Below the pieces are notes generated by a model that made no database searches, had not been told where the DNA came from, and saw nothing but the letters and a program-made list of their open reading frames with translations. From assembly GCF_020616595.1 (NCBI RefSeq), contig NZ_CP085278.1, positions 1,116,001 through 1,180,000 of the forward strand: 64,000 bases of DNA, read 5' to 3'. The position numbers were made by a program, and so were the translations under genes. Of the stretch, positions 1 through 64,000 are shown piece after piece. The stretch's first letter is position 1; the number at the start of each line of letters is the position of its first letter. The DNA is from Lentilactobacillus laojiaonis (GTDB taxonomy: Bacteria; Bacillota; Bacilli; Lactobacillales; Lactobacillaceae).

Positions 1-1125
1 AAATCTTCAAATACTGAAACTACTGCTAAAGTAGAAGACAAGAAACCTACTCCAGCTGCTACCGTAGTTAAATCAGCTGACGTTGATAAAACATTACCAT
101 ATTACTTATCCGGTGGCTATGCTTACACTAGTCCGGAACTAACTGATACTTTAGGTACATATAAAAACTTCGCCCGTACTACTTGGTACAGCATGGGTAC
201 ATATACTATTGATCGTTCTGCTCAAGGTCACGGCCGTGGAATCTACGTAAAACTTCAAAGTGGTGACAAATCTAAAACTATCTGGGTTTGGCGTGGTTAC
301 GTTAAACCGATCACCGATTCAGCCTTTAACGTAGCGGCTAAAAACAGTGACTACTTCAAAAATATGGATATCGCGGTTTTAGGGGATTCAATTACCTATG
401 GATATGATGGAACTGCTAATCTATTAGATGCTAACTATCCAACTTGGTTATCTAAATACCTAAACACCAAAACTTACAACTTCGCCCACAACGGCGCTAA
501 CTTAGCTACCGAAAATAAAGGCGACTTCACTGAAGTCTTACACCACCATAACTTTAAAAATTATGATGCAGCTGTAATTGCTTACGGAACCAATGATTAT
601 GCTCACTCAACTTATGATTTATCAGCCATTACCGATGTTTTAAAAGATAACATCGAAAAAATGAAATCTGAAAATCCTAACCTAATCATCTACGGAATTC
701 TTCCAATTGATCGTTATGATAAAGATTTATCAGCTAACGAAATTGCCGGAAAAGGTGGTTACACTTTTAACGAATTACGAGATGCATTAGCTAAGACTTA
801 CGAAGAAGAAGGCGTTTCTTACTTAGATTGGCGTAATGATGCTAAACAATTAATCACTGATAAAAATTATGCTTATCGTTTAAATGATGCGCACTTACAC
901 CCAACTGCTCGCACTTACCAAATGATGGGTAAAGAAATTGCTAACTTTATGATTAACACTTTCCCTGAAGATCGTAAGCCAAAGGTTGAACAACCTAAGA
1001 AAGATACTGCTAAAGATAAAAAAGCTGATACCACTAAAAAATCCGACAAATCTAAAAAGAAGACTACTTCTAAGAAAAGTACCACAAAAACTACTAACAA
1101 AAAAGCTACTAATTCTAAAAAATAA
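1..1125 (+). CDS. SGNH/GDSL-family surface hydrolase (5' end missing)
   Basis: The frame is open to the left edge, so the N-terminus, and any signal peptide, lies outside the window; the ATG at 193 is internal. The catalytic domain shows the SGNH blocks: GDSITYG with the nucleophile Ser near 388, HNGAN for block II, YGTNDY near 586-600 for block III, and NDAHLHPT near the C-terminal catalytic His. Upstream is a region with SGGYAYTS and WVWRGYVKP that looks like a small wall-binding or SH3-like repeat. The last 50 or so residues are a Lys/Thr-rich tail with almost no other residue types, which could hold the protein to the anionic wall. The family covers esterases, lipases and O-acetyl hydrolases; the substrate cannot be told. 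A polysaccharide or peptidoglycan deacetylating role is an inference from the surface features. Confidence 0.8.
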   Translation, partial: KSSNTETTAKVEDKKPTPAATVVKSADVDKTLPYYLSGGYAYTSPELTDTLGTYKNFARTTWYSMGTYTIDRSAQGHGRGIYVKLQSGDKSKTIWVWRGYVKPITDSAFNVAAKNSDYFKNMDIAVLGDSITYGYDGTANLLDANYPTWLSKYLNTKTYNFAHNGANLATENKGDFTEVLHHHNFKNYDAAVIAYGTNDYAHSTYDLSAITDVLKDNIEKMKSENPNLIIYGILPIDRYDKDLSANEIAGKGGYTFNELRDALAKTYEEEGVSYLDWRNDAKQLITDKNYAYRLNDAHLHPTARTYQMMGKEIANFMINTFPEDRKPKVEQPKKDTAKDKKADTTKKSDKSKKKTTSKKSTTKTTNKKATNSKK

Positions 1126-1130
1126 CCAAT

Positions 1131-1165
1131 AAAAAAACCTAGCCAATGGCTAGGTTTTTTTATTT
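1131..1165. terminator. Bidirectional intrinsic terminator
   Basis: A perfect stem (AAAAAACCTAGCCA paired with TGGCTAGGTTTTTT) is flanked by A and T runs, so it can stop transcription from both convergent genes. Confidence 0.9.
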
Positions 1166-1166
1166 A

Positions 1167-2471
1167 CTATTTATTTGAAAAACCAGTAGTTCCCTTAACA
1201 TAGTTAGTATCACCAGCAGTGTAACCTAACTTAATGCTTGAATCAGAGAATTTAGGGTTGTTGTTAATGCTTAAAGTACCTTTAGCATCAAATGTGTATT
1301 TGGTGTATAAAAGATTACCTTTGCTATCTTTAACAACATCATTGTTTACTAAAGTTGGAGCGTAAACTGTAGTAATGTCAGCAGCTTTAGCAGCAGCTTC
1401 TAATTTTTCTGCAGTTACGGCAGTTCCTTTAGAACCTTTAACTACAAATTTGCTCTTATCAATAGCTTTAGCAGATTCGTTATAAACGTTTCTTTGGATT
1501 AATGATGATTTACCAGCTTCAACTGAGTATAAGCTACCAGCAGATAATGAAACTAATGCATCATCTTTAACTACATATAAAGTAACTTCGCTATTATTCT
1601 TCATAGCTAAAGCATCATTGTATGAGCTCCATTGAGTGTATTTGTAGCCTTCTGGAATACCATTAAGAACTAACTTGTTAGCATCATTAGCACTAGCAAT
1701 ATCCATAGTATCATTCTTACCAGCTACGAATGGAATTGAAATAGTATTAAGAACTTTCTTAGTGCCTTCTTCAACATACTTAACTGTAACGGCGTTAGCT
1801 TTAACTAAAGCACCATCTAATACCCAACCACTGAATTTAGCATCAGTTTGGTCTTCAACGTAAACCCATTTTTGGCCTTCACGTGAAGTAGTAGTTTCTT
1901 TAGTAACTTTTAGCATGTCTTTAGCATGGCTTGAACCATCAACAACGGTACGACCTACTTTGTATTTACTCCAAGCTGGAGCTTTGTAAGTAGTTTCTTT
2001 ACCATTGTTAGTCTTACCAGCATTAGCTAGCTTGTAAAGAGTGTTGTCGGTAACATCTTTAGTGTCTTTAGTAGTGTTATATTTAACTAAACCACCGGCA
2101 AATTTAGAAGTACTCTTACCACCGTAAATCCATCCACGGTATTTACCGTCGAAAGTAACTACTTTGTAGTAAACTGATCCACGATCAGTAGTAGCAACAC
2201 GGTAAGCAAGGACATTCTTTTGACCCTTGTTTGAGTCTTTAAGGTCAGCTAAAGTGTTCTTACTTGCAACAACTTTAGCCCCTTTTAAAGTACCGGCTTT
2301 AGTGTATAAAGCGTTTGAAGCATTCCAGTTAACGTTAACTGATGACTTCATAGTTGAGTTTGAAGTAATTTTAGCGTATGAAGCAGCGTCGGCATTAATT
2401 GAGCCAGCAGCGGCAACAAAACCAAGCGCAGCCATTCCAACAAACAATGAAGCTTTTAAATGTGATTTCAT
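1167..2471 (-). CDS. S-layer-like secreted surface protein, copy 1
   Basis: A 434-residue secreted protein. The signal peptide covers residues 1-29 ([18 protein letters not shown], then Ala-rich, with cleavage probably after INADA). A conserved module follows, with [18 protein letters not shown] and [19 protein letters not shown], which I recognise from S-layer proteins of the Lentilactobacillus buchneri/kefiri type. A second module around residues 165-220 ([36 protein letters not shown]) looks like a repeated SH3-like wall-binding unit. The C-terminal half is Ala/Lys/Val-rich without known motifs. It is a close paralogue of the gene at 3423-4781: both ends are conserved and the middle differs. 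The start is supported by a GGGAGA ribosome binding site 5-6 bases upstream. Whether it forms a true lattice or only coats the wall cannot be read from sequence. Confidence 0.75.
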
Positions 2472-2627
2472 ATCATATTCTCCCTAATAAACTTAATTAA
2501 AAATATAAATCAAAATAATTATAATCCCTAAATTCAAAATTACCTAGCTTTTTTTAAATAACCCCTATGCAAATATTTTCACAAATGGTATATTCAAATA
2601 ACGATTAATTAAGAAAGGAAGTTCATT

Positions 2628-3368
2628 TTGCTTTTAATCGAATCAATCACTCCCCAGTGGCAACACCTGTATGAATCAAGCTTAATCAGAACTGCTATCA
2701 TCAAAAATCATCACCTCAAGCACCATGTGAAATCGATCAATTGGAAAACAGTTTGTATGCTAATTGGTACAAATTCCAAACAATATCCAACCTTCGTAAT
2801 TGACTCGAATCATGGAATCTATGCCGTTAAACAAACTCCCCAACAGATTATTAGTGAGTTAGATCATGATAATCCATTAATCGGTTCCGGATTTTTATAT
2901 CAACTAACTGATTTTATGAAAATTAATAAATACCGGCCAGTTTCGTGTGGTAAATTAAACTTTGCTCCGCTAAAAACCAATAACGGGGTTACCTCTTACA
3001 TAGCGCTCCACCAAATTCAAGACTATCACGTGGGCCAGCATACTGGTAAAACTACCGTGATCTTTAATAATATTGAAACCGAAGTGGAAATTGACGTTTC
3101 CGAATACTTTATGCACCAACGCAGTGAAGATTTCCATCGGATTCGGTTAGCTCAAGAACACCTTATCGATTACATTAATACTTTATATGATTTCGATCAT
3201 TTTGACGGATTTAATCAACATAAATACGCTAAAAATTCCAATAAAATGCAGGAACTGATTCGTTTTATTAAACGTAAAAATGCAAAAATCATGTTTGAGT
3301 ATTTAGATATTGAATATACCGAAGAAATGCTAGAAGAAGCTACTAATCGACTGATGCAGAAAAAGTGA
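2628..3368 (+). CDS. ComK-like competence regulator (tentative)
   Basis: A 246-residue cytoplasmic protein starting at TTG, behind AAAGGAAG at a normal distance. Residues about 100-180 follow the pattern of Bacillus ComK: a Pro followed by a short strand and a hydrophobic F-x-P (KLNFAPLKT), an isoleucine/aromatic strand (SYIALHQI), a T-x-V-x-F-N-N turn (TTVIFNNIETEVEI), and a Ser/Phe/Gln/Arg helix (SEYFMHQRSEDFHRIRL). ComK in Bacillus is the master transcription factor for DNA uptake; ComK homologues in lactobacilli are known by sequence but less studied. The protein is about 50 residues longer than Bacillus ComK at the ends. It lies alone between two S-layer-like genes on the opposite strand. 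The family call rests on remembered motif pattern, not on a search, and could be wrong. Confidence 0.5.
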   Translation: MLLIESITPQWQHLYESSLIRTAIIKNHHLKHHVKSINWKTVCMLIGTNSKQYPTFVIDSNHGIYAVKQTPQQIISELDHDNPLIGSGFLYQLTDFMKINKYRPVSCGKLNFAPLKTNNGVTSYIALHQIQDYHVGQHTGKTTVIFNNIETEVEIDVSEYFMHQRSEDFHRIRLAQEHLIDYINTLYDFDHFDGFNQHKYAKNSNKMQELIRFIKRKNAKIMFEYLDIEYTEEMLEEATNRLMQKK

Positions 3369-3370
3369 CA

Positions 3371-3406
3371 CAAAAAAACAGCCCTCAATGAGGACTGTTT
3401 TTATTT
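3371..3406. terminator. Intrinsic terminator between convergent genes
   Basis: Stem ACAGCCCTC / GAGGACTGT with one C-A mismatch and an AAT loop, flanked by a long A run and a T run. It can serve both neighbours. Confidence 0.8.
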
Positions 3407-3422
3407 AGCTAAATAAAATTAA

Positions 3423-4781
3423 TTATTCAGAAAAAGTGTTAGTGTTTTTGTCTAAAGTTACAGTAGTTGAACCTTTAGTGTAACCTAATTTAATTTTACC
3501 ATTGTCAGTAAATGTTAATGAACTTCCACCATTGATAGCTTTTGTGCTAGCTACATCAAATGTGTATTTAGTGTATTTACCATCAGCATTGGCAGTGTAA
3601 ACATTAGTAAGTTTTGCGTCAGAAACGGCTTTAGTTAAATCTTCGTCTGAAATTTCAGTTCCGTTAACGCCACTTAATTTAACATCTGATGATTTAACAC
3701 TTCCATTAGTTGAACTCTTAACATCATTTAATGGGTTTGAAGTACCTAATGCTACATCATAGAAATATTGTCCATTTACAGTAACAGTTTTATCTTGCAT
3801 AACGTATACAGTTACTGAGCCACCCTTAGCAACTTTTTGTGCACTTGCGTAATCAGCAAATACACCATTCTTAGCATCTGTTACGGCAGTACCATTGTTT
3901 GAGAATAAGTATCCTTTTTGTAGTCCAGCAGCAATTTTTGCTCTGGCACCATTACTCATACCAGTTGCATCCATAACTTGTTTGTCAGCAGCAGCATTTT
4001 TATCTGTTGCAACAAATGGCATTACAATGCTGTTAATAACTTTTGAAGGGTTTTTGTAGTCAACATAGTTTACAGTAACACCTTCTGATGCAGGAACTTC
4101 GGTAGTTTTAGTTAATGAACCATCTAATACCCAACCACTGAATTTAGCATCAGTTTGGTCTTCAACGTAAACCCATTTTTGGCCTTCACGTGAAGTAGTT
4201 GCTTCTTTAGTAACTTTTAGTAAATCTTTAGCGTGGCTAGTACCATCAACAACAGTACGACCTACTTTGTAAGTAGTCCATGCTGGAGCTTTGTAAGTAG
4301 TTTCTTTACCATTGTTTTCTTTACCAGCTTTAGTTAAGTTGTAGTAACTACCATCAAATTCAACATCTTTAGTGTCTTTAACAGTAGCGTATTCAGTTAA
4401 ACCACCGGCAATCTTGTCAGTTGATTTTCCGCCGTAGATCCATCCACGGTATTTACCATCAAAAGTAACAACTTTGTAGTATACTGAACCGCGGTTAGTA
4501 GTAGCAACACGGTAAGCTAAAACGTTCTTTTGACCTTTGTTTGAGTCTTTAAGATCGTCTAAAGTAGTTTTGCTTGCAACAACTTTAGCACCTTTTAAAG
4601 TACCAGCTTTAGTGTATAGAGCGTTTGAAGCGTTCCAGTTAACGTTAACTGAAGCTTTCATAGTTGAGTTTGAAGTAACTTTTGCGTATGAAGCAGCATC
4701 AGCATTGATTGAACCTGCAGCAGCAACGAAGCCAAGTGCAGCTAAACCAACGAATAATGAATTCTTTAAATTAGATTTCAT
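3423..4781 (-). CDS. S-layer-like secreted surface protein, copy 2
   Basis: A 452-residue paralogue of the 1167-2471 protein. The start is taken at 4781 because AGGAGG sits 8 bases upstream; the frame extends 14 codons further without a usable site. Signal peptide, [30 protein letters not shown] module and the [10 protein letters not shown] to SGWVLDGSL module are nearly identical to copy 1, also at DNA level. Residues from about 225 to 390 are different: copy 2 has a stretch on [19 protein letters not shown] with a longer insert. Both end in an xIKLGYT motif followed by a Thr-rich tail. Known role of the family: surface coat, adhesion and protection. The near-identical N-terminal thirds with divergent middles suggest duplication and later gene conversion or domain exchange. 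Confidence 0.75.
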
Positions 4782-5002
4782 GTTAGAAATCCTCCTATTA
4801 TTTTTTGTTTTTAATTCAATCACCTATTATGTACTTAAATTAGACTCTTCCCAAAGAATAATCTAACTAGCTCATAACCCTAAGATAATGAATTATTTAC
4901 AAGTGAAATTGTATAACTAAATAATTTGTGAAGCAAGCTAATTTTTATTATTTCTTAAATTGTTATATTCGTAAAAAAGCCTATTTTTTCTGGCATTATC
5001 GC

Positions 5003-5041
5003 AAAAAGCCCAGCTTATCAATAAATAAGCCAGGCTTTAAT
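5003..5041 (-). terminator. Terminator of the sigma factor/DUF1659/DUF2922 block
   Basis: Read on the minus strand, AAAGCC-TG-GCTTAT pairs with ATAAGC-TG-GGCTTT, followed by a T run. It lies just after the DUF2922 stop. Confidence 0.8.
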
Positions 5042-5051
5042 GTTACAAATA

Positions 5052-5276
5052 TTACATGCGAGTTTCAAAGATTGGATCGACTACATTTTCCGCATAACGG
5101 GCGGCTACGGGTTTATCGAAGTAGCGAATTCCGTCTTTTTCAAACATCTTTAATTCACTAATTTGATTCATCGCTTTTTGGACAGTGCCCGCATCGAGAT
5201 CTTCATTAGCGTAGTTCAGACTTAAAGTCTTTAACTTGTTTTCACTAGTGGCGAATACTAATTCTAAGTGTTTCAT
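5052..5276 (-). CDS. DUF2922-family small protein
   Basis: A 74-residue protein starting MKHLELVFAT, with GGAG 10 bases upstream; a TTG three codons earlier is too close to that site. The sequence (KHLELVF at the start, VAARYAENVVDPIFE at the end) matches the DUF2922 family, a group of short Firmicute proteins of unknown function that is regularly found beside DUF1659. It follows the DUF1659 gene with an 18-base gap, so the two are co-transcribed and probably act together. No membrane segment or catalytic motif is visible. Confidence 0.75.
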   Translation of the reverse strand: MKHLELVFATSENKLKTLSLNYANEDLDAGTVQKAMNQISELKMFEKDGIRYFDKPVAARYAENVVDPIFETRM

Positions 5277-5294
5277 AATTATCAAACTCCTTTA

Positions 5295-5501
5295 TTATTT
5301 GGCTAGAATGTGATTTGTTTGCGAAACGGTAACGTCGATGATCGTATCACTGGTCAAACTTTCTAAGATGTTACCAAATTCCATAATTTGTTCGGCAGTA
5401 GCGGCTTGAGCAACGTTAGCGAAGGTATGTCTAACTCCGTTTTCGTGACCGGCTCCTGTCATAGTATAAGTGGCACTGGCTTTTAACCAATCTGTTTGCA
5501 T
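5295..5501 (-). CDS. DUF1659-family small protein
   Basis: A 68-residue protein with AGGAG 8 bases before its ATG. The pattern (a YTMTGAGHENGVRHTFANV strand pair, then a helix and TIIDVTVSQ) fits DUF1659, a family without assigned function. Its partner DUF2922 follows directly. Upstream, at the distance expected for a promoter or operator, is the 12-base palindrome at 5531-5542. The sigma factor gene lies just beyond, in the same direction. Confidence 0.75.
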   Translation of the reverse strand: MQTDWLKASATYTMTGAGHENGVRHTFANVAQAATAEQIMEFGNILESLTSDTIIDVTVSQTNHILAK

Positions 5502-5530
5502 GGTGTAATCTCCTTTATCGTTTGTTAAGC

Positions 5531-5542
5531 GTTAGCGCTAAC
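5531..5542. promoter_or_regulatory. 12-bp perfect palindrome upstream of the DUF1659/DUF2922 pair
   Basis: GTTAGCGCTAAC is perfectly self-complementary and G+C-richer than its surroundings. It sits 30-42 bases before the DUF1659 start, between it and the sigma factor gene. It resembles an operator, but no regulator can be named. Confidence 0.4.
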
Positions 5543-5585
5543 CCTTACATAGTTAATAACGAATTAGCCCCCACAAAGTGTTACC

Positions 5586-6095
5586 CTAATCTTTAAAAAC
5601 GGTTTGTCCAATCTCTAAAATGCCTTGTTTCCATTGGTAGATTGTCTTTCTAGAGACCCCAAAGTAGCGGGCCATTTCGGTCGGATTTAAGCCCAGTTGA
5701 TATTTACCAATTAGATATTTGCGTTGATAGTTATCACAATTTTTAAGGATTTGTTGATAAACTAAGTCGATTTCGCAATCGGGTAGATTAGCTTGCGGTA
5801 GTTCGAGAATCTCATTATCGTCATCTGTTTCTTGATGTTGGTTAATCCGGGTTTGGCGTTTGAGATAATCTAAAAGATCCCAATAAACACCCTGATAGAT
5901 ATATGGCAAGCAGACTTGACCATCATCTTTCGGGGCTCGTTGATAAGCTTTGATGAAGGCTAACCGGCCTTCTTGTAATAAATCGTCATAATCTTTGTGA
6001 CTTTTAGTGATATTAAGTCGCTTCAAGACTCCATAAATAATTACTTCGTGATCATCTTGCATCAAAAATTCAAAGGCTAATTCGGTGGAATTCAT
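5586..6095 (-). CDS. Sigma-70-family RNA polymerase sigma factor (ComX/SigX-like size)
   Basis: A 169-residue protein with only sigma regions 2 and 4. Region 2 is seen as DYDDLLQEGRLAFIKAYQR (core-binding helix, residues about 36-54). Region 4 is seen as GLNPTEMARYFGVSRKTIYQ (helix-turn-helix near the C-terminus). Size and layout match the alternative sigma factors of lactobacilli often annotated ComX or SigH-like. The linker is acidic (ETDDDNEILELP). It is transcribed towards the DUF1659 and DUF2922 genes, about 85 bases away, and may direct their expression or its own. It lies 2.2 kb from a ComK-like gene, but a competence link is only suggested by that proximity. No signal peptide or membrane anchor is visible, so it is not an anti-sigma-controlled ECF pair in this locus. 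Confidence 0.75.
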   Translation of the reverse strand: MNSTELAFEFLMQDDHEVIIYGVLKRLNITKSHKDYDDLLQEGRLAFIKAYQRAPKDDGQVCLPYIYQGVYWDLLDYLKRQTRINQHQETDDDNEILELPQANLPDCEIDLVYQQILKNCDNYQRKYLIGKYQLGLNPTEMARYFGVSRKTIYQWKQGILEIGQTVFKD

Positions 6096-6231
6096 GTTAA
6101 TTCTTCCTTTATTTGAGTTTTGATCAAGGGCCCTATCACACTTAAAAGTCTATAAAAGACCATTCGCAAATCCTAACGCGGTAATTTAATGGCGGGAGCT
6201 TTGGGCTTGCATCAACTTAATTAAAAACATT

Positions 6232-6266
6232 AAAAAAAGGCTAACTGATTTCTCAGTTAGCCTTAA
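6232..6266 (-). terminator. Terminator of the MacB-like gene
   Basis: Perfect 12-bp stem AAGGCTAACTGA / TCAGTTAGCCTT with a short loop, followed on the minus strand by seven T. Confidence 0.9.
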
Positions 6267-6268
6267 GC

Positions 6269-8203
6269 TTATTCGCGACTTAAACTTTCAATTGGATCTA
6301 ATTTGGCAGCTTTGTTAGCTGGTGCTAAGGCCGCAAATAAACTAATAAAGATTGAAACTAGTAAGCCGGTAAGCACGTTACCCATACTAATTTGCATAAT
6401 GTCATAGTGAATTCCCGCTTGAGCGAGGGAGTTAGCGCCCATTTGAATTAGAAAGGCGATCACAATCGCAAATACGGCAGAGAATAAACCAATAAAGAAA
6501 GCTTCGGAGAAGAAGAGGTTACGGATACTTCCCTTAGAAGCTCCTAGAGCTCGTAAGATTCCGATTTCTTTAGTTCGTTCGGAAACAGAGATGTAAAGAA
6601 CCACGATAATCATAATTGCAGAAACTAATAATGAGATTCCGGCAATTACCGCTAAAACGTCTACGGCTAAGGTAATGTAAGTATTTAAAGTAGAAACAAT
6701 ACTACCGACCCCGGTAATTTGGTAAAGCGATTTATTGCTATCGTTTTTATAGCTCTTGATTTTGTCTTGAGCGGGTTGCACATTTTGCACATTTCCTTTG
6801 ATATTTACGGTTACTAAACTAGGTTTTAAATCTAGGTTTTTAGTTTGATACATTTGTTCCATCGTATCGTAAGTTGGCATAGCGGTTAGTGAACCCAGCT
6901 CGGCAAATCCACTAACTTTTAAAGTTTTCGATACGGTTACTGGTTTTTTATTTTTATCCATAGTAGTTACAAATAATTTGATCTTTTTGTTTAACATACT
7001 GTTAGGATGTTTAGCGTTAAATTTCTTAGCTAAAGTGGTGGAAATTAGGATTTCGCCATCTTTAGGAGCGGCACCTTTTTTAATCGATTTTTGTTTAATT
7101 GTACTATTATATGTCTGCATGATTGGCAAGGTTTGAGATTTCTTATTATAGTGAACTTGAACCCCACCTTGCGCAAAAGTACCTTTTTGAACTGAATCGA
7201 CATTTTTAACGCTACTCAAGCGATCAATATCAGATTGATTAATATATTGAATTTCTTGCGAATTTTTATTTTTAGCTGCTTTAGCAACTTGGACAGCGTT
7301 GGGATTAATTTGCGAATAGATTTCGTGATTAATATAGCCTTTCACCCCGTTACCAAGCCCCAGCATCATGATGACACTAAAGATCCCGATGGCGGCACCA
7401 AAAATAATTAATAGATTACGTTTTAGATTATATTTCATATTTTCTAGCGCCATTTTTAAAGTGGCTCCAAAACGTAAAGTATGGGTATCCATCTCGGGAG
7501 TAGTAGATGGTTGATAAGCTGGTTTTAAACGAATATCTTCAACAATATTACCGTCTGCTAAGCGCACAATTCTCGTACCATAATCCGCTACGTGTTGAGA
7601 GTGGGTTACGGTGATAATTAATTTACCTTCGGCAGCAATTTCGTTTAATAATTGAAGAATTTCTTCGGTATTTTTACTATCTAAAGCTCCGGTAGGTTCG
7701 TCGGCAATCAAGATTTCTGGATTAGCTGCTAAGGCTCTAGCAATCGCTACCCGTTGTTTTTGACCACCAGAAAGTTGGTTCGGATACTTATTCATGTGTT
7801 CTTTTAGACCAACTTTTTCTAATAATTCAGTTGCTCGATTATCTTGTTCTTTTTTAGATAGATTAGTCATTTCTAGTGCAACCAAGACATTTTGCTTGAT
7901 CGTTAAATGACTAATTAGGTTAAAGTTTTGGAAGATAAAGCCGATAGTCTTCCGGCGATAAGCGTCCATTTGCTTATTGGTATCATTTTTAAGTGATTTG
8001 CCTTTTAAAATAACTTCTCCGGAATAATTACTATCTAAACCACCAATGATATTCATCAAGGTAGATTTACCGCCACCGGATTCACCTAAGATTGAAACAA
8101 ATTCCCCTTCTTCAAAAGAAAGGTTAATTCCCTTTAAAACTTCAAATTCCTCTTTACCTAAAAAGTAGGACTTTTTAATATTTTTAAGTTCTAAGTAACT
8201 CAT
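6269..8203 (-). CDS. MacB-type ABC transporter, ATPase fused to FtsX-like permease
   Basis: A 644-residue fusion. The ATPase occupies residues 1-230: Walker A GESGGGKS at 40-47, signature LSGGQ at 144-148, Walker B ILIADEP at 164-170, H-loop VTHSQH. A first membrane segment lies at about 263-285, then a MacB-like extracellular domain of about 230 residues, then three membrane segments at the C-terminus with the [16 protein letters not shown] motif of FtsX permeases. This is the four-helix mechanotransmission class, which exports peptides, antibiotics or lipids, or releases envelope proteins, rather than importing. In Gram-positives such a protein often works with a membrane-fusion-like partner; none is adjacent. 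It stands as a single gene between two hairpin terminators. Confidence 0.88.
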
Positions 8204-8254
8204 GAATTTCCTCCCACGTTTTCAATATGACGGCCATTATACACCCTAATAAAT

Positions 8255-8287
8255 AAAAAAACTTCCATAAAATGGAAGTTTTTATTT
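8255..8287. terminator. Terminator of the secreted propeller-like protein
   Basis: Perfect 12-bp stem AAAAACTTCCAT / ATGGAAGTTTTT with a loop of 3 A, bounded by A/T runs. It touches the stop codon of the 8287-9837 gene. Confidence 0.85.
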
Positions 8288-9837
8288 TAATTAAGAGGTT
8301 TAGTACTCTTAAGCAATTCAGCTGGCCATAAGGCTAATAGATAACCATAACCATCTTGGTCAAAAGCTAGTCCTTCAAATTCTCGTAATGACTTAAAGGC
8401 TTGATAGTGAATGTCATCAGCGGTAGTGGTACCTTTACGAATGTCTTCAGTTGGAATGGAAGTGAAGATATCATCAGAAACAAAGTAGATGCGGTCATTC
8501 TTAGGGTTAACACTTAAGAATTGGTTAGCATCCCCACCACGTTTGCCAATGATACGTTTAGAAGGAGCAAAGTTAACTCCATATTCATCTAAACGACCAT
8601 AGAAAATCATATATCCGGAACCTTTTTTACGACCCCAGTAGGCATTACCTTGGCTATCGAAAGCTAAAGTATGTAATTGCATGTTGCTATTATTGTGGAG
8701 CATCTTGAATTTGTATTCACGTACGGGTTGTAAAGTATTGGTATCAAGTTCCATAACTTCGTTGTTTTGATCCACTGGTAAATCAGATAAAGTATTGTCT
8801 TCAGCTAAATACATGTGTTTATTTTCAGGGTTAAAACTTAAAGTTTGACCGTGACCAATATCGATAATTGGACTTAGTTGAGCAGTTTGGGCAATATCAA
8901 CATATTTAAACATGTCGGGATTTTTAGCCTTAACTTCATCGACTTGTTTTTGATAAGTATCCATTTGTTTAGTGTAGTTAGCGATCTTTTTATCGTAGTT
9001 CTTAATCTTATTGCCATGGTATTTGTAACTACTCATCCATTTGGCCATTTTACTTACGGAAGTCTTATAAGATTTGTAGTTTTTGTAAACTGAGTAAGGT
9101 TTCTTAGCCTTCTTAGCTTTTTTAACAATGTTAGCCTTTTTAGCTTTCCAGTGTTTGTACCATTTGGCGGCGTTAGCTTTGTAGTTAACTTGGTTGTTAC
9201 GCCATTCTTTATTACGGTTAATAGCATCCGTATAAGATTTAACTTTCTTAGCTGGTGTCTTCATTTCTTGGTAATACTCGTTGTATTGGCGATTGTGTTC
9301 CATACCAGTAGTTGTGTAGGGATCAAAGTAACTATAAGCGTTCCAAATAGCCCAAGTGTCTGTATCCACGCCTAATTCTTTTAACTTAGTTAAATTAAAT
9401 TTAGCGATGGATCCGCGGTTAGTCTTAGAACCCATTGATTCCACAAAGTAGATGTTGTTGTCATCATCTAACGCCACACTTTGGAAATTACCGTGTTGGT
9501 CTTGATCCAAGTTGAAACCGTCGGGTAAGAACCATTGAGTTTCCAAAGCAACTTTTTGGGAACTACCACTAATACTTGAATAGTGGTTCGTTAAAATTGG
9601 TTCATCCGGGTTAAGCGTTGATTTGTAATACTTACGACTAGTGTTTCCACTAGGAGTAGTATTATCCACCGTTTTTAAAGAACTATCAGAGTAATCCTTC
9701 ATTACATTACCGGCATTAATAACTTCAAATTTATCGGTCGAACTAGGTGCATCAATGATATCAGCTTTAGCCGAATTAACTGTTCCTAACATTCCCGCAA
9801 AAGCTAATGCAACTAATCCAGATCTTAATGATTGCAT
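8287..9837 (-). CDS. Secreted protein with propeller-like repeats and a Lys/Tyr-rich insert, function unknown
   Basis: A 516-residue exported protein. The start at 9837 is chosen because GAGGTGG lies 7 bases upstream. Residues 1-26 form a signal peptide (MQSLRSGLVALAFAGML, cleavage after KA). The N- and C-terminal parts contain repeated short strands of the kind FQSVALDDDNNIYFVES, LHTLAFDSQGNAYWGR and FEGLAFDQDGYGYLLAL, which resemble blades of an NHL/SMP-30-like beta-propeller. Between them, residues about 190-310 form a very basic, Lys/Tyr-rich, largely helical insert (KWYKHWKAKKANIVKKAKKA and onward). Similar extracellular proteins are seen in heterofermentative lactobacilli without known function. 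A binding role at the cell surface (wall polymer or host glycan) is a guess from the charge. Confidence 0.7.
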   Translation of the reverse strand: MQSLRSGLVALAFAGMLGTVNSAKADIIDAPSSTDKFEVINAGNVMKDYSDSSLKTVDNTTPSGNTSRKYYKSTLNPDEPILTNHYSSISGSSQKVALETQWFLPDGFNLDQDQHGNFQSVALDDDNNIYFVESMGSKTNRGSIAKFNLTKLKELGVDTDTWAIWNAYSYFDPYTTTGMEHNRQYNEYYQEMKTPAKKVKSYTDAINRNKEWRNNQVNYKANAAKWYKHWKAKKANIVKKAKKAKKPYSVYKNYKSYKTSVSKMAKWMSSYKYHGNKIKNYDKKIANYTKQMDTYQKQVDEVKAKNPDMFKYVDIAQTAQLSPIIDIGHGQTLSFNPENKHMYLAEDNTLSDLPVDQNNEVMELDTNTLQPVREYKFKMLHNNSNMQLHTLAFDSQGNAYWGRKKGSGYMIFYGRLDEYGVNFAPSKRIIGKRGGDANQFLSVNPKNDRIYFVSDDIFTSIPTEDIRKGTTTADDIHYQAFKSLREFEGLAFDQDGYGYLLALWPAELLKSTKPLN

Positions 9838-9935
9838 TATTTTTCCACCTCTATGTTTTTTATGTCTCATCTTATTTTCACACGTTTGTTATAGCTTGCA
9901 CAATCATTTATTAAAAATGTAATTGAGATGTAATA

Positions 9936-10550
9936 TTAACCAAAGATGGCGTTAACATTTTTAACCGTTTGGGCTAAATCATCCGCATTACTAAATATGT
10001 TGGTTGACATTAGGCCACAAGCTCCGTAACCCTTTAAAGTTTTGGCCTCTTCTTCAGACACCGTTCCAGAAATGGCAACGGGTTTGTTGCTTTGATTAAT
10101 TAAAGTCTTAGTATCGTCACCGTTAGAAACAATCACATAGCTAACTTGATCAACTCGATTAGCATAATCAATTTTATCGACGGTATCGCAATAATAACCA
10201 ATAAACATATCATTATTAACTCCCGCCACGATATCTCTTAAAGTATCCGGATCTTGTTGAATAATTAAGCCATCGGCCTCAATTTGTTGCGCCATTTGAA
10301 AATCATCTACTACCATTAGCGGTAAGTTAAACTGACGACAGAGTTCTTTAACTTGCAATCCTAGCGCCACTTTTTGTGGACCAGTTTCCGAAGCAAAGGC
10401 AACGGCGTTAATTACCACAGCAGTTACCCCCGCTTTAGCCGCTTCCGTAATGAAATCAATTGCGGAAATAGTTTGACCGCCAATTCTAATTTGACGTGAT
10501 CCTACTAATAATTCGGACTTAAGCAAGCCCTGTTCAAATGCTTGTGACAT
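9936..10550 (-). CDS. ThiE/TenI-like TIM-barrel protein, active site altered
   Basis: A 204-residue protein that reads like thiamine-phosphate synthase. The barrel strand order is kept: a PLMVVDDF strand where ThiE has an I-N-D motif, ADGLIIQQD where ThiE has ADG-V-H-L-G-Q-x-D, and PVAISGTVSEEEAKTLKGYGACGL where ThiE has the P-V-x-A-I-G-G-I phosphate loop. Several residues that bind pyrophosphate and Mg are replaced (VHLGQ to LIIQQ, second Gly of GG changed to Ser-Gly). So it is a divergent ThiE relative that may not make thiamine phosphate. It is last in a five-gene operon, 11 bases after the ThiD-like gene. Its ribosome binding site contains GGGGGA, relevant to the RNAs at 20.7-21.0 kb. Confidence 0.6.
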   Translation of the reverse strand: MSQAFEQGLLKSELLVGSRQIRIGGQTISAIDFITEAAKAGVTAVVINAVAFASETGPQKVALGLQVKELCRQFNLPLMVVDDFQMAQQIEADGLIIQQDPDTLRDIVAGVNNDMFIGYYCDTVDKIDYANRVDQVSYVIVSNGDDTKTLINQSNKPVAISGTVSEEEAKTLKGYGACGLMSTNIFSNADDLAQTVKNVNAIFG

Positions 10551-10561
10551 AATAAATCCCC

Positions 10562-11293
10562 CTATAAATCAATTTTAAAATTTTGCACAAATTGGTGACC
10601 ATTTTCAATGGCCGTTTTGACTTCAGTCCCCTTAGCTAAATCTGCCGTAATACTAGCAGCAATAATCGGTACGGAGCCAAAAGATTTTTCGGCTTCAAAT
10701 TTAGCATACGGAAGCCAAAAATGAGTTTGATCTTGTAATACAACTAAGTCTTGAATTTGACCGTCCTTAGTTAAATTATTTAGCAAGACATTGGCGACCC
10801 CTAATCCCTGTAATTTTTGAGCCACCGCCAAGGCATCTAGTTCAGAATTAATTTCCATCCCAGTTAATTGACTAGCTTGAAAAGCATTCGCCACTAATAC
10901 ATGGGTATGCGGTAAAATTTCTTGTTTAATTTCGGCAGTGAGATTGTTAGTAGTATCAACGGGATTTAATACAATGGGACCAAAATCAATTGCATTTAGA
11001 TTATGCATAACTGCCGCTAGTGTTTCCACTGTATTTAACTGACCCATTAAGACCGCCTTAACTTCACCGTTATTGCGCACTTCATTAAATTGACCATCAA
11101 TTAAATCCGGTTCGATGGGAATAAAGTCCGGCGTATCCGCGGAAGAAGCTACTACCACCGTTTGCGAAAATACGGCTTGATCTTGCATGATTTTGACGGC
11201 TTGCATAATTCCCGTAGAATTATTGCCCGTAGAACTATCTACCGTTAAAGCTTGAGCTTTAGCATTAATTTGCCAATCATTTAAGTCTTTCAT
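10562..11293 (-). CDS. ThiD-like PfkB-fold protein, kinase motifs degraded
   Basis: A 243-residue protein with the fold pattern of hydroxymethylpyrimidine(-phosphate) kinase. ThiD starts with A-G-S-D-x-S-G-G-A-G-I; here the equivalent stretch is VDSSTGNNSTGIMQAVKIMQ. The middle shows LPHTHVLVANAFQASQLTGM where ThiD has T-P-N-x-x-E-A. The anion-hole motif G-T-G-C is replaced by SFGSVPIIAASITADLAKG, so the catalytic Cys is absent. It therefore belongs to the family but has lost key residues. It lies between a short-chain dehydrogenase and a ThiE-like protein of equally altered active site, which suggests that both were repurposed together. Pathway and substrate are unknown. Confidence 0.6.
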   Translation of the reverse strand: MKDLNDWQINAKAQALTVDSSTGNNSTGIMQAVKIMQDQAVFSQTVVVASSADTPDFIPIEPDLIDGQFNEVRNNGEVKAVLMGQLNTVETLAAVMHNLNAIDFGPIVLNPVDTTNNLTAEIKQEILPHTHVLVANAFQASQLTGMEINSELDALAVAQKLQGLGVANVLLNNLTKDGQIQDLVVLQDQTHFWLPYAKFEAEKSFGSVPIIAASITADLAKGTEVKTAIENGHQFVQNFKIDL

Positions 11294-11315
11294 TAATCTG
11301 CCTCCTTAACTTGAA

Positions 11316-12176
11316 CTAACGATTATTCCCCACTTCGCGATTAGTAATATAGTGGGCTTTTTTAGTTAAATCTAATAAAATTCGATCTAACATTTTATCG
11401 GGTAACAATTTGCGGCTAATAACAGCCGTTTTAGCCACCATGCCCACCGCATAACGCGTCTTAGGCGCCTTGCTAAGGGCAGCTCGATCAACTGCTCGGG
11501 CGATGACATATGGTGATGAAGCAAATTTAGTAGCTACTCTAAAGAAATCCGCTGATTGGCGACCTAAAGTATTGTATGGAGTCATTTGGGTAACTTTCTT
11601 CATCCCATCAATCGCAATTTCACTCCAATTTGATTTAACCATGGCGGGTTCAATTAAAATTACGTCGATGCCAAATTGAGATAGTTCCAATCTTAAAGCA
11701 TCGCTCATGCCTTCAATCGCAAATTTAGTGCCTACATACCAAGCTCCTAACAAGTTTGCGATTTTACCATCGACTGAGGAAATATTAATAATCCGACCGC
11801 TAAATTGGGCCCGCATAGTTGGTACCACTTCTTGGATCATCTTCATGGCACCGAAAACATTTACTTCAAATTGATGTTTGCCTTCAGCTAGAGGAACGTC
11901 TTCAACGGAACCAAAGGAACCGTAACCGGCATTGTTAACTAAGACATCAATGCGACCAGTTTGCGCTAAAATTTTAGCTACCGTCTCTTCAATCGAAGTT
12001 TCATCAGCCACATCGACATACATCGTATTAATACCTAAATCATCTAAATCATTCATTTTATAAACTCGACGAGCTAAAGCATAAACTTCAAAGCCGTTAC
12101 GTTTTAAATTTTTAGCAATTTGTTTGCCGATTCCTGAAGAAGCTCCGGTGACAATTGCAACTTTTTTTGTATTCAT
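11316..12176 (-). CDS. Short-chain dehydrogenase/reductase (SDR)
   Basis: A 286-residue classical SDR. NAD(P)-binding motif TGASSGIGK is at residues 10-18, followed by ARR at the end of strand 2, which favours NADP. NNAGYG is at about 86-91, ISS near 137, and the catalytic YVGTK about 152-156. The C-terminal region is longer than in minimal SDRs and ends in a basic tail. Substrate cannot be predicted; close relatives are annotated as general oxidoreductases. It is the third gene of the fetA-fetB-SDR-ThiD-like-ThiE-like operon, with an 11-base gap to fetB and a 22-base gap to the next gene. Confidence 0.85.
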   Translation of the reverse strand: MNTKKVAIVTGASSGIGKQIAKNLKRNGFEVYALARRVYKMNDLDDLGINTMYVDVADETSIEETVAKILAQTGRIDVLVNNAGYGSFGSVEDVPLAEGKHQFEVNVFGAMKMIQEVVPTMRAQFSGRIINISSVDGKIANLLGAWYVGTKFAIEGMSDALRLELSQFGIDVILIEPAMVKSNWSEIAIDGMKKVTQMTPYNTLGRQSADFFRVATKFASSPYVIARAVDRAALSKAPKTRYAVGMVAKTAVISRKLLPDKMLDRILLDLTKKAHYITNREVGNNR

Positions 12177-12187
12177 AACAATCTCTC

Positions 12188-12955
12188 CTAATCAGTAATT
12201 AATTGATCTCTAGAATTGTAATATTTTTTATAGGCACAGTAACAAGCAATAATGGCAGCCAAGGAAGTATTAGATAACAACATAAAGGAAACCATTATTT
12301 GATACTTAATCGCTAAAACGGGATCGACCCCGGCAAAAATTAATCCGGACATCATTCCAGGTAAGGAAACTAACCCTAAAGTTTTAGCTGAATCAATCGT
12401 TGGCTGAATTCCCGTTTTGATACTATCGCGAATAATATCTTTAGAAGCTAGTAAGGGCGTAGCGCCTAGCGAAAGTTTTTCCATGACTTGTTCTCTACGA
12501 TCTTTAAAGTAGCTATTCATATTGCGATAGCAAAGGCCAACCGCAACCATTGATTGACCAGCCATCATCCCAGTAATAGGAACAATTTGCATCGGTACAA
12601 ATTTAATTGATCCCGTTAAAATTACCACGAAAATGGATACGCCCGTTCCCGTAAAGATGGCTAATAAGGAGATCCACATAGCTTGTGGTAACTTATTACT
12701 ACGTTGTTTGGCATTATAAGCGGCATTAAAAATAATAAATAACATAATTGCTGCGGTTAACATCCAATTATTAATTTTAAATACATATTTTAAAACATAA
12801 CCCACAATGGTTAATTGGATAATTGCACGAACTACGGCGATAACAATTTCTTTATCAACGCCTAATTTTTCTTTCCAACCAATATATAATGAAATCAAAA
12901 CTAAAATAAATGACAAGATAACCGAAGAATTATTAGCAACCAATTGATGACTCAT
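12188..12955 (-). CDS. fetB: ABC transporter permease, FetB/UPF0014 family
   Basis: A 255-residue membrane protein with about seven hydrophobic segments. It shows the family marks VVRAIIQLTIVGYVL, the central GMMAGQSMVAVGLCY, and SLPGMMSGLIFAGVDPV. In E. coli FetAB exports iron and protects from oxidative stress; that activity in lactobacilli is an inference from homology. It starts 2 bases after the stop of the ATPase gene, so the pair is translationally coupled. Symbol given by family. Confidence 0.82.
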   Translation of the reverse strand: MSHQLVANNSSVILSFILVLISLYIGWKEKLGVDKEIVIAVVRAIIQLTIVGYVLKYVFKINNWMLTAAIMLFIIFNAAYNAKQRSNKLPQAMWISLLAIFTGTGVSIFVVILTGSIKFVPMQIVPITGMMAGQSMVAVGLCYRNMNSYFKDRREQVMEKLSLGATPLLASKDIIRDSIKTGIQPTIDSAKTLGLVSLPGMMSGLIFAGVDPVLAIKYQIMVSFMLLSNTSLAAIIACYCAYKKYYNSRDQLITD

Positions 12956-12957
12956 CG

Positions 12958-13611
12958 TTATTCCTCCTTATTTTGAGTTAGTTTTTCGTTAGCCACGGTG
13001 ACTAACATATCTGAATTTTTAATTTCAGCATCATCATGAGTAACTTGTAAAACGGTCACTCCCGATTGATTGACTTGTTTGATTAAATTTCTAACCGCGG
13101 TCTTGGTAACATCATCTAATCCAGTTGTAACTTCATCTAAAATAAGTACTTTAGGCATAATGATAATATTTCTAATCAGGGCAACCCGTTGTTTTTCCCC
13201 ACCGGATAAATTATCAATCGAACGAGTTAGATAGTCTTTGGATAAATCCACGGATTGCAACACATCATAAGCCCGGTTTTGATCAAAAGATTGATTTCTA
13301 GCCATATAGGGAAATCGTAAGTTATCTTCCACGGTTTGACCAAATAAATCGGGTTGTTGAAAAGCATAGGAAACTTGCTGACGATATTTAATCGGATCAT
13401 ACTCGTCTAAAGATTTGCCTTGATAAATAATTTCGCCACTAGAATATGGTTGTAAATTAGCGATAATTCGCATTAAAGTACTTTTTCCACTACCTGAGGG
13501 TCCCGTAACGGTTATTAAAGAGCCCTCTTCAATTTGCCAATTAATATCATTTAAAATTGTTTGTTTTTCGACTTGATAGGTGATGTTTCTAATATCAAGT
13601 ACCGTTGCCAT
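12958..13611 (-). CDS. fetA: ABC transporter ATPase, FetA-like
   Basis: A 217-residue ATPase. The start at 13611 follows GGGGGTGG at 5 bases; an upstream in-frame ATG overlaps that site and is unlikely. Walker A is GPSGSGKS, the Q-loop is in SYAFQQPDLFG, the signature is LSGGE, Walker B is VLILDEVTTGLD, and the H-loop is VTHDD. It pairs with the FetB-like permease that follows. It opens a five-gene operon that ends with the ThiE-like gene. Confidence 0.85.
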   Translation of the reverse strand: MATVLDIRNITYQVEKQTILNDINWQIEEGSLITVTGPSGSGKSTLMRIIANLQPYSSGEIIYQGKSLDEYDPIKYRQQVSYAFQQPDLFGQTVEDNLRFPYMARNQSFDQNRAYDVLQSVDLSKDYLTRSIDNLSGGEKQRVALIRNIIIMPKVLILDEVTTGLDDVTKTAVRNLIKQVNQSGVTVLQVTHDDAEIKNSDMLVTVANEKLTQNKEE

Positions 13612-13763
13612 ACAATCCACCCCCATAATAAAATTGTTAAGAATTGTTTAAACTAAGTGTACAACAAAACTAGTTATTAGCCTTTTTATTTGACTGAATA
13701 AAAATTTAGATTAAAATATAGTCAATTTTCAAATTAATATAATTTTGATTGGAGGATGATTTT

Positions 13764-14615
13764 ATGGCTGGTTTATCAGATACATTTACTTTAACTAATG
13801 GTGTAAAAATTCCGGTAATCGGATTTGGAACTTGGCAAACTCCTGATGGAGACGTTGCTTATAATTCTGTACTTTCAGCCCTAAAGGCTGGTTATCGTCA
13901 CATTGACACTGCTGCTTATTATGGCAACGAAGAAAGTGTTGGTAAGGCCATTAAAGATAGTGGTATTCCACGTAAAGAACTTTTCGTCACTACTAAATTA
14001 TGGAATGACGATCACGGTTATGAAAAAACTAAAATGGCTTTTGGTAAGTCCTTAGATCGTCTTGGTCTCGATTATGTTGATTTATATTTAATCCACTGGC
14101 CTAACCCTAAAGAATTCCGCAGCAATTGGCAAAAAACTAATGCGGAAACTTGGAAAGCCATGGAAGAATTTTATCGTGAAGGTCAAGCCAAAGCGATCGG
14201 GGTTTCTAACTTTAGAGCTAAACACATTGATGCTTTATTAGAAACTGCTGAAATCGCTCCAATGGTTAACCAACTATTCTTAAATCCTAGTGATATGGAA
14301 ACTGGTATCGTTGACTTCAACGACGACCACGATATTTTAACCGAAGCATACAGTCCTTTAGGAACTGGTAACTTATTAAAATTACAACCAGTCCAAGAAA
14401 TTGCTAAAAAATATAACAAATCTGCAGCTCAAATTTTAATTCGTTGGTCTTTCCAACACGGATTTGTTCCGCTTCCAAAATCAACTCACGAAGAATATAT
14501 TAAACAAAATGGTGATATTTTCGATTTTGAAATCGACAAATCAGATATGCAAACTCTTGATGGTTTACAAGGCAAAGCCGGTTTAGCCATCGATCCAGAT
14601 ACTACTGATTTTTAA
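13764..14615 (+). CDS. Aldo/keto reductase
   Basis: A 283-residue AKR. Start at the ATG at 13764, 8 bases after GGAGG. The catalytic tetrad is visible: Asp and Tyr in DTAAYYGNE, Lys in TTKLW, His in LIHWP. The NADPH-binding end is seen as PLPKSTHEEYIKQN. It belongs to the 2,5-diketo-D-gluconate reductase/glyoxal reductase branch (AKR5-like) with broad activity on aldehydes and ketones. It is monocistronic between an AT-rich promoter region and a strong terminator. Confidence 0.9.
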   Translation: MAGLSDTFTLTNGVKIPVIGFGTWQTPDGDVAYNSVLSALKAGYRHIDTAAYYGNEESVGKAIKDSGIPRKELFVTTKLWNDDHGYEKTKMAFGKSLDRLGLDYVDLYLIHWPNPKEFRSNWQKTNAETWKAMEEFYREGQAKAIGVSNFRAKHIDALLETAEIAPMVNQLFLNPSDMETGIVDFNDDHDILTEAYSPLGTGNLLKLQPVQEIAKKYNKSAAQILIRWSFQHGFVPLPKSTHEEYIKQNGDIFDFEIDKSDMQTLDGLQGKAGLAIDPDTTDF

Positions 14616-14630
14616 AATTAATGCTTAAAT

Positions 14631-14668
14631 TAAAAGTCGTTCTAAATTTAGAACGGCTTTTTTTTTCG
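14631..14668 (+). terminator. Intrinsic terminator after the aldo/keto reductase
   Basis: Stem AAAGTCGTTCTAAA / TTTAGAACGGCTTT (one G-T wobble) followed by a long T run. Confidence 0.88.
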
Positions 14669-14717
14669 TATCTAAAACGTGCTATAATATTTACCAATAA
14701 TTACAAAGGAAAAATAT

Positions 14718-16121
14718 ATGAGAAATAATAATAAATTTGAAGAAAAAGAGTTAAGTGTCCATGTTGAAGTTGGTCAACGTTTTTCAGTTTTGATCAAACG
14801 ATTAGGTATCAACGGTGAAGGTATCGGATACTTCCAACGTAAATTAGTATTTGTCCCCGGCGCCCTACCTACGGAAAAAGTTTTAGTAGAGGTCGTGGAA
14901 GACAAAATGCGTTTTATTAACGCTAAATTAGTTAAAATTGAACGGGCGAGTGAAGATCGAATCACTCCAGTTGACAGTTACGCAAATGAAGTCGGTGGAT
15001 TTGAATTAGAAAACCTAGCTTATCCCGCTCAACTAGACTTTAAACGTGACGTTATTTTACAAGCCTTAAACAAATATAAACCAGCGGGCTACAATAAATA
15101 TTATCTTCCAGCTACTATCGGAATGGAAAATCCAACGGGTTACCGTAATAAGGCGCAATTCCAAGTCCGTAAGGATGAAAATGATCAAGTCATCGCCGGT
15201 CTTTACAAAGCTAACACCCATGACGTGGTAGATTTAAAAACTTGTGCTCTGCAATATCCTCTAACTATGGAAGTAATTAATGCCTTAGTTAAAATGATTC
15301 AAGAATTAGGTATTCCGGTGTATGATGAAGAACAAAATTCTGGAATTATTAAAACCTTGGTAGTTCGAGCTGCTCAAGCAACTAATCAAGTTCAAGTAAC
15401 TTTTGTCACTCAAAGTAAAAAATTACTTAAAAAACGTCAATTGTTAGAAATGATTGAACAACAACTTCCACAAGTGGTTTCAGTTATGCAAAATGTTAAT
15501 CCCGGTCGCACTCCACTAGTTTGGGGTGATGAAACGATTCATTTAGCCGGTCGCAAAACCATTACTGAGGAGTTAGATGGGGTCAGTTTTGATTTATCAC
15601 CTCGTGCCTTTTTACAACTTAATTCCTTTATGACACCAACCCTATATCAAGAAGCTTTCAAGGCTTTAGAACTTCGTGGTGGCGAAAAGATCGTCGATGC
15701 TTATTCAGGAGTGGGAACCATTGGTTTATCAATTGCGGATGAAGTCCAAGAAGTTCGTGGAATGGATACGATCGCTGAAGCAGTTGATGATGCCAACCAC
15801 AATGCTTTAAAAAATAATATTACCAACGCTCACTATGAAGTTGGGGAAGCGGAAGTCCTCTTACCTCAATGGTTAGCAGAAGGTTTCAAACCGGATGCAA
15901 TTATCGTGGATCCACCCCGTACCGGTTTAGCAGATAGTTTAATTAATGCGATTTTAGAGAGTGCTCCTAAGAAATTCGTTTATATTTCTTGTAACCCCTC
16001 AACCTTAGCTAAAGACTTAGTAAAATTAACTAAAAAATATAACGTTGATTACATTCAATCAATCGACATGATGCCCCAAACGGCTCGCTGTGAATGTGTG
16101 GTTAAATTTACCAAAAAATAA
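14718..16121 (+). CDS. rlmD: 23S rRNA (uracil-5-)-methyltransferase, RlmCD/RumA type
   Basis: A 467-residue SAM-dependent RNA m5U methyltransferase. An N-terminal TRAM domain (residues about 15-75) is followed by the RumA-type catalytic domain: motif I DAYSGVGTIGL, DPPRTGL, and the catalytic Cys in YISCNPSTLAKD. Three of the four Fe-S cluster cysteines of E. coli RumA are absent: the usual C-x5-C-G-G-C region reads VDSYANEVGGFELENL, while the fourth (LKTCAL) remains. Cluster loss is common in Gram-positive members. The family's product is m5U in 23S rRNA; one Gram-positive enzyme often does both U747 and U1939. It is followed 16 bases later by a small membrane protein. Confidence 0.88.
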   Translation: MRNNNKFEEKELSVHVEVGQRFSVLIKRLGINGEGIGYFQRKLVFVPGALPTEKVLVEVVEDKMRFINAKLVKIERASEDRITPVDSYANEVGGFELENLAYPAQLDFKRDVILQALNKYKPAGYNKYYLPATIGMENPTGYRNKAQFQVRKDENDQVIAGLYKANTHDVVDLKTCALQYPLTMEVINALVKMIQELGIPVYDEEQNSGIIKTLVVRAAQATNQVQVTFVTQSKKLLKKRQLLEMIEQQLPQVVSVMQNVNPGRTPLVWGDETIHLAGRKTITEELDGVSFDLSPRAFLQLNSFMTPTLYQEAFKALELRGGEKIVDAYSGVGTIGLSIADEVQEVRGMDTIAEAVDDANHNALKNNITNAHYEVGEAEVLLPQWLAEGFKPDAIIVDPPRTGLADSLINAILESAPKKFVYISCNPSTLAKDLVKLTKKYNVDYIQSIDMMPQTARCECVVKFTKK

Positions 16122-16137
16122 TAAAGGAGCTATTTAA

Positions 16138-16551
16138 TTGAAAAATCCATTTAATGATGACGACAATAATCGGAACATGTTACCGATTCCTCCCAACTAC
16201 GCTACCGTAGTTAACAAATCTAACGGTCAAATTAGAATTGCTAAAGTTGGTTTTTCATGGACTAGCTTTCTTTTCTCAATCCTAATCCCTATTTTTAGAC
16301 GTGACTGGTATAACGCCCTTTGTATGATTGGGGTCCAATGGGGCATTGGTTTCTTAATTGCTACAGTTACTAATGTAAATATTGATTTTGCCTATTCCGA
16401 AGCTACGTATGCTTTGAGTGTAATCTGGGGCGCCTTTTATAATCTTATGTATTTTAGGCATCTCTTTAATAAAGGATACGTTCCCGCCGATCAGCACTCC
16501 CGCGACATTTTAGTTCAAAGTGGCTACCTCAAAACTAAACACAAAAAATAA
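16138..16551 (+). CDS. DUF2628-like small membrane protein
   Basis: A 137-residue protein from TTG with AAAGGAG upstream. A hydrophilic N-terminus is followed by SWTSFLFSILIPIFRRDW, then two to three hydrophobic segments (FLIATVTNV region and SVIWGAFYNLMYFRHL). The G-F-S-W-x-x-F-L-F motif before the first membrane segment is characteristic of DUF2628. No function is known for that family. It is probably co-transcribed with the methyltransferase gene, without an obvious functional tie. Confidence 0.65.
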   Translation: MKNPFNDDDNNRNMLPIPPNYATVVNKSNGQIRIAKVGFSWTSFLFSILIPIFRRDWYNALCMIGVQWGIGFLIATVTNVNIDFAYSEATYALSVIWGAFYNLMYFRHLFNKGYVPADQHSRDILVQSGYLKTKHKK

Positions 16552-16585
16552 AAGCACGGTATCGTTAGATACCATGCTTTTTTTA
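16551..16585. terminator. Bidirectional terminator
   Basis: Stem AAAGCACGGTATC / GATACCATGCTTT with one C-A mismatch, loop GTTA, and T run on the plus strand. It overlaps the last bases of the converging TMEM175 gene. Confidence 0.8.
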
Positions 16586-17266
16586 TTTATGTTTAAAAAT
16601 TAATTTTAGTCGATTAAAAATCGCCGTTTGAATTTCATTAGATCGTCTATAAGAAAAGATCCAAATAAAAGATACAAAAAATCGACCTACCAATCCAATG
16701 GAAGGATAAATAAATACCCCTAATAAAATTAGAATATTTAAAAACATGGATATTTGACTACGTTTATCTCGTTTTAAAATCCACACCGTTTTAGATTGCG
16801 GATTACTTGAGTGAATAACTTCTTTAACGAGTACGCCAAACGACCAGCTCCACATGGTATAAATCAAAACATACAGCAAATTAGGTACTAGATCCTTAGG
16901 ATTATCCCCAATCCATGCGGTCACGGCCGGACACAAAGTCAGCCAAAAAAGCCAAAATAAATCAGCCCAGATAACGCGATAAGAAATTGTATCAATTAAT
17001 TGAAATAACCGATGATGATTAACCCAAATAATTGCGACAAATATAAAACTTACCACGTAAGCAATCAAAATATGCCGAATGGAATACACTGAACTCCAAG
17101 TTGGTTTATCCGGAATTTTAATATTCAAAACTAATACCGTTAAGACAATGGCTACAACCCCATCAGTAAACGATTCTAAGCGATCCTTAGGAATTTCGTA
17201 GCGTCGGTCAAAACTATCTTTAGTTTCATCCATTGGTAATTGATTTTTAGGTTCCTCATTTTTCAT
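16583..17266 (-). CDS. TMEM175-like (DUF1211) potassium channel
   Basis: A 227-residue membrane protein with about six hydrophobic segments. The hallmark R-x-x-x-F-x-D-G-V-x-A-I motif of the TMEM175 pore helix is present as [19 protein letters not shown] at residues about 29-47, followed by the NHH loop (WVNHHRLF). Bacterial TMEM175 proteins are K+-permeable channels with a hydrophobic gate. Its start overlaps the end of glpK by 11 bases, so translation of the two is coupled. Why a K+ channel should follow glycerol kinase is not clear; response to glycerol-linked osmotic or energy change is only a guess. Confidence 0.82.
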
Positions 17267-18779
17267 TGCAATCAGTCCATCTAAAGGCCCTGGTTGCCGT
17301 TACCGCAGCTTTCCAACCTCGATAAAGGCGTTTGCGTTTGTCACTAGGCATATTAGGTTCAAATAGGCGACCATCTTCGACAAAATTCTTAATTTCATCA
17401 ATATCTTTCCAAAAGCCAACCGATAATCCGGCTAAAATTGCAGCACCAAAAGCCGTGGTATCTTCATCACTAGCTCGTTTAATGGGAATATTTAAAATGT
17501 CGGCTTGAAATTGCATTAAATAACGATTTCTAGAAGAGCCGCCATCGGCCATCAACATCGGAATATGCATTTTGGTGTCTTTTTCCATAGTTTCGATAAT
17601 ATCCCGAGTTCCATAGGCAATCGATTGTAAAGTAGCTTTTACAAAATCATCCCGATTGGTGTTACGAGTCAATCCAAAAACTGAACCGCGAACATCTTCA
17701 TCCCAATAAGGTGCTCCTAAACCATTAAAAGCTGGCACGAGATATAAATCATCATTATCATTAGATTCCATCGCAGCCTGACGAGATTCTGGTACGCTAT
17801 CAATCATATGCATTTCATCGGCTAACCAAGTCACTGCTGTGCCCGCAATAAAAATGGATCCTTCTAAAGCATACGTAACTTTTCCCCCGATGTTATAAGC
17901 AATCGTAGTTAATAAGTTTTCATCAGATAATTCCGGTGTATCTCCCGTATTCATCATGATGAAGGCCCCATCACCGTAAGTATTTTTAATCATACCGGGT
18001 TCAAAAGCCATTTGACCAATTAAAGCCGCTTGTTGATCCCCAGCAATACCGGCAATTGGAACTTCAATTCCGTAAAATTGATAATTCTGGGTCGTGCCAT
18101 AAACTTCACTGGAAGTTTTGACCTCGGGCAACATAATTCTGGGAATATTTAGTAGTTTAAGAATATCTTCATCCCAACGTAAGGCATGGATATTAAACAA
18201 CATGGTTCGACTAGCATTTGAATAATCCGTTATATGATAACGGCCCCCCGACAATTTCCAAACTAACCAAGTATCGATGGTTCCAAATAATAATTCTCCC
18301 TTTTCAGCACGCTCTTGAGCGCCAGGAACGTTATCTAAAATCCAACGAATCTTAGTAGCAGAAAAATATGAATCGATAATTAATCCAGTTTTTTTATGAA
18401 TTAAATCTTCATATCCGTCTTTTTCTAATTTTTTAGTTATGTGAGCAGTCTGCTTTGACTGCCAGCCAACTGCATTATAAATTGGCTCACCCGTGGTTTT
18501 ATCCCATATTACCGTGGTTTCACGTTGATTTGAAATTCCGATTCCGGAAATATCTTCGGGATGAATTCCCGCATCGATTAAGGCACTAGAAATTACAGTT
18601 AATACCGAATTCCAGATATCATTAGCATCCTGTTCCACCCAACCATTATGTGGAATGATTTGATCTAAATGTTTATAGCCTTCAATTACTTTTCTACCAG
18701 TGTGATCGAAAATCATTGCTCGTGTACTAGTAGTACCTTGATCGATTGATAAAATATACTTTTCTTTATCATTTAACAT
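17256..18779 (-). CDS. glpK: Glycerol kinase
   Basis: A 507-residue FGGY kinase that phosphorylates glycerol to glycerol-3-phosphate, feeding phospholipid and teichoic acid synthesis or glycerol catabolism. Visible marks are [11 protein letters not shown] at the N-terminus, [29 protein letters not shown], and the C-terminal FGGY signature region [20 protein letters not shown]. In Firmicutes GlpK is activated by HPr phosphorylation at a His in the H-I-T-D/H-x-T-D type loop; here [12 protein letters not shown] is in the expected area, so that control is possible. The start is preceded by GGGGAGG. No facilitator or glycerol-3-P oxidase gene is next to it. Confidence 0.95.
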
Positions 18780-18869
18780 TCTCTTACCTCCCCTAACGGG
18801 ATATTACTTCAATAATTTATCCCTATCCTAGCACATTCGCTAGATTCAATATGTATTTTTGCTTATAAC

Positions 18870-18906
18870 AAAAAAGCACATTATGAATATACCACAATGT
18901 GTTTTA
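18870..18906 (-). terminator. Terminator of the 18951-19196 gene
   Basis: Minus-strand stem AACACATT / AATGTGCTT with a 13-base loop, followed by six T. It ends transcription before the glpK promoter region. Confidence 0.75.
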
Positions 18907-18950
18907 GGTTACAAATTGTTTATTTAAAAGCTTTTATTGATATATACCAA

Positions 18951-19196
18951 TTATCGTTTAATTTCTATACGGATATCTTCTAGACCATCAGCTGGTTTAA
19001 TAGATTCAGTGTATGTAAAATCAGCTTCTTCAAAGTATTTTTTAATTTCTTCGTTAACTTGTTGTAATTTACGACGATCCCCATCTTGTTGTTTGACTAA
19101 AATAATATATTTACCTTTATCAGCATTAACTTCACCAAATTTATATAATACATCAACCGTGTTTAGAATTTGATCGATCATTTGTTTTTCTGTCAT
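18951..19196 (-). CDS. Small acidic/basic protein of unknown function
   Basis: An 81-residue protein starting MTEKQMIDQ. GGGGGAT sits 7 bases upstream, which decides against an ATG five codons earlier that overlaps it. Two helical halves flank a YIILVKQQDGDRRKL strand-turn region. There is no signal peptide or membrane segment. I do not recognise a family. It is transcribed alone. Its ribosome binding site contains the exact complement of the UCCCCC loops of the RNAs at 20.7-21.0 kb. Confidence 0.6.
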   Translation of the reverse strand: MTEKQMIDQILNTVDVLYKFGEVNADKGKYIILVKQQDGDRRKLQQVNEEIKKYFEEADFTYTESIKPADGLEDIRIEIKR

Positions 19197-19347
19197 TAGT
19201 TTATCCCCCATAAAGTATTATTTAATTGTATTTTATCGCTAAAACTATAAATAAACTATTAATATGGCTAGTAATTACCTGAGCAAATCATTTTACATTC
19301 CCAAACGGTAAAGCTATACTTTATTTTTAATCTGTGAGGTGAAAATT

Positions 19348-19548
19348 TTGACTACATATGAATTAGAAAGCTCCAAACAATTAATTAGAGCTGCTCAAAC
19401 CGGTCAAATCATTGCTTTTACCGCTAATGGTCGCCACGTTACTGGAACGGTAGCGGCCGTTAGATCCGGTTTAACCTTTATAAAATTACCCGCTCGGGGA
19501 ATTCAAGAATTTTCTATTAAACATATTACCGATCTTCGGGTATTTTAA
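19348..19548 (+). CDS. Small protein of unknown function
   Basis: A 66-residue protein read from TTG at 19348, 7 bases after GAGG; a GTG at 19339 lies inside the ribosome binding site and is less likely. The sequence alternates short strands (QIIAFTANGRHVTGTVAAV, GLTFIKLPARGIQEFSI), as in a small beta-barrel of SH3 or Sm type. No family is recognised. It is a single gene followed by a strong palindromic terminator. Confidence 0.55.
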   Translation: MTTYELESSKQLIRAAQTGQIIAFTANGRHVTGTVAAVRSGLTFIKLPARGIQEFSIKHITDLRVF

Positions 19549-19549
19549 A

Positions 19550-19590
19550 AATAAAAAAACGCAACTAATTAGTTGCGTTTTTTTTCATCT
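19550..19590. terminator. Bidirectional palindromic terminator
   Basis: AAAAAACGCAACTAA / TTAGTTGCGTTTTTT forms a perfect stem with A and T runs, shared by the two convergent small genes. It overlaps the 3' end of the 19565-20197 gene. Confidence 0.88.
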
Positions 19591-20197
19591 TATTCATGAT
19601 TTGTTTAGCCGTTTCATTTCTACGTCGTTCAGTTAATAAAATGACATTATCGGGAACTGGTTTTTTATGCAAGATGATATTCAAAGGAATGTTCATGTTA
19701 TGTTGCTTTTCAAATAACTTGATATCATCGTATTTTACATCTTCAATATACCCTAGCATATACTGCATACCCTTTTGTTTATGTTCATCCCAAACGTGTT
19801 TTTTATCACTTTCATTGATAAATTCATCTTCCGAAAATGAATCTAAAAATTCGACCAATTCTTTAGAATTAGAAAGCTTTTTTTGAACTCCTAAAAAATT
19901 GATGTAACGTTTTAATACTGGAACAACACTTTCAAAGAATTCTTTAGTAGCTGAAATCTTTTTAGGATAATATTTTAGTAAGACTGCTTTAGTAGACTGA
20001 ACGTTCCAATCTTGAATGAGCTTATTTTCATATTGATATGATAGGCCGGCAAACGAATGCGTTACATAAAATGCCATTTTCTTTTGCATAGTTGAAAGTT
20101 GTTGATATGACTTAGTAGATCTAAAACGAACAAACCAAAAATGGTTATCTTCAAAATTTTTGTCCATAATAACTTCAGAAAAACTTTTATTAACCAT
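19565..20197 (-). CDS. Hypothetical cytoplasmic protein
   Basis: A 210-residue protein beginning MVNKSFSEVIMDK after AGAGGG. It is rich in Lys, Phe and Tyr, mainly helical, with an aromatic cluster FWFVRFRSTKSYQQL near the N-terminus and a basic C-terminus (ERRRNETAKQIMNKMKK). There is no signal peptide, membrane segment or known catalytic motif. I do not recognise the family. It ends at a shared terminator and its promoter lies next to the long non-coding stretch at 20198-21058, so an accessory origin is possible. Confidence 0.55.
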   Translation of the reverse strand: MVNKSFSEVIMDKNFEDNHFWFVRFRSTKSYQQLSTMQKKMAFYVTHSFAGLSYQYENKLIQDWNVQSTKAVLLKYYPKKISATKEFFESVVPVLKRYINFLGVQKKLSNSKELVEFLDSFSEDEFINESDKKHVWDEHKQKGMQYMLGYIEDVKYDDIKLFEKQHNMNIPLNIILHKKPVPDNVILLTERRRNETAKQIMNKMKKNATN

Positions 20198-20667
20198 TTA
20201 AAAGCCCTCTTTCGATTAAAATTAACTATAAAAATCATCATCACAACCACTAAAGACTGTTCTACCTAAATTACTTACAATTTTATAACCGCAGTCGATC
20301 AATCTTAGTAGCTGCTGCCAACGTGAGTATTAAGTTTGTAACTTCAGAGCAGCCTAACCAATCTTTGGTAAGCTTCTTAAAAATACCCTTTCATAAACAT
20401 GTTAGTACTAATATGTGATCAAATCAAACTGAATTTAAGTATTTTCAGGGTTATCGGAGATAATTCTTACTGAAAATAGGATAATAAAAACTTTGATAAT
20501 TATTTTAATTTAAATGTTTTACTAAATTAAGCTTTAAAATCATAGATAAATCACTAAAAAACCTTAATTTAATCATAAATAAAGCGCTTTTATAACCAAA
20601 AAATTATTTCGTTATAGATTTTAGTAAAACGTATAACTTCATATAAAATTCATATTTTATTCCTTGA
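20198..20667. other. Long AT-rich stretch without a gene, with one large inverted repeat
   Basis: No reading frame with a start and ribosome binding site is present. At 20281-20380 the base composition is clearly more mixed than in the surroundings; on the minus strand an open frame of about 34 codons without start codon runs through it, which could be a gene remnant. At 20439-20479 an inverted repeat TATTTTCAG / CTGAAAATA encloses a second pair GTTATC / GATAAT, so the region can fold into a branched hairpin. The rest is AT-rich. Confidence 0.5.
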
Positions 20668-20696
20668 TTGACAACATTTATGGCTTATATTATTAA
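20668..20696 (+). promoter_or_regulatory. Promoter of the first C-rich RNA
   Basis: A consensus -35 TTGACA at 20668-20673 is followed after 17 bases by TATTAA at 20691-20696. An overlapping TATTAT lies at 20688. Transcription would start around 20700-20704, directly at the first hairpin. Confidence 0.65.
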
Positions 20697-20699
20697 ACA

Positions 20700-20832
20700 T
20701 AGTAATAAGTGATTATTACTTACCTCATATAAATAAATTAAATCCCCCTTTAATTTATTATTTTATATTCATATTCTTCCCCTAGAATAAAGTACTTAAA
20801 AGACTAGTCTCCCCCGACTAGTCTCTTTTTTT
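20700..20832 (+). ncRNA. Putative small RNA with three UCCCC-loop hairpins
   Basis: About 130 nt between a good promoter and an intrinsic terminator, with no coding potential. Four hairpins in a row can be drawn: 20701-20720 (AGTAATA / TATTACT), 20732-20759 (11 perfect pairs, loop UCCCCC), 20772-20789 (TATTCT / AGAATA, loop UCCCCU) and the terminator 20801-20824 (AGACTAGTC / GACTAGTCT, loop UCCCCC) followed by a T run. Three different stems present almost the same 6-base loop, so the loop is the conserved unit. C-rich loops of this type are used by Listeria LhrC and staphylococcal sRNAs to pair with Shine-Dalgarno sequences. A post-transcriptional repressor role is an inference. Confidence 0.7.
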
Positions 20833-20861
20833 ATCACAAAATCTTCATAAAAAATTCTAAT

Positions 20862-20886
20862 TTGCATTACCATTTTGTAATATAAT
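20862..20886 (+). promoter_or_regulatory. Promoter of the second C-rich RNA / cadD leader
   Basis: A consensus -10 TATAAT lies at 20881-20886. The best -35-like word, TTGCAT at 20862, is only 13 bases away, so the -35 assignment is uncertain. Confidence 0.45.
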
Positions 20887-20892
20887 CTTATA

Positions 20893-21018
20893 GTAGATAA
20901 ATTTTGGTTATGTAGAAGTACATATCATAATTTTCCCCCTACACAACGATTATTGTTGTTTATAAAACTTAATGTGTTTTATTAAAAAGAGTTCTCTCCC
21001 CCGAGAACTCTTTTTTTG
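20893..21018 (+). ncRNA. Second structured C-rich RNA, possibly the cadD leader
   Basis: About 125 nt. Hairpins: 20909-20924 (TATGTA / TACATA, loop GAAG), 20943-20959 (ACAAC / GTTGT), 20962-20982 (ATAAAAC / GTTTTAT) and the terminator 20986-21013 (11 pairs AAAGAGTTCTC / GAGAACTCTTT, loop UCCCCC) with a T run. An unpaired UUUUCCCCCU lies at 20931-20940. The terminator loop is identical to that of the RNA just upstream although the stems differ, which points to related function. The terminator ends about 40 bases before the cadD start, leaving no room for another promoter, so cadD is likely reached by readthrough. The RNA may be a free sRNA, an attenuator leader, or both. Confidence 0.6.
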
Positions 21019-21058
21019 TTGTACCATGGTAATAATTCAATATACCGAGGTGCCAATT

Positions 21059-21652
21059 TTGATTAATAATTTAATTACTGCCACTATTGCATTTCTAGCT
21101 ACCGACATTGATGACTTAGTAATTATGTTTACTTTTTATATGACTGCGAAAACCACCAATCCAAAAATCAAACAAAATCACCCCGTCCTAAAAATATTTA
21201 GTGGTGAATTAATTGCCTATCTAGTCATCTTATTACTTAGTGATGTAGCTAGTTACGGCTTACGGCTCTTTCCAAAAGCTTTTACCAATGGTCTAGGAGC
21301 CGTCCCTTTATTTATGGGAATTAAAATTTTATGGGATCTCCACGAGGAACACAATCATAAACGAAAAAGCACCGCTAAAAACATTGGTATTATTACCCTA
21401 CCATCCATTCTTTCAATCTGTTTAGCCGATGGTGGTGACAATCTGGGAGTATATATTCCCTTCTTTTCATCCCTATCCATGGAAGATCTATTAGGAATTA
21501 ATATTTACTTATTAGCCCTTATGGCCATTTGGTGTGTGGTAGGATTCTTACTATCTAAGTTAAATGGACTTAACAAAGTATTTCAAAAATACGGTTCTTT
21601 AATCACCGGAACTATCTTAATCATTTTAGGATTTATCTTGATCTTTAAATAA
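21059..21652 (+). CDS. cadD: CadD-family cadmium resistance transporter
   Basis: A 197-residue membrane protein. The TTG at 21059 is chosen because GAGGTG lies 7 bases upstream and because an earlier in-frame start would place the N-terminus inside the terminator hairpin. The family pattern is visible: FLATDIDDLVIMFTFY in the first membrane segment with its paired Asp, SICLADGGDNLGVYIPFF in the middle, and a final segment GTILIILGFILIF. CadD-type proteins give cadmium (and possibly other metal or amine) resistance in staphylococci; in lactobacilli the true substrate is untested. No cadC/cadX-type regulator is adjacent; the leader RNA upstream may be the control. Confidence 0.85.
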   Translation: MINNLITATIAFLATDIDDLVIMFTFYMTAKTTNPKIKQNHPVLKIFSGELIAYLVILLLSDVASYGLRLFPKAFTNGLGAVPLFMGIKILWDLHEEHNHKRKSTAKNIGIITLPSILSICLADGGDNLGVYIPFFSSLSMEDLLGINIYLLALMAIWCVVGFLLSKLNGLNKVFQKYGSLITGTILIILGFILIFK

Positions 21653-21684
21653 AAGGTTCTAGCCAATGGCTAGAACCTTTTATT
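21650..21684. terminator. Bidirectional terminator between cadD and manA
   Basis: Perfect stem AAAAGGTTCTAGCCA / TGGCTAGAACCTTTT. Its core CTAGCCAATGGCTAG is the same as in the terminator at 1131-1165. Confidence 0.9.
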
Positions 21685-21685
21685 T

Positions 21686-22642
21686 TTATCGATTTTCATG
21701 ACTAGCAATTAACGTCATCGTACCGGCTAATTCATAATTTTGAATGGAATTAGGCAAAATCCAACTCATGCCTTTTTCAATGGAATATTTTTCATCATTA
21801 ACTATTAAGGAACCGGATCCTTCAATTACGGTCATAATTTGGTAAGGCGCCACATTTTCCAAATGACTAATACCTTTAATTGATAATTTATTGACTGCAA
21901 AATACTTTTCGTCAACTAAATTAGTAATTTGGCCATTTTCCACTAATTTAGTACTCGTCTCATTGTGATAATCGACGTGCGGAATCTTAGTAACATCTAA
22001 AGCTTGTTCGATTTGTAAATCACGTTTTTGGCCAGTTTTTTCATCAACTCGATCAAAATCATAAAATCTAAAAGTCATATCGGAACTCTGTTGGGTTTCA
22101 AGGGCGACAATCCCGGCTCCTAAAGCGTGTAAGGTGCCCGCTGGAACATAGTAGAATTCCCCAGCTTTAACCGGAATTGTTCGTAATTTTTCGTCTAAAT
22201 GGCCTTGATCAATTGCGGTTTGAAATTCCGATTTAGTTTGTGCAGTATGGCCAAAATAAAGTTTCGCATCGGGTTTGGCTGATAAAATGTACCAGCTTTC
22301 CGTTTTACCATATTTTTCACCATGTTCACGAGCATAGGTATCATCGGGATGAACTTGAATTGATAAATCTTTATTGGCATCTAAAATTTTAACTAGGAGT
22401 GGAAAGGCTTGGCCTTTTGGATGACCTCCGAAAAGTTCCGGATTTGCTTCCCAAACCTCTACTAAACTTTTACCTTTTAAATCACCATTTTGGATCGTAC
22501 TAGCTCCATGATCATGAGCAGAAACAATCCAAGCTTCCCCAATTTTATCATTAGGTAAATCAAAACCGTAGTCTTTTAAATGATCACCACCCCAAATCTT
22601 TTCATGCAATGGAGCGCTTAAAAAAAGTGGTGTTTGTTTCAT
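21686..22642 (-). CDS. manA: Mannose-6-phosphate isomerase, class I
   Basis: A 318-residue cupin-fold metalloenzyme that interconverts mannose-6-P and fructose-6-P. The zinc site is seen as SIQVHPDD (Gln and His), the Glu in KTESWYIL, and the late His in VPAGTLHALGAG. The QQSSDMTFRFYDFDR signature is intact. Length fits the Firmicute type. GGGGAAA precedes the start. It is monocistronic and serves mannose use or GDP-mannose supply. Confidence 0.95.
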   Translation of the reverse strand: MKQTPLFLSAPLHEKIWGGDHLKDYGFDLPNDKIGEAWIVSAHDHGASTIQNGDLKGKSLVEVWEANPELFGGHPKGQAFPLLVKILDANKDLSIQVHPDDTYAREHGEKYGKTESWYILSAKPDAKLYFGHTAQTKSEFQTAIDQGHLDEKLRTIPVKAGEFYYVPAGTLHALGAGIVALETQQSSDMTFRFYDFDRVDEKTGQKRDLQIEQALDVTKIPHVDYHNETSTKLVENGQITNLVDEKYFAVNKLSIKGISHLENVAPYQIMTVIEGSGSLIVNDEKYSIEKGMSWILPNSIQNYELAGTMTLIASHENR

Positions 22643-22701
22643 ATCAATTTCCCCAATTCTTTTAGTTTATGTATCCAAATTGAGTATACCGCAACCAAAA
22701 T

Positions 22702-22740
22702 AAAAAGAGTAGCTTATCATTAAGATAAACTACTCTTTTG
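22702..22740 (-). terminator. Terminator of the metal-binding lipoprotein gene
   Basis: Stem AAAGAGTAGCTTATC / GATAAACTACTCTTT with one mismatch. It overlaps the last codons of the gene. Confidence 0.8.
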
Positions 22741-23613
22741 AATTTTAATTAAAGCATCATATTGATTTTGCATCCAGGTTAAATAAGTTTCGTTTTTCGG
22801 CATAGATTCAGTAATTTTTAAAATAGGAATATGATTTTGCCGAGCCTCTTCCACTAAATTATCAATAATTTTACCACCTGATTGGGTATTATCGACTAAC
22901 ATGGCAATTTTATGGTGCTGAAAGTCCGTTTGCATTTTTTTAATATCATCTGGAGTAGGATCAACTTCTTTAGAAATAGCATTTTCAAATCCCGGATTAT
23001 TAACTTGATAGCCTAAATTTTCTAGCGCGTAATTAAAGACGGGTTCGGTTACATCTACTCGAGAATTGGTAACTCCCCGTTTAGCTTGAGCAATGGTTTG
23101 ATCTAATTGCTTAAACGAAGCAATGTACCGTTTAGCATTATTTTGGTATTCACTGCGGTGCTTAGGATCTAATCGACTAAATTGGTTCGCCAAATAGTTC
23201 GCTAAATTTTTCATGGTTGCTGGTTGATACCAGATATGTTCATTATCCCCCGACTGCTTATGCATAACCGTTTCGCCCACTTTAATATTTTTCGCCGAAC
23301 TATCCGTTGATAAACGATTCATCCAAGTATCATAGCCTAGACCATTGGAAATGATCACGTTAGCTCGATCAATTTTTTTAGCATCAGCGGTGGTGGGTTC
23401 AAAATCATGCGGATCGGTTTCGGTAGTGTCCACTAATGATGACACCGTCCCATGATTGCCTAGAATTTCTTTAGCAACCGAACCATAAAAGTCCATGGAA
23501 GCAACAACTTTAATTTCATTAGATTTTGGTCTAACTTGTTGGCATCCCGCTAAAAATAATCCTAAACTTAAAATACCTAATAACCACAAGCCACTTTTCT
23601 TTAATTGATGCAT
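22720..23613 (-). CDS. Zinc/manganese ABC transporter substrate-binding lipoprotein (ZnuA/AdcA type)
   Basis: A 297-residue lipoprotein: signal peptide with lipobox LAGC at about residues 21-24, so the mature protein starts at Cys24. The cluster A-I solute-binding pattern is complete: DPHDFEPTTAD with the first metal His, NEHIWYQPATMKNLA with the second His, an EPVFNYALENLGY helix start, and LVDNTQSGGKIIDNL with the acidic ligand region. It lacks a His-rich loop. The two His ligands and the Zur-like box upstream favour zinc over manganese. No permease or ATPase gene is adjacent, so the protein must work with a transporter encoded elsewhere. Confidence 0.88.
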   Translation of the reverse strand: MHQLKKSGLWLLGILSLGLFLAGCQQVRPKSNEIKVVASMDFYGSVAKEILGNHGTVSSLVDTTETDPHDFEPTTADAKKIDRANVIISNGLGYDTWMNRLSTDSSAKNIKVGETVMHKQSGDNEHIWYQPATMKNLANYLANQFSRLDPKHRSEYQNNAKRYIASFKQLDQTIAQAKRGVTNSRVDVTEPVFNYALENLGYQVNNPGFENAISKEVDPTPDDIKKMQTDFQHHKIAMLVDNTQSGGKIIDNLVEEARQNHIPILKITESMPKNETYLTWMQNQYDALIKIQKSSLS

Positions 23614-23630
23614 TTAAATACTCCTTTGAT

Positions 23631-23653
23631 TAAATGGTAATAATTACTGTTTA
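23631..23653. promoter_or_regulatory. Zur-like operator upstream of the metal-binding lipoprotein
   Basis: The sequence has a GTAATAATTAC core with AAAT and TTTA flanks. It matches the Firmicute Zur box TCGTAATnATTACGA at 11 of 14 defined positions. It lies 18-40 bases before the start codon, where a repressor would block transcription or initiation. Confidence 0.6.
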
Positions 23654-23685
23654 ACTATATCAAGAAGCATTTTGAGTGTCAATAT

Positions 23686-23722
23686 AAAAAAGACCCTAAC
23701 TAAAGTTAGGGTCTTTTTATTC
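23686..23722 (-). terminator. Terminator of the LysM protein gene
   Basis: Perfect stem AAAAAGACCCTAACT / AGTTAGGGTCTTTTT with a 2-base loop. Confidence 0.9.
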
Positions 23723-23734
23723 ACTAATTAATTT

Positions 23735-24343
23735 TTAGTACCAACCATTAGCTTGCCAGAATGATTGCGCAGCTGACCATGATCCGTAGCGGTTAGCCAC
23801 GTATTGGTTAGCGACTTTTTCTTGATTAGCAGCTGAATAGTCTCCATTTAGATAAGCTGAATCTAATTGGTATTTTCCGATATAACGACCATTCGTAGCG
23901 GTGTATGAACCACCTGATTCACGGTTAGCAATCCAAGCTTTAGCACTGGATTCACTAGATGATCCCGTATTAGTGGTTTTAGTTACCTTAGTAGCGTTAG
24001 CTGAATTAGTAGCTACTGTAGAATTAGAATTGGTATTACTGTAATTAGTATTAGTAGTAACTGGAGTAGTATAACTAGCATTAGTTTGAGTAGTTGAGTA
24101 GTTAGTAGTAGTTCCATCGGGAATGATTAAGCTTTGACCTACTAAAATCACATCGTCTACATTAATATGGTTAGCTTTTTCTAAAGCATCCATAGTAACG
24201 TTATATTTTTGGGACAGTCCCCAAATACTATCTCCTGCTTGAACTGTAATGGTAGTAGAAGCATCGGCATATGTATAGCCTGCAAAATATAATCCAAATG
24301 CTGCGACTGTGGTTGCAAGAACCTTAACAATTGATTTTTTCAT
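23735..24343 (-). CDS. LysM surface protein with Apf/SceD-like C-terminal domain
   Basis: A 202-residue secreted protein starting at 24343; the ATG nine bases upstream lies too close to AGGAG. The signal peptide is residues 1-29. A single LysM domain follows (TITVQAGDSIWGLSQKYNVT to GQSLIIP, about residues 32-75), which binds peptidoglycan. A Thr/Ser/Asn-rich linker leads to a C-terminal domain (AWIANRESGGSY, GRYIGKYQLDSAYL, YGSWSAAQSFWQANGWY) typical of aggregation-promoting factors and IsaA/SceD-type transglycosylases. The Glu in RESGG is the presumed catalytic acid of the lysozyme-like fold. The 5' leader of about 150 bases contains hairpins such as AGGTA...TACCT near 24395-24420. Confidence 0.85.
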   Translation of the reverse strand: MKKSIVKVLATTVAAFGLYFAGYTYADASTTITVQAGDSIWGLSQKYNVTMDALEKANHINVDDVILVGQSLIIPDGTTTNYSTTQTNASYTTPVTTNTNYSNTNSNSTVATNSANATKVTKTTNTGSSSESSAKAWIANRESGGSYTATNGRYIGKYQLDSAYLNGDYSAANQEKVANQYVANRYGSWSAAQSFWQANGWY

Positions 24344-24518
24344 AATAAACATATCTCCTAAGTAATAAAGTAATTTAAATATTTTTAGGTATGAGCATAA
24401 CCGCTTAGCTCGCTTACCTATATTTATAGTGTATCGTTACAGTATTACTTGCGAATATCGCCGATATTAAAGTTTTTCTCCCCGACAGTAACAATGTTAT
24501 CTTAAGGCAACACTATCG

Positions 24519-25907
24519 CTATTTATTACTACTCTTGTAATATTTGATACCAATTCCCGTAAATCCACTAATAATTGAAATAATTGGTGAAACCCAACTA
24601 AAGATTACAAATGGAAAATAACTTAATGTACTAACTCCTAAAGTATTTGCCGCAAAAATTCCCGCTACTCCCCAAGGAACTAAGTAATTAATTACCGTGC
24701 CACCATCTTCTAATGCTCGACTAAGCGTTACCGGTGCTAGGCCAGCCTTTTGAAAGGCATTTTTAAAGGCATTTCCTGGTAAAATTACAGATAAATATTG
24801 TTCTCCAACAAATAAATTAACGCCGATTGCGGATAAAATAACTGCCGTAATTAGACTTCCCGTTGAGGTTAAATGTTTAGAAACGGGCTCCATGACTGAT
24901 CTAATAATTTGTAATTTAATCAACAGCCCCCCTAAACCTAAGGCCACGATTACTAGTAAAATGGTCGGTAACATACTATTAATTCCACCACGAGTTAACA
25001 GAGTGTCTACCTGAGCATTTCCGGTATGACTAGCATAACCTTCTGAGATCGATTGAATTATCTTTAGACCATTTTCATTGGGATGGTCAATAAAAATTAA
25101 TACCATAGTTAAAACAATGTTAATAAAAATGGTTGGAATCGCCGGAACTTTTTTCCAAGCAAAGCCTAACATGGCCACAATGGGAATTAAACTTAACCAA
25201 CTAATATTAAAATGTTGATTTAAAGTAGCGATGGTGGTTTGAATCGTTTGAGTATTCATAGTTTGCGTTTGATTTCCTAAAAATATAAACCCAATTATTG
25301 AAACAAGAAAAGCTGGAATCGTCGTCCACAACATATTTTTAATATGACTAAACAAATCAGCACCCACTACAGCCGAAGCTAAATTAGCAGAAGCCGATAA
25401 AGGTGAAGTTTTATCGCCAAAAATGGCCCCCGAAATAATAGCCCCTGCGATTAAAGCAGGATGCATTCCTAAGGTAATTCCCATTCCTAAAAACGCAATT
25501 CCAATCGTTGAAATTACGGTAAAGGCACTGCCGATGGCTAAACCAATTAGCGAACAAACCACAAAGACGGATACTAAAAAGTATTTCGCACTGATTAATT
25601 TAAATCCATAAACCATCATACTAGGAATTACTCCCGCATAAATCCACACACTAATTAAGGCCCCAATTAAAATAAATATAAAAATAGGAATAATGCCCGT
25701 CAAAACTCCTTCTGATAGGCCATCATTAATGGTATCCCAAGTATAACCTTTGAATTTTCCCCATCCCATTAGTAATAAAATTACTAATAAGATAGGAATA
25801 ACTGGAGTAATTTGATAGCCAATTATACTAATTCCCATAATGATTAACATGATGATTAAAATTGTTATACCTTCCAGTAAACTAACTTGTGGTTGTTGTT
25901 CCTGCAT
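24519..25907 (-). CDS. NhaC-family transporter, probably for tyrosine
   Basis: A 462-residue, 11-12-segment membrane protein of the NhaC family, with the SGAIFGDKTSPLSASANLAS motif (residues about 159-178) and the late GVNLFVGEQYLSVILPG and LSRALEDGGTVINYLVPWG motifs. NhaC members were named as Na+/H+ antiporters. Those under Tyr-specific T-boxes have been proposed as tyrosine transporters (YheL/TyrT), and a T-box with a candidate UAC specifier precedes this gene. I therefore favour tyrosine uptake. It is a single gene. About 165 bases of mostly AT-rich sequence follow it, without a clear terminator. Confidence 0.8.
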   Translation of the reverse strand: MQEQQPQVSLLEGITILIIMLIIMGISIIGYQITPVIPILLVILLLMGWGKFKGYTWDTINDGLSEGVLTGIIPIFIFILIGALISVWIYAGVIPSMMVYGFKLISAKYFLVSVFVVCSLIGLAIGSAFTVISTIGIAFLGMGITLGMHPALIAGAIISGAIFGDKTSPLSASANLASAVVGADLFSHIKNMLWTTIPAFLVSIIGFIFLGNQTQTMNTQTIQTTIATLNQHFNISWLSLIPIVAMLGFAWKKVPAIPTIFINIVLTMVLIFIDHPNENGLKIIQSISEGYASHTGNAQVDTLLTRGGINSMLPTILLVIVALGLGGLLIKLQIIRSVMEPVSKHLTSTGSLITAVILSAIGVNLFVGEQYLSVILPGNAFKNAFQKAGLAPVTLSRALEDGGTVINYLVPWGVAGIFAANTLGVSTLSYFPFVIFSWVSPIISIISGFTGIGIKYYKSSNK

Positions 25908-25929
25908 CGTTTTTCACTCCTTTAAAATA

Positions 25930-26150
25930 AAAAAACGCCCCTACTGAAAAATTCAGTAGGGACGCTTTTGCGTGGTACCACCCATTTTAAGATCCAATGA
26001 TCCTAACTTTTTAGATGATATCGGTTCTAATTTTTATCCGTTTTATTAATGAGTATTTCAATAAACTACCCTGACCAATTCGCACCACCCATTGGCTCTC
26101 TGACACCCAGATAGTTATCTAGTTATAATAGAGAAATTCTATCATCTAAT
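25930..26150 (-). promoter_or_regulatory. T-box riboswitch, candidate tyrosine specificity
   Basis: On the minus strand the leader shows the T-box elements in order: a base helix TTAGATGATA / TATCATCTAA, the AGAGAGCC...GGGTGGTG distal stem I motif near 26075-26100, a specifier region GAAATACTCAT with UAC at 26053-26055, the T-box proper TGGGTGGTACCACG at 25971-25984, and a terminator GCGTCCCTACTGAA / TTCAGTAGGGGCG plus T run at 25932-25966. The T-box pairs with the CCA end of uncharged tRNA and forms the antiterminator. UAC codes for Tyr; the exact specifier position is inferred from spacing and the nhaC context. Confidence 0.85.
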
Positions 26151-26228
26151 ATTTTTTACGTCAACTTGGATCAAAATCCATTTCCCGTTATAATAAACTG
26201 CATATTCTTAAAGAAGGTTTGATTAACT

Positions 26229-26618
26229 ATGACTAAAAAAGCTAAATGGATTAGCACTGGCATTGTTTTATACGTTCTCTTCATTATTTCTGACATCTGG
26301 TTAGATTATCTAAATCCCCAAAAAATCGGAATTACTTGGACCATTTTTTGGTTTGTGGCAGCATTTGGAATCGTATATTTCTTTTGTTTCAAAAACTTTA
26401 TTTTTGAACGAACCATGTACTATGCCAAACAACTTAACCTTACTAAAGTTGAGTTAATTGATTTATTACCGGAATTAAAAAAGGACCAGCGAGTTCCTGA
26501 TCCTAAGAAATTTCATCTATTAAGTCCAATTTTTAGTTTTTCCTTACAAAATTTAGACTTGTTGGATGATAAGTTATTAGAGCTTGGCCAACAACAGCAT
26601 ATTAAGCCATTTCAGTAA
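26229..26618 (+). CDS. Small membrane protein of unknown function
   Basis: A 129-residue protein with two hydrophobic segments at residues about 8-26 (ISTGIVLYVLFIISDIW) and 36-54 (GITWTIFWFVAAFGIVYFF), followed by a hydrophilic helical tail with LIDLLPELKK. There is no family match that I can name. The start is an ATG behind GAAGG. The 3' end runs 17 bases into the converging trxA gene. Confidence 0.6.
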   Translation: MTKKAKWISTGIVLYVLFIISDIWLDYLNPQKIGITWTIFWFVAAFGIVYFFCFKNFIFERTMYYAKQLNLTKVELIDLLPELKKDQRVPDPKKFHLLSPIFSFSLQNLDLLDDKLLELGQQQHIKPFQ

Positions 26619-26925
26619 GCTTCTTGTTTAAATAGTTAGCGAGTTTATCTTTAGGATAAAGCCCGCTAACTTTTTCTTTAGCTTCACCATTTTTAAAAAC
26701 GACGAGGCTCGGGATGCTCATAACTTTAAATTGTTCGGCTAAATCTTGATTATCTTCGACGTTTAATTTACCAAAATTAATTTTACCGGCAAATTCTTGC
26801 TCTAATTCTTCGAAAATTGGATCCATAATTTTACATGGTCCACACCAAGAAGCCCAAAAATCAATAACGGTAATTTTATTATCGGTTGCTGCTTTTAAAT
26901 TATCTCTTGTAATAGTTTGTGCCAT
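26602..26925 (-). CDS. trxA: Thioredoxin
   Basis: A 107-residue thioredoxin with the intact redox site WCGPCK (residues about 28-33), the buried Asp in VIDFWASW and the cis-Pro in SIPSLVVF. It reduces disulfides in cytoplasmic enzymes using thioredoxin reductase. Its start overlaps the stop of the TerC gene by one base, so the two are co-translated. Confidence 0.95.
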   Translation of the reverse strand: MAQTITRDNLKAATDNKITVIDFWASWCGPCKIMDPIFEELEQEFAGKINFGKLNVEDNQDLAEQFKVMSIPSLVVFKNGEAKEKVSGLYPKDKLANYLNKKLTEMA

Positions 26926-27662
26926 TATTTGGTACCTTTCTGTTGTTTAATATAATGATAGCCAATAGTGCCGGCGATCGTTGCCAATACAATAATTCCA
27001 AAAATTGATGATGGAATTTCAATGTCGATAGCTGGAATCGATAGAATTAATTTAATAGCAATAATTCCAATTAAAACGTAAGCCATCGGTTTTAATTCGG
27101 GAATCTTAACCATTAACTTCATGATTACTTCCGCTACTCCCCGCATTGCCAAAATTCCGACTAAGCCACCAATTAATACAATAATTGGATTTTCTGAAAT
27201 TGCTAAGGAAGCTAATACCGAATCAACAGAAAATATTATATCCATAAATTCGATTTGTGCAACTACTGACCAAAATAAAGCTCGTTCGCTTTTTTTCTTT
27301 TTTAACTTCTTAGTATGAACTACCTTAGTTTTTCTAAAATATGAATAAACTAAAAATAATAAGTAGCCTCCACCAATAATTTTAATTTCCCAAAAATGAA
27401 TGAGGTAGGTTCCCAAACCAATAATTAAGAAACGAAATAAATAGGCTCCCCATAAACCATAAAATAATGATTCTTCTTGTTGCTTTTTAGTTGGTAGAGC
27501 TTGAGTTTGTGCAGCTAATACTACCGCATTATCAACGGATAATAAACATTCAATTAATACTAACGATAAAATAATTAGCCAATCGGTTCCTGAAGTTACT
27601 ACATTTTGCCAATTTTCTAAACTGAAAAATGGTCCGTAAAGTTTAACAAGCCAATCGAGCAT
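26925..27662 (-). CDS. TerC-family integral membrane protein
   Basis: A 245-residue protein with seven or so membrane segments. The metal-site motifs of TerC are present: LVLIECLLSVDNAVVLAA and, in the second half, EFMDIIFSVDSVLASLAI, each with a Glu/Asp pair inside the membrane. A Lys-rich cytosolic loop (KLKKKKSER) lies between. TerC/Alx proteins are linked to Mn export and to protein metallation during secretion. It is coupled to trxA in an operon, which fits a redox or metal-stress role. Confidence 0.88.
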   Translation of the reverse strand: MLDWLVKLYGPFFSLENWQNVVTSGTDWLIILSLVLIECLLSVDNAVVLAAQTQALPTKKQQEESLFYGLWGAYLFRFLIIGLGTYLIHFWEIKIIGGGYLLFLVYSYFRKTKVVHTKKLKKKKSERALFWSVVAQIEFMDIIFSVDSVLASLAISENPIIVLIGGLVGILAMRGVAEVIMKLMVKIPELKPMAYVLIGIIAIKLILSIPAIDIEIPSSIFGIIVLATIAGTIGYHYIKQQKGTK

Positions 27663-27676
27663 TGAATATCTCCTCT

Positions 27677-28297
27677 CTATTCTTGATTAATTGCCTGTAA
27701 ATCATACTTACTTAGTTTATAGGTCTTGATTAACTTAATTAATTTTTCATCATAATCTTTATCAGTCGCATAACCATTTTCTTTTAATAGTTTAGCTTGA
27801 GAAAGATAACTTTGATCATTACTACTTTTAATAAAATTATTAGACAATAAAGTATCATGATCGGCAATGGCTTCTAATAAGGATGGATATTTTCTAAAAT
27901 TATCCATAATTGTAACATTTTTATGATTAATATATTCTTTAGTTTCAAATCTTACGTACTTGCCATGATATTTACCTTTAATTCCAAACGGATTATAGGC
28001 TTGCTTGTATAGTTCAGATTTTCCCCAATTAGATTCTAAAATTGCTTGAGCAATTACAATACTAGGCAACACTTGGGGTTTGCTTTCATATAATTTAACG
28101 GCGGGATCAGCAACCATTTTGATGAATTTTTCTTGAGCTTGTAGTTCTTGTTGATCCTGTTGAGCTTGCTGAGTCGCTTCAACTTGGCGATAGCTTTGCT
28201 GATGCATTAACCGTTGTCCTCGAATATACATCCCCCCAGTTACTACTACCCCAGCTACTATAATTGTCAATGTAATTAATTTTATGGTTTTTAACAC
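27677..28297 (-). CDS. Membrane-anchored glucosaminidase (GH73)
   Basis: A 206-residue protein read from GTG at 28297, 7 bases after AGAGGAA; an upstream GTG at 28339 lacks a ribosome binding site. One N-terminal membrane anchor (residues about 6-24) is followed by a Gln-rich coil and the GH73 domain: LPSIVIAQAILESNWGKSEL with the catalytic Glu, AYNPFGIKGKYHG, and YPSLLEAIADHDTLL. GH73 enzymes cut the GlcNAc-MurNAc bond in peptidoglycan and act in cell separation or growth. It is followed by TerC at a 14-base gap. Confidence 0.88.
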   Translation of the reverse strand: MLKTIKLITLTIIVAGVVVTGGMYIRGQRLMHQQSYRQVEATQQAQQDQQELQAQEKFIKMVADPAVKLYESKPQVLPSIVIAQAILESNWGKSELYKQAYNPFGIKGKYHGKYVRFETKEYINHKNVTIMDNFRKYPSLLEAIADHDTLLSNNFIKSSNDQSYLSQAKLLKENGYATDKDYDEKLIKLIKTYKLSKYDLQAINQE

Positions 28298-28522
28298 TGT
28301 AATAGTTCCTCTTTTACTATTTATTATTTTAACATTCACATAAATAATTGATTCATATTATAAATGCTTTTTAAGCGTTGAATTTATAAAAAAGCTTTAA
28401 GTTTATATTCGAAAGCCTACCAAAACCCGCCAAATTTAAATTTGTTATTACAAAGTAGTTTTTAAATGGTAAAATTTTAATAATACATCATTTTAAAAAT
28501 AAAATATTTGGGAAGATATATA

Positions 28523-31225
28523 ATGAAGAAAGTATTTAAAAATTTACATAGAAATCGTATTATTTCACTTTTCGTTTGGTTAATCGTAGTTTTTGTAGCT
28601 ATCATCACGACGCCCGCCATCACTGATACGGTCCAAAATTACGGCCAACCGGTTTTTGACAAAAGTTCACAAACTAGTCAAGCTGATCAGATCAAAAGTC
28701 ATTGGGGGTATGGCCTAGGTAAAGCTGATTCACTAGATATTGTTTACAATAATCAAAATAGTGCAATCAAGCCACAACAACAGGCTCAAATCGATAAAGT
28801 AGTTAAAAAATTACGTAAAGATCATGATTACTATGACATCAAAAAAATTGTAACACTAAAAACTAATGTTGCTGGTAAAAAGCAACTATTATCGCCTGAT
28901 CATACTACCGAAATAGTCAATATTTCATTAAATAGTCATAAAAAGCTAACTACCTTAGCTCAACAAATCTCACAAGATAGTTCAATTAATGGATTATCCT
29001 CATACGTTACTAGCCCAAAATTAATTCGTGAGACTAGTGCCCAAAAGAATATTCAGACCGTTAAAATTATCTTAATTGCTCTATTTATTGCTTCCATGTT
29101 AATTATCGGAGTATATTTCCATTCAATTTTATTACCATTAGTTTCATTAGTAACCCTATTTTCTACCTATGTAGTTTCTTTAGCAATTAATCTGAATTTA
29201 GCAACTCATCATAACTTTGCGATTACTGAATTCACTCCTTTAGAAATTGGTTTAGCCGTTTTAATCTTAGGTACAATTTGGAATATTTATCTCTTCAGAA
29301 AGTTAAAAATGATTTTAGAATTCCAAAGCGATCCTATTTACGCTACTAAGCAAACCATTAGTGCCTTACGATTCCCGGTAACTGTAGTGGGACTAACGCT
29401 AACTATCGCTTTTGGTTTACTTCACTTTATTAAATACCAAGCCATTAGTTCCCTAGCCGCTGTCGGCATTACCTACTTAATTCTTACCCTAGCAGTGTTA
29501 ACCATTAATCCTATTTTTACGGGAGCCTTAGGGGAAAGTATTTTCTGGCCAGCTAATAAACCGATTAAAAATGCCAAAGCCAGATATTGGACTAAAGCCG
29601 CCGACTTTTCACTCAGCAAACCCTTAGCTGGTTTAATTGTAGTTTTATATCTAACCGTGCCCTTTATCTATAATTATCATCAAAGTACCGACTACTCTCC
29701 AGTTAATAACTTAATTTCTAATGATCAAGCCGTAACTGGAGCTAAGGTTTTAAATACGCATTTTTCAGACGGTAAAGCTACTCCCGTAACTATTTATCTA
29801 GAAAATAATCGACCTTTAGATAATGAAAAATATCTCCAACAAGTTGACGCTTTAACTAACAAATTACAATCCGCTAAAAATGTTAACGCCGTTTACTCCG
29901 TTACCCAGCCAAGTGGCATGCCAATTAGTAAGTACTATGTTGCTAACCAACTAGATTCTATTAGTAATGACGTAAAAGGTTCCGCTAGTGTATTTACTAA
30001 AATCGCTGAAGATATTGATGAAAATAAAGAAAATCTAGACTTAGAACAACTTCAAGAACAAATCAGTGAAATTAACGATTTAAAAAATCAAGCAGGTTCT
30101 TTAGAAAGTAGCAACAATTCAGTAACTTCCCAAATTAATAAAGCAGCTACTAAGGCCACTGATTTACAAACCTATACTTTAAATTCTAAGAAACATCAAT
30201 ATCAACGTGATCTTGATAATTTAGATAACTCCTTAATCGAAGCTAGTTCTAATATCGATGAACTAACTTCTCAAGCAACTTCGATTAAGAGTTACGGCGA
30301 AACCATTTACGTTAATTTAAAAACTTATAAAAAACAATTACAAAAAGTCAAAAACAGTTTAAATGAAATCAAAGAAGAATCCGATGAGGCTAATCAACAA
30401 CTCAATGATGTTTATAGCTATTTAAATGGATTGCAAAAATCAACGGCTGCTAACGTCTATTACATTACTAAGAGTCAATTAGCAGATACCGATTTCTTAC
30501 AATCAATGTATAACTACACTAGTGAAAATAAAAAAATCACTAAATTACAAGTTGTCTTTAATAATTCAGCTAACAATAAAGATAACCTCAAAGAAATTCA
30601 AAACTTACAAACCTTGGTTCAAAATCAAATTCAAGGAACGACTTTAAAACATGCTAAATTTGCCATGACTGGTGAACCAGTCGTCGAAGCCCAATTGCAA
30701 AACGGGATGCAACACTATCTAAAATATGCAATTGCCATTTTGATTATTGTAACTTTATTAGCGGTCTTTATCTTAAGTCGCGCAATTCTCCAACCAATTT
30801 ATTGGACCTTTGCCTTTATCATTTCAGTCTTTACCGGTATCCAATTAACTCATATCACCATGCACTACTTAATCGGTACTGGGAAATTAGATTGGCAAGT
30901 AATGCCTATTATGATTGCAACCGTCACAGCCGTGGCAGTCTGGCAAATCATTGGCTTAGGACTATCCTTTAGATACACTACTCTATCAATTCTAGATTGG
31001 ATTAGACCGACCGTAGCTAGTTATGGTCAAGTAGTTCGCTACATGTTAGTAGTCATCGTTGCCATCGGTATTAGTTTAACTTTTGGCAAATCCTACCTTA
31101 TGATTTCTGTATCATTAATCGCGATGTACACTTTTGCCATTTACTACTTAGTCCTACCAATGATCATTTCATCATTTGGTAAATGGTCCGTAACTTTACC
31201 AAGTAAAAGTCATTTAATTAAATAG
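28523..31225 (+). CDS. MMPL/RND-family membrane protein
   Basis: A 900-residue protein; ATG at 28523 with GGAAG upstream. The topology is MmpL-like: one N-terminal membrane segment, an extracellular domain, a block of five to six segments (residues about 175-370), a second large extracellular domain and a final block of five to six segments. The second extracellular domain contains a coiled-coil region (residues about 490-640, EEL/Q/N-rich), as in YdgH/YdfJ-type Gram-positive members. The family exports lipids, peptides or drugs using the proton gradient. No adjacent regulator is seen. It ends at a strong terminator. Confidence 0.85.
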   Translation: MKKVFKNLHRNRIISLFVWLIVVFVAIITTPAITDTVQNYGQPVFDKSSQTSQADQIKSHWGYGLGKADSLDIVYNNQNSAIKPQQQAQIDKVVKKLRKDHDYYDIKKIVTLKTNVAGKKQLLSPDHTTEIVNISLNSHKKLTTLAQQISQDSSINGLSSYVTSPKLIRETSAQKNIQTVKIILIALFIASMLIIGVYFHSILLPLVSLVTLFSTYVVSLAINLNLATHHNFAITEFTPLEIGLAVLILGTIWNIYLFRKLKMILEFQSDPIYATKQTISALRFPVTVVGLTLTIAFGLLHFIKYQAISSLAAVGITYLILTLAVLTINPIFTGALGESIFWPANKPIKNAKARYWTKAADFSLSKPLAGLIVVLYLTVPFIYNYHQSTDYSPVNNLISNDQAVTGAKVLNTHFSDGKATPVTIYLENNRPLDNEKYLQQVDALTNKLQSAKNVNAVYSVTQPSGMPISKYYVANQLDSISNDVKGSASVFTKIAEDIDENKENLDLEQLQEQISEINDLKNQAGSLESSNNSVTSQINKAATKATDLQTYTLNSKKHQYQRDLDNLDNSLIEASSNIDELTSQATSIKSYGETIYVNLKTYKKQLQKVKNSLNEIKEESDEANQQLNDVYSYLNGLQKSTAANVYYITKSQLADTDFLQSMYNYTSENKKITKLQVVFNNSANNKDNLKEIQNLQTLVQNQIQGTTLKHAKFAMTGEPVVEAQLQNGMQHYLKYAIAILIIVTLLAVFILSRAILQPIYWTFAFIISVFTGIQLTHITMHYLIGTGKLDWQVMPIMIATVTAVAVWQIIGLGLSFRYTTLSILDWIRPTVASYGQVVRYMLVVIVAIGISLTFGKSYLMISVSLIAMYTFAIYYLVLPMIISSFGKWSVTLPSKSHLIK

Positions 31226-31227
31226 AA

Positions 31228-31262
31228 GAAAGCCCAGATTATAATGATCTGGGCTTTTTATT
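31228..31262 (+). terminator. Terminator after the MMPL gene
   Basis: Stem AAAGCCCAGAT / ATCTGGGCTTT with a T run. Confidence 0.9.
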
Positions 31263-31401
31263 ACAAAAATAGTCATTTAAAATTACTGATTTAACATTAC
31301 ATAACATTTATTTAATACCTCTGATAACACTTTGTCATACTAATGAAATATTTCACTGGTAAAGTATATCTTGTAAATTAAATAGGAGATGTTAATTAAT
31401 C

Positions 31402-31869
31402 ATGAAATTACATAAAAAATTATTATTAAGTCTAATCGCATTTTTCTCATTACTAGGTTTAGGTTCATTCAATGCTCAAGCTGCTACTAAGCAAACTGAT
31501 GCTCAAATCCGTACTTCTATCTACAAACAAGCTAAAGCTAATTTAGGTAAACCTTACGTTTGGGGAGCAACTGGTGCTAATGCTTTTGATTGTTCTGGTC
31601 TTACTAGTTATGTATACAAAAAAGCTGCTAAGATTTCATTACCTAGAACTGCTGATCAACAATACGCAGCAAGTAAACGAATTGCTTACCGTAATGCTAA
31701 AAAAGGTGATTTAGTATTCTTCGGTTGGGGTGGATACATCTCACACGTTGGTATTTATGTTGGTGGCGGTAAAATGATCGATGCTCAAAACCGCGGTGTA
31801 GTTACTGAAAAAGTTGTTGCTCCATGGTGGAACTACTACGCAACTGCTAGAGTTACTGGCTTAAAATAA
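31402..31869 (+). CDS. Secreted NlpC/P60 endopeptidase
   Basis: A 155-residue minimal NlpC/P60 protein. Residues 1-27 are a signal peptide (cleavage at AQA). The catalytic Cys is in AFDCSGLTSYVY, the His in YISHVGIYVG, and the third residue is near MIDAQNRG. No binding domain (LysM or SH3) is present, which is unusual for the family in lactobacilli. It cleaves stem peptides in the wall. AGGAG precedes the ATG and the gene is monocistronic. Confidence 0.92.
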   Translation: MKLHKKLLLSLIAFFSLLGLGSFNAQAATKQTDAQIRTSIYKQAKANLGKPYVWGATGANAFDCSGLTSYVYKKAAKISLPRTADQQYAASKRIAYRNAKKGDLVFFGWGGYISHVGIYVGGGKMIDAQNRGVVTEKVVAPWWNYYATARVTGLK

Positions 31870-31903
31870 TAATTTACGTTAATTAATATTCTCATCGAGT
31901 ATA

Positions 31904-31940
31904 TAAAAAAACCGTTAGGAAAATTCCTAACGGTTTTTAT
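31904..31940. terminator. Bidirectional terminator between the NlpC/P60 gene and citG
   Basis: Stem AAACCGTTAGGAA / TTCCTAACGGTTT with A and T runs; it touches the citG stop. Confidence 0.88.
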
Positions 31941-32797
31941 TTTGCATATTTTTGATCTAACATAGCTAAGTAAATGGTTAAAATCAATAGATCCGCCGAG
32001 CCACCTAAACTTAAATTGTGCTCAGTAAAATATTGATTTAAATCTAGTAAGTAATCATAACCTGCGGTAGTCGAACTACCTCCCAGTTCAAAATACTGAT
32101 CAATTTTATCATTGACTATTTTAATAATCTCATTAGTATTGGCCCGCTTAATTAAATTACTATCTTCAGTATGTTTAACAATGACCATCAAGGTATCTAA
32201 TAAACGCTGATTAAGGGTCCCTTTCGCCTGTTTAAGGTAAGGTAAGGCATATTTTCTTACACTAGGAAAAGCCGCCTCAGCCTGCCCTCTAATTCCGGTT
32301 AGTCCGTATTTTAAATATTGCTTTTCTCCAGCAGTTAGTTGATCACTAGGCTTAGTGTCTAAATTTTTAAAATCATTCTTGGTTAAACCCATCAACATTT
32401 TTTTAGTTATCGCTAATACCTGCTCAGAATTTAAGTTAGTTTGACTAGCATAGCCACTGGCACATACTAAAATTCCTAACGAAAAGATGGCTCCCTTATG
32501 CGTATTAACTCCATGAGTAGTAGCAAACATTAATTGCTCTGCTGCTACTCCCAAAGGTCTAATTTGGTGAAATAATTGCGTTAAATCCGTTCCTTGAAAA
32601 GCCTCTCCCTGTTCATAACAAGCTTGATAATACTCATCTAGGGCCACTGCACTGTTAATAAACATAAAGACATCCATATCATTATGTGAACCATTACTAA
32701 TAGGATCAACTAAACCTGGTTTAGGATTAACGGTAACTTCATACAACATGGCTTGAACAGCCATTTTGGCAAAATATTCACTATTCTTTAATTCCAT
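31937..32797 (-). CDS. citG: Triphosphoribosyl-dephospho-CoA synthase
   Basis: About 286 residues from MELKNSEYF at 32797; an ATG three codons earlier is also possible. CitG joins dephospho-CoA and ATP to make the precursor of the citrate lyase prosthetic group. Family marks are VNPKPGLVDPISNGSHNDMD near the N-terminus, HKGAIFSLGILVCA in the middle and LGGSADLLILTIYL near the end. It overlaps the 3' end of citX by 17 bases and is the last gene of citC-D-E-F-X-G. Confidence 0.92.
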   Translation of the reverse strand: MELKNSEYFAKMAVQAMLYEVTVNPKPGLVDPISNGSHNDMDVFMFINSAVALDEYYQACYEQGEAFQGTDLTQLFHQIRPLGVAAEQLMFATTHGVNTHKGAIFSLGILVCASGYASQTNLNSEQVLAITKKMLMGLTKNDFKNLDTKPSDQLTAGEKQYLKYGLTGIRGQAEAAFPSVRKYALPYLKQAKGTLNQRLLDTLMVIVKHTEDSNLIKRANTNEIIKIVNDKIDQYFELGGSSTTAGYDYLLDLNQYFTEHNLSLGGSADLLILTIYLAMLDQKYAK

Positions 32798-33317
32798 AAT
32801 TTTCATACATCTCACTAATCTTAGTTTGCATTTCTGGGATCGAGTGCTTGCGACTTCTAGCACAATTTTTGGCATCTTGATCACAAATTAGGCATTTTCT
32901 AGGGGTAAACCCTAAATCTTTTCTAGAATAAGCCCGTTGCCAGTCACTTAAAATATCAATATCAAATAATCTTCCTAAATTAAACTCGTCTTCAAACTTA
33001 ATACTGATTAATTTTAAAGCTTGGATATCTTTAGTATCCATGACTAAAAAAGTTTCCTCGCCCGTATCTAAATGCCAGCTGTGACTAAATAAAATTTTAA
33101 AATCTGCTAGTTGTTTTAAAAATTCATCCATCCCTAAATTAAATATACGTTTAATTTTAGAATTATTTTTAATAGGACCCGGAATATTTAATTTAATAGC
33201 AACAATTGTTTTACCAGGATATTCAGCTAGTAATTTACGTTGAAAAGCTTGGCGTTTATCTTTAACGGATAAAACATTCATGATACTTTGTTCATTTCCT
33301 TGATCAAATATTGTCAT
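32781..33317 (-). CDS. citX: Apo-citrate lyase phosphoribosyl-dephospho-CoA transferase
   Basis: A 178-residue enzyme that attaches the prosthetic group to the Ser of CitD. The nucleotidyltransferase motif G-R-L-x-D-x-D is present as LGRLFDIDIL at about residues 129-138. The C-terminal RKCLICDQDAKNCARSRKHS cysteine cluster is typical. GAGG precedes the start. Separate citX and citG genes are the Enterobacteria/Lactobacillus arrangement rather than a fused one. Confidence 0.92.
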   Translation of the reverse strand: MTIFDQGNEQSIMNVLSVKDKRQAFQRKLLAEYPGKTIVAIKLNIPGPIKNNSKIKRIFNLGMDEFLKQLADFKILFSHSWHLDTGEETFLVMDTKDIQALKLISIKFEDEFNLGRLFDIDILSDWQRAYSRKDLGFTPRKCLICDQDAKNCARSRKHSIPEMQTKISEMYENYGIKE

Positions 33318-33382
33318 ATAAAATTCCTCAATATATAAAAAATGTCGCTAGTTATCATAACATAGCAACATTTTAATTCAAA

Positions 33383-34921
33383 TTAATCTTTAACTTCTTT
33401 AATTGTATCAATAATTGAGCCATCACGATATTCAACCATCGCAACAGTACGATCAGTAAATTCAAGTGGTTTAGCTTCACCAACGATCTTTTGAGCCATA
33501 GCTTGTAATTCATCAATGGTAAAGATTGGAAGTCCTGGAACTTTAGCTAAACGATCAATTAAATCTTGGCGTTTAGGATTAATAGCAATTCCGACTTCAG
33601 TAACAATAACATCAATTGAATCACCTGGGGTTACGACTGTTGTAACATCGTTAACTACCGTAGCAATTCGACCACGCACTAATGGAGTTGAAATAATAGT
33701 TAATTTAGCAGTAGCAGCATCTTGGTGACCACCAATAGCTCCACGGATAACTCCGTCTGATCCACTCATAACGTTAACATTAAATTTAGTATCAACTTCT
33801 AAAGCACTTAAGATCACGACATCTAATTTATCAACTACCGCACCTTTATTATCAGGATCGGCATACCATGAGGCATCAATTTCTTGTTGGTTAGGATTGT
33901 CATGCATTGAGGCAGCGGCACCCTTATCAAAATCTTGTACATCCATGACTTTTTCAATTAAGCCTTCTTTTAATAAATCAGTAGTAGGTTTAGTAATTCC
34001 ACCTAACGCAAATGAGGCTTTAATATGATTATCAATCATTGATTGACGAAGATAGCGAGTAACGGCTAAGGCAGCTCCACCAGAACCAGTTTGGAATGAA
34101 AAACCATCTTTGAAGTATGGTGAGTTAGTAATAACATCATTAACCATCTTAGCGATTTTTAGTTCTTTAGGATCTTTAGTGAAACGAGTTGCTCCCGAAC
34201 CAATTTTATCAGGGTTACCAACTTCGTCTACTTTGACAATATAGTCAACTTGAGTTTGTTTGATTGAAGCAGGGGTATTAGGATAAGCAACAATGTTATC
34301 AGTTAGTAAAACAACTTTGTTAGCATATTGGGCATCCATTAAGGCATAACCTAAAGAACCAAAGACTGCTTTACCTTCCATACCATTAGCATTACCCATT
34401 TCATCAGCATTCGGTACTCCTAAGAAAGCTACATCAATTTTGATTTTACCTTCTTCAATTGCGCGAGCACGACCACCATGTGAACGGAAAATAACGGGTT
34501 CTTTTAAAGCACCGTGAGAAACGGCATCCCCTAGAGAACCACGCATTCCTGAACTAGTAATGTTAGTAACGGTTCCGGCTTCAATAGCTTCAACTACCAT
34601 GTCATTCATAACATTAGTAAGTGAAGATGGAGCTAAGGTTAAATTCTTAATTCCCATATCAATAATGATACGCATTACTTTGTTAAATACATAATCCCCT
34701 TCACGGAAGTGGTGATGAAATGAGATAGTCATGCCATCTTTAACATTTTCTTTAACTACATCTTCTAAAGAATCCTTGATTTTGTTTTCACCATTAGAAA
34801 CCCGAACTGTTGGGGCAACTCTTTGAACTACTGGATTACCAATTTCAACTGATTCAAATGGTTTGTAGTCCATTTTTTCCATTAAATTATCTGGTAATTC
34901 GCGATTTACATTATTCTTCAA
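33383..34921 (-). CDS. citF: Citrate lyase alpha subunit (citrate CoA-transferase)
   Basis: 512 residues from TTG at 34921 with GAGGAGGG 8 bases upstream; the annotatable ATG six codons earlier lies inside that site. CitF swaps acetyl for citryl on the acyl carrier protein. Visible family regions are [46 protein letters not shown], and [19 protein letters not shown], with the Glu region expected for the CoA-transferase fold. The length equals the usual 510-515. It overlaps the citE stop by 11 bases. Confidence 0.95.
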
Positions 34922-35825
34922 TGTAATTACCCTCCTCATCGACTAAGTTAGAAGCTTTTGCTAAATTCATTACACGTTGAGCTCTTAATACTACCGGACG
35001 GTCAACCATTTGACCATTCATAGAAATTACTCCAGAACCTTTAATCTTAGCTTCTTCGATGGCGTGAATAACGCCTCTAGCATTTTCAATTTCTTTTTTA
35101 GTTGGTGCATATACTTGGTTAACCATTGGGATTTGGCGCGGATTAACTAATGATTTACCATCGTAACCTAATTGGTGGATATATTCAGTTTCTCGCATAA
35201 ATCCTTCGGTATCGTTCATATTAGTAAATACCGTATCAAAAGCGGCAATATCATTAGCTCTAGCAGCATGTAAAATCATGTTACGCGCAAAATCTAATTC
35301 ACGGCCGTCTGGATAACGATGAGTTTTCATATCAGTAGTGTAATCTTCGGCTGATAAAGCAATTCCGATCATTCGATCTGAAGCACCGGCAATTTCATTA
35401 GCATTTAAAACTCCCTTGGCACTTTCAATAGCAGCCATTAAATTAGTACTACCAACTTCGCGACCAAATTTCTTTTCAGCTTCTACTACTACTGCTTCTA
35501 ATTCGTGAATCATATCGGCAGTTTCAGTTTTTGGTAAACGAATTACATCAATTCCGGCCTTAACCATGGCATAAACATCATCTTTATAGAATTCAGTATC
35601 CAAGCCGTTAATACGAACGACCAATTCAGTGTTACCGTAATCAACAGTTTTTAAAGCTTGGTATACCAAGTTACGAGCAGAATCTTTTTCAGCTAAAGAA
35701 ACCGCATCTTCTAAATCAAACATGACTGAGTCGGCTCCGTAAATGCCCGCATCCTTAAGCATAGCCGGGTTATTACCAGGAACAAACATCATAGTTCTTC
35801 TTAAACGTTGTTCATTATCACTCAT
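34911..35825 (-). CDS. citE: Citrate lyase beta subunit (citryl-ACP lyase)
   Basis: 304 residues from ATG at 35825, 9 bases after GGGAGG; the frame runs upstream into citD but without a good site. CitE splits citryl-ACP to oxaloacetate and acetyl-ACP in a Mg-dependent TIM barrel. Visible are [30 protein letters not shown] (metal Glu/Asp), [20 protein letters not shown], and [14 protein letters not shown] with the metal Glu. Confidence 0.95.
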
Positions 35826-35826
35826 T

Positions 35827-36117
35827 TTATAAAACCTCCCAGTTAGGTTCGGTAGCATCAATTGAACGTTGAACGGCAGTAATAGTTCTAGCCTTAATTA
35901 CGCAATCTAAAGCCCCTTTATCAACTGCTTTAACCTTGGCATTATCAATTCCATAATCTTTAATAACATCCGTAATTACTTGTTTAATTTGATCACCAAA
36001 TTGTTTAATTACATCAGATTCTAGATTAATTTCAATGCCATTGGTGCCTTGGCTAAGCATGATTTGAATATCAGATGATTCTAACGTTCCTGCAATTGCA
36101 GTATGTTTAATTTCCAT
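35827..36117 (-). CDS. citD: Citrate lyase acyl carrier protein (gamma subunit)
   Basis: A 96-residue carrier protein. The Ser that receives the 2'-(5''-phosphoribosyl)-3'-dephospho-CoA group is in AGTLESSDIQIML (about residue 14). An ATG at 36117 is preceded by AGGA. It overlaps the citC stop by 11 bases and lies just before citE. Confidence 0.95.
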   Translation of the reverse strand: MEIKHTAIAGTLESSDIQIMLSQGTNGIEINLESDVIKQFGDQIKQVITDVIKDYGIDNAKVKAVDKGALDCVIKARTITAVQRSIDATEPNWEVL

Positions 36118-37153
36118 CAATGTTCATTCCTTTCTGGATCCGTTGTTGTAAGTTACTTAAATTACTTGAAATAAAATTAATAGTTGATTGAGGTACCAAT
36201 TGAGATAGTTTTTCAAGATGATTATCTCGGATATTCTCACGAACATCTCGAGCCGAGATAATTTGTTGATCAACTTTTTTGCGATCGACTATTTTCACCT
36301 TAACTTCCGGCTCTAAAACATCTTTTAAAACCTGGTTATAAATATTAGTTGTTTCAGAATGAGGCTCGCTACCCAAATATCTAGTTTGAATATGCAAAGT
36401 TTTAGCAATCCAATTTTTAAAAATTAAAGCATCTAGGGTAGTTTGATAGGTTACTATCTCAGCCTGACTTTTAATAAAGTAAGCTGGGAAAGTCGCAAAG
36501 CTCACCATATAATCGGACCCGTTGACTACCGTTACATTATCTAAATCCGCCGTTCCCGCTTCAATTAATTGGGTTCGTTCACTAGTTGAAAATAAGGAAG
36601 CATCGGTATTCACTACAAACACATATACTTGATCGTTTTCTTTAGCAGCCGTCTCAATTAAATAACGATGGCCTAAGGTAAACGGATTAGCATTCATCAC
36701 GATGCCGGCAATTGATTGATTATCGGAAAATTTAACAATGGAATTTAGATAATCTTGAATTAAGTAATCGCCACTTTCTAAAATAGCACCTTGCTTAGAA
36801 ACTGCGATCGCCTGAAAGCCAACATGTTTAAAACTTTCCACATACTCTGGTTTCGTAAAAACAAATAAGTGAAAAATATTTTGTTGAGCTAAGCGCATAG
36901 TTAAATCTGAAATTATCGTGTTAAAATAAGTGCCACTTTCCCGACCCTTATTGCAAACCGCAATATATTTTAAAATATTACCAGCAATTGATCCGGTGGC
37001 CACTAAACGTTCACCTTCAAAAATTCCAATGGTTTGGTCAATTTTATCCACTTCATTAGCAGAAAAATCGTTAATATTTAGCGAAATTAAAAATTCTTGC
37101 CATTGTTTAAAAATAATTGGATCACTAAGATTTAGTTCCACAATATCGTTCAA
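36107..37153 (-). CDS. citC: [Citrate (pro-3S)-lyase] ligase
   Basis: 348 residues read from TTG at 37153, since GAGG lies 8 bases upstream; another TTG two codons earlier is too close. An N-terminal GNAT-like part (about 1-135) precedes the nucleotidyltransferase domain with NPFTLGHRYLIE (the HxGH-type site) and FSTSERTQLIE. The enzyme acetylates the SH of the CitD prosthetic group, switching citrate lyase on. It leads the cit operon, divergent from the regulator gene. Confidence 0.93.
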   Translation of the reverse strand: MNDIVELNLSDPIIFKQWQEFLISLNINDFSANEVDKIDQTIGIFEGERLVATGSIAGNILKYIAVCNKGRESGTYFNTIISDLTMRLAQQNIFHLFVFTKPEYVESFKHVGFQAIAVSKQGAILESGDYLIQDYLNSIVKFSDNQSIAGIVMNANPFTLGHRYLIETAAKENDQVYVFVVNTDASLFSTSERTQLIEAGTADLDNVTVVNGSDYMVSFATFPAYFIKSQAEIVTYQTTLDALIFKNWIAKTLHIQTRYLGSEPHSETTNIYNQVLKDVLEPEVKVKIVDRKKVDQQIISARDVRENIRDNHLEKLSQLVPQSTINFISSNLSNLQQRIQKGMNIDGN

Positions 37154-37210
37154 TACCAAAGCCTCATTTCATAAAACATTAAATTAACTATTAACTTTGT
37201 GCACTTTTAT

Positions 37211-37237
37211 ACTATAACATTTTTTGAAAAATTGCAA
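37211..37237 (-). promoter_or_regulatory. Candidate cit operon promoter
   Basis: Minus strand TGTTATAGT gives an extended -10 (TATAGT at 37211-37216), with TTGCAA 15 bases upstream. The surrounding 37220-37300 is almost pure A+T with T and A tracts, the kind of region bound by CitI-type regulators. Confidence 0.4.
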
Positions 37238-37315
37238 AAAAAATTAAAAATTTTAAAAAATATAAAATTAAATTACATGATATAATTTAATTAATAATTT
37301 TCGGGAGGATTTAAT

Positions 37316-38254
37316 TTGGAAAACATCCAACATCGCAAAGAACTGTCCTTAATTGCAGAGGATTATTATTTCTCTAAATTAACGATTGGGGAGATTGCTA
37401 AAAAATATAATTTAAGTCGGTACTTAATTACTAAGTATCTAGACGAAGCCACTGCATCTGGCTTAGTAACTATTAAAATTTATTCACCGATTACCAGAAA
37501 TTTTGAATTAGAATTAAAATTTAAAAAGCAATTTCCTAAGCAAAACATTTATATTGTCAAAAATAGCAATCACTTTTTAACCAATGGGGAAAACGTAATT
37601 CAATTTGCTGCTGAACAGGCTCAAATTATGATTGCTGATAGTAAAATCGTTGGTTTAACCTGGGGAAACACCATTAACCAAGTGATTCATCAACTAGGCG
37701 GTTCTATTAAAAATGATTTAACCTTTACTCAATTTTTAGGAGAAAATATTAAATACGGGTCCTCCAATGGATCCATGAAAGTCATTGAAAATTCCGCTGA
37801 AAAATTTGGCGCTCACTATATTCCAATGATTGCCCCGTTATACATACTAAATGATCAGGTCAGAAATCACTTAAAGCACGAGCCCTCTTTAAAAGAAGCG
37901 TTTGACTTTGCTTCTAAAATGGATCTCATTATCACCGAGGTCGGGACCTTAGACTCTCTAAATTCCATTAGTTTTTGGAAAGAAAATCGTGAACGTATTT
38001 TTCCCGGAGTTGATTTTGATCAAGTAGCGGGCTTAATTTATGGACGTCCCTATGATATCAACGGACAACTACTAAATCCCGATGAAAATAAAGTATTTGG
38101 CGTTGATTTACAAACCATTTTAAAAACCCCTCGCCGGTTGGGAATTATTTCCGGTAAATTTAAAAGCCAAGCAACTCTAGGTCTCTTAAATAGTCAATTA
38201 GTTACAGATGTCATCATGGACGAAGCCGTAGCCAATCGAATTATTAATAAATAA
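37316..38254 (+). CDS. SorC/DeoR-family regulator, CitI-like
   Basis: A 312-residue regulator starting at TTG with GGGAGG upstream. The N-terminal helix-turn-helix is KLTIGEIAKKYNLSRYLITK at residues about 20-39. The rest is the SorC effector-binding domain with IVGLTWGNTINQVIHQL and a C-terminal RRLGIISGKFKSQATLGLL. The position between the divergent cit operon and the citrate transporter gene, and the family, match CitI, the citrate-responsive activator of Weissella and relatives. The expected target is the AT-rich 37160-37315 interval. Confidence 0.85.
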   Translation: MENIQHRKELSLIAEDYYFSKLTIGEIAKKYNLSRYLITKYLDEATASGLVTIKIYSPITRNFELELKFKKQFPKQNIYIVKNSNHFLTNGENVIQFAAEQAQIMIADSKIVGLTWGNTINQVIHQLGGSIKNDLTFTQFLGENIKYGSSNGSMKVIENSAEKFGAHYIPMIAPLYILNDQVRNHLKHEPSLKEAFDFASKMDLIITEVGTLDSLNSISFWKENRERIFPGVDFDQVAGLIYGRPYDINGQLLNPDENKVFGVDLQTILKTPRRLGIISGKFKSQATLGLLNSQLVTDVIMDEAVANRIINK

Positions 38255-38289
38255 AAACCAGTTATCAATTAAGATAACTGGTTTTTATG
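38253..38289. terminator. Bidirectional terminator
   Basis: Stem AAAACCAGTTATC / GATAACTGGTTTT flanked by A and T runs, between convergent regulator and transporter genes. Confidence 0.9.
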
Positions 38290-38290
38290 T

Positions 38291-39712
38291 TTACCAAATT
38301 CCGATAAGTTTCATCCATAGGGTACCGATACCGATCCAAATAACGATATAAATTAATCCTAAGATGAAGTTCATTCTCCACCAATCTGATTGTTTAACAT
38401 AACCAGTACCAAATAGAATTGAAGCAGGTCCATTTGAGTAGTGAGTAGTTGAACCAAAGATTGCGGCAGTAAAGCCTAATAGTAAGGCTGATAATAAGTG
38501 TGGTGCGCCAGCAGAAATAGCTACGGCTAGTAATGCTGAGTACATAGCAGAAGTTTGAGCAGTTCCACTAGCAAATAAGTAATGAGTGTAGAAGTAGAAG
38601 ATCACAATTACAAATAACACAATCATCCAATTGTAGCCACTTAACATTGATCCCATAGTTTTTGATAGCCAACCAATTAAACCTAATTTAGTTAATTCAT
38701 TTGCCATGAAAATTAAAATTGAGAACCAAATTAAAGTGTTCCAAGCACCAGTTTCATTTAAAATATCACTAACGTTTAATACCCCAGTAACTAATAATAA
38801 TGAAACTGCTAAGAAAGCAACAAAAGTAGCATCTAAACCGATAAAACTAGATAACATCCATAATGCTAAAGCTAGTACAAAGACAGCCATCATAATCTTT
38901 TCAGCAACTGTAATTTTACCCATTTTAGCTAATTCATCATTAGCCCATTCCTTAGCATTAGGAGTTTCTTTAATTTCTGGTGGATACATTTTGTAAATTA
39001 CGTAAGGAATAATAATTAAACTTAAAATTCCGGGAACAATTGCAGCAGTAAACCAAGTAATCCATGAAATATTGATACCCATTGATTTAGCAAAGGTAGC
39101 GGCTAACAAGTTAGGAGCCATAGCGGTTAAGAAAAGACCACTAGTGATATTGTTACCATGGAATTCTGAGAAAATTAAAAATGAACCAATTTTTCTTTCG
39201 GTACCATCTTGAGGAGATGATCCGTAAACTTCAGCTAAAGATTCAATAATTGGGTAAACAATCCCACCGGCACGCGCTGTACTACTTGGTGTAGCGGAAC
39301 CGGTTAAAACATCAACCCCGATTAATGAGTAAGCTAATCCTAAAGTCTTCTTACCAAACATTCGTATAAAGATCAACGCCACACGACGACCAAGACCGGT
39401 TTTAACAAATCCTCGTGATAAGAAGTAAGCCATGGCAATTAACCAAACAGTATTACTACCAAATCCAGTAACGGCTTCTTCCATAGGTACAACTTTTAAT
39501 AAAACTGCAATGGTAATCCCAACAATGGCTACCCCAGCAATTGGAATTGGTTGAACGATACATCCAATAATGGTACCAACAAATATTGCTAAAATTCTCC
39601 AAGCTTCTAATGAAATCCCGTCTGGTCTAAATCCAGAACATAACCAAATAATTGCAGCGATTACAATTGGCCAAAAAAACTTTTTGTAATCGACTTTACT
39701 TAATGATGACAT
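38291..39712 (-). CDS. DASS-family citrate/dicarboxylate exchanger (CitT-like)
   Basis: A 473-residue membrane protein with about 12-14 segments. The two DASS signature turns are clear: TGSATPSSTARAGGIVYP (first half) and FGSTTHYSNGPASILFGTG (second half), typical of CitT/SodiT1 anion exchangers. In enterobacteria CitT exchanges citrate for succinate; given the citrate lyase cluster, citrate in and a C4 dicarboxylate (malate or succinate) out is the likely use. It is not of the 2-HCT family CitP, which most lactic acid bacteria use with citrate lyase. The start is preceded by AGAGGAAAT. The LDH-fold gene lies just upstream in the same direction. Confidence 0.88.
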   Translation of the reverse strand: MSSLSKVDYKKFFWPIVIAAIIWLCSGFRPDGISLEAWRILAIFVGTIIGCIVQPIPIAGVAIVGITIAVLLKVVPMEEAVTGFGSNTVWLIAMAYFLSRGFVKTGLGRRVALIFIRMFGKKTLGLAYSLIGVDVLTGSATPSSTARAGGIVYPIIESLAEVYGSSPQDGTERKIGSFLIFSEFHGNNITSGLFLTAMAPNLLAATFAKSMGINISWITWFTAAIVPGILSLIIIPYVIYKMYPPEIKETPNAKEWANDELAKMGKITVAEKIMMAVFVLALALWMLSSFIGLDATFVAFLAVSLLLVTGVLNVSDILNETGAWNTLIWFSILIFMANELTKLGLIGWLSKTMGSMLSGYNWMIVLFVIVIFYFYTHYLFASGTAQTSAMYSALLAVAISAGAPHLLSALLLGFTAAIFGSTTHYSNGPASILFGTGYVKQSDWWRMNFILGLIYIVIWIGIGTLWMKLIGIW

Positions 39713-39782
39713 CCAATTTCCTCTTTCATTATCAAATTATTTTATTCACATGAATGGCTAAAATTTTTATTTTTTTCTTTTG

Positions 39783-40718
39783 CTATTTAATATCGTTTAA
39801 AATGGTTTGCATAGTTTCTACTGATTTTTGCATTTGAGTTTGTTCAGTGTCACTTAGTGGCATGTCAATAACATTTGCAATTCCGTTGCCATTAATTACG
39901 GCTGGATTACCAATGTATAAATCACTGTCACGATATGGTGCACTAATTGGTAAAACAATACTTTGGTTAGTTAAAATAGCTTTTGTTATATTTGCTAAAC
40001 AAGTAGCAACCCCATAGAATGTAGCACCTTTTAACCCAATTATTGAACTACCTTTTTTACGAACATCTTCTTCAATTGCACTTAAGTCAGTTGACGAAAT
40101 TTTTTGATCGTTAGCCACTTGTTTTAAAGCAATCCCATTAATAGTAGCTTCGTCATAAGCAACAAATTCACTATCTCCGTGTTCTCCTAAAACATAGGCA
40201 TTGATCTCATCAATTGAAACTTCAAATTTTTGAGATAATTCTACCAATAACCGTGCAGTATCTAAGGAAGTTCCCGTTCCGATAACTCGGTTTTTAGGAA
40301 ATCCCGAAAGTTTTTGAGTCATAGTAGTTAAAATATCCACTGGATTACTAGAAACTACAAAGGTTCCAGCAAATCCGCTTTGCACAACTGGTTCCACAAT
40401 TGATTTGAGAATTGAAACATTTTTGTTAACTAAATCTAAACGTGTTTCCCCCGGCTTTCTTGGGACACCAGCTGTAATTACAACTACATCGGCATCTTTA
40501 GCATCGCTGTATTGACCGTATCTAACTTTAGTACGTTTAGTGAATGCTGAGATATCTTCTAAATCTAAAACATCACCTTTAGCATGATCTTCTTTTAGAT
40601 CAGCAATTACTAATTCATCAGCTACGCCCATTTGTTGTAAAGCAAAAGCAAATGATGATCCAACTGCTCCATCGCCAACTAATAAAACTTTTTTAGGTTT
40701 ACTAATTGTCAAAGTCAT
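39783..40718 (-). CDS. LDH-fold 2-hydroxyacid dehydrogenase, likely malate dehydrogenase activity
   Basis: A 311-residue enzyme aligned throughout with L-lactate dehydrogenase: VLLVGDGAVGSSFAFAL Rossmann motif, the catalytic pair Asp153 (GTGTSLDTAR) and His180 (VLGEHGD), Arg156, and Arg93 in the mobile loop. The loop reads TAGVPRKPGETRLDLV: the residue that is Gln102 in LDH (A-P-Q-K-P-G-E-T-R) is Arg87 here. Arg at this place is the malate dehydrogenase residue, and Q102R alone turned Bacillus LDH into a malate dehydrogenase in published work. The gene lies next to the citrate exchanger and the citrate lyase locus, so reduction of oxaloacetate to malate is the best guess. A good promoter precedes it. 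Confidence 0.9.
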   Translation of the reverse strand: MTLTISKPKKVLLVGDGAVGSSFAFALQQMGVADELVIADLKEDHAKGDVLDLEDISAFTKRTKVRYGQYSDAKDADVVVITAGVPRKPGETRLDLVNKNVSILKSIVEPVVQSGFAGTFVVSSNPVDILTTMTQKLSGFPKNRVIGTGTSLDTARLLVELSQKFEVSIDEINAYVLGEHGDSEFVAYDEATINGIALKQVANDQKISSTDLSAIEEDVRKKGSSIIGLKGATFYGVATCLANITKAILTNQSIVLPISAPYRDSDLYIGNPAVINGNGIANVIDMPLSDTEQTQMQKSVETMQTILNDIK

Positions 40719-40770
40719 TGTACCAACTCCTTTAAAAATTTTATGACCTTCATGTTTGATTTGTCACATT

Positions 40771-40799
40771 ATTATGCAATATTTTTTTAAAAATTTCAA
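40771..40799 (-). promoter_or_regulatory. Promoter of the LDH-fold gene
   Basis: TTGAAA (40794-40799, minus strand), a 17-base spacer, then CATAAT (40771-40776). The upstream flank is AT-rich with a TTGTGAA...TTTTCAA word pair that is only loosely Rex-like. Confidence 0.6.
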
Positions 40800-40928
40800 A
40801 TTTTTTTGTGAAATTTATAAATTTTCAATATGTATTATCATAAAAGAATTGGCAATAACCCTTATAATATCAGCAATCATCGGGAATTATTAGATTTTTT
40901 ATCATAATAAAAATTTATCATGCGAGCT

Positions 40929-41711
40929 TTATAACGTTAATAAAAAATTATGCAGTACTTCATTAAATTTCTCGGGTTGTTCAGCCATAACAATATGCCC
41001 AGCATTTTCAATGACTTTAAATTGACCATGAGAATTAAAATTAGCCACCACTTCGGCAAAGTGATAATCAAAATATGGGGATTGTTTACCAGCAATAATT
41101 AAATAAGGAATCTTTAACTGCACGATAACATCCCGCCAGTCTTGCGTAGCATGATCTTCTAAAAAGCTCTGATTTTGATCTGAGTGATAAGGATACTGTT
41201 CATTAAGTAATTTAATTTCTTGATATAAGGTCGCATCAATCTCATGAAAGGTCGCTTTTCCGAAATCATTTTTAATTAGATAGGGAAAATTATCCCAAGC
41301 TAAATTTTTAAAACCAAACGCCCATTCCTGATCTTGAAGCATTTTAGGCGACTGATCCACATCAATAAAGGCTTTAACGTGTTGATCACCGTATAAAGCA
41401 AAATAAGCTAAAAAGGTAGCTGCGCCCATCGAATTACCCATTAAAACGGGATCCTGTAAATTTAAATCGGTCATTAATTCATGGATATCTTGCGCATGCT
41501 TAAAAATTCTTTGGCCTTTAAACGTCCGTTGTGATATCCCTTGATTTCTAGCATCCACATTGATTACGCGATAATGATGGTCCAATAAAAAGTTTACCTG
41601 ATTTTTCCATATTAATTTGTGTCCACCAATTCCCGTTAAAATTACAATCGGTTGTCCTTCTCCTTCATCAGTATAGGTTAACTGAACATTATCACTAGTT
41701 ATAAATTTCAT
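40929..41711 (-). CDS. Alpha/beta hydrolase
   Basis: A 260-residue cytosolic hydrolase. Visible are GIGGHKLIWKNQ (oxyanion side), the nucleophile elbow GNSMGAATFL at about residues 92-101, and the C-terminal His in VIENAGHIVMAEQPEKFNE. Asp is expected in the IPYLIIAGKQSPYFD segment. The pattern fits small esterases and ester/lactone hydrolases with no specific substrate indicated. Neighbours are unrelated, and it is probably monocistronic. Confidence 0.85.
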   Translation of the reverse strand: MKFITSDNVQLTYTDEGEGQPIVILTGIGGHKLIWKNQVNFLLDHHYRVINVDARNQGISQRTFKGQRIFKHAQDIHELMTDLNLQDPVLMGNSMGAATFLAYFALYGDQHVKAFIDVDQSPKMLQDQEWAFGFKNLAWDNFPYLIKNDFGKATFHEIDATLYQEIKLLNEQYPYHSDQNQSFLEDHATQDWRDVIVQLKIPYLIIAGKQSPYFDYHFAEVVANFNSHGQFKVIENAGHIVMAEQPEKFNEVLHNFLLTL

Positions 41712-41729
41712 ACTTTCTCCTCTTAAAAT

Positions 41730-41756
41730 AAATAACCCCGAGATGGGGTTATTTAA
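41730..41756 (-). terminator. Terminator of the GNAT gene
   Basis: Stem AAATAACCCC / GGGGTTATTT with a 4-5 base loop and a short T-rich tail on the minus strand. Confidence 0.75.
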
Positions 41757-42168
41757 GGTTTATTTCCATATTTTGATGCTGAATGCCGGCTTCCATAAAT
41801 GGTTCACCCGTTACCTTAAAGCCCAATTTTTCGTAAAACTTCACGGCAGTAAGTTGAGCTCCCAAATAAAAATAATTAGGCCTAAGCGTTTGGAGAATCT
41901 TATTTAAGAGTTCTCGAGCATAACCTTGATGTCTAGCGGATTTTATTGTAGCTACCCGTTGAATATGAATTCCACTATCTGTAGGTAAAGTCCGAATAGT
42001 GACAACCGGATGGTTATCAACGTAGCCAACCCAATGTTTGGCTTGCGTATCCAAATCATCATATTCCAATTCTCTAGGGACCTGTTGTTCATCTACAAAA
42101 ACCGCTAGACGAATACTCAGCGCATCATTATAAATCGCACCCTTACCAGTTGCATACTTAATTTCCAA
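41749..42168 (-). CDS. GNAT-family N-acetyltransferase (ElaA-like)
   Basis: A 139-residue acetyltransferase. The acceptor region is IRLAVFVDEQQVPRELEYDD; the acetyl-CoA pyrophosphate loop is ATIKSARHQGYARELL (R-x-x-G-x-A form). The FYEKLGFKVTGEPFMEAGIQH end resembles ElaA. Substrate unknown. It is 11 bases downstream of the phosphatase gene, so the two form a small operon. Confidence 0.85.
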   Translation of the reverse strand: MEIKYATGKGAIYNDALSIRLAVFVDEQQVPRELEYDDLDTQAKHWVGYVDNHPVVTIRTLPTDSGIHIQRVATIKSARHQGYARELLNKILQTLRPNYFYLGAQLTAVKFYEKLGFKVTGEPFMEAGIQHQNMEINLK

Positions 42169-42179
42169 TCGACTTGCTC

Positions 42180-42833
42180 CTATTGATTATATTGATCAAT
42201 TTTAATTTGATCGTCATTAATTATTAATTTGGTGTAACTACCATTTTGTGGACGGACTGTTAAATCATATTTACCAGCTCCATACTTATCCACCAAGCTT
42301 AGAATTGAGTTGCCGTGGGTAACTAATAAAACATTGTCACCATCTGCAATCGCTGAATTTTGTTCGATCATTTTTAAGCCCTGATTATAACGCTGCCAAT
42401 ATTCAGAACTATCTTCGGCATGATGAAATGGATCGGCTGCCTTAATAAAATCTTTGGAACGATCAATCGAATACTTATCAACAATTTCTTTAAAAGTTGG
42501 CACCCCATGCGGACCACCTGCCATTAACCACATTTGGTTAATATCGCTGCCTTCAAAAGAGCCATAAAATTCTTCTCTAAACAACTTAGAAGTAATAACT
42601 TGGTTAGTGCTGTTACTTTGATTAAAATCTAAAATCTTTTGACAGGTCTCAGAAGCTCGGGTGGTATCACTACTATAAGCAGCCTTAAAATTGATCCCTG
42701 CTAGGCGTTTACCCGTATCCTCAGCGTTTTTTAAACCTTTCTCAGTTAATGGAGTATTGCCCCAGCCTTGAACTTTATTATAAATATTAAAATAAGTTTG
42801 ACCATGACGCACTACGTATAAATTAAATTTCAT
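42180..42833 (-). CDS. Histidine phosphatase family protein (phosphoglycerate mutase-like)
   Basis: A 217-residue enzyme with the catalytic LYVVRHGQTYFN motif at residues 4-15 and the second His in VLLVTHGNSILSL. The residues SSDTTRASET and FREEFYGSFEGSD are typical for the branch-1 phosphatases of lactobacilli. These act on small sugar or nucleotide phosphates; it is not the glycolytic mutase. It heads a two-gene operon with the GNAT gene. Confidence 0.88.
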   Translation of the reverse strand: MKFNLYVVRHGQTYFNIYNKVQGWGNTPLTEKGLKNAEDTGKRLAGINFKAAYSSDTTRASETCQKILDFNQSNSTNQVITSKLFREEFYGSFEGSDINQMWLMAGGPHGVPTFKEIVDKYSIDRSKDFIKAADPFHHAEDSSEYWQRYNQGLKMIEQNSAIADGDNVLLVTHGNSILSLVDKYGAGKYDLTVRPQNGSYTKLIINDDQIKIDQYNQ

Positions 42834-42963
42834 CTTATCACCTCATTATCTAAATAATATCATCTCACCTTAAATTTTAAAAAAGATCGCCTTAAATTTA
42901 TATTAGATAGCTTAGTTTTTTGTTACTATAGAAATCAGAAAAATCATTAAGGGAGTCAGCTAC

Positions 42964-45096
42964 TTGAAAAAAATTAAAAATATCTTACCAAATCCCAATA
43001 CGCGTTTGGGAATTTTTGGATTATTAATTGCCATCTTTTGGCTAAAAACAATGTTTGCTTACATTGTTGATTTTCACTTATCAGTTTCTAATCCATTTCA
43101 GTTTTTAATTGTTTTAATTAATCCAATCGCTACCACTCTATTATTATTTGGAATTGCGCTATATTGCAAGAAAAGTCGGTTCTTTTATCCCGTCATTTTT
43201 TTAATGGATATTTTAAATACCGTCCTACTTTATTTAAACGTAATTTATTTTAGAGAGTTTACCGATTTTATGACCGTTAGCACTATGACGGGATATTCTA
43301 AAGTCAATCAAGGATTAAGTGGTAGTTCACTAGCCCTAACTTTACCACACGATGTCCTTTATTGGATTGACTTAATCATTATTCTTATTTTATTGTTTAC
43401 TCGCAAAATTAAAATTGATCATCGCCCTTTAAATAAACGGATCGGCTATGCGTTTAGTTCCTTGGCGGTTTTATTTTTTACGATTAATTTATCATTAGCC
43501 GAAATGGATCGTCCGCAATTACTTACTAGAACTTTCGATCGAACCTATATTGTTAAGTACTTAGGAATTGATGCCTTTACCGTTTATGATGGTTTGAAAT
43601 CTCAACATAACAATGATTTAAGAGCTTCGGCTACTAAATCAGAATTAAATGAAATTCTTAAATTTACCAAATCACACTATGCCAAACCTAATTCAAAATA
43701 TTACGGCATTGCTAAAAATAAGAATGTAATTTATATTCATTTAGAAAGTTTCCAACAATTTTTAATTAATCAAAAGATTAATGGTCAAGAAGTAACCCCA
43801 TTTTTGAATAGTTTATATAATAGTAAGTCTTCTTACTCTTTTAAAAACTTCTTTCACCAAGTGGGACAAGGAAAAACTTCCGATGCTGAAAATATGTTAG
43901 AAACCAGTACCTATGGATTACCTCAGGGTTCCTTATTTGCTCAATTAGGTAGTGATAATACTTTCCAAGCAGCCCCAGCCATTTTAAAACAAGAGGCGGG
44001 TTACTCTAGCGGGGTTTTCCATGGAAATATTGCTAGTTTTTGGAATCGTAATAACGTTTATAAAAACTTAGGTTACCAATACTTCTTCGATGCTAGTTAT
44101 TACAATACTACCGGTGATCGTTCATTAGGATATGGCTTAAAAGATAAACTATTATTTAAAGACTCAGTCAAATATTTAGAACATCTTCAACAACCGTTTT
44201 ATGCTAAGTATTTAACCGTTACTAACCATTTCCCATATGATATTGATTCCGAAGATGTTACCAACTTCACCACTACCAATACAGGTGATAAAGTAGTTGA
44301 TAATTACTTCTTAACTGCTCATTATTTAGATCAATCAATTAAAGAATTTTATGATTACCTAGAAAAATCAGGTACCTTAAAAAATAGTGTGATTGTCTTG
44401 TATGGTGATCATTATGGAATTTCTAATTCAGAAAACGAAGGCCTAGCAAAGGCCCTAGGTAAAAATCCAGAGACTTGGACCGACTTTGATAGTACTCAAA
44501 TGCAACGCGTACCTTTCATCATTAACATTCCAGGTCAAACCAATGGTAAAGTTATGGATGAATACGCTGGTGAAATTGATGTTTTACCAACTTTGATGCA
44601 TTTATTAGGCATTGATAGTCAAAAATACATTCAATTTGGGACAGATGTCTTTTCACCTGATCACGATCAAGTAGTCGCCTTTCGTAATAAAGATTGGGTT
44701 AGCCCTAAATACACTTCCATCGATGGCGAAATTTATGATAGTAAAACTGGTAAAGATTTAGGATTTACGGATGACGCTAAGGCTGTTAAAGCTGATACGG
44801 AACGGGTTAGCAAGGAACTTAATTTATCCGACTCCTTAAACGAAAAGAATCTGCTTCGTTTCTATCATCCGGCCGGTTTTAAAGACGTCGACCCTCGAAA
44901 ATATAATTACTCTGACGAACTACAAAAAGAAAAGAACATTGAAAAACTACTTGGTACCAAATCAACCAGTATTTTTTCTAAGAATCATGACCAAACTACA
45001 TCGAAAATTTATCAAACTGATGCACCGGAAGATTCTCATCAAACTACCAGTAGCAATCGCATCAAGATCACTAATCCTGATGACAATACCAACTAA
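42964..45096 (+). CDS. ltaS: Lipoteichoic acid synthase-type sulfatase
   Basis: A 710-residue protein from TTG, with GGGAG upstream. Five N-terminal membrane segments (residues about 14-180) anchor an extracellular sulfatase domain. The nucleophile Thr305 is in GQGKTSDAEN and a metal ligand Glu261 in IHLESFQ, while the Asp/His metal site is in VLYGDHYGIS. LtaS polymerises glycerol-phosphate from phosphatidylglycerol onto lipoteichoic acid. The C-terminal tail is longer and Ser/Thr/Asn-rich. Symbol by family; in lactobacilli more than one LtaS-like gene is usual. The potassium channel gene follows 17 bases later. Confidence 0.88.
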   Translation: MKKIKNILPNPNTRLGIFGLLIAIFWLKTMFAYIVDFHLSVSNPFQFLIVLINPIATTLLLFGIALYCKKSRFFYPVIFLMDILNTVLLYLNVIYFREFTDFMTVSTMTGYSKVNQGLSGSSLALTLPHDVLYWIDLIIILILLFTRKIKIDHRPLNKRIGYAFSSLAVLFFTINLSLAEMDRPQLLTRTFDRTYIVKYLGIDAFTVYDGLKSQHNNDLRASATKSELNEILKFTKSHYAKPNSKYYGIAKNKNVIYIHLESFQQFLINQKINGQEVTPFLNSLYNSKSSYSFKNFFHQVGQGKTSDAENMLETSTYGLPQGSLFAQLGSDNTFQAAPAILKQEAGYSSGVFHGNIASFWNRNNVYKNLGYQYFFDASYYNTTGDRSLGYGLKDKLLFKDSVKYLEHLQQPFYAKYLTVTNHFPYDIDSEDVTNFTTTNTGDKVVDNYFLTAHYLDQSIKEFYDYLEKSGTLKNSVIVLYGDHYGISNSENEGLAKALGKNPETWTDFDSTQMQRVPFIINIPGQTNGKVMDEYAGEIDVLPTLMHLLGIDSQKYIQFGTDVFSPDHDQVVAFRNKDWVSPKYTSIDGEIYDSKTGKDLGFTDDAKAVKADTERVSKELNLSDSLNEKNLLRFYHPAGFKDVDPRKYNYSDELQKEKNIEKLLGTKSTSIFSKNHDQTTSKIYQTDAPEDSHQTTSSNRIKITNPDDNTN

Positions 45097-45113
45097 ATCT
45101 AGGTGAATTAATT

Positions 45114-45854
45114 ATGAAAAAGGGATCTATCAAATCCTTTGTCAATGTCTATAACTTTATAGTAACGACTTTAATTTTTATTTCATTTTTATTAGTAATC
45201 GCTAGCTTTAAACACTGGATCTCTGTAGAACACGGAATTTATTTCTGGATATTACAAATTATTTGGGCCTTCTTTTTAATTGACTACGTAATCCGCTTTT
45301 GGCTGGCACCCTTTAAAAAGCAGTTCTTAATTGAAAATTCGTTTGATTTATTAGCGCTAATTCCCTTTCATCCCGTCTTTGTGTTTTTTAGAATTAGTCG
45401 CATTATTCGGATCATTCGTTATTATCACCTTTTTTGGAAATTAGGTTGGTCGGGACCAATCACGAGATCGGTGCATAACTTTTTGTATGACACCGGATTT
45501 ATCTACCTTTTTTCAATTAGTTTAGGTATTTTATTGTCATGTTCGCTAATCTATTCATTTTTTGAACATCAGTCTTTATCGCATTCGCTTTGGTGGGCGA
45601 TAACTACCGCTACCACAGTGGGTTACGGTGATATGTCGCCGAAAACCGATGGCGGAAAAATTATCGCTAGTTTTTTAATGATTGGTGGAATTGGCTTTAT
45701 TGGTTTACTAACCTCCACAATTACTGATTTTTTCACCGATAAGGATCCTCATGAAGTCAATCAGCAAAAAATCGATGATCTAAATGAACAAGTACAGCAA
45801 CTTTCTAAACAAATCGAACAACTTACCAAACAAATAAAAAACGGAAACCATTAA
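45114..45854 (+). CDS. Potassium ion channel with Kv-like pore
   Basis: A 246-residue protein with five to six membrane segments, a S4-like basic stretch (FRISRIIRIIRYYHLFWK), and the selectivity filter TTATTVGYGDMSP at about residues 162-174. The C-terminus is a coiled coil of heptads (LNEQVQQLSKQIEQLTKQI), which may hold the tetramer together. It is co-transcribed with ltaS. A role in membrane potential or osmotic balance is inferred. Confidence 0.88.
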   Translation: MKKGSIKSFVNVYNFIVTTLIFISFLLVIASFKHWISVEHGIYFWILQIIWAFFLIDYVIRFWLAPFKKQFLIENSFDLLALIPFHPVFVFFRISRIIRIIRYYHLFWKLGWSGPITRSVHNFLYDTGFIYLFSISLGILLSCSLIYSFFEHQSLSHSLWWAITTATTVGYGDMSPKTDGGKIIASFLMIGGIGFIGLLTSTITDFFTDKDPHEVNQQKIDDLNEQVQQLSKQIEQLTKQIKNGNH

Positions 45855-45874
45855 GGTTTCCGTTTTTTTATTTG
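45838..45874. terminator. Bidirectional terminator
   Basis: Stem AAAACGGAAACC / GGTTTCCGTTTT with loop ATTAA and T run; shared by convergent genes. Confidence 0.88.
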
Positions 45875-46854
45875 TTTAATGACGTACTGTGCATGGCACC
45901 TCGTCTATCAGGATAAAGATTACTAATCAAATGATTGATCGCAATCGGAGCTTCTCCAAAGCCAGTCGAAATTAATGCTTGTTTGCCATCAAAGGTAGCT
46001 ACGTCCCCAACAGCAACGATATTTTTTAGATTAGTTTGGCCGGTTTGGGACACGTTAATTTGGCCCTTAGTTTTGGCTAAATCAATACTCCAATTATCAT
46101 TAACCTTGTCTTGTGATTTAAAACCGTAATTAACCACTAATTTATCTACTACCACTTCTAATGGTTCTTTGGTTTTCATTTTTTCAGCGATTATTTTAAC
46201 TTGTTGATCCACTGGTTCTAAACCTTTAATTAGGTATGGAGTTAGTAATTTAACTGATGATTCCTGCAATTGTTTGACACTGTGTTCCATCGCTCTAAAT
46301 TGATCTCGTCGATGTAATAAATAGACCTCTGGACTGACCGAATTCAATAATAAAGCTAAATCAATGGCAGAATCACCACCGCCAGCTACTAAAACGGATT
46401 GATTCTTGAATTTATCTAGATCAGTAACTCCATAAAATAATTGCTTATCTTCAAATTCATCAGCGTTATCTACGGCTAATTTTCGCGGATTAAAGGAGCC
46501 CACACCAGTCGCAATTAAGATTGATTTAGACATAGTTACTTCTTGATTTGTGGTAATTTTAAATTCATCACCCACTGATTCGACATCTAAAACGGTTTGT
46601 TTAAGTTTAACTTCTGTATCTACTTCAGCTAACTGGGCTTTCAAATTACTAATTAGATCTTTACCCGTAATTTTAGGATAACCGGCAACGTCTAAAATAG
46701 TTTTTTCCGGATAAATGGCACTAACTTGGCCACCTAATTGTTCTAAACTTTCAATAATTTGAACTTTAACATCTCTTAATCCAGCATAAAAACCAGCAAA
46801 CATGCCGACTGGTCCACCACCAATAATGGTAATATCATACGTTGCTTCCATCAT
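45868..46854 (-). CDS. Ferredoxin/flavodoxin-NADP+ reductase (thioredoxin-reductase-like)
   Basis: About 328 residues from MMEATYD at 46854 (an adjacent ATG at 46851 is as good); AAGGGTG lies upstream. FAD motif IIGGGPVGMFAGFYAG at residues about 10-25 and NADPH motif VAGGGDSAIDLALLL near 160-175. The CxxC of thioredoxin reductase is absent, which with the length marks the YumC/TrxR-like ferredoxin-NADP reductases. It supplies reduced ferredoxin or flavodoxin. Single gene. Confidence 0.9.
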   Translation of the reverse strand: MMEATYDITIIGGGPVGMFAGFYAGLRDVKVQIIESLEQLGGQVSAIYPEKTILDVAGYPKITGKDLISNLKAQLAEVDTEVKLKQTVLDVESVGDEFKITTNQEVTMSKSILIATGVGSFNPRKLAVDNADEFEDKQLFYGVTDLDKFKNQSVLVAGGGDSAIDLALLLNSVSPEVYLLHRRDQFRAMEHSVKQLQESSVKLLTPYLIKGLEPVDQQVKIIAEKMKTKEPLEVVVDKLVVNYGFKSQDKVNDNWSIDLAKTKGQINVSQTGQTNLKNIVAVGDVATFDGKQALISTGFGEAPIAINHLISNLYPDRRGAMHSTSLNK

Positions 46855-46994
46855 TCGCACCCTTTTCATAATTTATTACGTTATATATTACAAACTTTTA
46901 GCTATCAAATGCAACTTTAATTTAATTGTTTTAAATTTCAAACTCAGTTATGATTAAATTAAAGGTTTGATTTAATACATTGGAGGTTTTCATC

Positions 46995-47954
46995 ATGGCT
47001 AAACGAAAAATGATTTTAGATCTAGATACTGGAATTGACGATGCCTTAGCAATTGCTTACGCTGTGGCTAGTCCGGATGTTGATTTAATTGGTATTATTG
47101 GTTCATACGGCAATGTTTATGTTGAAGAAGGTGCCAAAAATTCACTTAAAATTTTAGAATTGTTAGGTCAAACTGACGTACCTGTTTACGTAGGTTTATC
47201 TCACTCATCAGAATCCGATCACTTCGATCGCATGCCCGTTAGTGCTAGAATTCACGGTGAAAACGGAATTGGCGACGTTGATTTACCAACCGCTAAACGT
47301 TCTTTTGAATCAGGTGACGCCATTGACTTTTTAATTAATTCTATTAAACAATATGGTAAGGATTTAATCTTAGTACCTACCGGCCCTCTAACTAATTTAG
47401 ATGCCGCCATTAAAAAAGCTCCTGAAATTACCGGAGAAATTGGAAATGTTACCATCATGGGAGGCGCCTTAACCGTTCCCGGAAACGTTACTAACGTTAC
47501 GGAAGCCAATATTAATCAAGATGCCTCAGCCGCCAACCGAGTATTTACCAGTCCCTTACACTTAAATATGGTGGGATTAGACGTTACTTTAAGAACGCTT
47601 TTAACCAAACAAGAAACTAAAACTTGGCGCGATTTAAATACTAAATCCGGCTCAGCCTTTGCAGACATCGTTGATTATTATATCGATGCCTATAAAGAAA
47701 CCAGTCCCGATTTAAATGGTTGTGCTTTGCACGATCCTTTTGCCGTCGGAGTAGCTATTGATCCTTCATTTGTCCAAATGTTAGATTTAAACATGTATGT
47801 AACGACTGACGAAAAATATTACGGTCGTACAGTTGGTGATCCTGCTAGATTATCTGATCCAGATACCAACATTAAAGTGGCAGTTAATGCCGATGTAGAT
47901 CGTTACTTAGAAACTTTTATGACTTACTTAACTGATTTATTTAGTCAACATTAA
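46995..47954 (+). CDS. Ribonucleoside hydrolase
   Basis: A 319-residue enzyme from ATG at 46995, 8 bases after GGAGG. The calcium-site motif DLDTGIDDALAIAYA at residues about 7-21 is intact, with VPTGPLTNLDAA and a C-terminal CALHDPFAVGVAI carrying the last Asp. It cleaves nucleosides to base and ribose for salvage. Substrate range (inosine-uridine or pyrimidine type) is not determined. Confidence 0.93.
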   Translation: MAKRKMILDLDTGIDDALAIAYAVASPDVDLIGIIGSYGNVYVEEGAKNSLKILELLGQTDVPVYVGLSHSSESDHFDRMPVSARIHGENGIGDVDLPTAKRSFESGDAIDFLINSIKQYGKDLILVPTGPLTNLDAAIKKAPEITGEIGNVTIMGGALTVPGNVTNVTEANINQDASAANRVFTSPLHLNMVGLDVTLRTLLTKQETKTWRDLNTKSGSAFADIVDYYIDAYKETSPDLNGCALHDPFAVGVAIDPSFVQMLDLNMYVTTDEKYYGRTVGDPARLSDPDTNIKVAVNADVDRYLETFMTYLTDLFSQH

Positions 47955-47985
47955 AAAAAGACCTGCTCATGGCAGGTCTTTTTAT
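47953..47985. terminator. Bidirectional terminator
   Basis: Stem AAAAGACCTGC / GGCAGGTCTTTT with A and T runs between convergent genes. Confidence 0.88.
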
Positions 47986-47986
47986 T

Positions 47987-48796
47987 TTAATTTTGATCGA
48001 AATATTTGTTAACGTAATGAGCTACTCCGTCAGCATCATTATTTAAAGTTACCGCATTACCAGCTGCTTTAATATCAGCATTGGCATTTTCCATAACAAC
48101 ACCCACCTCAGCTGCTTTTAACATACCTAGATCATTTTCAGCATCCCCAAAGGCCATTAAATTAGAATAATCCCAACCAAAATAATTTAATAGGTGTTTT
48201 AAGCCGACTGCTTTATCCATGCCAGCTGCTAAAAATTCCATAATTTTAGGTTGTGAACGAACAATGTGATATTTTTCTTGCATATTTTTAGTTAATTTAG
48301 ATTGATATTCGTCAACTAAGTAAGGATCATCACAAACGATACCTTTGGAATATGTATTAGTTACACTTAAATTTTCGAAGGTTTCAGAATCAAATTTAAT
48401 ATTACCGTGGAATTGTTCCGGGTATTTAGAAGGCTTTAAATCCGTAATTGAATAAACTTGTTCATAATCTAAAACATCCAATGGTGCATTAACCTTTTGA
48501 CAATATTCATATAGTAAGTCAAAGTCATATTTTTGAAGACCTTCTCTAAATAAAACTTTTTTATCCGAGTTATGAACAACTAATGAACCATTAAAAGTAA
48601 TAGTATAGTCGTTTTCTTCAGTTAATCCTAATTGTTCAATAAATCTCCAAATAGCATTAATTGGTCTACCGGTACAAATGACGATTTTAACGCCGGCTTC
48701 ATGTAATTGTTTTAAAGCTTTTTCGTTAGCATTACTAATAGTTTTATCGCTAGTTAATAAGGTTCCATCAAGATCTAAAGCGATCATTTTAATCAT
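47987..48796 (-). CDS. Cof-type HAD phosphatase
   Basis: A 269-residue HAD hydrolase with motif I ALDLDGTLLTSD at residues 6-17, motif II ICTGRP, the Lys in KAVGLKHLL and motif IV AFGDAENDLGML. The C2B cap between is the Cof/YidA kind. These enzymes dephosphorylate sugar phosphates or flavin/vitamin precursors; the specific substrate is unknown. AGGGAGG precedes the start; monocistronic. Confidence 0.92.
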   Translation of the reverse strand: MIKMIALDLDGTLLTSDKTISNANEKALKQLHEAGVKIVICTGRPINAIWRFIEQLGLTEENDYTITFNGSLVVHNSDKKVLFREGLQKYDFDLLYEYCQKVNAPLDVLDYEQVYSITDLKPSKYPEQFHGNIKFDSETFENLSVTNTYSKGIVCDDPYLVDEYQSKLTKNMQEKYHIVRSQPKIMEFLAAGMDKAVGLKHLLNYFGWDYSNLMAFGDAENDLGMLKAAEVGVVMENANADIKAAGNAVTLNNDADGVAHYVNKYFDQN

Positions 48797-48867
48797 TTCA
48801 ATATCCTCCCTTGATTTCTATAACCTTATTTTACTCTAACCAAACTTAACTTAGTAGCCAATTAATA

Positions 48868-48900
48868 TAAAAAAATCGAGTAATATATACTCGATTTTCG
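48868..48900 (-). terminator. Terminator of the spx-like gene
   Basis: Stem AAAATCGAGTA / TACTCGATTTT with a 5-base loop, followed by T run on the minus strand. Confidence 0.85.
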
Positions 48901-48919
48901 TTGTCTTTAAGTTAATTTA

Positions 48920-49315
48920 TTAGCTAATTCTAGATTCCAACACCCGAAGTTCGGCTTCTCTGACTTCTCTTGGTAGGAAGCGGCGAATTTCTTCTTCATT
49001 GAATCCAACTTCTAAACGATGGTCATCAAATATGATAGGACGCTTGATTAGATCTGGATATTTCACAACTAAGTTAATTAATTGTGAAAGTGAAAGATTA
49101 TCGATATCTAAATTCAATTCTTTGTAGATATTAGATCTAGTTGAAATAATATCTTCACTACCATTTTCAGTTAAACGTAAAATCTCTTTAACTTCATCCC
49201 CGTTGATAGGATTTGAATTGATATTTCTTTCTTTAAAATCAATATGGTGTTCTGTCAACCATGCACGAGCTTTACGACTCGATGCACTACTTGGTGCTAC
49301 GTATAGATTTAACAT
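48920..49315 (-). CDS. spx: Spx/ArsC-family regulator without the CXXC switch
   Basis: 131 residues from ATG at 49315, with GGGGTGG upstream. It aligns along its whole length with Spx: Gly52 (ENGSEDIIS), which contacts the RNA polymerase alpha C-terminal domain in Bacillus, is kept, as are the RSNIYKELN and RRFLPREVR regions. The redox switch C10-x-x-C13 is replaced by Ser-Ala-Ser-Ser: residues 9-13 read SSASS. So it should bind RNA polymerase but not sense oxidants by disulfide formation. Spx in Bacillus controls thiol-stress genes and is degraded by ClpXP. A strong promoter precedes it. Confidence 0.88.
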   Translation of the reverse strand: MLNLYVAPSSASSRKARAWLTEHHIDFKERNINSNPINGDEVKEILRLTENGSEDIISTRSNIYKELNLDIDNLSLSQLINLVVKYPDLIKRPIIFDDHRLEVGFNEEEIRRFLPREVREAELRVLESRIS

Positions 49316-49405
49316 AATAAATCCACCCCTCATTACGTATAAAAATTTATTACGACAAACAAAATAACTTTCCCCAAAATTAGATTGTAATATGCCGTTA
49401 AGTTA

Positions 49406-49434
49406 ATAATATATTCACGAAATTATCTTGTCAA
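49406..49434 (-). promoter_or_regulatory. Strong promoter of the spx-like gene
   Basis: Minus strand TTGACA (49429-49434), 17-base spacer, TATTAT (49406-49411). It gives a 5' UTR of about 80 nt. The rest of 49435-49607 is AT-rich; it contains the inverted repeat TAACATT / AATGTTA near 49507-49523, with no other feature seen. Confidence 0.8.
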
Positions 49435-49607
49435 GATTTTTTTTATTTTTTTGTTTAAATTTAAACTTATTAAGCAAATCATAACTTTTGAGTTTCGCCG
49501 AATAACTAACATTTCAATGTTAACACTAAATTCTTTGGACTTGGTAATAATTAAACTATAATTAATTATAATTAAGAAAATCTAAAATATAATTGGAGTG
49601 ATTAAAT

Positions 49608-51572
49608 TTGGAAACTTTATACTCAGTAATTTTATTAGCTATCGCTTCGATTTTATCTAGTATGATTTACACTAAATTACCTAAAATCCCCCTAGCCTTT
49701 TATCAAGTTCTCAGTGGTTTAATTTTGGCGATTTTTCCAATGTTTCACAACTATACGCTATCTTCAGAATTATTTATCTCAGCGGTAATTGCTCCACTAC
49801 TGTATAACGACGGGCAAAACACTAATCATAAGCAGCTGCAATATTCGATCAAACAAATTATATCCATGTCGGTAGGTTTGGCGATCTTTACTGCCATCAT
49901 TTTGGGATACGTGGCACATTTAATTTTCCCAATCATTCCGATTATGTTAACTTTAGCTCTAGCGGCCATCATCACTCCGACTGATTCGGTAGCTCTAACT
50001 TCCATTACCGACAACTTAAAAATCCCCTACAACATTAAATCTAATTTACAAAATGAATCTCTGTTTAACGATGCTTCAGGAATTGTTATTTTTGATTTAG
50101 CCTTAAACGGCTTTATCACGGGCCAAGTATCACTATTTTCCGGATTCGAACATTTCCTCATAAGCTTTTTAGGTGGATTGATTATTGGTACGATTTTTGG
50201 TTTCATCGCCATCATCGCTAGAGAATGGATGGTTAGCCAATCTATGGACTCTATCAGTGTAATTATTCCCTTTAGTCTACTAACACCAATTGCGATATAT
50301 TCCATCGCCATCTTTTTACATTCATCCGGAATTTTAGCCGTGGTAGCTGCCGGAATTGTCCAAGGTATCAATAAACATCGCATGCGTTTAACCGCAGCTG
50401 ACGTACAACTAACCTCTAAATCTTCTTGGACTATTTTAACTAATTTATTAAACGGTTTTTCATTTGTTTTATTAGGAGTAATTTTACCTACCGTTTTAAA
50501 AGGCGTTTTTTATCATCCCAAACTTCTAACGATTGAATTACTATTATTAGCTGTGGTTATGTACTTAATTATGTTTGCCATTCGCTTTATTTGGGTCAGT
50601 CTCAAACTCGCCAAAAGTAAATATAATTCCAGCACTTCCATTAAGGATGCCTTTATCACCGCAATTAGTGGAATTCACGGAACCATTACTTTATCCATGG
50701 CTCTATCCATTCCATTAACCTATCAAGGTCATGAATTTCCTTATCGTAATGAAATAATTTTTGTAGCTTCAGTAATTATTTTAATTAGTTTATTTTTACC
50801 AACGATTATCTTGCCGCTAATTTTGCCCAAGAAAACCACTTCTAGTGATGCCGATTACATTAAGCACCGTAATCAAATGGTTAATTATGGGATTAGTCGG
50901 TTAAAAGAATATAACAAAGCCCCCCTAATCGATTTAGACTTTGTAATCGATATGTTAAATAGTCAAAAAATCAAACGCCAACCTAATAATCAACAAATTC
51001 GGTTATTTTTTAGACAAACCATTAACATTGAACGCTCTACCCTTAAAGAACTAGTTCGCAATCATCGTATCACCAATCGGGATGCTGAAATCATTGCCCA
51101 GCGAGCTAGCAAAATTAATAATATGAGCTTTAACAACCGCGTTTTATTTTGGTTTAAAGTTCATTTACCAAAAAATCGTCAGGCTTTGTCTACCGCTAAT
51201 GATTTCGTCCAAAAATATTCGCAAATGAATGATATTCCTCGCATGGTTAACCGTAAAAAAGAAACTTTTAAAAGCGTAGAAAATCAAATTTATGAAAATA
51301 TCATTCGCTATTTAGACCAAATTGAAACTAACGATAATCAGGCTGCCATTGCTTATGTAAGGCGATTTTATAATATTCGGCATAATCAATCGTCACTTTC
51401 ACAAGTTTCCATTGAAAACCGAAACCGCTTGTTTATCCACGCTTTTAAATATGAATTCAACTATGTGCTTCATGAATACACTAATAATCGCATTTCTCAG
51501 GATATGGCCAATCGTTTAAATCACAGTATTTCGACCGATCAATTAGTTTATATGCAATCAATTGATGATTAA
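49608..51572 (+). CDS. CPA1-family Na+/H+ antiporter
   Basis: A 654-residue protein from TTG with GGAGTGA upstream. The membrane part (residues about 1-405, 11-12 segments) carries IITPTDSVALTSI and NDASGIVIFDLALNG, the acidic residues of the CPA1 translocation site. A hydrophilic C-terminal domain of about 230 residues, rich in Arg, Asn and Gln, is probably regulatory. It exports Na+ (or K+) against H+ entry for pH and salt homeostasis. Confidence 0.88.
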   Translation: METLYSVILLAIASILSSMIYTKLPKIPLAFYQVLSGLILAIFPMFHNYTLSSELFISAVIAPLLYNDGQNTNHKQLQYSIKQIISMSVGLAIFTAIILGYVAHLIFPIIPIMLTLALAAIITPTDSVALTSITDNLKIPYNIKSNLQNESLFNDASGIVIFDLALNGFITGQVSLFSGFEHFLISFLGGLIIGTIFGFIAIIAREWMVSQSMDSISVIIPFSLLTPIAIYSIAIFLHSSGILAVVAAGIVQGINKHRMRLTAADVQLTSKSSWTILTNLLNGFSFVLLGVILPTVLKGVFYHPKLLTIELLLLAVVMYLIMFAIRFIWVSLKLAKSKYNSSTSIKDAFITAISGIHGTITLSMALSIPLTYQGHEFPYRNEIIFVASVIILISLFLPTIILPLILPKKTTSSDADYIKHRNQMVNYGISRLKEYNKAPLIDLDFVIDMLNSQKIKRQPNNQQIRLFFRQTINIERSTLKELVRNHRITNRDAEIIAQRASKINNMSFNNRVLFWFKVHLPKNRQALSTANDFVQKYSQMNDIPRMVNRKKETFKSVENQIYENIIRYLDQIETNDNQAAIAYVRRFYNIRHNQSSLSQVSIENRNRLFIHAFKYEFNYVLHEYTNNRISQDMANRLNHSISTDQLVYMQSIDD

Positions 51573-51632
51573 TTTTACTTATTTAGACTTATTGCTTATA
51601 ATTTATATCATATATAAATATCAGGTGATTAT

Positions 51633-53186
51633 ATGAAAATTACGATTTTATCTACAAGCGACACCCATGGATTTATTCCACCAACCAATTTTGTTAATTT
51701 ACACGAAAATATGCCTTTTGGATTGGAAAAGGCTGCTTTTATCATCGACCAATATAAAAAACATCATCCCAATGAAAAAATCATTACCATTGATAATGGC
51801 GATTTCTTAGAGGGGTCTCCATTATCAGACTTCATTGCAGCATCTGATAACGAGTTTGTTAAACAGGCTTATGCGGCCGCCTACAACGCCGTAGACTACG
51901 ACTTTGGTACCATTGGTAATCATGAATTCGACTACGGCATGGATTATTTACAAGCATATATCCAAGCTTCCGATCGTCAATTTTTATGCGCTAACTTAGT
52001 AGACCAAAACGATCAACCATTACTAGGAAAACCTTATCAGATTGTTGATATGAATGGTTTAAAGGTTGCCTTTTTAGGACTTACAACCACTAGTAGCCGT
52101 AAATGGAAATTCATCAAAAACCTTAAAAATTTCAATTTAAAATCGGCCGTTCAAACTGCTAAAGCCTTAATGCCCGAAATTAAGCAACAAGCCGATGTCG
52201 TTATTGGCATTTATCATGGCGGCTTCGAACGTGATATTAACGGTAATTGGAATGATATTACCGTGGGCGAAAATGAAGGTTATGAACTTTTACAAAGCAT
52301 TCCCGAAATCGATGCTTTAGTCACTGGTCATCAACACCGTAAAATTGCTACAAAGCTTTTTGATCGTCCTACTATTCAACCAGGCTACCGTGGTCAATTT
52401 GTCGGTAAAATATCTTTAGATATCGATCCAATAACTAAACAAGTTCAACATTCCGATGCTCAGTTAATCGATGTTGAAAAAGCCTTTTTAGATCCGAAAG
52501 TTTATGCCATTATTACTCCCATCGTCAGCGAATTAAATCAATGGCTGGACAATCCGGTCGCCATTATTGACGGCGATCTAACTTTTAGAAATGCTTTTGA
52601 TGCTCGAGTCCAAGAAACCGCCTATATCGAATTAATCCAAAAAATCCAAATGGACAAAATGGGCGTAGATGTTTCAGCCACTGCCGTTTATAATAATGAA
52701 GCACACGGCTTCGAAAATCCCATTACCATGCGCAACATTATTACTAACTATGTTTATCCCAATACTTTAGTGGTCTCGCAAATTTCAGGTAAAGATTTGC
52801 GGGAAGCCTTAGAAACTAGTGCCCAGTATTTCGCTGAAGAAAACGGTAATCTAATCATCAATCCAGAATTTTTATTCCCGAAACATCGTTTTTATAATTA
52901 TGATATGTACGAAGGCATCGAATATGATTTAGATATCAGCCGTCCCATTGGTCAACGGGTGACCAAACTAAAATATCATGATAAAGATGTTTTAGATGAG
53001 GATCAATTAAAGGTCGCCTTAAACAAATATCGCGCTTTAGGTGGCGGACACTATGGCATGTTCACTAAAGATAAAATTATTCACGAAGACAATACGCCAA
53101 TTCAACAAATTATTTTTGAATATTTACAAAAAAATCCTTTAATTATTGCCACTTGTAACAATAATTTTAAAATATATACGGATTAA
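51633..53186 (+). CDS. 5'-nucleotidase/metallophosphatase (UshA/CpdB type)
   Basis: A 517-residue enzyme. The N-terminal metallophosphatase domain has ILSTSDTHGFIPP, IDNGDFLEGSP, GTIGNHEFDYG, IGIYHGGFERD and VTGHQHRKI; the C-terminal domain (from about 320) shows NAFDARVQETAYIE and ALGGGHYGMF of the 5-nucleotid_C fold. It has no signal peptide or lipobox and would stay in the cytosol, unlike most relatives, which are exported. Substrate could be 5'- or 2',3'-cyclic nucleotides. Confidence 0.88.
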   Translation: MKITILSTSDTHGFIPPTNFVNLHENMPFGLEKAAFIIDQYKKHHPNEKIITIDNGDFLEGSPLSDFIAASDNEFVKQAYAAAYNAVDYDFGTIGNHEFDYGMDYLQAYIQASDRQFLCANLVDQNDQPLLGKPYQIVDMNGLKVAFLGLTTTSSRKWKFIKNLKNFNLKSAVQTAKALMPEIKQQADVVIGIYHGGFERDINGNWNDITVGENEGYELLQSIPEIDALVTGHQHRKIATKLFDRPTIQPGYRGQFVGKISLDIDPITKQVQHSDAQLIDVEKAFLDPKVYAIITPIVSELNQWLDNPVAIIDGDLTFRNAFDARVQETAYIELIQKIQMDKMGVDVSATAVYNNEAHGFENPITMRNIITNYVYPNTLVVSQISGKDLREALETSAQYFAEENGNLIINPEFLFPKHRFYNYDMYEGIEYDLDISRPIGQRVTKLKYHDKDVLDEDQLKVALNKYRALGGGHYGMFTKDKIIHEDNTPIQQIIFEYLQKNPLIIATCNNNFKIYTD

Positions 53187-53219
53187 CTAAAAGTCGAGGA
53201 AATTCCTCGACTTTTTTAT

Positions 53220-53220
<1 letters not shown>
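53187..53220. terminator. Bidirectional terminator
   Basis: Stem AAAAGTCGAGGAA / TTCCTCGACTTTT perfect, with T run; touches the purA stop. Confidence 0.9.
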
Positions 53221-54542
<1,322 letters not shown>

Positions 54543-54585
54543 TTACCCAGAAAGTATAGCATAACGATTAAATAATAATCAACTA

Positions 54586-54630
54586 AAATACGAACATTTA
54601 TTTTTATAATTATTTTTATAATTCGTATTT
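54586..54630. promoter_or_regulatory. PurR operator (inverted PurBox pair) between purA and purB
   Basis: AAATACGAACATT at 54586-54598 and, inverted, ATAATTCGTATTT at 54618-54630. They match the PurBox AWWWCCGAACWWT at 12 and 11 of 13 positions, about 19 bases apart. They face each other as in Bacillus and Lactococcus pur promoters. Confidence 0.65.
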
Positions 54631-54690
54631 ATTTTAAAGAATACTTTTGTTATGATATAAAATATAAGTCATAAACAAGGAGATTTAACT

Positions 54691-55983
54691 ATGATCGATC
54701 GTTATATGAATGCTGATATTAAAAGAATTTGGAGTCAAAAAGGGCAGTTTGATAGCTGGTTAGCCGTCGAACTAGCTGTGGTTAAAGCCTGGAATCACGT
54801 CGGATTAGTCCCCGATGCGGATTATCAAAAAATTAAGCAAAACACGAACTATTCATTAAAACGTATTACTGAATTAGAAGCTCAAACCCATCATGATGTC
54901 ATTGCCTTTACCCGCACTTTATCGGAAAGTCTCGGTCCTGAACGCAAATGGATTCATTATGGTTTAACTAGTACCGATGTCGTTGATTCGGCCCAATCGC
55001 TACGTTTAAAGGCTGCTAATGATATTATTTTAAAAGACTTACAGCAATTCGCTGAAACTTTAAAAACCATGGCCTTAAAATATAAAAATTTAGTAGTAAT
55101 CGGTCGAACTCACGGAATTCACGCCGAGCCTACTACCTTAGGATTAAAATTTTTACGTTGGTATTCTCAAGTTATGCGAAACATTCACCGATTTAAAGAA
55201 GTTCGCCAAGAGATTGAAGTAGTTAAAATCAGCGGAGCCGTCGGGACTTTTGCTAATATTTCTCCAGAAATTGAAGCCCTCGTAGCCGATGATTTAGGCT
55301 TAGGTGTTCAAGAAATTTCTACTCAAATTTTGCCACGTGACTTGCATGCTAATTATTTAAGTTGTTTAGCCTTAATTAATGCTATGGTGGAAGAAATTGC
55401 AACTGAAATTAGAGCCCTACAACGAACTGAAATCAATGAATTACAAGAAGGCTTTGCGGCCGGTCAAAAGGGATCTTCTGCTATGCCACATAAACGTAAC
55501 CCAATTGGATCAGAAAACGTTTCTGGCCTTGCCAGAGTCGTTCGTGGTGAAATGTTAACTGCCTTTGAAAATATCAATTTATGGCACGAACGAGATATTT
55601 CACATTCTTCTGCTGAACGAGTAATTTTACCCGATAGTACCGCAATCACGGATTATGTATTACAAAGGATGAACCGAATTATTAATAACTTAGTGGTTAA
55701 TCCCGAACAAATTAAAAAGAACCTAGAATTAAATCACGGATTAATTTTTTCTCAACATGTACTGTTAGCCTTAATTAATCACGGCTGGTCACGCGAAAAA
55801 GCTTACGATGCTATCCAACCTTTAACCATGCGCGTTTGGCGAACCGGAGAAGATTTCAAAACCGTTTTATTACAAGATCCACATATTGCGTCAACCATTG
55901 CAGTTGACGAATGGGATAAGCTATTTGATTTAAATTACCATTTACAAAACGTCGATAAAATCTATAATCGCGTTTTAAAATAA
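54691..55983 (+). CDS. purB: Adenylosuccinate lyase
   Basis: A 430-residue fumarase/aspartase-fold lyase. The signature KGSSAMPHKRNPIGSE is intact, with TSTDVVDSAQSL and GRTHGIHAEPTT carrying the catalytic His. It acts in two steps: SAICAR to AICAR and adenylosuccinate to AMP. It works directly after PurA and shares its PurBox-controlled intergenic region. AAGGAG precedes the ATG. Confidence 0.96.
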   Translation: MIDRYMNADIKRIWSQKGQFDSWLAVELAVVKAWNHVGLVPDADYQKIKQNTNYSLKRITELEAQTHHDVIAFTRTLSESLGPERKWIHYGLTSTDVVDSAQSLRLKAANDIILKDLQQFAETLKTMALKYKNLVVIGRTHGIHAEPTTLGLKFLRWYSQVMRNIHRFKEVRQEIEVVKISGAVGTFANISPEIEALVADDLGLGVQEISTQILPRDLHANYLSCLALINAMVEEIATEIRALQRTEINELQEGFAAGQKGSSAMPHKRNPIGSENVSGLARVVRGEMLTAFENINLWHERDISHSSAERVILPDSTAITDYVLQRMNRIINNLVVNPEQIKKNLELNHGLIFSQHVLLALINHGWSREKAYDAIQPLTMRVWRTGEDFKTVLLQDPHIASTIAVDEWDKLFDLNYHLQNVDKIYNRVLK

Positions 55984-56016
55984 AAAACTCGAGGAAAATT
56001 TCCTCGAGTTTTTTAT
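55980..56016. terminator. Bidirectional terminator
   Basis: Stem AAAACTCGAGGAAA / TTTCCTCGAGTTTT with A and T runs; it overlaps the rny stop. Confidence 0.9.
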
Positions 56017-57602
56017 TTAGCCACTTTAAATTTTCGTTTTTTACGTCGATCATCACCAACATAGGCAATTGCTCGAAAATCTCGGATCGTGGTAACTTTA
56101 ATCTTACCTGGATAGGTAAGTTCATTTTCAATTTGATTTTTAACTTCGGTGGTAATTTTTTTATTTTGTGAATCATCGACAATTTTAGGATCTACTAAAA
56201 TTCTAATTTCACGACCCGCTTGAATTGCATAACTATCTTTAACACCAATATGTTGGTTAGCAATTTTTTCCAAGCCTTTTAGTCGATTAACATAATCTTC
56301 TACCGATTCACTACGAGCACCTGGGCGTCCACCAGATATCGAATCCCCCGCTTCAATTAAATCCGCAATTGGGGTTTGGACATCAACATCCCCATGATGT
56401 GCCGCAATCGCATTAATAATAGTAGGATCTTCACCATAAGTTTCTGCTAGGATTACCCCTAGTTCTACGTGAGTTCCGTCGACTTCATGATCAATGGCCT
56501 TACCGATATCATGCAATAAACCGGCTCGCTTAGCCATTTTGACATCGATTCCTAGCTCAGCAGCTAGTACTCCCGCAATCTGGGCAACCTCAATCGAATG
56601 ATTTAATACATTTTGACCGTAACTAGTTCGATATTTTAAACGTCCTAAAATTTTTAGTAAATCAGGATGCATCCAACCAATGTGGAGTGAAGCCACAACC
56701 TGCTCACCCGATTTTCTTAAATTGGCGTTTACTTCATCTTGAGCTTTTTGAACTTGTTGTTCAATAGACGCTGGCGTGATTTGCTTAGTAATCAATAAAT
56801 TAGATAAGATCAATCGAGCAGTTTCCCGTCTAATTGGGTCTTGAGTAACTACATGCAAGAGGTTATCATCTTGTTCATCAAACACTAAATCGGTTCCCGT
56901 TAAAGTTTCCACATAGCGAATATCTTGGGCATCGTGGCCAACTAATTTCCGCTTAGTTTCATTATCAGTAATCAATACGGAATGTTCAATGTGTTCTCGT
57001 GGTAAATCTACCGGTCCACGTTCAATAGCATCTTCGGCCAACATTCTAGCTTTTTTACTAGCATTGGTTACGGCTTCATCATTTAAATAACGTAACTCGA
57101 TGTCCGCTTCTCGCTGTAGTTCTTCGTTTAGCTCCTCAAAAATGAGGGTGCGGGCCTCTGCTTTACTAAGCCGGCCCCGTTCTTGTAAAACTTCGCTTCT
57201 TTTCTCAACTAATTTTTGAGATTTACTTTCAATTGCACTAATTTCGCCATGCAATTGATCTAAATTATCATTTAATTCTTCTAAATTTTGACCAAAGGTG
57301 TCTAACCGTTGTTCAGTTTGTAATTGACCCTTTTGTCTTTGATCAATTCTAGTTTTACGAATTTGATTGTCGGCTATGAAACTATCTAATTCTTCCATAA
57401 TTGATTCTTGGTATTCTAGTACTTTACGTTTACCATCTTCCTCAATTTTATGGCTTTCCCTGCTCGCCTGTACGTTAGCTTTTTGGATGATTTGATTAGC
57501 TTTATTTCTAGCATCTTCTAATTCTGCTTGATAATGTTTTTTTTGAAAGTAAATACCGCAAAATCCGCCGATTAAGATTGCAATTAATAATGTAATTAAC
57601 AA
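56013..57602 (-). CDS. rny: Ribonuclease Y
   Basis: A 529-residue endoribonuclease that starts mRNA decay at the membrane. N-terminal membrane anchor (residues 1-20), a long charged coiled coil (about 25-190, EDARNKANQIIQKA heptads), a KH domain (about 215-270) and the HD domain with GLLHDIGKAIDHEVDGTHVELG (about 350-372). The start is TTG; the site in front (AAGAAA) is weak, so the exact N-terminus is a little uncertain. Confidence 0.95.
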   Translation of the reverse strand: MLITLLIAILIGGFCGIYFQKKHYQAELEDARNKANQIIQKANVQASRESHKIEEDGKRKVLEYQESIMEELDSFIADNQIRKTRIDQRQKGQLQTEQRLDTFGQNLEELNDNLDQLHGEISAIESKSQKLVEKRSEVLQERGRLSKAEARTLIFEELNEELQREADIELRYLNDEAVTNASKKARMLAEDAIERGPVDLPREHIEHSVLITDNETKRKLVGHDAQDIRYVETLTGTDLVFDEQDDNLLHVVTQDPIRRETARLILSNLLITKQITPASIEQQVQKAQDEVNANLRKSGEQVVASLHIGWMHPDLLKILGRLKYRTSYGQNVLNHSIEVAQIAGVLAAELGIDVKMAKRAGLLHDIGKAIDHEVDGTHVELGVILAETYGEDPTIINAIAAHHGDVDVQTPIADLIEAGDSISGGRPGARSESVEDYVNRLKGLEKIANQHIGVKDSYAIQAGREIRILVDPKIVDDSQNKKITTEVKNQIENELTYPGKIKVTTIRDFRAIAYVGDDRRKKRKFKVAK

Positions 57603-57674
57603 TTTCTTACCAACTTTCTTGCTTTATCTATACACTACCTTACATTATAACTGAAAAAATGCCAAAAACACCCC

Positions 57675-58613
57675 TTAATCTAAATACTTTTTCAAAAATT
57701 TGTTAACATCCTTCGTATATGCTGACATATTATTTTCATACGACTTAGCATGGCCTTTTCCAGGCATAACAATCAATTGTTTAGGTCCTTGGTCGGCTTG
57801 GTAAACTTGTTTAACCATCTTAGTAGGAACAAATTTATCATCATAGCCATGAATAAATAACATCGGTTTTTTATTTTTCTTAACTTGATTTAATGCACTC
57901 GCCGTTTTAAATGTATAACCATTCTTCCAATCGTTAATTAAACTAACAATTGGCACCAACGGATATTCTGGTAAGTGATACATGGTTTTAGCTTGGTACT
58001 TAATTTCATCATACACGCTAGTATAACCACAATCTTCAATATAAGCTTTAACTTGTTTAGGAACACTTTTTTCACCACTGATCATCATAGTAGTGGCGCC
58101 ACCCATACTAGTTCCAAAGACTGCAATTTTAGAATCGGGGCCAGTATATTTAACCAACTTGTTAATCCATTTAATATAGTCCATGCGGTCTGGCCAACCA
58201 TAACCTATATAATTCCCCTGACTTTGACCATGGCCGCGATCATCTGGAAGTAAAACATTATATCCTAGTTTGTGAAATAAGTAGGCATAAGGATACATTT
58301 TGTCTTTATTGCCCATAAATCCATGGGCAATCACAATCGTCTTATTAGTAGCTTGATCAGCTTTAATGTAGTTAGCTCTTAACTTTAAATGGCGCGTAGT
58401 GGATTCTTCTGTCCAACTAAGTTTATCGACATGCTGATACCATTGCTTTTCCGGATATAAAGGATTATCTTTGGTAATCTTTTCTTCAGATAAAAACGAT
58501 TTTTGACTCGGTACCACCGCTACCTGATAAAAATATAATCCGGCTCCAAAAAGGGCAGCTACAATCACCGCAACCACGCCTAGAGTAATTAAAATAACTT
58601 TTTTAGCTTTCAA
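57675..58613 (-). CDS. Membrane-anchored alpha/beta hydrolase
   Basis: 312 residues with one N-terminal membrane segment (residues about 6-28) and an extracellular hydrolase domain. The triad is GTSMGGATTMM (Ser), HGYDDKFVPT (Asp) and MPGKGHAKSYE (His), with the oxyanion motif IAHGFMGNKDKMYP. It belongs to the group of cell-surface hydrolases of lactobacilli related to cinnamoyl-type esterases. Substrate unknown. It is followed by rny. Confidence 0.88.
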   Translation of the reverse strand: MKAKKVILITLGVVAVIVAALFGAGLYFYQVAVVPSQKSFLSEEKITKDNPLYPEKQWYQHVDKLSWTEESTTRHLKLRANYIKADQATNKTIVIAHGFMGNKDKMYPYAYLFHKLGYNVLLPDDRGHGQSQGNYIGYGWPDRMDYIKWINKLVKYTGPDSKIAVFGTSMGGATTMMISGEKSVPKQVKAYIEDCGYTSVYDEIKYQAKTMYHLPEYPLVPIVSLINDWKNGYTFKTASALNQVKKNKKPMLFIHGYDDKFVPTKMVKQVYQADQGPKQLIVMPGKGHAKSYENNMSAYTKDVNKFLKKYLD

Positions 58614-58744
58614 ACTATTCGCTCCCTTACTGTAGTTTCTTCAGTATAGCCCCAGTAATTTAAAAATACAACATGCCCTAACACATTTGAGTCCACTAAA
58701 AAATACAGTATAATAATTTAATAAACCCACTAGGAGGGATTCAG

Positions 58745-59590
58745 ATGGTATCTAATAAACGTAAAAAACAGCTATTAAAACATCGCTCAGCATCAAAAAG
58801 TAACAATCCATACATTGATCAACTATTAAAATATCAAAAAATGTATCAAAACTATCCGCGCATTAAATTTTTAATTAATAATATTATTCAAAGTGATAGC
58901 TTAATTTCCAAAGGTCTATTACCTCAAGACTTACCCGAGTTATTACTACCGGATGATATCCAAGACGAAATCTACACCACAATTAATCAAACCTACGCTG
59001 CTAACGATCCCAAAGGCGACCAAATTTGGAACGAATTGTCTAATAACTTACCTAAATTAGACCAATTAATCCGTTCTTATCGGGACTATTTAGAAGACCA
59101 TTACGGCATGTGGGCCTATATTTCAGCTCCATTTGTTCAAGATATTAGCGAGTATGTCAAAGATAAAAAAGTTTTAGAAGTTATGGCCGGCAATGGTTAT
59201 ATTTCTAAAGGGCTTAAAAACTTAGGTACCACCGTCTATCCAACGGATAGTCTAGCCTGGACCAGTGAAAATCAGACGGGTAAAAAACCAGTCATCGACG
59301 TGGAACCTTTGGATGCTTTGGCAGCCATTGAAAAATATCAAGACACCGTCGACTATGTAATTATGAGTTGGTCACCAGATGGGGATCCCATCGATCAACA
59401 AATTTTAGAAGCCATTAGAAAAGCCGACCACAAATTACAATTAATTGTGATCGGCGAAAAAGATGGCGCCACTAATACAACAGATTTTTGGCAAATGGCT
59501 AACTATGTAGAACCAGATGCTACTAAACAATTAAATCGCCACCATCAACCATTTGACCTAATTAATGATCAGCTTTATTTAATTGACTAA
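58745..59590 (+). CDS. Class I SAM-dependent methyltransferase-like protein
   Basis: A 281-residue cytosolic protein. The N-terminal 120 residues are helical and basic at the start. The Rossmann part follows with motif I VLEVMAGNGYISKGL (about residues 142-156), an acidic strand YPTDSLAW, and DYVIMSWSPDGDP where motif IV is expected. Methyl acceptor unknown. The start is an ATG after AGGAGGG. Its 3' end overlaps the converging ogt gene by 29 bases. Confidence 0.75.
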   Translation: MVSNKRKKQLLKHRSASKSNNPYIDQLLKYQKMYQNYPRIKFLINNIIQSDSLISKGLLPQDLPELLLPDDIQDEIYTTINQTYAANDPKGDQIWNELSNNLPKLDQLIRSYRDYLEDHYGMWAYISAPFVQDISEYVKDKKVLEVMAGNGYISKGLKNLGTTVYPTDSLAWTSENQTGKKPVIDVEPLDALAAIEKYQDTVDYVIMSWSPDGDPIDQQILEAIRKADHKLQLIVIGEKDGATNTTDFWQMANYVEPDATKQLNRHHQPFDLINDQLYLID

Positions 59591-60143
59591 TTTTGGGAAA
59601 AACGCGTTTTTTGGTTACCGTTGATTTAGTTAAATTTTGTTTTTCAAATTCAATTAGGGTTTGTTTGAATTCCTTACCACCACGATAATCTCCGATTTCT
59701 CCATTAGATTTAATTACCCGATGACAGGGAATTACAAATAAAATTGGATTAAGCGCAATGGCATGGACCACAGCTTGAATTGCCTTAGGATTTCCAATTT
59801 CCTGGGCAATAGCTTGATAAGATTTAGTTTGTCCATATGGAATTTTCGACACCGCTTGTAAAATCTGTTTTTGTAAGTCCGTTCCAAAGCCTTCTAAATC
59901 AATCGGTAAATCAAAGTTTTCTTTCTTACTGCCATTAAAATATTCTAATAATTGAATTCTAGTTTCAATCGTTTTTTCTTCTTCATATTTAAATTCATAA
60001 TTATATTGATTTCCTGAATAAAAATCAAAAATCTCTGAGAGTTTTTTTCCAGGAGAAGAAACAAAGGTTAATCCTTTGTCACTTACGGTAAAAAATATTT
60101 TTTGTTTATCATATTCAATACTATCCCAATATAGTTTTTTCAT
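59562..60143 (-). CDS. ogt: Methylated-DNA-[protein]-cysteine S-methyltransferase (Ogt type)
   Basis: 193 residues from MKKLYW at 60143, 8 bases after AGGAG. The active site PCHRVIKSNG (about residues 146-155) and the DNA-reading helix IPYGQTKSYQAIAQEIGNPKAIQAVV are clear. It removes O6-methyl groups from guanine by a suicide reaction. A basic tail after ALIEFEKQ is longer than in E. coli Ogt. It converges with the methyltransferase-like gene. Confidence 0.93.
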   Translation of the reverse strand: MKKLYWDSIEYDKQKIFFTVSDKGLTFVSSPGKKLSEIFDFYSGNQYNYEFKYEEEKTIETRIQLLEYFNGSKKENFDLPIDLEGFGTDLQKQILQAVSKIPYGQTKSYQAIAQEIGNPKAIQAVVHAIALNPILFVIPCHRVIKSNGEIGDYRGGKEFKQTLIEFEKQNLTKSTVTKKRVFPKISQLNKADH

Positions 60144-60220
60144 CATTTTTCTCCTAACAATCAATAACTAAATTGTACCATGTTTTTCGAGAATACACAT
60201 TTTTTACCACAAGCACAAAC

Positions 60221-60258
60221 GAAAACCGCTAACCAAATTGGTTAGCGGTTTTTGTTTT
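60221..60258 (-). terminator. Terminator of the arc operon
   Basis: Palindromic stem AAAACCGCTAACCAA / TTGGTTAGCGGTTTT with T run on the plus and A run on the minus strand. It lies 64-100 bases after the arcC stop. Confidence 0.85.
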
Positions 60259-60321
60259 AGTTATCAAAACACGGTCTATAAACCCATTAATCAGCGATTA
60301 TCGAAAACTTAAGTGCACACT

Positions 60322-61260
60322 TTATTTAGTTATAATTGTAGCTGCTTGATTCTTAATGAACTGATCAATATTTTCTAGTGAGGTTACCACGGCGGTCTTG
60401 CCAGTTTGTTCCACAAAATCGATTACTGCTTGGACCTTAGGTAACATACTACCAGGTGCAAATTGATTTTGATCAATATATTCTTTTAGCTCATCAACTG
60501 TCACGTTTTCTAATTTCTTTTGATCAGGTTGATTGTAGTTAACATAAATGTAATCCACAGCCGTTAAAATAATTAATAAGTCGGCATCAACTAGTTCAGC
60601 TAATTTTTCACTAGCAAAATCCTTATCAATTACGGCTTCGCGACCAACTAATTTACCATCTTGGTTGACTACTGGGATCCCTCCCCCACCAACTGAGACT
60701 GGAATAATGTTAGCTTGAACCAGACTATTTACAGCATCTTTTTCAATTACATTAATTGGCTTAGGTGATGGAACTACCCGGCGATATCCGCGACCTGCAT
60801 CTTCCACAAAACGATAATCCGGATTAGCTTGTTGAGCTTGGTCTGCTTGTTCTTTGGTCATAAAAGGACCAATTGGCTTAGTAGGATTCTCAAAAGCTGG
60901 ATCTGTATCAGAAACTTCAACTTGAGTAACCACTGTGGCTACACTAGTATTTAAATTCTTTTCACGAAGCACTTGATCCATGGCGTTTTGTAACCAGTAA
61001 CCAATGCTTCCTTGAGTCATCCCTACACAAGTATCTAAAGGCATTGCTGGATTTTCTTTAGTACTTCCTTTAGCTTGTTGTAATAATAAATTACCAACTT
61101 GGGGGCCATTACCATGCGAAATAATTAATTGGTCACCATTTTCAACAAATTTAACTAAGTCATTTGCGGTATTTAATAATGCTTTTTGTTGTGCTTCAGC
61201 GGTTGGATTATCCGTTAAAATTGCATTTCCACCCAATGCTACTACAATCTTTCTTCCCAT
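60322..61260 (-). CDS. arcC: Carbamate kinase
   Basis: 312 residues; the last step of the arginine deiminase pathway, making ATP from carbamoyl phosphate and ADP. Motifs: VVALGGNAI at residues 4-12, [23 protein letters not shown] and [11 protein letters not shown]. The gene is third in arcA-argF-arcC. The 72-base gap from argF contains a strong hairpin. Confidence 0.95.
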
Positions 61261-61285
61261 TTTTATTTCCCCTTTTTAACGTTAT

Positions 61286-61326
61286 TTAAAAAATGGCAAA
61301 TAGTAATTTACTATTTGCCATTTTTT
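61286..61326 (-). terminator. Strong perfect hairpin between argF and arcC
   Basis: A 19-bp perfect inverted repeat (61288-61306 with 61308-61326) flanked by T runs on both strands. It has the features of an intrinsic terminator inside the operon and should reduce arcC relative to arcA-argF. Confidence 0.8.
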
Positions 61327-61332
61327 GCATTC

Positions 61333-62367
61333 CTAAACTTCTGGAATAAATAAATTACCTAAAGTAGCTGCCATCATGGCTTTAATACCATGTTTACGGT
61401 TTTCAGCTTCATCAAATTGTCTTGCATAACGACTATTAAAGACTTCATCAGTAACTTCCATTTCGTGGATACCATACTTAGCTTGAACATTTTGTCCATA
61501 TTCAGTATTAGTATCGTGGAAGGCTGGCAAGCAGTGCATGAAGATTAAATCGTCACCATCGGCATTACCGGTTTTCTTCATAACGTCCATATTAACTTGG
61601 TAAGGTTTTAATAGGTTAACACGTTCTTCCCAATTATCTTCACCCATTGATACCCATACGTCAGTATAAATAACATTAGCGCCTTTAACACCTTGATCAA
61701 TATCATCAGTTACCATGACATCAGCACCTGATTTTTTAGCATATTCATTAGCTAAATCAATTTGATCTTGAGCAGGGAATAATTCTTTAGGAGCTACAAT
61801 ACGAACGTTCATACCAACCATGGCACAACCAATCATTAAACTGTGAGCAACGTTATTACGACCATCCCCCATAAATGCTAAGGTTTTGCCTTTTAAGGTA
61901 CCAAAGTTTTCTTTAACGGTCATTAAATCTGGAATAGTTTGAGTTGGGTGCCATTCGTCAGTTAGTCCGTTCCATACTGGAACTCCTGAATATTTAGCAA
62001 GACCTTCAACCACACTTTGTTTAAATCCACGGAATTCAATACCATCATACATTCTACCTAGAACTTTAGCAGTATCTTCAACTGATTCTTTAGTTCCTAG
62101 ATGAATATCATCTTTTCCTTGATAATCAGGATGAGCCCCTAATTCAATTGAAGCAGTGACGAATGATGAACGAGTTCTAGTAGATGCCTTTTCAAAAAGT
62201 AAAGCAATGTTTTTACCTTCCAAATATTTATGAGGAATATTATCCTTTTTTAATTGTTTTAAGTGTAAACCAAAATCAACTAAGTAGTTTAATTCGGCTG
62301 GTGTTAAGTCAGTTTCTGCTAAAATGCTACGTCCTTGAAATACATTTTGTTTAAAATTCTTATCCAT
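61333..62367 (-). CDS. argF: Ornithine carbamoyltransferase (catabolic)
   Basis: 344 residues; it splits citrulline with phosphate to ornithine and carbamoyl phosphate in the catabolic direction. The carbamoyl-phosphate site is [11 protein letters not shown], with [25 protein letters not shown] and [10 protein letters not shown]. It has the length and order of the arginine deiminase pathway enzyme (arcB). It follows arcA by 24 bases. Confidence 0.95.
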
Positions 62368-62391
62368 AATAATTTACCCCTTTAAATTAAT

Positions 62392-63630
62392 TTAGATATC
62401 TTCTCGAACGATTGGACAACTCATGCAACGAGGGCCCCCACGTCCTCTTGATAATTCACTTGATAAAATGTCAATTACTTTAATACCATGTTTTCTAAGA
62501 AGTTCATTAGATACATAGTTACGATTATAAGTTACAACCACCCCTGGTGCGATAGCCAAAGTATTTGAGCCATCATTCCATTGTTCTCTACCGGCAATAA
62601 TTGGATCGCCCCCACCAGTTGGAATAACTTCTAATTCATCGAGATTTAATACGTCTTTTAAAACTCCTTTTAGATCAGTGCGATGATCTAAGTTAAGTTG
62701 ACCATCTTTACCTGGTGTAATAATCCAGGTATCAATCTTGCCACCATTTAAAATTCCTGGGTGAACTGTAAATTGATTGTAGTTAATCATGGTAAAGACC
62801 GTATCTAAATGCATCATAGCGTGGTTATGTGGAATCTTAATAGCCACAACGGTATCAAATTGACTATCTTTAAATAGACTATTAGCAATATCTTCAATGG
62901 CTTGAGCAGAAGTTCTTTGTGAAACCCCAATAGCCATTACGTGATCACTTAATACTAATTCGTCCCCACCCTCAATACGGGTATTGTGATTACGATCACG
63001 CCAAACATGAACATTTTCATTATTAAATCTTGGATGATGTTTAATAATTACTTCGTTAAATAAAGATTCGCGTTGTCTAGCTGGATAAGTCATGTGATTA
63101 ATGCTTAAACCATTACCAATACAAGCTGATGGATCACGAGTAAAGTACAAATTAGGCATTGGATCCATGAAAAATGGATAATCAGATTCTTCGGCTAAAT
63201 CAACTAGATCATTAGAAACAAAATCTACTTCATTTTTTCGAACCCCGGCCATAATTTTATTAACCATATCTTGGTTATTCATACTTAAAAGATATTCTTT
63301 TAAAGCATCATGAGTTACTCCACCCACAAATCCTGATTCAGCAAGCATGCGGTCAACAAAATTATTTCTAACTTGTTCGCCACCTGCATCTAAAGCTTCA
63401 GCCGCTAATTTTTCCAAATATAGTACTTCTACCCCATTATCTCGAAGTACATTGGTAAAGTTGTCATGCTCTTGCTGTGCGATTGGTAAATATGGAATAT
63501 CATCGAATAACAATCTTGGCATCATTTCCGGTGTAAAGTTTTGGACTTCTTCAGCAGGTCGTTTAACTAAAACCGTCTTTAACTTTCCAATTTCTGATGT
63601 GATGTGAATTGGACCTTGATTTGTTGTCAT
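62392..63630 (-). CDS. arcA: Arginine deiminase
   Basis: 412 residues; it converts arginine to citrulline and ammonia. Motifs: [47 protein letters not shown] and, at the C-terminus, [18 protein letters not shown] with the catalytic Cys. The ribosome binding site GAGGGGGAA is G-rich and contains the complement of the UCCCCC RNA loops. It heads the operon, and a consensus cre lies 47-62 bases upstream. Confidence 0.97.
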
Positions 63631-63676
63631 AACGCTTCCCCCTCATTTCCATTTACAAATTAATCTTAGCATACAC

Positions 63677-63692
63677 ATGTAAGCGATATCTT
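63677..63692. promoter_or_regulatory. cre site (CcpA) upstream of arcA
   Basis: ATGTAAGCGATATCTT matches every defined position of the cre consensus WTGNAANCGNWNNCWW. It lies 47-62 bases before the arcA start, where CcpA binding would repress the operon when sugar is plentiful. Further upstream (63700-63830) is AT-rich with the inverted repeat TTCAAAATTATTGAA near 63735-63749, possibly an ArgR-type site. Confidence 0.7.
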
Positions 63693-63830
63693 GATTTTGC
63701 TTACCCCATAATTCCGTAAAAATTCAATTATTCAATAATTTTGAATTATCATTTGCATATTTATATTTTTATGCACTTATTAACGAATATATCGAATTTT
63801 TATACAAAAATTTTTTTTGAAATTTATTGA

Positions 63831-64000
63831 TTAAACAAACAATGATAAACATAAAATTGACAATAAACCGGAAACCCCGATTAAACAAGTTAATGGTGAC
63901 CAAGCAGCAAAGGTTTCTTTCAATGAAAGACCAAAGTACTCTTTAACCATCCAGAAACCAGCATCATTAACGTGACCGCCAAATACACTACCAGCACCAA
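63831..64000 (-). CDS. GntP-family gluconate permease (C-terminal fragment)
   Basis: Only the last 56 codons are in the window; the rest lies beyond the right edge. On the minus strand the frame reads GAGSVFGGHVNDAGFWMVKE, then YFGLSLKETFAAWSPLT and a final hydrophobic segment ending LCLSLFV. The S-V-F-x-x-H-V-N-D-x-G-F-W motif is diagnostic for GntP-type gluconate:H+ symporters. Its stop is 198 bases upstream of arcA; both genes run in the same direction, but a separate arcA promoter region lies between. Confidence 0.85.
   Translation of the reverse strand, partial: GAGSVFGGHVNDAGFWMVKEYFGLSLKETFAAWSPLTCLIGVSGLLSILCLSLFV

Follow-up and report, generated by a model that had tools for sequence, protein, structure and literature searches.

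The 64,000-nt window, by which we mean the whole stretch of Lentilactobacillus laojiaonis DNA that was analysed, is predicted to encode two adjacent, separately promoted and terminated small RNAs. These would act in trans, under the control of an OmpR-family regulator, as repressors that cover Shine-Dalgarno (SD) sequences and start codons in the manner of LhrC and the csRNAs, a reading to which we assign a probability of about 75%. Computation demonstrates the conservation and predicted structure of these RNAs, their arrangement in arrays, the repeats that accompany them and their anti-SD/anti-AUG complementarity.

Unit 1, a predicted small RNA of ~130 nt, spans positions 20700–20832 of the plus strand, on which all parts of both units and the repeats before them lie. 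Its predicted fold comprises four hairpins: a 5' hairpin with the loop GUGA and no C run (20701–20720), which is also seen on comparison with orthologues; hairpin 1, an 11-bp stem with the loop UCCCCC (20732–20759, AATAAATTAAA[TCCCCC]TTTAATTTATT); hairpin 2, a 6-bp stem with the loop UCCCCU (20772–20789, TATTCT[TCCCCT]AGAATA), which like hairpin 1 is supported by homologue sequences in addition to the fold; and an intrinsic terminator recovered by terminator scans (20801–20832), the hairpin of which carries another UCCCCC loop (20801–20824, AGACTAGTC[TCCCCC]GACTAGTCT) and runs directly into a T run. The minimum free energy of the unit is −27.6 kcal/mol, compared with −10.2 ± 2.4 kcal/mol for shuffled sequences (z −7.2), and none of 200 shuffles equalled it. 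Scanning of 20200–21300 found two terminator-like sites where 0.1 would be expected. Our own terminator rule counts 30 terminator-like hairpins in the 64-kb window, and the two that have a CCCC loop are the terminators of units 1 and 2. The first-pass annotation had proposed three C-loop hairpins for unit 1, the last of them an intrinsic terminator, and all three were recovered at the place it had given; it had missed the 5' hairpin and the second RNA alongside.

Unit 2, just downstream, is predicted from its fold to extend from about 20893 to 21017, opening with the 5' element GUAGAUAA...UUCCCCCUAC and closing with an intrinsic terminator (20984–21017, from terminator scans) of the same kind as that of unit 1, GAGUUCUC UCCCCC GAGAACUC. 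Folding of 20890–21018 gave a z-score of −7.0, with UUUUCCCC exposed in the predicted structure. Similar 5' elements, GTAGATAAG...CCCCTACA, were found in L022–L024.

The first-pass annotation had named loops that vary as freely as the stems across homologues as a refuting result, and the comparison did not yield it. The loops stay C-rich, whereas the stems of the terminators and of the 5' hairpin change in sequence with their pairing kept, and five consensus pairs are maintained although both of their bases have changed. In four relatives (L018–L021) hairpin 1 contains five extra bases, which displace its stem, yet the loop retains CCCCC. Among 25 distinct predicted units (identical units were counted once, and the first unit of L009 is absent since the −10 rule found none), 324/327 of the C residues that belong to runs of at least three are predicted to be unpaired, compared with 135/353 of all other C residues. 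Terminators of 17 named loci have a CCCC loop in 26/29 cases within the array and in 3/32 elsewhere; by their position, on the same strand and just beyond the array limit, the three outside are further units. The stems had initially been described as unrelated in sequence. This is correct when the three hairpins are compared with each other and when terminator stems are compared between species, but the stems of hairpins 1 and 2 are well conserved in orthologues. The hairpin 2 stem is as conserved as its loop, and this is more than simple loop pairing requires.

The hairpin 2 block of unit 1, UUCAUAUUCUUCCCCU (20768–20783), is near-invariant and is the antisense of AGGGGAAGAAUAUGAA, that is, of an SD, 6 nt and an AUG (own minus-strand match at 20770–20783). 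Unit 2 carries CAUAUCAUAAUUUUCCCCCU (20921–20940), the antisense of AGGGGGAAAAUUAUG, again comprising an SD, 6 nt and an AUG (own minus-strand match G000:C1:1136921–1136940). The exact unit 1 block is present in 18/21 aligned rows; of the three deviating rows, two place CAU at 8 nt from the C run instead of 6, and the third reads CCTC in place of CCCC. CAU at SD–AUG spacing from the C run is found in all 21 rows, at 6 nt in 19 and at 8 nt in two. A search of the 24 genomes with RGGGGRRGRRTATG returned 27 matches, of which 24 were the antisense of the unit 1 block, compared with 4 for the control. When all 90 C runs of 45 distinct units were considered, CAT lay within 12 nt before 36 of them and TCA before 47, often as the same TCAT; the corresponding numbers for other triplets were 13 (ATC), 11 (CTA), 11 (ACT) and 7 (TAC). 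Since CAT precedes just 36/90 C runs, the anti-AUG belongs to one element per unit and not to each loop. This arrangement bears on whether the RNAs might instead be sponges or protein-binding RNAs, with repeated C-rich loops that titrate G-rich RNA or a C-binding protein. Such a role would be consistent with the recurrence of C loops within and between units, with the equal conservation of stem and loop in hairpin 2, and with the failure of two tested genes to emerge as conserved targets (below), but it creates no need for a CAU at SD–AUG spacing, which is kept in 21/21 rows and in unit 2, and we consider it unlikely.

In the search for candidate targets of the predicted repressors, the own genome was scanned for AGGGGGA upstream of ATG, which yielded 30 matches, and four relatives were scanned for AAGGGGGA. 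With frames under 40 aa dropped, and G014 sampled by nine stretches, this gave 95 candidate proteins (25 from the own genome, 25 from G006, 21 from G016, 16 from G001 and eight from G014). SDs with AAGGGGGA are common in the Lentilactobacillus genomes searched, so that complementarity to the loop alone proves little. Recurrences among the five genomes were few and loose, for example pyruvate oxidase and lipoate ligase. Pyruvate oxidase was rejected as a conserved target, GGGGG being present in the SD of 6/15 full-length orthologues (≥60% identity, other copies not counted), as was an NADH-oxidase-like gene, where it is present in 1/20 (a 21st locus is unreadable at its start). TTT often follows AGGGGGA, but it was also seen after AGGAGGA and was dropped as a target signal. 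The single lead is L364 (G000:C1:1076061–1076074, minus strand), where SD and AUG together are perfectly complementary to the hairpin 2 block over 14 nt; apart from the sRNA, no other site in the own genome has this match. NCBIfam TIGR00882 identifies the gene as an oligosaccharide MFS transporter, and this complementarity makes it a candidate target.

Relatives of the 411-base region were found in 24/24 Lentilactobacillus genomes, 0/13 others of the family and 2/23 others of the order; the order-level matches (L025, L026) are weak and without C-loop hairpins, and were rejected. Pattern scanning identified 17 stretches, 16 from Lentilactobacillus and one from a Lactobacillaceae MAG. The covariance model of unit 1 (R1, from alignment A1) was built from 21/28 units, seven identical, near-identical or duplicate ones being left out. 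It finds 24/24 genus genomes, which are the same genomes from which it was built, and 28/397 genomes across the family, four of them outside the genus. The match in G118 (L078, E 0.0017) has no C-loop hairpin and was taken as chance, while G080 has one C-loop terminator. The G080 element (L077 1502–1591, third genus) is single and sRNA-like, and gives a weak full-length match to Rfam FsrA; at E 0.022 and 29.7 bits, against a gathering score of 80, membership of that family was rejected.

Tandem C-loop arrays of another type are present in G333 and G387, members of a second Lactobacillaceae genus. The G333 unit consists of a GUAGAUGAG...CUCCCCCCUAUAAC element, a UAUAUUUA-AUCCCC-UAAAUAUA hairpin and a UCCCC terminator, and TTCACA-N5-TTCACA-like repeats stand before the units, as seen in one of the two second-genus members read. 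In the second-genus units read, no CAT lies within 12 nt before the C runs. The arrays at L080 (G333:C25, minus strand) and L079 (G387) have a GUAGAUGAG...CCCCCCUAUAAC 5' element. A 281-base G333 stretch, covering one whole unit and the preceding terminator, matches 35/36 genomes of this genus, a figure for sequence matches, the arrays having been read in two members only.

Lentilactobacillus arrays lie within loci of about 2–3 kb and are shared by at least three RNA types (by eye). Of the 24 genomes, 11 have three C-loop terminators in the locus, 10 have two and a single genome has one; the remaining two, both senioris-type, have none, and their terminator loop is not C-rich. The immediate neighbours in the window are an upstream ORF different from that of the relatives and, downstream, a CadD-like transporter (PF03596). 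The likely start of the CadD-like ORF lies about 40 bases beyond the end of unit 2, as might be expected of a cis-acting leader or attenuator of this gene. However, in the 14 named loci inspected, out of 17, a divergent upstream ORF of one kind recurs in each and the ORF on the downstream side changes from species to species (kinds judged by eye). This argues against a cis leader, and the units are multiplied, each with its own terminator. We therefore regard regulation in cis as highly improbable.

Upstream of unit 1 are four 6-bp direct repeats with 11-bp spacing (20638–20676; TTCATA, TTCATA, TTCCTT, ACAACA), which form a putative site for an OmpR-family response regulator and fit the pattern TTCAYA with one mismatch (G000:C1:1136638–1136663). 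They are followed by a putative −10-like TATATT (20686–20691), in the same relative place as the TATAGT/TATATA of orthologues. Orthologue units are preceded by TTCACA-N5-TTCACA-N5-TTCA, in which consecutive repeats begin 11 bp apart, and then a −10-like hexamer. Across the 24 genomes the TTCAYA repeat pattern gave 92 matches, some of them overlapping, with one mismatch allowed, compared with 16 for the reversed control; the scan located 11-bp repeats within the array in 20/24 genomes and none in the array of the other 4/24. An 11-bp repeat spacing is typical of OmpR-family regulators, and the TTCAYA repeats are probably a site of this type; they are unlike the CiaR box, which consists of TTTAAG repeats. 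The promoter originally suggested for unit 1, TTGACA-17-TATTAA, is there to the letter (20668–20673 and 20691–20696, 17-nt spacing), but this reading is probably inexact. Promoter-like matches in 20200–21300 are at chance level (seven found, 7.1 expected), with this pair not among them, and comparison with relatives favours the 11-bp repeats before TATATT, so that TTGACA straddles the repeats.

All of the repeats, T runs and exposed C loops belong to the plus strand, which makes it hard to credit that the minus strand is the functional one, with a tiny ORF preceded by the SD AGGGG, even given that the antisense of the block reads as SD–AUG and that many orthologues have a 7-codon frame (by eye). 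In the window this frame stops after four codons. Before unit 2, decayed 11-bp repeats (20844–20871; TTCATA, TTCTAA, ATTACC; by eye), unmatched by the TTCAYA pattern scan, are followed by a −10-like TATAAT (20881–20886, by eye). Their decay, the one mismatch in the unit 1 repeats and a genome of 1.24 Mb might be taken to indicate a relic without function in the own genome, but unit 1 has an intact structure, C loops and anti-initiation block, and relatives occur in 24/24 genomes, leaving this only a very slim chance.

As the predicted regulator of the RNAs, PhoP-like, ResD-like, LisR/ArlR-like and WalR proteins were considered as candidates; we take the ResD-like candidate site to be TTTGTGAAT. 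The own genome encodes four OmpR-type regulators (search at E 1e-8). YycF scores above its curated cut-off, and the other three fall below any cut-off, the nearest matches being PieR, VanR and ArlR (ArlR by solved structures), so that an ArlR-like regulator is encoded. A fifth group, which we take for PhoP, occurs in the three relatives scanned and is not among the regulators found in the own genome (1.24 Mb, assembly rated 88.8% complete). The TTCAYA repeat is absent within 300 nt upstream of all 25 response-regulator genes examined, and autoregulation therefore gives no clue to the regulator. In relatives, TTCAYA 11-bp repeats were also found near repeat-bearing surface-protein and Asp23/AmaP-like genes (L093, L112, L106, L107, L111, L116; gene labels by eye), which suggests an envelope-related regulon, and they lie near other genes as well.

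Neither unit matches a family in Rfam 15. At permissive Rfam thresholds every match in the window falls far below its gathering score, and four of the five are minus-strand matches; in nine loci the sole match to exceed gathering is a PyrR site that has no connection with the arrays. The LhrC model, RF00616, matches 37/395 genomes of the order, 34 of them in one family, presumably the Listeriaceae, together with three single marginal matches elsewhere. It has no match in the window, and none in the genus at E 0.01, where at least five members, the own genome included, are listed without a match under strict filters that lose weak matches. Because the Rfam LhrC model found nothing in the genus, the C-loop RNAs are, as judged by this model, not members of LhrC.

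LhrC is nevertheless the closest relative in function. Passages of two LhrC studies describe LhrC1-5 of Listeria as sRNAs of about 111 nt encoded in several, largely tandem copies, the induction of which requires the two-component system LisRK and the pairing of which with the SD was shown experimentally (PMC4132741, PMC5880928); loop A binds an SD region (PMC5880928). Several tandem sRNA genes are a shared trait, the window having two units, and LhrC stem-loop A, CATTCTTTCCCCTTTTTAGAATG (L131, L135, L138, L141), resembles hairpin 2, ATATTCT TCCCCT AGAATAT, through either homology or convergence. In contrast to LhrC, the three predicted C-rich single-stranded regions here are all in hairpin loops and none is in a linker, a C-less 5' hairpin precedes the C-loop hairpins, an anti-AUG is present, and the TTCAYA 11-bp repeats were not recognised (by eye) in LhrC promoters.

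The streptococcal csRNAs, which are controlled by CiaRH, have, according to sections of the report describing them, several siblings per genome under a two-component system and combine an anti-SD with an anti-AUG, CAU being found in 53/61 of them; the same sections state that no CiaH homologue was found in Lactobacillus (PMC3091779). The units here share the anti-SD and anti-AUG at initiation spacing, but the csRNA anti-initiation segment is in an unpaired linker between two stem-loops, whereas these units have four hairpins with the C runs in loops. RsaE/RoxS is single copy and differs in structure from the units, and gave no Rfam match in the window or the nine loci. Excerpts of PMC4409812 describe it as having, like the units, more than one C-rich region, with one pairing to an SD region, and place it under the control of ResD/SrrA. 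Literature searches, mostly outside subscription journals, found no report of these C-loop RNAs, and the term 'C-rich' is absent from the main texts of an L. casei sRNA catalogue (PMC8220740) and a lactococcal one (PMC13109727).

From these features we infer transcription of the RNAs, their regulator, their pairing in vivo and their targets, and propose the following mechanism. Units 1 and 2 would be local members of a Lentilactobacillus sRNA array, turned on when an OmpR-family response regulator binds the 11-bp-spaced TTCAYA repeats, as it probably does. Each RNA would keep C-rich segments open, mostly in hairpin loops, with an anti-start-codon CAU beside one of them at initiation distance, and would pair with the SD, and at best also with the start codon, of several mRNAs, thereby blocking ribosome binding. 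By analogy, this probably combines the csRNA principle with that of LhrC, in which C-rich loops are exposed. The multi-target repressor in the style of LhrC that the first-pass annotation envisaged fits the anatomy and gains from the array, the regulator-like repeats and the anti-SD/anti-AUG block, but neither of the two candidate targets examined proved to be conserved.

The wider proposition, to which we give slightly better than even odds, is that these belong to a large, undescribed group of response-regulator-controlled sRNA arrays of the Lactobacillaceae, with several anti-SD loops per RNA, one of them an anti-SD plus anti-AUG mimic, which arose in parallel to LhrC and the csRNAs as a general cluster of translation-initiation repressors. 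Our literature searches found little on trans-acting sRNAs of lactobacilli, and the arrays provide a set that spans the genus and is easy to test, in which the active loops and the control are predicted and stem swaps occur as natural variants. If the proposition is true, similar two-component-driven, multi-copy anti-SD RNAs would exist in three bacterial families, and it could be asked why such RNAs come in sets.
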